Assembly: GCA_018260755.1 (NCBI GenBank)
Contig: JAGTWP010000038.1
Span: forward strand, 1 to 12,992
Direction: 5' to 3'
Origin: Candidatus Altarchaeum sp.
GTDB taxonomy: Archaea; Altiarchaeota; Altiarchaeia; Altiarchaeales; Altiarchaeaceae
Length of the DNA stretch: 12,992 nt
Shown here: piece after piece, positions 1 to 12,992 of the stretch
Layout of the letters: each line of letters starts with the position of its first letter
Position numbering within the stretch: position 1 is the stretch's first letter
Translations under genes and position numbers: made by a program
Notes under the pieces: generated by a model
Seen by the model: only the letters and a program-made list of their open reading frames with translations
What the model was told of the DNA's origin: nothing
The model's database searches: none

Positions 1-121
1 AAATTTATGAAATTTTTAAATAAGATTGAAATCAAAAGATTTCAGTATTTCAAAACTCTGGGTTTTGAAAATAATTACAAGAGCAAATATTACGAGGTAT
101 AAATCCAGTTAGCTAAACAAA
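1..121 (-). repeat. Hairpin-rich intergenic repeat, left copy
   Basis: Read on the minus strand, this begins 7 bases beyond the pckG stop with TTTGTTTAGCTAACTGGATT. It continues with two modules. Module A contains an inverted repeat at 48-70 (9-bp stem TTTCAAAAC/GTTTTGAAA, 5-base loop). Module B contains a 7-bp stem at 27-44 (TGAAATC/GATTTCA, loop of four). The same start sequence and both modules recur at 12675-12867 in inverted orientation, with the modules in the other order. The left border is cut by the window edge. It could be a dispersed non-coding repeat (MITE-like) or a shared 3'-end processing or termination element. Confidence 0.75.
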
Positions 122-128
122 AACCTTT

Positions 129-1940
129 TTATTTTATATGCTTGTTTCTTAGTCGTTCCCGCAAATCTTTTAATTCCTTTGTTAATTCCTTTGGCATCCT
201 GTCAAATTTACTGAAAAATTTCTCTACTTCATCCGTCTCTTTAAGCCATCCCTCTTTATCAATGCTGAACAATTCCTTTATGTCCTCTTTACTTATTTCT
301 ATCCCTTTGGTATTTATCGCATCTGCTGCTGGAACATAGCCGATAGGTGTTTCAATCGCTTCTTTTTCTTTGTTATTGTTAGAAATATCACATTGCTTTA
401 TAATCCATTCAATAACCCTTAAATTTTCACCGTATCCAGGCCATAAAAATTTTCCCTCCTTGTTTTTCCTGAACCAGTTAACGAAGAATATTTTCGGTGG
501 AAATTTCATCCGTTTTCCCATGTCTAACCAGTGGGTAAAATAATCTCCCATATTGTATCCGCAGAACGGAAGCATCGCCATAGGGTCATTTCTTACAACC
601 TTTCCAAGCCCTATTGCTGCTGCTGTTCCCTCTGATCTCAATGTTGCACCCATAAAGACCCCGTGCTGCCAGTTAAATGATTCGTAAACAAGAGGAACAA
701 CATTTTCCCTTCTTCCACCAAAAAGGATTGCTGAAATCGGCACCCCTCTTGGATTTGAAAATTCGGAAGAGACCGCGGGACACTGTGATATCGGTGTAGT
801 AAATCTGCTGTTCGGATGTGCTCCGGGTTCTTGTGATTCCTTTGTCCATAAATCTCCTTTCCAGTCAATTCCTTTATCCGGCGGGTTTTCCATCCCTTCC
901 CACCAGACAGTGTTATCCTCTTTTAAAAGAACATTTGTGAATATAGTATTCTTTTTAATTGTTAACATCGCATTCTTATTTCTTTTCATGTTTGTTCCAG
1001 AAGCAACGCCGAAGAATCCTGCTTCGGGATTAATTGCCCAGAGTCGCCCATCATCACCAATATACATCCATGCAATATCATCTCCGAGTACTCTTACTTT
1101 GTAACCCGGAAGTGACTCCGGAGGAATCAGCATACTGAGATTTGTCTTTCCGCACGCACTTGGGAATGCCCCTGCAACATAAAATGTCTTATTATCTGGT
1201 GTCTGAATCTCCATTAAAAGCATATGCTCTGCCATCCATCCCTCTTTTCTACCAAGATAACTTGCAATACGAAGGGCAAGACATTTTTTACCTGATAAAA
1301 CATTCCCACCGTAACAGGAATTTATGCTCCATATAGTATTATCCTCGGGAAAATGACAAATTCTTCGTTTTTCCAAACTGTTATTGCCTTTTGAGTGAAG
1401 ACAATTAGTAAATTTATCACTTCTAATCTCATCTGCTGTAATTTTTCCAATTCGTGTCATTATTCTCATATTTAAAACAACATAGATACTATCCGTAAGT
1501 TCTACTCCTATTTTGTTCATTTTTGAACCTGGAACACCCATCATGAACGGAATAACATACATTGTTCTTCCTTTCATTGAGTCCCTAAAATATCCGCTTA
1601 ATTCTTTATATGCATCTTCCGGTGCCATCCAGTTGTTTGTGGGACCTGCATCCTCTTTTTTTGTCGTGCAGATATAAGTCAAATGCTCGGTTCTTGCGAC
1701 ATCATTTATAGCACTCCTGTGTAATACGCATCCCGGAAATTTTTCCTGATTTAATTCAATTAATTCGCCGCTTTTAATTGCCTCACCGGTAAGAAATTTT
1801 TTTTCTTCTTCGGAACCATCACAGAAGTAAATTTTATCAGGATTACAGAGTTCTGCTGATTTATTTACAAATTCCAAGACATACTTGTTTTTAATATAAT
1901 TGTTAATATACTTGGTTGTAATTTTATTCATGTTTTCCAT
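129..1940 (-). CDS. pckG: GTP-dependent phosphoenolpyruvate carboxykinase
   Basis: Catalyses the reversible conversion of oxaloacetate plus GTP to phosphoenolpyruvate, CO2 and GDP in the cytosol, feeding gluconeogenesis. The protein has 603 residues, the usual length of the GTP-type family and unlike the shorter ATP-type enzyme. Visible motifs are RTMYVIPF near 125, CYGGN near 209, the P-loop GAFPSACGKTN at 257-267 with the reactive cysteine of the GTP class, the metal-binding VLGDDIAWM at 284-292, NPEAGFFGVASGTN near 304, and RFTTPISQCP further on. The start is the ATG at 1940. A TATA-like box 21-28 bases upstream and no Shine-Dalgarno suggest a leaderless mRNA; a second ATG lies three codons in. 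It is divergent from the RNA methyltransferase gene and followed by the left repeat. No damage is seen. Confidence 0.97.
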   Translation of the reverse strand: MENMNKITTKYINNYIKNKYVLEFVNKSAELCNPDKIYFCDGSEEEKKFLTGEAIKSGELIELNQEKFPGCVLHRSAINDVARTEHLTYICTTKKEDAGPTNNWMAPEDAYKELSGYFRDSMKGRTMYVIPFMMGVPGSKMNKIGVELTDSIYVVLNMRIMTRIGKITADEIRSDKFTNCLHSKGNNSLEKRRICHFPEDNTIWSINSCYGGNVLSGKKCLALRIASYLGRKEGWMAEHMLLMEIQTPDNKTFYVAGAFPSACGKTNLSMLIPPESLPGYKVRVLGDDIAWMYIGDDGRLWAINPEAGFFGVASGTNMKRNKNAMLTIKKNTIFTNVLLKEDNTVWWEGMENPPDKGIDWKGDLWTKESQEPGAHPNSRFTTPISQCPAVSSEFSNPRGVPISAILFGGRRENVVPLVYESFNWQHGVFMGATLRSEGTAAAIGLGKVVRNDPMAMLPFCGYNMGDYFTHWLDMGKRMKFPPKIFFVNWFRKNKEGKFLWPGYGENLRVIEWIIKQCDISNNNKEKEAIETPIGYVPAADAINTKGIEISKEDIKELFSIDKEGWLKETDEVEKFFSKFDRMPKELTKELKDLRERLRNKHIK

Positions 1941-1960
1941 TTTAATCGCATTTATATTGA

Positions 1961-1968
1961 TTTATATC
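1961..1968 (-). promoter_or_regulatory. TATA box of pckG
   Basis: On the minus strand the sequence reads GATATAAA, ending 21 bases upstream of the pckG ATG at 1940. Archaeal TATA boxes lie about 25 bases before the transcription start, so transcription would begin at or next to the ATG, giving a leaderless message. A second TATAAA at 1951-1956 is too close to the ATG to act in that way. Confidence 0.55.
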
Positions 1969-2089
1969 TAATTTATTTGTTTGTATTTTAATCCATAAAA
2001 ATTAGGAATATCAAACAATAAAGCAAAAAATAAAGCAAAATTTAAAAGAATAAAAAAATAAAAAAAATAAAAAAGAATAAAATTTAAAG

Positions 2090-2980
2090 ATGCGAATAAT
2101 GCAAAAAACAGAGAGAAGCAAGATAGCAAGTTCCGACTTTTTTGAATATCATAAAAAATTTGGTGACGAATGGACTGAAAAATTTTTGGAATACATTGAT
2201 ATTCCGTTAAAAAAATCAATACGAATTAACACATTAAAAATTTCTCCTGGTGAGTTTTTCAAGAAATTTCCTTATGAACATACTCAAATTTTATGGAGTG
2301 ATAATACATACTTCATTGACGAACGAAAAATCGGTTTGAAAATTGAACATGCTGTTGGATTGTGCTATGCTCAGGAGGCATCTGCAATGCTCGCTGCCGA
2401 GGCATTAGATGTTGCTGACGGAAATGTTGTATTGGATTTATGTGCTGCTCCCGGTTCAAAGACAACCCAGATTGCGATGAAAAATTTTTCAGGCACGATT
2501 GTAGCCAACGAGTTAAATTTAAAGCGGGCACAGGCATTAATCGCTAACATATACCGTCTGGGAATAACAAATTGCATTGTAACCAATTATGATGCGTGTA
2601 AATTTCCGGATTTATTTAAATTTGACAGAGTGCTTTTGGATGCTCCCTGCTCGTCGCTGGGAACTTCACGAAAGAATAAGGAAATTTTAAAAAGCTGGGA
2701 AATAAAATTTTCGCTTGCTATTTCAAAGGTTCAGAAAAAGATGATTTCGGATGCATTCAACCACTTAAAAAAAGATGGGATTCTGGTTTATTCAACCTGC
2801 ACAACGCCAGCAGAAGAAAACGAAGATGTTGTTAAATTTTTGACTGATAATAATAGCGATGCGAAAGTTGAGGAAATTAATTTAAATGTTAATTGCGAAA
2901 AAAATGATTATGGAATCAGGGTGTATCCGTGGTATAATAACACAGAAACAGCGTTTGTGAGCAAAATAAGAAAGAAATAA
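2090..2980 (+). CDS. NOP2/Sun (RsmB/NSUN) family RNA cytosine-5 methyltransferase
   Basis: An S-adenosylmethionine-dependent enzyme that methylates carbon 5 of cytosine in tRNA or rRNA; the target cannot be read from sequence. The 296 residues contain an N-terminal RNA-binding part (IRINTLK near 45, QEASAM at 95-100) and the Rossmann core. SAM motif I LDLCAAPGSKTTQ lies at 115-127 and motif IV DAPCSS at 184-189 with Cys187. Motif VI YSTCT near 234-238 holds Cys237; in this family this second cysteine is the nucleophile and the first helps release the product. Both cysteines are present, so the enzyme should be active. The ATG at 2090 follows an A-rich leader without Shine-Dalgarno; a second ATG lies three codons in. 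It converges on tRNA-Arg and sits next to S17e. It could match archaeal Trm4-like tRNA enzymes or an rRNA enzyme. Confidence 0.93.
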   Translation: MRIMQKTERSKIASSDFFEYHKKFGDEWTEKFLEYIDIPLKKSIRINTLKISPGEFFKKFPYEHTQILWSDNTYFIDERKIGLKIEHAVGLCYAQEASAMLAAEALDVADGNVVLDLCAAPGSKTTQIAMKNFSGTIVANELNLKRAQALIANIYRLGITNCIVTNYDACKFPDLFKFDRVLLDAPCSSLGTSRKNKEILKSWEIKFSLAISKVQKKMISDAFNHLKKDGILVYSTCTTPAEENEDVVKFLTDNNSDAKVEEINLNVNCEKNDYGIRVYPWYNNTETAFVSKIRKK

Positions 2981-3015
2981 GGGTTAAATTTAAAAACAAT
3001 AAAAACAATAAACAA
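2981..3015 (-). terminator. Oligo-T termination region of tRNA-Arg
   Basis: Immediately after the tRNA 3' end, the minus strand contains repeated T runs (TTGTTTTTATTGTTTTT). Archaeal RNA polymerase terminates at oligo-T tracts without needing a hairpin. The region also separates the convergent methyltransferase gene from the tRNA. Confidence 0.5.
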
Positions 3016-3090
3016 CGGGCCCGGCGGGATTTGAACCCGCAATCTACGACTTAGGAGGCCGTCGCCTTATCCAAGTTGGGCCACGGGTCC
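3016..3090 (-). tRNA. tRNA-Arg (anticodon CCU)
   Basis: Reading the minus strand gives a 75-base cloverleaf. The acceptor stem is GGACCCG with CGGGCCC and discriminator G73. Position 8 is T, the D arm has GG at 18-19, and the anticodon stem ACGGC/GTCGT encloses the loop CTCCTAA, giving anticodon CCU for AGG codons. A five-base variable loop and a perfect GCGGG/CCCGC T stem with loop TTCAAAT follow. CCA is not encoded. There is no intron in the anticodon loop. Two non-canonical pairs are present: A3-C70 in the acceptor stem and C13-A22 at the inner end of the D stem. Related archaeal tRNA-Arg genes commonly have a paired position 3-70, so this is unusual; everything else is consistent with a functional tRNA. 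Confidence 0.95.
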
Positions 3091-3187
3091 AAAAAATTTA
3101 AAATTGACATAAAGAATTAACACAAAATTTTAGAAATTTACCCTAAAATCGTTGTAAGCGGCGGTCGGATTGATTGTAGTGTGCGGA

Positions 3188-3508
3188 TTAATTATTCTTT
3201 GTTTCCGGCTGTGCTGCTACTTCAACACTTTTCTCAACAACCGCACTATCTTCCTGACTGGCTTCCTGACTATCTTCTTCAACATTTTCCTGACTGCTAC
3301 CTGTGTCTTTTGCTTCTTTTTTCTGCATTCTTTTCACATATTTCGTCAGATAACCAGCTATTTTATTTCTCACCGGTTTGCTGTCAATGTCGGTATATTC
3401 ATTAACTTTTTCCTTATTTGCTTCAAAATTGTCTGCCAATTCTTCCTTGTGTGTGCGATAAATTTCCATCCCTGCCCTTTTTATATATGTTTGTTTTATT
3501 CGTCCCAC
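3188..3508 (-). CDS. rps17e: Small-subunit ribosomal protein S17e with acidic C-terminal tail
   Basis: A component of the archaeal/eukaryotic 30S/40S ribosomal subunit, absent from bacteria. The first 65 or so residues match the family: MGRIKQTYIKRAGMEIY at the N-terminus, then DNFEANKEKV and SKPVRNKIAGYLTKYVKR. After about residue 68 the protein carries a roughly 38-residue low-complexity tail rich in Glu, Ser, Gln and Val, making 106 residues where archaeal S17e is usually about 60-80. The start is GTG at 3508, because the conserved MGRI begins there. A TATA-like box lies about 20-27 bases upstream and no Shine-Dalgarno is seen, suggesting a leaderless message. It is followed on the same strand by tRNA-Arg. 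Confidence 0.95.
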   Translation of the reverse strand: MGRIKQTYIKRAGMEIYRTHKEELADNFEANKEKVNEYTDIDSKPVRNKIAGYLTKYVKRMQKKEAKDTGSSQENVEEDSQEASQEDSAVVEKSVEVAAQPETKNN

Positions 3509-3527
3509 TTTGAAATTTAGATTTTAA

Positions 3528-3536
3528 TTATATATT
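3528..3536 (-). promoter_or_regulatory. TATA box of rps17e
   Basis: The minus strand reads AATATATAA, ending about 20 bases before the GTG start at 3508. The spacing matches an archaeal promoter whose transcript begins at or near the start codon, supporting the GTG start and a leaderless mRNA. Confidence 0.5.
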
Positions 3537-3564
3537 TTAGATTAAATTAGACTGCTATAATAAC

Positions 3565-3686
3565 CTACCTATAAAGTAGATCGTATTCTTGTGTAATAAG
3601 TTGTATGTATTTAATGTTGTGGCTACATCTGAGCAAATTATACGGAGCTTTTAAAGCTACCGCTATACTTAGACTGATGAGCCACA
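3565..3686 (+). ncRNA. Candidate structured RNA upstream of IS110 stump (bridge-RNA-like)
   Basis: A long imperfect hairpin spans 3618-3686. The outer stem is TGTGGCT (3618-3624) with AGCCACA (3680-3686). Then CATC (3626-3629) pairs GATG (3676-3679), TGAG (3630-3633) pairs CTTA (3668-3671), TATA pairs TATA and CGG pairs CCG. The apex is the palindrome AGCTTTTAAAGCT at 3646-3658. Bulges and internal loops lie between the helices. A small hairpin CTAC/GTAG lies at 3565-3579. IS110-group elements encode a bridge RNA in the non-coding left end just before the transposase, and this segment lies about 90 bases before an IS110-like reading frame. The pairing is seen in the sequence; the bridge-RNA role is inferred. 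An unrelated small RNA or an insertion-sequence end is possible. Confidence 0.35.
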
Positions 3687-3776
3687 CATTTATATTAAAT
3701 TTTTTGTAATAAATATAGAACATAATATATATAGAATACAACAATAAATTCAAAAAAAAAGTTAAATAAAGTAAAG

Positions 3777-3920
3777 ATGAAAAGTATGAATATTTTATGG
3801 GCAGGTATTGAGATAGGAAAGGACAAATGCGATATTGAGGTCATTGATAATGACGAAAACACGAACAAAGTTTTTGATTTTGAAAACAGGAATACGGAGA
3901 ATGGTTTCAAAAAGGAGTAG
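3777..3920 (+). pseudogene. IS110-family transposase, N-terminal stump
   Basis: A 47-codon frame starts at ATG 3777 and ends at TAG 3918. Its protein contains ILWAGIEIGKDKCDIEVIDN and later FDFENRNTENGF. This matches the start of IS110/IS1111 DEDD (RuvC-like) transposases, where GID/GIE-IGK carries the first acidic residue and an F-N-x-x-G-F segment follows. Full-length enzymes have about 300-400 residues, so everything after the first beta strands is missing, including the remaining acidic residues and the serine-containing C-terminal domain. No continuation was found in any frame up to 4126. The element is therefore dead. The upstream structured segment may be its left end. Confidence 0.65.
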
Positions 3921-4126
3921 TGATAAAGATGTAATGATGTTTTGTAAGAATTTTATGTATTTTAACCTTTTCCATTATTGAATTTTGGTTTAAATATTAA
4001 ATTTTATCATTGTTTGTTTAGCACTACTAAAATTGTTAAATATCCCTCTCCTCAAATCAATGGAAAGGATCTTCCGGCACCCCTCTCTCCGGTTCAACCT
4101 CAATACATAGAATCAGAAATCAGGAA
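3921..4126. other. Gap with a short GC-richer island, no confident gene
   Basis: After the IS110 stump comes AT-rich sequence to about 4046, then a GC-richer patch (about 4047-4106) with several CCGG and CTCTC words. Both strands are open for a short way across the patch. The plus-strand reading includes YPSPQINGKDLPAPL and the minus-strand reading ends EVEPERGVPEDPFH before a stop. Neither has a credible start or a family I recognise. It may be the relic of a gene or of the missing insertion-sequence end. Confidence 0.4.
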
Positions 4127-5095
4127 TTAGAAATATTCAAAATACGCCCCTTTATTATCCGGCATACAGATAAAATTTTTTATCTCTTTTTCATTCAGGT
4201 AATTCGCAACTTCCTCTGCATGCTTTTTGCCCTTTGTCAATGCATAAACACAAGGCCCGAATGAACTTAATCCCGCTCCGTAAGAAATTTTGCTTAATTC
4301 ATCTATAAAATTTTTCAGACCTGAAATTTCAACCTCAATCTTTTTAAACCCCAGATTTTGCACTTCCTTTAAGCCATCACCAAAATTTTCTATGTCTCTC
4401 TCAATTACAGACGGTAAAATTTTCATAAGCAATAAATGAGATAACATTTCAACATCCCTTCTGTTCACAGGACAATATTTTTTAAAAATTTCAACCTCGC
4501 TTTCCGCATAAATTTTCCCGATTTTCCCAACGGCACAGACAAAAATCCATTCATCAGGAAAGTCCTGCCTGAATAAAATTTTAGCCGGCTTTGCATCCGA
4601 AACAGATGAAGGAATAAATGTTGTCTTTTCTTTGTTTTTTCCGAATTTATGCCCGATATCAACGATAAATCCGCCGCTTTCAAACGCCTTAACTCCGATT
4701 CCGCTCGTTCCTCCTCTTTTAACGATGGTTGCTATTTCGTAAGGAGAAAGAAAAATTTCCTCTAATTTCAATATTGCACTTGCTATTGCTAAATTTAACT
4801 GCGTTGTTGAACCGAATCCGATGTGTCTCTGAATTTCGGATTTAAGGGAAATTTTGTATTCGTTTTTAATGTCGTATTTTTTCTTTATTGTGCTTAAAAT
4901 TTTTAAAATTTCTTCATAATTCTTTGTATCCGTTGTTCCCAAAATTTTCGTTTGTTCTGCTTTCTCAATAAAAATTTTAAAATTCGGATTCTGAAGTGAA
5001 ACTCCAAATCCGCCGTCAATCCTTCCAATTTCTCCGTTCAAATCAATCAGTGAAAAATGCAATCTGCTTGGTGTTGTTACTGTAATAGCATTCAT
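4127..5095 (-). CDS. Beta-ribofuranosylaminobenzene 5'-phosphate synthase (methanopterin biosynthesis)
   Basis: Condenses 4-hydroxybenzoate or 4-aminobenzoate with phosphoribosyl pyrophosphate, releasing CO2 and pyrophosphate: the first committed step to methanopterin, the archaeal C1 carrier. The 322-residue protein belongs to the GHMP-kinase superfamily but uses no ATP. It begins TVTTPSRLHFSLIDLNGEIG with the conserved early R-x-H-F-S-L and GRIDGGFGV segments. It has the glycine-rich HIGFGSTTQ at 92-100, RGGTSGIGVKAFESGGFIVD from 127, and YGAGLSSFGPCVYAL in the C-terminal half. Length and motifs are typical for beta-RFAP synthase. The start is ATG 5095, about 58 bases after an ATG that belongs to the upstream repeat. 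It is the only intact gene in 3.5-6.0 kb, with a dead insertion sequence on one side and a dead toxin-antitoxin pair on the other. Confidence 0.93.
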   Translation of the reverse strand: MNAITVTTPSRLHFSLIDLNGEIGRIDGGFGVSLQNPNFKIFIEKAEQTKILGTTDTKNYEEILKILSTIKKKYDIKNEYKISLKSEIQRHIGFGSTTQLNLAIASAILKLEEIFLSPYEIATIVKRGGTSGIGVKAFESGGFIVDIGHKFGKNKEKTTFIPSSVSDAKPAKILFRQDFPDEWIFVCAVGKIGKIYAESEVEIFKKYCPVNRRDVEMLSHLLLMKILPSVIERDIENFGDGLKEVQNLGFKKIEVEISGLKNFIDELSKISYGAGLSSFGPCVYALTKGKKHAEEVANYLNEKEIKNFICMPDNKGAYFEYF

Positions 5096-5107
5096 TTTTT
5101 GAGCTGT

Positions 5108-5205
5108 TAAATTTTTTCTCTCTTTGCTTTCTGATAATTATTTTAAAATCCATAGCAGTATATTGTATGGGATTTTCAAAAAGCTTTCCACTATAGTGCT
5201 AAACT
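5108..5205 (-). repeat. Diverged direct repeat, copy 1 (upstream of beta-RFAP synthase)
   Basis: This segment and 5905-5990 share the order GGAAAGCTTTTTGAAAAT, a short variable stretch, TACAATATACT and an ATG followed by ATTTTAAA and AATTAT, all on the minus strand. By eye about 54 of 65 aligned bases match in the core. The unit looks like a promoter or leader plus the first codons of a small gene (here ATG at 5153). It lies just upstream of the beta-RFAP synthase start. Together the two copies bracket the broken HEPN/MNT pair. Confidence 0.7.
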
Positions 5206-5238
5206 TTAAGATAATATGAATGGCATAAAATCCCTTTT

Positions 5239-5442
5239 TTATATCTCAACCCATTCTTTTATCGCCATGCTAACTAACGACTTAAAAACAGGTGAGACAA
5301 CAATAAAATCCACATCACTATCTTTTCTGAATTTACCAGTCGTTCTCGAACCAAAAAATATAAGATTGTTTACTTTGATATTATATGGCAAATTTTCCTT
5401 GAATTCCTGGATATTTTTTATAATATTCTCTCTTTCACCTAT
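5239..5442 (-). pseudogene. MNT-domain nucleotidyltransferase (antitoxin of HEPN/MNT pair), truncated
   Basis: On the minus strand a 67-codon frame includes NNLIFFGSRTTGKFRKDSDV and then DFIVVSPVFK. This is the G-S-R-x-x-G and D-x-D core of minimal nucleotidyltransferases, with Gly31-Ser32 and the metal-binding Asp43 and Asp45. MNT proteins act as antitoxins that modify, or bind and neutralise, the HEPN ribonuclease partner. No ATG, GTG or TTG opens the frame; it starts at ATA 5440-5442, overlapping the end of the HEPN frame as paired genes often do, so a lost ATG is likely. It stops at 5239-5241 before the usual C-terminal part with the third carboxylate. A few codons beyond the stop (KRDFMPF) could be the lost continuation. 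Judged non-functional. Confidence 0.7.
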
Positions 5443-5778
5443 TTTAAGACCTTTTCAGCTTTATTTATAATTTCTTCCATGTATGCTTCCTCAAATTCTG
5501 CATAAGTATCAGGTATCTCGTATCAATGTAAAAAGAATTTATCTCATCGCAAACTTCAAGTAAATCATCCAGCAGATTAATCTTTTTTCCAAGATATACC
5601 AAATCATGGGTTCTGATTAACTCTCCAGATTTTTGGATATATAATGCTTTCAGCGCCTTTTCAATGGACTGTTGTTGAAAAATGCTGACGCATGGTAAAT
5701 TCTTTGTTGAAAATTTATTTTTGAAGTAATAAAATCATGCTCTGCTTTTTCTATCTATTTTTTAACATCCTGTCGCAT
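5439..5778 (-). pseudogene. HEPN-domain protein (toxin of HEPN/MNT pair), broken
   Basis: Minus-strand frames join to give MRQDVKK-stop-IEKAEHDFITSKINF, then QQSIEKALKALYIQKSGELIRTHDL, continuing VYLGKKINLLDDLLEVCDEINSFYIDTRY and PDTYAEFEEAYMEEIINKAEKVLK. That is a classic HEPN domain of about 115 residues, including the R-x-x-x-x-H-like catalytic or structural motif RTHDL. Damage comprises one stop at 5755-5757, probably replacing a tryptophan codon, and at least two frameshifts, one after SAFF and one between DTRY and PDTY. HEPN proteins of this family are RNases kept in check by the adjacent MNT protein. The frame ends at 5439 overlapping the MNT frame. Total length is 340 bases, not a multiple of three. 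Confidence 0.75.
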
Positions 5779-5818
5779 CTTCTTTGTAGTAAGTTCAGAT
5801 TTATTATTAAATATTAAA

Positions 5819-5938
5819 TTATAATTCTTTTATAATATTTAGAATATTTTGTAAATCTTCAAGTGCAAGTGAGGCATCTTTCTTTCGGGAAAAAAGAAAA
5901 TTTCTCTTTGTCCTTAATAATTACTTTAAAATTCATAA
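5819..5938 (-). pseudogene. Unrecognised small coding relic upstream of HEPN
   Basis: From the ATG at 5938 inside repeat copy 2, the minus strand reads MNFKVIIKDKEKFSFFPKE and stops after 25 codons. In another frame the sequence continues ASLALEDLQNILNIIKEL to a stop at 5819-5821. A strand-like beginning and a helix-like end separated by a frame change suggest the remains of one small protein of about 40 residues. I do not recognise it; a HicB-like antitoxin shape is only a guess. The first codons resemble those after repeat copy 1 (MDFKIII). Confidence 0.3.
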
Positions 5939-5990
5939 TAGTATATTGTAAGACATTTTCAAAAAGCTTTCCTCTATTGTGTTAGACATT
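5905..5990 (-). repeat. Diverged direct repeat, copy 2 (upstream of HEPN/MNT relic)
   Basis: Second copy of the unit at 5108-5205, same orientation, about 83 percent alike in the 65-base core by eye. It carries GGAAAGCTTTTTGAAAAT, TACAATATACT and an ATG at 5938. Its position at the upstream border of the HEPN/MNT relic, with copy 1 at the downstream border, suggests that the relic was inserted between, or duplicated together with, the leader sequence. Confidence 0.7.
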
Positions 5991-6064
5991 TATAACCACA
6001 ATTATTACTTGAAAGTTTAATGTCCGAAATTTAATTATTAATTTAACACCGATTTTCGCAGTGG

Positions 6065-6172
6065 ATGCAACATAATATTAACTACATTGAATCGTGGAGC
6101 ATATTGGTGGTTCCAATAGGTGTACTCTTTATAGCCGTTGGAATAGAGGTGTTTAAAAAATTATTGAAATGA
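6065..6172 (+). CDS. Possible single-span membrane micropeptide upstream of P-type ATPase
   Basis: A 35-codon frame from ATG 6065 to TGA 6170-6172 encodes MQHNINYIESWSILVVPIGV followed by LFIAVGIEVFKKLLK. It has a short polar N-terminus, a hydrophobic run of about 18 residues (ILVVPIGVLFIAVGI) and a basic end, as in a one-pass membrane peptide with its lysines inside. An AT-rich TATA-like stretch lies 20-34 bases upstream; there is no Shine-Dalgarno. The ATPase ATG lies 84 bases beyond the stop. It does not match a family I know. Small peptides accompany some P-type ATPases (KdpF, sarcolipin), which makes the position suggestive, but chance cannot be excluded at this length. Confidence 0.4.
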   Translation: MQHNINYIESWSILVVPIGVLFIAVGIEVFKKLLK

Positions 6173-6192
6173 GTAATTTTTATTTCTTTCCC

Positions 6193-6200
6193 TTATAAAT
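6193..6200 (+). promoter_or_regulatory. TATA box of P-type ATPase gene
   Basis: TTATAAAT is followed 56 bases later by the ATG at 6256. A transcript starting about 25 bases after the box (around 6222-6226) would have a 5' leader of about 30 bases. This position makes an upstream TTG start at 6205 implausible, because it would lie before the transcription start. Confidence 0.5.
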
Positions 6201-6255
6201 CTTTTTGATTTTTTTTTTCTGTGCAATATTAATTATTTTGCAGTTTATTTTCAAA

Positions 6256-9087
6256 ATGAAAAATAATAAGAATGATGCAAATAATCATAGTCAAAATAAT
6301 CATAGTCAAAATAAGCACTATAATAAAACCATAGAAGAAATTTTTTTATCCCTGTCAACAAACAGTAAAGGACTCAGCAATGAAGAGGTAAAATTACGAC
6401 TAATGAAATACGGGCCCAACGAATTAAAGATCAAAAAACGCAGTCCTTTTATAAGATTTCTACTTCAGTTTCACAATCCCTTGATATATGTTTTGCTCGC
6501 CTCTGCAGGAATATGTGCATTTCTAACTATATGGGGGAGAGATATATGGGGAGAGAATATAGAGATGTGGAGCGAGGTCATAGTTATATTGTTGTGTGTT
6601 TTTCTGAATGCGATTGTTGGGTTTATTTTAGAAGGAAAAGCAGAATCAGCAATAGAAGCATTGAGAAGAATGACCGTTCATGAATGCATTGTCATCAGGG
6701 ATGGAAAAAAGAAAAATATAGATGCAAAAAATTTAGTGAGCGGAGACATAACAGAGATTGAAAGCGGAAAAAAAGTTCCTGCTGATTTAAGATTATTTTA
6801 TGTTAAAAATTTAGAAATAGACGAATCAATATTAACCGGAGAATCCATCCCCGCGTATAAAAACGATGAGGTGAGCAATAAACAAAATTTATCTTTATCC
6901 GACCAGAGATGCATGGCATTTAGCGGAACTTATGTTACGAGGGGAATTGGAAACGGAGTTGTAGTGGCAACGGGTATGAAAACAGAATTCGGAAAAATAT
7001 CTAAACTTGTTGAAGAAACGGATGAAATTTCAACACCTCTGACAAAAAAGATAGAGAAATTTACAAAACTTGTAATAATTGCAACCGTAATATTTACCTT
7101 CATAAATTTTATATTGGGAATAGTATTGGGATTTTCTTTAATTTATTCCTTTTTGGCATCCATCTCATTTGCAGTTGCAGTTATTCCCGAAGCACTGCCA
7201 GTTATAGTAATAGCACTTCTTGCAATTGCCTCAGTAGCAATGGCAAAGAAAAATGCAATTATAAGAAATTTATCAGCTGCCGAAACATTGGGATGTACGA
7301 CCGTTATATGCACGGACAAAACCGGAACCATGACAAAAAATCAGATGACTGTGGTTAAAATTTATTCGGGGGGAAAATTTTATATTGTCAGTGGAACGGG
7401 CTATAAACCCGAAGGGAAATTTATGTTAAAAAATAAAGAGTTCAATCAGGAAATAAATCCGTTAAAAGAATCCCATGAACTCATTGAGACCTTGCAGGGG
7501 GGATATTTGTGCAATAACGCACATCTTGCTGAGGAAAAAGGAAAATACAGCATACTTGGAGATCCGACAGAAGGAGCATTAATTGTCTCGGCAATGAAAG
7601 ATAATGTGGATTTAAATGTTCAAAATTTTCACAAAATAGACGAGATTCCTTTTGAATCGGAACGGCAATATATGGCAACTTTGCATTCCAAAGAAGATGG
7701 CAATATAATATATGTTAAGGGTTCTCCTGAAAAAATTTTGGGAATGTGTGAATATCAGTTAACTGACGGAGTCATTGTAAATCTTACATACACTGAGAGA
7801 GAGGAAATTTTGAAAAGTGCACATGAAATGGCAAAAGGAGCTTTACGGCTGATTGCCATAGCATACAAAATTGCGGACAAAGAAAAAATGACTCTTGATG
7901 AAAATGACTTAAAGAACTTAATTTTTTCTGGAATTCAGGGAATGATAGATCCTCCGAGAGAAGAAGTTATTGACGCAATTGAAAAATGCAAAAGTGCGGG
8001 AATAAAAGTAGTTATGATAACAGGAGACCATACTGAAACAGCAAAAGCAATCGCAAAACAAATTGGCATTTACAAAGAAGGGGCTCAATTTTTAAGCGGA
8101 GAAGAATTAGCAAAAATGAGTGATAATGACTTATATAAAATTGCAGATGAAATTTCTGTTTATGCAAGAACTTCTCCGGAAGATAAATTTAGAATAGTAA
8201 AACAACTTCAAAAGAAAGGGCATGTCGTTGCAGTTACAGGTGACGGAGTGAATGATGCTCCTGCTTTGAAAAATGCGGATATCGGAATTGCGATGGGTAT
8301 AAGCGGAACGGAAGTAAGTAAAGAAGCATCGGATATGATTCTGGCAGATGATAATTTTGCAACAATCGTTAATGCCGTTGAAGAGGGCAGGCATGTATGG
8401 AAAAATTTTCAGAAGACCTTTTTATTCACTGTTCCGACAAATGTGGCTCAGGGACTTATCATATTTTTTGCAATAATGCTTGCGCCGTTCATCCCACTTT
8501 TTGCATTGCGGCTTCCTTTGGAGCCGATACATATTTTATGGATAAATTTAACTGATGCGGTATTTCTCACTCTGCCTTTAATAATGGAACAAAAAGAAAA
8601 AGGTCTGCTGAAAGCCAAACCGAGAGATCAGGGAGAAAAACTAATTAACGAATTGTTTATTACACGGCTTGCAATTGTTTCAGTAATGATGATTGTTTCT
8701 GCTTTTGGAATTTATTATTATTTTGGAAATTTTGCTTTAAATGGAAATATTGATGGAACTACTGATTTGTTGTTACTTACACAGGCGCAAACGGCTGCAT
8801 TTATGGCAGTTAAACTCGTTCATATCGGATTTTTATTTACCGCCCGTTCAATATATAAATCGGCGTTTACTTTCAGTCCGTTTTCAAATAAATGGATAAT
8901 AATCGGAGTTACAATAGCTTTAGGAGCACAATTGCTCATAACGTACATTCCTTTTCTTCAGGAAATTTTCAGAACAGCGGCATTTCCTCTGGAATGGTGG
9001 CCGGTTTTGCTCCTGACTCTTTTTTCTGCTTTCGTTGCAGTTGAAATTGAGAAATTTTTAAGGAGAAAATTTAAAAAAGATGAGTAA
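6256..9087 (+). CDS. P2-like cation-transporting P-type ATPase
   Basis: A membrane pump that couples ATP hydrolysis to cation export. The 943 residues show, in order: an N-terminal cation-ATPase domain (NEEVKLRLMKYGPNEL), the actuator loop TGES at 194-197, M4 with PEALP at 311-315, phosphorylation motif DKTGTMTKN with Asp354, nucleotide domain KGSPEKIL, hinge TGDHTETA and GDGVNDAPAL from 662, then a C-terminal block with about six spans. The aspartate position and overall length fit the Ca2+ and Na+/K+ class (P2). M6 reads LWINLTDAVFLTLPL, one residue shorter than the calcium-pump pattern N-L-V-T-D, and M5 has TNVAQG where many relatives have Glu. The ion is therefore uncertain (Ca2+, Na+ or another). 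The start is ATG 6256, which removes 17 hydrophobic residues of a TTG-initiated reading. The N-terminus repeats NHSQN twice. Confidence 0.93.
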   Translation: MKNNKNDANNHSQNNHSQNKHYNKTIEEIFLSLSTNSKGLSNEEVKLRLMKYGPNELKIKKRSPFIRFLLQFHNPLIYVLLASAGICAFLTIWGRDIWGENIEMWSEVIVILLCVFLNAIVGFILEGKAESAIEALRRMTVHECIVIRDGKKKNIDAKNLVSGDITEIESGKKVPADLRLFYVKNLEIDESILTGESIPAYKNDEVSNKQNLSLSDQRCMAFSGTYVTRGIGNGVVVATGMKTEFGKISKLVEETDEISTPLTKKIEKFTKLVIIATVIFTFINFILGIVLGFSLIYSFLASISFAVAVIPEALPVIVIALLAIASVAMAKKNAIIRNLSAAETLGCTTVICTDKTGTMTKNQMTVVKIYSGGKFYIVSGTGYKPEGKFMLKNKEFNQEINPLKESHELIETLQGGYLCNNAHLAEEKGKYSILGDPTEGALIVSAMKDNVDLNVQNFHKIDEIPFESERQYMATLHSKEDGNIIYVKGSPEKILGMCEYQLTDGVIVNLTYTEREEILKSAHEMAKGALRLIAIAYKIADKEKMTLDENDLKNLIFSGIQGMIDPPREEVIDAIEKCKSAGIKVVMITGDHTETAKAIAKQIGIYKEGAQFLSGEELAKMSDNDLYKIADEISVYARTSPEDKFRIVKQLQKKGHVVAVTGDGVNDAPALKNADIGIAMGISGTEVSKEASDMILADDNFATIVNAVEEGRHVWKNFQKTFLFTVPTNVAQGLIIFFAIMLAPFIPLFALRLPLEPIHILWINLTDAVFLTLPLIMEQKEKGLLKAKPRDQGEKLINELFITRLAIVSVMMIVSAFGIYYYFGNFALNGNIDGTTDLLLLTQAQTAAFMAVKLVHIGFLFTARSIYKSAFTFSPFSNKWIIIGVTIALGAQLLITYIPFLQEIFRTAAFPLEWWPVLLLTLFSAFVAVEIEKFLRRKFKKDE

Positions 9088-9686
9088 AAACTTTGGTGGT
9101 GATAAAAATTTAAAATTTTCTAGTATAAGCAATGTGATTTATTTTTGATGTTAGCCACTACTAAAAGAATTATCATACTTTATATAACGACAAGAAATCA
9201 AGTTGCCAAAAAATTTAATCAATCTGTTCGTGTAATGTATTTTGGATATTATATCAGAAACATTATCTATTCACACAGAGGGAGAGGATGGAAAATTAAA
9301 TTATAAGTAATTAAAATTTCAAATTTATATTTTAAATATTTTGTCAGCAATCTAATTTATAATTCAGCTCGTGTAATCTCTTCGGCGAGCAGGTATGTGA
9401 AAGATGCAAAGATGAACATATCTCCAAAACAAGAGGTACACTGCACCTGGATGGCCTGTAGGAACAAAGGAAATTAAAATTTAATGACTAATGTTATGAC
9501 TACCTGGTGGCAGGTCGCAGGACAAAATTTAAGATATTCCAAAATTTAAGATATTGTAAAATAAATTTAAAATTTTAATTTTAAGATATTTTAGAATATT
9601 AATAAATTTAATATTGGAATTTAAATTAATTATCAAAAATTTGTTGATAAAACACAAATAAAAATAAATAAATATAATCAGAGAAA
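9088..9686. other. 600-base gap: doubtful small frames and a GC-richer island
   Basis: From ATG 9148 a 52-codon frame (MLATTKRIIILYITTRNQVA at its start) runs to TAA 9304, and the same frame stays open to about 9480 apart from that stop. The stretch 9361-9480 is clearly richer in G+C than its surroundings, which are near 20 percent. In another frame, from 9363 to TAG 9459, it encodes a cysteine-bearing peptide without a start codon (CNLFGEQVCERCKDEHISKT). Hairpins GCTCG/CGAGC at about 9367-9390 and CCTG/CAGG near 9503-9514 are also present. I recognise no family and no known RNA. It may be a decayed gene or an RNA. The last 150 bases are AT-rich leader before ribosomal P1. Confidence 0.4.
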
Positions 9687-9998
9687 ATGGAATATATGTA
9701 TGGGGCATTATTGCTGCATAGTGCAGGACAACCGATAAACGAAGAAAATCTGACAAAGGTATTAATAGGAGCAAATGTAAAAGTAAATGATGCAATGGTT
9801 AAAGCAGTTGTAACATCACTTGAAGGTGTGAATATAGAAGATGTACTTAAAAATGCCGCTTCACAAGTAGCTGCACAACCGGCACAGTCGGCACAGGCAC
9901 AACACGCTGAAAAGAAGGAAGAGAAGAAAGTAGAAGAAAAGGAGGAAAAAGCATCGGAAGAGGACGCAGCAGCAGGATTATCAGCATTGTTCGGTTAA
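9687..9998 (+). CDS. rpl12: Large-subunit ribosomal stalk protein P1 (L12, archaeal type)
   Basis: Dimers of this protein form the flexible ribosomal stalk that recruits elongation and recycling factors. The 103-residue protein begins [20 protein letters not shown], the conserved dimerisation start of archaeal P1. It has the [11 protein letters not shown] helix near 56-66, an Ala/Gln hinge ([13 protein letters not shown]), a charged Lys/Glu segment and the factor-binding tail [14 protein letters not shown]. It is unrelated to bacterial L7/L12 despite its name. The ATG at 9687 is chosen because the family motif starts there; a Met three codons in would cut it. AT-rich sequence with AAATATAAT lies close upstream. 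The usual neighbours (L10, L1, L11) are absent, so here P1 seems to be a single transcription unit. Confidence 0.95.
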
Positions 9999-10090
9999 AA
10001 TTAAAGGCAGGTAATTTAGGATTTTTATTTTTTATTTTGTCTTTTGTTTTTTATTCTTATTGTTTCTTTTTATTTTTAATTTTTATACGC
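9999..10090 (+). terminator. T-rich transcription termination region after P1
   Basis: Following the P1 stop, the plus strand has several runs of four to seven T between about 10021 and 10090 without a strong hairpin. This is the expected form of archaeal intrinsic termination after a highly expressed ribosomal gene. Confidence 0.55.
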
Positions 10091-10152
10091 CTTCTTAATT
10101 TAGTGCTTACTTGCATTTGCTTTATGCTTCACGCCATTAAATTGTTTTGTCC

Positions 10153-10166
10153 TTATACTTTATATT
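10153..10166 (+). promoter_or_regulatory. TATA region of aminotransferase gene
   Basis: TTATACTTTATATT lies 13-26 bases before the ATG at 10179. The first part (TTATAC) is at the right distance for a transcript starting at or near the ATG. Confidence 0.4.
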
Positions 10167-10178
10167 TTTCATTTAAAA

Positions 10179-11342
10179 ATGAAAAAAATTTCTGACAGGG
10201 TTTGTAAAATAGAACCATCCGGAATCAGGAAATTTTTTGACCTTGCCCAAAAGGAGAAGGATATAATTACACTTGGGATTGGCGAGCCGGATTTTGATGT
10301 TCCCGAGAAAATCAAGGACAGAGCAATAAGGGCAATAGAAAATTCTTATAATCATTACACCTCAAATTACGGACTTTTAGAGTTGAGGGAAAAAATTTCC
10401 AAAAAGTTGCGAAAATTTAACAAAATTTCTGCCGACCCGGAAAAAGAAATTTTAATTACTACTGGAAGTTCTGAGGGTTTGGATTTGGCATTCAGAACAC
10501 TTCTAAATCCGAATGATGAAATTTTAATTCCTTCTCCGAGTTATGTTTCATACATTCCGACGACATTACTTTCCGGAGGTATTCCTGTTGTAGTTCCCGC
10601 TTATGAAAAAGATGAATTCAGGTTGCTGCCGGAAGAAATTGAAAAACGACTTACAAAGAGGACAAAGTGTATAGTTCTTGCATCTCCGAATAATCCGACA
10701 GGCGCCGTATTAAGAAGAAAAGATATTGAAGAAATTGCAGACATTGCCATAAAGAATGATTTGTTTGTTATAAGTGATGAATTGTATGAATATTTAATTT
10801 ATGACAATGAGGAACATTTTAGTATTGCATCAATTCCTGAAATGAAGGAAAGGACAATTACAGTTAATGGTTTTTCAAAGAGTTATGCAATGACAGGATT
10901 GCGGCTCGGTTATGTTGCGGCAAGTGAAGAAATTATAGAAAGTATGATGAAAATTCATCAGTACGGAATGCTTTGCGCGCCTTCAATTTCACAGTATGCT
11001 GCCTTAGAATTTGAGAATTGTGAAAAGGATGTAAAGGCAATGGCTGAAATTTATGAAATGCGAAGAAATTTACTCTATAAGCGACTGAACGAGATTGATG
11101 GCATAAGTGCGGTTAAGCCAAAAGGTGCCTTTTATATATTTCCAAATATAAAGCAAAGCAAGTTGTCTTCGGAAAATTTTGCAGAACGATTGCTGAAAGA
11201 GGCAAAGGTAGTTGTAATTCCTGGAAATATATTCGGAAAGGATGGAGAGGGTTATGTAAGAATTTCTTATTCCACCTCAACCGAAAATATTGAAAAGGCA
11301 TTAGAACGAATTGAGAAATTTATGGGAAATTTAAATTTATAA
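10179..11342 (+). CDS. Class I pyridoxal-phosphate aminotransferase (aspartate/alanine type)
   Basis: Transfers an amino group between an amino acid and a 2-oxo acid using pyridoxal phosphate, in the cytosol. The 387-residue protein has a fold-type I layout: SGIRKFFDLA, LGIGEPDFDVP near 32-42, YTSNYGLLELRE, TTGSSEGLD (cofactor phosphate region) near 94, SPNNPTGAV with Asn171, and the cofactor-nitrogen aspartate in VISDELYEY (Asp200). The Schiff-base lysine is Lys234 in NGFSKSYAMTGLRLGY, and GEGYVRISY near the end carries the substrate-carboxylate arginine. It resembles archaeal aspartate, alanine or broad-range aminotransferases; the amino acid cannot be decided. All catalytic residues are present. 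The PAP2 gene follows 55 bases downstream in the same direction. Confidence 0.93.
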   Translation: MKKISDRVCKIEPSGIRKFFDLAQKEKDIITLGIGEPDFDVPEKIKDRAIRAIENSYNHYTSNYGLLELREKISKKLRKFNKISADPEKEILITTGSSEGLDLAFRTLLNPNDEILIPSPSYVSYIPTTLLSGGIPVVVPAYEKDEFRLLPEEIEKRLTKRTKCIVLASPNNPTGAVLRRKDIEEIADIAIKNDLFVISDELYEYLIYDNEEHFSIASIPEMKERTITVNGFSKSYAMTGLRLGYVAASEEIIESMMKIHQYGMLCAPSISQYAALEFENCEKDVKAMAEIYEMRRNLLYKRLNEIDGISAVKPKGAFYIFPNIKQSKLSSENFAERLLKEAKVVVIPGNIFGKDGEGYVRISYSTSTENIEKALERIEKFMGNLNL

Positions 11343-11397
11343 CTTTAAATTATATACTAAATAAAAATTTAGAAATAAAAATTTAAAAAAAAAATAA

Positions 11398-11952
11398 ATG
11401 GCTCTATTTAATATTATATCAGAAATTTCAAATCCGTTTTTGGACGGGGTTTTTAATTTAATAACTTCTTCGTATTTTTTGATTCCCGTAATAGTGACAA
11501 TTGTCTTACTTGTTGAAAAGGATAAACTTAAAAATATTAACATAAGGACAAACATCAAATCCATAATTCCGGTTATTTTGCCTGTTTTTCTGGCAGTTAT
11601 CCTGACCGTAATAGCAACAACCGCAATTAAGGAAGTAGTGCATGAAGACAGGCCGTGCCAAGTAATGCAGGATATTAATTTTCCTTATTGTCAGGATTCA
11701 AATTCATTTCCGAGCAGACATACAGCAGTTGCATTTGCTGCTTTGCCTTTTCTTGCTTTGAGAGATTTAAGAAAATATTTTGTAATCCTGCTTATTTATG
11801 CATCACTGGTGGGCATCGGAATGATTTATCTGGGGCAGCATTATCCTCATGATGTGCTCGCGGGATTCATAATTGGCTTTGGAATCGGATATCTGTTTTT
11901 GCTGAAAAGCGGATGGATTGCTGAAAAATGCGGTAAAATTTTAAAAATTTAA
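11398..11952 (+). CDS. PAP2-family membrane phosphatase with altered third motif
   Basis: Membrane phosphatase of the type-2 phosphatidic acid phosphatase family, probably acting on lipid or polyprenyl phosphates. The 184 residues form about five membrane spans. Motif C1 is KEVVHEDRP near 77-85. Motif C2 is PSRHT near 106-110 with the general-acid histidine. Motif C3 is MIYLGQHYPHD near 143-153 with the nucleophilic histidine and its partner aspartate. In the usual C3 pattern (S-R-x5-H-x3-D) an arginine stands six residues before the histidine; here that position is Met (ATG codon), so one phosphate-binding residue is missing. The start ATG 11398 follows an A-rich leader, with TTATATAC about 45 bases upstream as a possible own promoter. 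The substrate is unknown. Confidence 0.9.
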   Translation: MALFNIISEISNPFLDGVFNLITSSYFLIPVIVTIVLLVEKDKLKNINIRTNIKSIIPVILPVFLAVILTVIATTAIKEVVHEDRPCQVMQDINFPYCQDSNSFPSRHTAVAFAALPFLALRDLRKYFVILLIYASLVGIGMIYLGQHYPHDVLAGFIIGFGIGYLFLLKSGWIAEKCGKILKI

Positions 11953-11973
11953 TTTTTTAACCGAATTTCATAA

Positions 11974-12667
11974 ATGATAAAATAGAACCTAGTAAAATTG
12001 TTGAGGAAATTGTTAACAGAAATGACAATTATGTAAAAAAACACAACGAGCATTATTTTACTCATCATATTGCCTCCCAGCATCCGATTATAACACTTGT
12101 TTCGTGCTCGGATTCAAGAGTTCAGCCAAATGTGCTGATAAAATCCCATAGATAATATGTTTGAAATTGAGAATATGGGCAATCAGATTTCAACATGTGA
12201 GGGGTCTGTAAGTTATGGTTGGTGTGCTTCATCTTAAAACACCAGTAATTCTTATATTGGGACATTCGGATTGTGGTGCCTTAAAGGCATTTATGAAGGG
12301 CTATGATAACATAGAGGACTCAATTAAAAAAGAAATAGATAATTTAAGACCTGTTGGACTTTTAAAAGAATATACTGCTGAAAATTTTGAAGAAATTTTA
12401 CTCCTCAATGCACAAAAAAATATTGATTATCAGGTAAATTTTGCAGTTAAAACATTTAAAGACCTCATTCGGAACGGGAAACTTACTGTTATAGGAACAT
12501 ATTATGATTTCAAAAACGAATTTGACAAAGGACACGGCAGGATGCTGATACTTAATGTGAATGGTGAAAAGAACCGGAATAAAATTAAAGGTCTGCCTGT
12601 TTTTGAACACATAAGCAGGGAATTTAAAGATGTTATAATAGGCAGATATTCAACAAAAATAAAATAA
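11974..12667 (+). pseudogene. Beta-class carbonic anhydrase, broken by frameshifts
   Basis: Joining frames rebuilds a beta-carbonic anhydrase of about 230 residues, which would hydrate CO2 to bicarbonate. Segment one reads DKIEPSKIVEEIVNRNDNYV through LVSCSDSRVQPNVLIK, with the zinc-ligand Cys and the Asp-Arg dyad. After one extra base near 12144 it continues PIDNMFEIENMGNQISTCEG. After a second frame change near 12217 it runs VGVLHLKTPVILILGHSDCG to the stop at 12665, with the zinc-ligand His (12263) and Cys (12272). A third problem lies at the beginning: ATG 11974 is out of frame with segment one, which has no in-frame ATG of its own. All zinc ligands are intact, so decay is recent, or the indels are sequencing errors. 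Without repair only the 150-residue C-terminal part (ATG 12215) is open. Confidence 0.85.
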
Positions 12668-12674
12668 AATTGTA

Positions 12675-12867
12675 TTTGTTTAGCTAATTGGATTTTACTG
12701 AAAACTACAGGTTTTCAATCTTTAAAAATTTATGAAATTTTTAAATTACCTCGTCATATTTAATTTTGCAGTTATTTTCAAAACCCCGAGTTTTGAAAAT
12801 CTCCGAGCAACAGCGAGGTGATTTTCAAAACCCCGAGTTTTGTAAATCTCCGAGCAACAGCGAGGTG
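12675..12867 (+). repeat. Hairpin-rich intergenic repeat, right copy
   Basis: Begins 8 bases after the carbonic anhydrase stop with TTTGTTTAGCTAATTGGATT, the same start as the left copy. Module B follows first (hairpin 12699-12717, stem TGAAAAC/GTTTTCA). Then comes TACCTCGTCATATTT and module A (hairpin 12775-12799, 10-bp stem TTTTCAAAAC/GTTTTGAAAA, loop CCCGA). Module A is duplicated in tandem at 12774-12820 and 12821-12867. Relative to its upstream gene it has the same orientation as the left copy, so across the window the pair forms a large interrupted inverted repeat. Confidence 0.75.
12774..12867 (+). repeat. Tandem duplication, 2 x 47 bp
   Basis: Two adjacent 47-bp units starting ATTTTCAAAACCCCGAG and ending CGAGCAACAGCGAGGTG differ at one base (A in unit 1, T in unit 2, right of GTTTTG). 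The change breaks the hairpin stem slightly in unit 2. There is no spacer between units. Confidence 0.9.
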
Positions 12868-12992
12868 ATTTTTTTCACAATTTTCACACTTAATTTTTTA
12901 AGCAGATTAACAAATACTTTATTTTTAATCTAAATTTACAGAAGTAATTTAAACCCAACTTCCCATCATAAATTAACTTTTTCACGCTCAGT
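12868..12992. other. AT-rich tail with no feature recognised
   Basis: Low-complexity AT-rich sequence up to the window edge. I see no reading frame, RNA or repeat that I can support. Confidence 0.4.

Follow-up and report, generated by a model that had tools for sequence, protein, structure and literature searches.

Repeats at both ends of a Candidatus Altarchaeum contig as probable copies of an IS66-type MITE with hairpin cargo and an in-frame coding sibling

Two repeats lie at the ends of the window, a stretch of 12,992 nucleotides that makes up the whole of contig C72 in an archaeal draft assembly (G000, 1.32 Mb). Both are very probably copies of an IS66-type MITE, presumably served by a transposase acting in trans, which carries hairpin units as cargo and has the same ends as a sibling that encodes protein in frame within other genes. 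The left copy (positions 1 to 124, minus strand) starts 4 nt past the stop codon of pckG and is cut by the contig end; it aligns with 101-bp cores and with full copies of the element, and its terminal inverted repeat (TIR), GTTTTTGTTTAGCT at 111 to 124 on the minus strand, carries one mismatch to the consensus. The right copy is complete at 246 bp (12672 to 12917, plus strand), starts 4 nt past the stop codon of a carbonic anhydrase relic ORF and possesses both TIRs on the plus strand, GTATTTGTTTAGCT at 12672 to 12685 and AGATTAACAAATAC at 12904 to 12917, the latter with two mismatches to the consensus. A first-pass annotation of this DNA had described hairpin repeats that close both ends of the window and favoured a dispersed element acting at mRNA 3' ends; its sequence observations are correct and its preferred interpretation is mostly wrong. 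The repeats do occupy both ends, but this placement reflects the breaking of assemblies at repeats and not biology, as 23 of the 56 clusters of repeats in G000 are located no more than 250 bp from a contig end (1.7 expected).

Ends, target duplications and distribution of the element

The MITE has a core of 101 bp with 14-bp TIRs, starting with GTATTTGTTTAGCT and ending with AGCTAAACAAATAC. The TIR pattern GTATTTGTTTAGNT finds 48 matches in the genome, compared to 10 for a reversed control. Target duplications were analyzed in 32 TIR-bounded copies from four congeneric genomes, which were picked by their ends and not by their flanking repeats and include one coding copy with a hairpin insert (G003:C44). 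An exact 8-bp duplication flanks 19 of these copies (0.75 for shuffled flanks), and at least 7 of the 8 flank bases match in 24 of them (1.6 if flanks are shuffled among copies). Exact direct repeats of other lengths are confined to a single case of 9 bp, with none at 5-7 or 10-12 bp. At neither window copy is a target duplication seen, as the flanks of the right copy match at 4 of 8 positions and the left copy runs off the contig. In the three other congeneric genomes (G001, G002 and G003), whose pckG genes are 85-89% identical, no element occupies the site after pckG, and the G001 sequence agrees with that of G000 through AAATAAAAAG, which marks the exact start of the element. The pckG gene itself (window 129-1940, minus strand) encodes a GTP-type PEP carboxykinase. 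In a listing that may omit near relatives, almost all of its relatives from beyond the genus are bacterial, at no more than 63% identity, which suggests acquisition by horizontal transfer.

Both window flanks begin with the same word, which the first-pass annotation had recognized as differing at one base: from 124 on the minus strand and from 12672 on the plus strand, the sequence reads TTTGTTTAGCTAA[C/T]TGGATTT. The reported distance of 7-8 nt between stop codon and shared word is likewise right, and each element's own start lies 4 nt past the stop. A search for further copies matched the two flanks at at least 58 and at least 73 places in the same genome (E <= 0.001); these counts are lower bounds, as the reading covered the sequence around matches and the best 40 of 127 and the best 40 of 233 first-look candidates were scored for the two flanks. 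In total, at least 56 repeat clusters are present in G000, with element sizes of about 100-660 bp, and each of the other three congeneric genomes contains 15-23 matches. Outside the genus, the 57 genomes searched (61 in total) yielded two marginal matches, one in G026 and one in G050. When Rfam covariance models were run against the window, a tRNA alone reached the gathering score and the MITE matched none of them. The assignment as a MITE is based on TIRs, a target duplication of fixed length, short size without a transposase gene, high copy number and sites that are polymorphic for occupancy. The mobile non-coding repeat named as an alternative in the first-pass annotation is backed by TIRs, 8-bp duplications and empty sites.

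Two further observations concern copies outside the window. A copy of 659 bp in G000:C53 (L220, 1559-2217) has an exact 8-bp repeat, and most of its length is taken up by about six hairpin pairs in tandem. In G003, a second MITE (L202, L203, L204, L206, L208 and L209) displays like ends around another body (CACCACAGAGGCACAGAG...), with exact 8-bp repeats in all.

Hairpin cargo and genomic placement

Alignment of the copies shows that the longer forms of the MITE consist of the 101-bp core with inserts at two fixed positions. Position 1, after GGATTT, accommodates a T1 hairpin and an AT-rich hairpin, and position 2, within GTTATTTT, accommodates T2 and T3 hairpins in one or more 47-nt units. 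The modular shape of the repeats results from the insertion of units at these two positions. In the right window copy, the position-1 insert (12696 to 12745, plus strand) comprises the T1 hairpin TACTGAAAACTACAGGTTTTCAATCTT and the AT-rich hairpin TAAAAATTTATGAAATTTTTA, while the position-2 insert (12775 to 12869, plus strand) is a direct repeat of two 47-nt units, each with a T2 hairpin (CAAAACCCCGAGTTTTG) and a T3 hairpin (TCCGAGCAACAGCGAGGTGA); both inserts are absent from the 101-bp cores. The left copy contains one T2 unit (ATTTTCAAAACCCAGAGTTTTGAAA, 48 to 72) and one T1 unit (TACTGAAATCTTTTGATTTCAATCTT, 22 to 47), both on the minus strand. These MITE inserts correspond to the modules A (T2) and B (T1) that had been read in both flanks, module A as a CAAAACCC-x-GAGTTTTG hairpin preceded by TACCTCGT..ATATTT and module B as a TGAAA..TTTCAATCTT hairpin, the left flank having the order A-B and the right flank B-A-A. 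Reading of the letters confirmed these modules, their order and the exchange at the sixth stem position of module B, which is T-A in the left and A-T in the right copy. Elsewhere in the window, a decayed T3-like hairpin unit (TTTTGTAAATCTTCAAGTGCAAGTGAGG) is found in an intergenic stretch at 5847-5874, and a 74-nt direct repeat of 84% identity (5134-5207 and 5917-5990, 783 bp apart) lies in a long stretch that has no clear gene.

Covariation was assessed with distinct hairpin interiors from the four congeneric genomes. For T1, 26 of 32 interiors retain the two outermost variable pairs (shuffled 11.1, maximum 18); the corresponding counts are 29 of 41 for T2 (shuffled 9.7, maximum 18) and 14 of 17 for T3 (shuffled 5.5, maximum 14). 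The excess over the shuffles indicates that the stems are conserved through compensation, and the covariation first noted in two copies extends to this larger set, where it belongs to the cargo hairpin units and not to an RNA spanning the whole element. Compensatory pairing may be kept by selection at the RNA or DNA level or by palindrome-correcting repair. As the aligned copies display, the 101-bp core has gained varying numbers of these short units at its two insertion positions. That hairpins with covarying stems build up at two set places inside a mobile element is unusual.

Covarying stems would also be expected of a dispersed RNA element, a terminator or stabiliser, that acts at mRNA 3' ends just past stop codons. 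This reading is in line with the start of both window copies 4 nt past a stop codon and with RNA folding, in which the full-length copy of the window outdoes every shuffled sequence (z -5.9 and -6.9 for the two strands), but the 101-bp core alone hardly folds (z -1.45) and the copies bear transposon ends and target duplications. Genomic placement, analyzed for the 56 clusters of G000 using a home-made gene caller, argues against it as well: 54 of 56 clusters are intergenic, and their occurrence in convergent, tandem and divergent gaps (4/20/4 clusters) is proportional to the intergenic bases in each type (4381/18554/4639), with distances to stop codons scattered from 0 to over 1000 bp. A weak bias exists at contig edges, where the flanking gene has its 3' end towards the repeat in 19 of 26 cases, and could be explained by selection against promoter insertions. 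Targeting of mRNA 3' ends by the MITE is not supported, and an RNA element of this kind is very improbable. Insertions of the MITE survive mainly between genes, including but not preferentially just past stop codons.

The hairpin units could alternatively be REP/BIME-type palindromes that are spread by a RAYT (Y1 transposase), with the TIRs being incidental. Palindromic units are indeed arrayed outside the MITE as well, at locus L039 and in G001 downstream of pckG. Such an origin is nevertheless extremely improbable, given that precise duplications of 8 bp adjoin the ends of MITE copies and that Y1_Tnp (PF01797) has no match in G000-G003, a search for which five control genomes were positive.

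Candidate transposase families

Members of the IS66 family generate 8-bp direct repeats and have ends beginning with GTA (PMC11946415; PMC3281130). Since the MITE exhibits both features, PF03050 was searched. In archaea outside the MITE's genus, the 14-bp ends were found next to IS66 genes: a 452-aa IS66 transposase (PF03050) in G016 is bracketed on both sides by ends that are identical at 14 of 14 positions, spanning 1650 bp from end to end, and in G071 the ends occur on both sides of an IS66 transposase gene with one mismatch each. The terminal word additionally adjoins an IS66 transposase on one side at two loci in G029 and in G014. An exact 8-bp flanking repeat is absent from the G016 copy, and the identity between MITE and IS66 termini extends over 14 bp, below the 20-30 bp that are usual for IS66 terminal repeats (PMC11946415). 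The four congeneric genomes, which are 65-87% complete drafts, contain no intact IS66 transposase, with fragments alone in G001 and G002.

Assignment to IS66 is based on ends common to IS66 elements of other archaea and on 8-bp direct repeats. Since no intact IS66 gene was found within the genus, we infer mobilisation of the MITE in trans, by an IS66-type DDE transposase that would recognize the 14-bp ends and make an 8-bp staggered cut at insertion, giving rise to the observed 8-bp duplication. The same lack of an intact gene in the four drafts is compatible with movement by another family that duplicates 8 bp, in which case the ends of IS66 elements in other archaea would have converged on the same sequence. 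There is only a slim chance of such convergence, considering that the same 14-bp word abuts IS66 transposase genes at several loci in different archaea and that the one IS630 ORF located between MITE ends, in G001:C3, is a passenger.

This IS630 ORF was considered as the autonomous partner and rejected. It belongs to an IS630-family element (L186, about 1014-2205) that is inserted at TA inside a MITE copy and, owing to its own GTGTCTTGACAACTT ends and its TA target, represents a nested passenger; IS630 ends and a TA duplication are not found for the MITE itself. A TIR pair 4.5 kb apart in G001:C95 encloses ordinary genes and was taken as a chance pair. The ends of an IS66 pseudogene in G001:C134 and of fragments in G001:C10 and G002:C45 do not match those of the MITE.

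The coding sibling and relation to known mobile elements

TIR pairs of the MITE type also enclose a segment of ~86 residues (YLFSWDDVPG...KLNIY) that lies in frame within long ORFs, and its DNA ends are the MITE terminal repeat (GTATTTGTTTAGCTGG...AGCTAAACATATAC). Matches number 17 in G000, 16 in G001, 10 in G002 and 18 in G003; beyond the genus, G026 contains 25 and G008, G016 and G023 one each. At least 6 of 8 flank positions match in 11 of 26 copies (0.6 expected). The hosts, named from their sequences, with RadC and the helicase also supported by Pfam, include CTP synthase, LonB (two copies), DNA ligase (several), RadC, PRPP synthetase and Cas3, and the loci include L268 (G000:C45, 1500-1773), L261, L276, L280 and L272. 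The CTP synthase of G000 carries the insert between AAACAAAA and AAACAAAT, whereas the uninterrupted gene of G003 contains a single AAACAAAT, i.e. one copy of the 8-bp target. Insert and 8-bp duplication together have a length divisible by three, which keeps the frame and lets this protein-coding sibling of the MITE survive inside genes, as seen at the CTP synthase site.

AlphaFold predicts a confident fold for the segment (mean pLDDT 94.8, pTM 0.83), in which each of the two TIR-coded ends forms a strand. Fold searches returned nothing convincing (best VIA-align Z 4.8, tied between frataxin-like and other folds; best Foldseek E 0.02), no PDB sequence matches, no Pfam model scores above its cut-off and no curated Pfam/NCBIfam family covers the segment. 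Copies that appear to be nested in themselves, split at ~residue 30, in frame and more than once in one ORF, occur at G000:C66:8242-8802, G003:C60:54838-55497 and G002:C237:13385-13933. At L205 (G003:C44:38368-39251), a RadC gene contains a coding segment that contains a second coding segment, which in turn contains a hairpin unit; the ORF is not interrupted, and an exact 8-bp repeat is present at the inner coding copy.

The same ends link intergenic hairpin repeats to a mobile segment that codes in frame, for which CTP synthase provides a clean pair of one occupied and one uninterrupted site. It is fairly probable that one IS66-type system spreads two cargoes on the same 14-bp ends, namely the intergenic hairpin element and an 86-residue, self-folding segment that enters essential enzymes in frame and whose end strands are TIR-coded. 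If true, the latter would be a transposable protein domain tuned for tolerance inside other proteins. Searches of open-licence papers turned up no previous account of an element in archaea that inserts in frame and has IS66 ends.

In comparison to known systems, the MITE is ordinary in kind, and its unusual features are the covarying hairpin cargo and the ends common to the in-frame segment. With single-ORF IS66 members and their derived MITEs, it shares 8-bp direct repeats, GTA ends and the 14-bp word of IS66 genes, but it is non-autonomous, about 100-660 bp long and found in a genus in which no intact transposase was detected; its 14-bp ends begin with GTAT (in a G003 subfamily, one of them has GTAA), whereas those of IS66 begin with GTAAGCG and extend over 20-30 bp. 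Prokaryotic MITEs include Correia and RUP, and archaeal ones are described in Sulfolobus and haloarchaea (reviewed in PMC10969869). Like these, the present element is short, mostly intergenic and equipped with TIRs and target duplications, with mobilisation in trans, which here is probable; it differs in that covarying hairpin units, variable in number, occupy two fixed sites inside it. REP/BIME sequences similarly form arrays of short imperfect palindromes between genes, but here a RAYT is absent from the four genomes and the units sit inside a TIR-bounded element. Rickettsia palindromic elements (RPE), which are about 150 bp long, insert in frame into unrelated genes, including essential ones (PMC10969869), as does the coding sibling. 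The archaeal segment is distinguished by its 86 residues with a confident predicted fold, its 8-bp duplication and its ends of IS66-transposase type. RPE prompted the question of how mobile insertions in frame can be tolerated, and the archaeal set, with 10-18 copies per genome in four congeners, open frames, a confident predicted fold and a candidate transposase family, makes this question directly testable.
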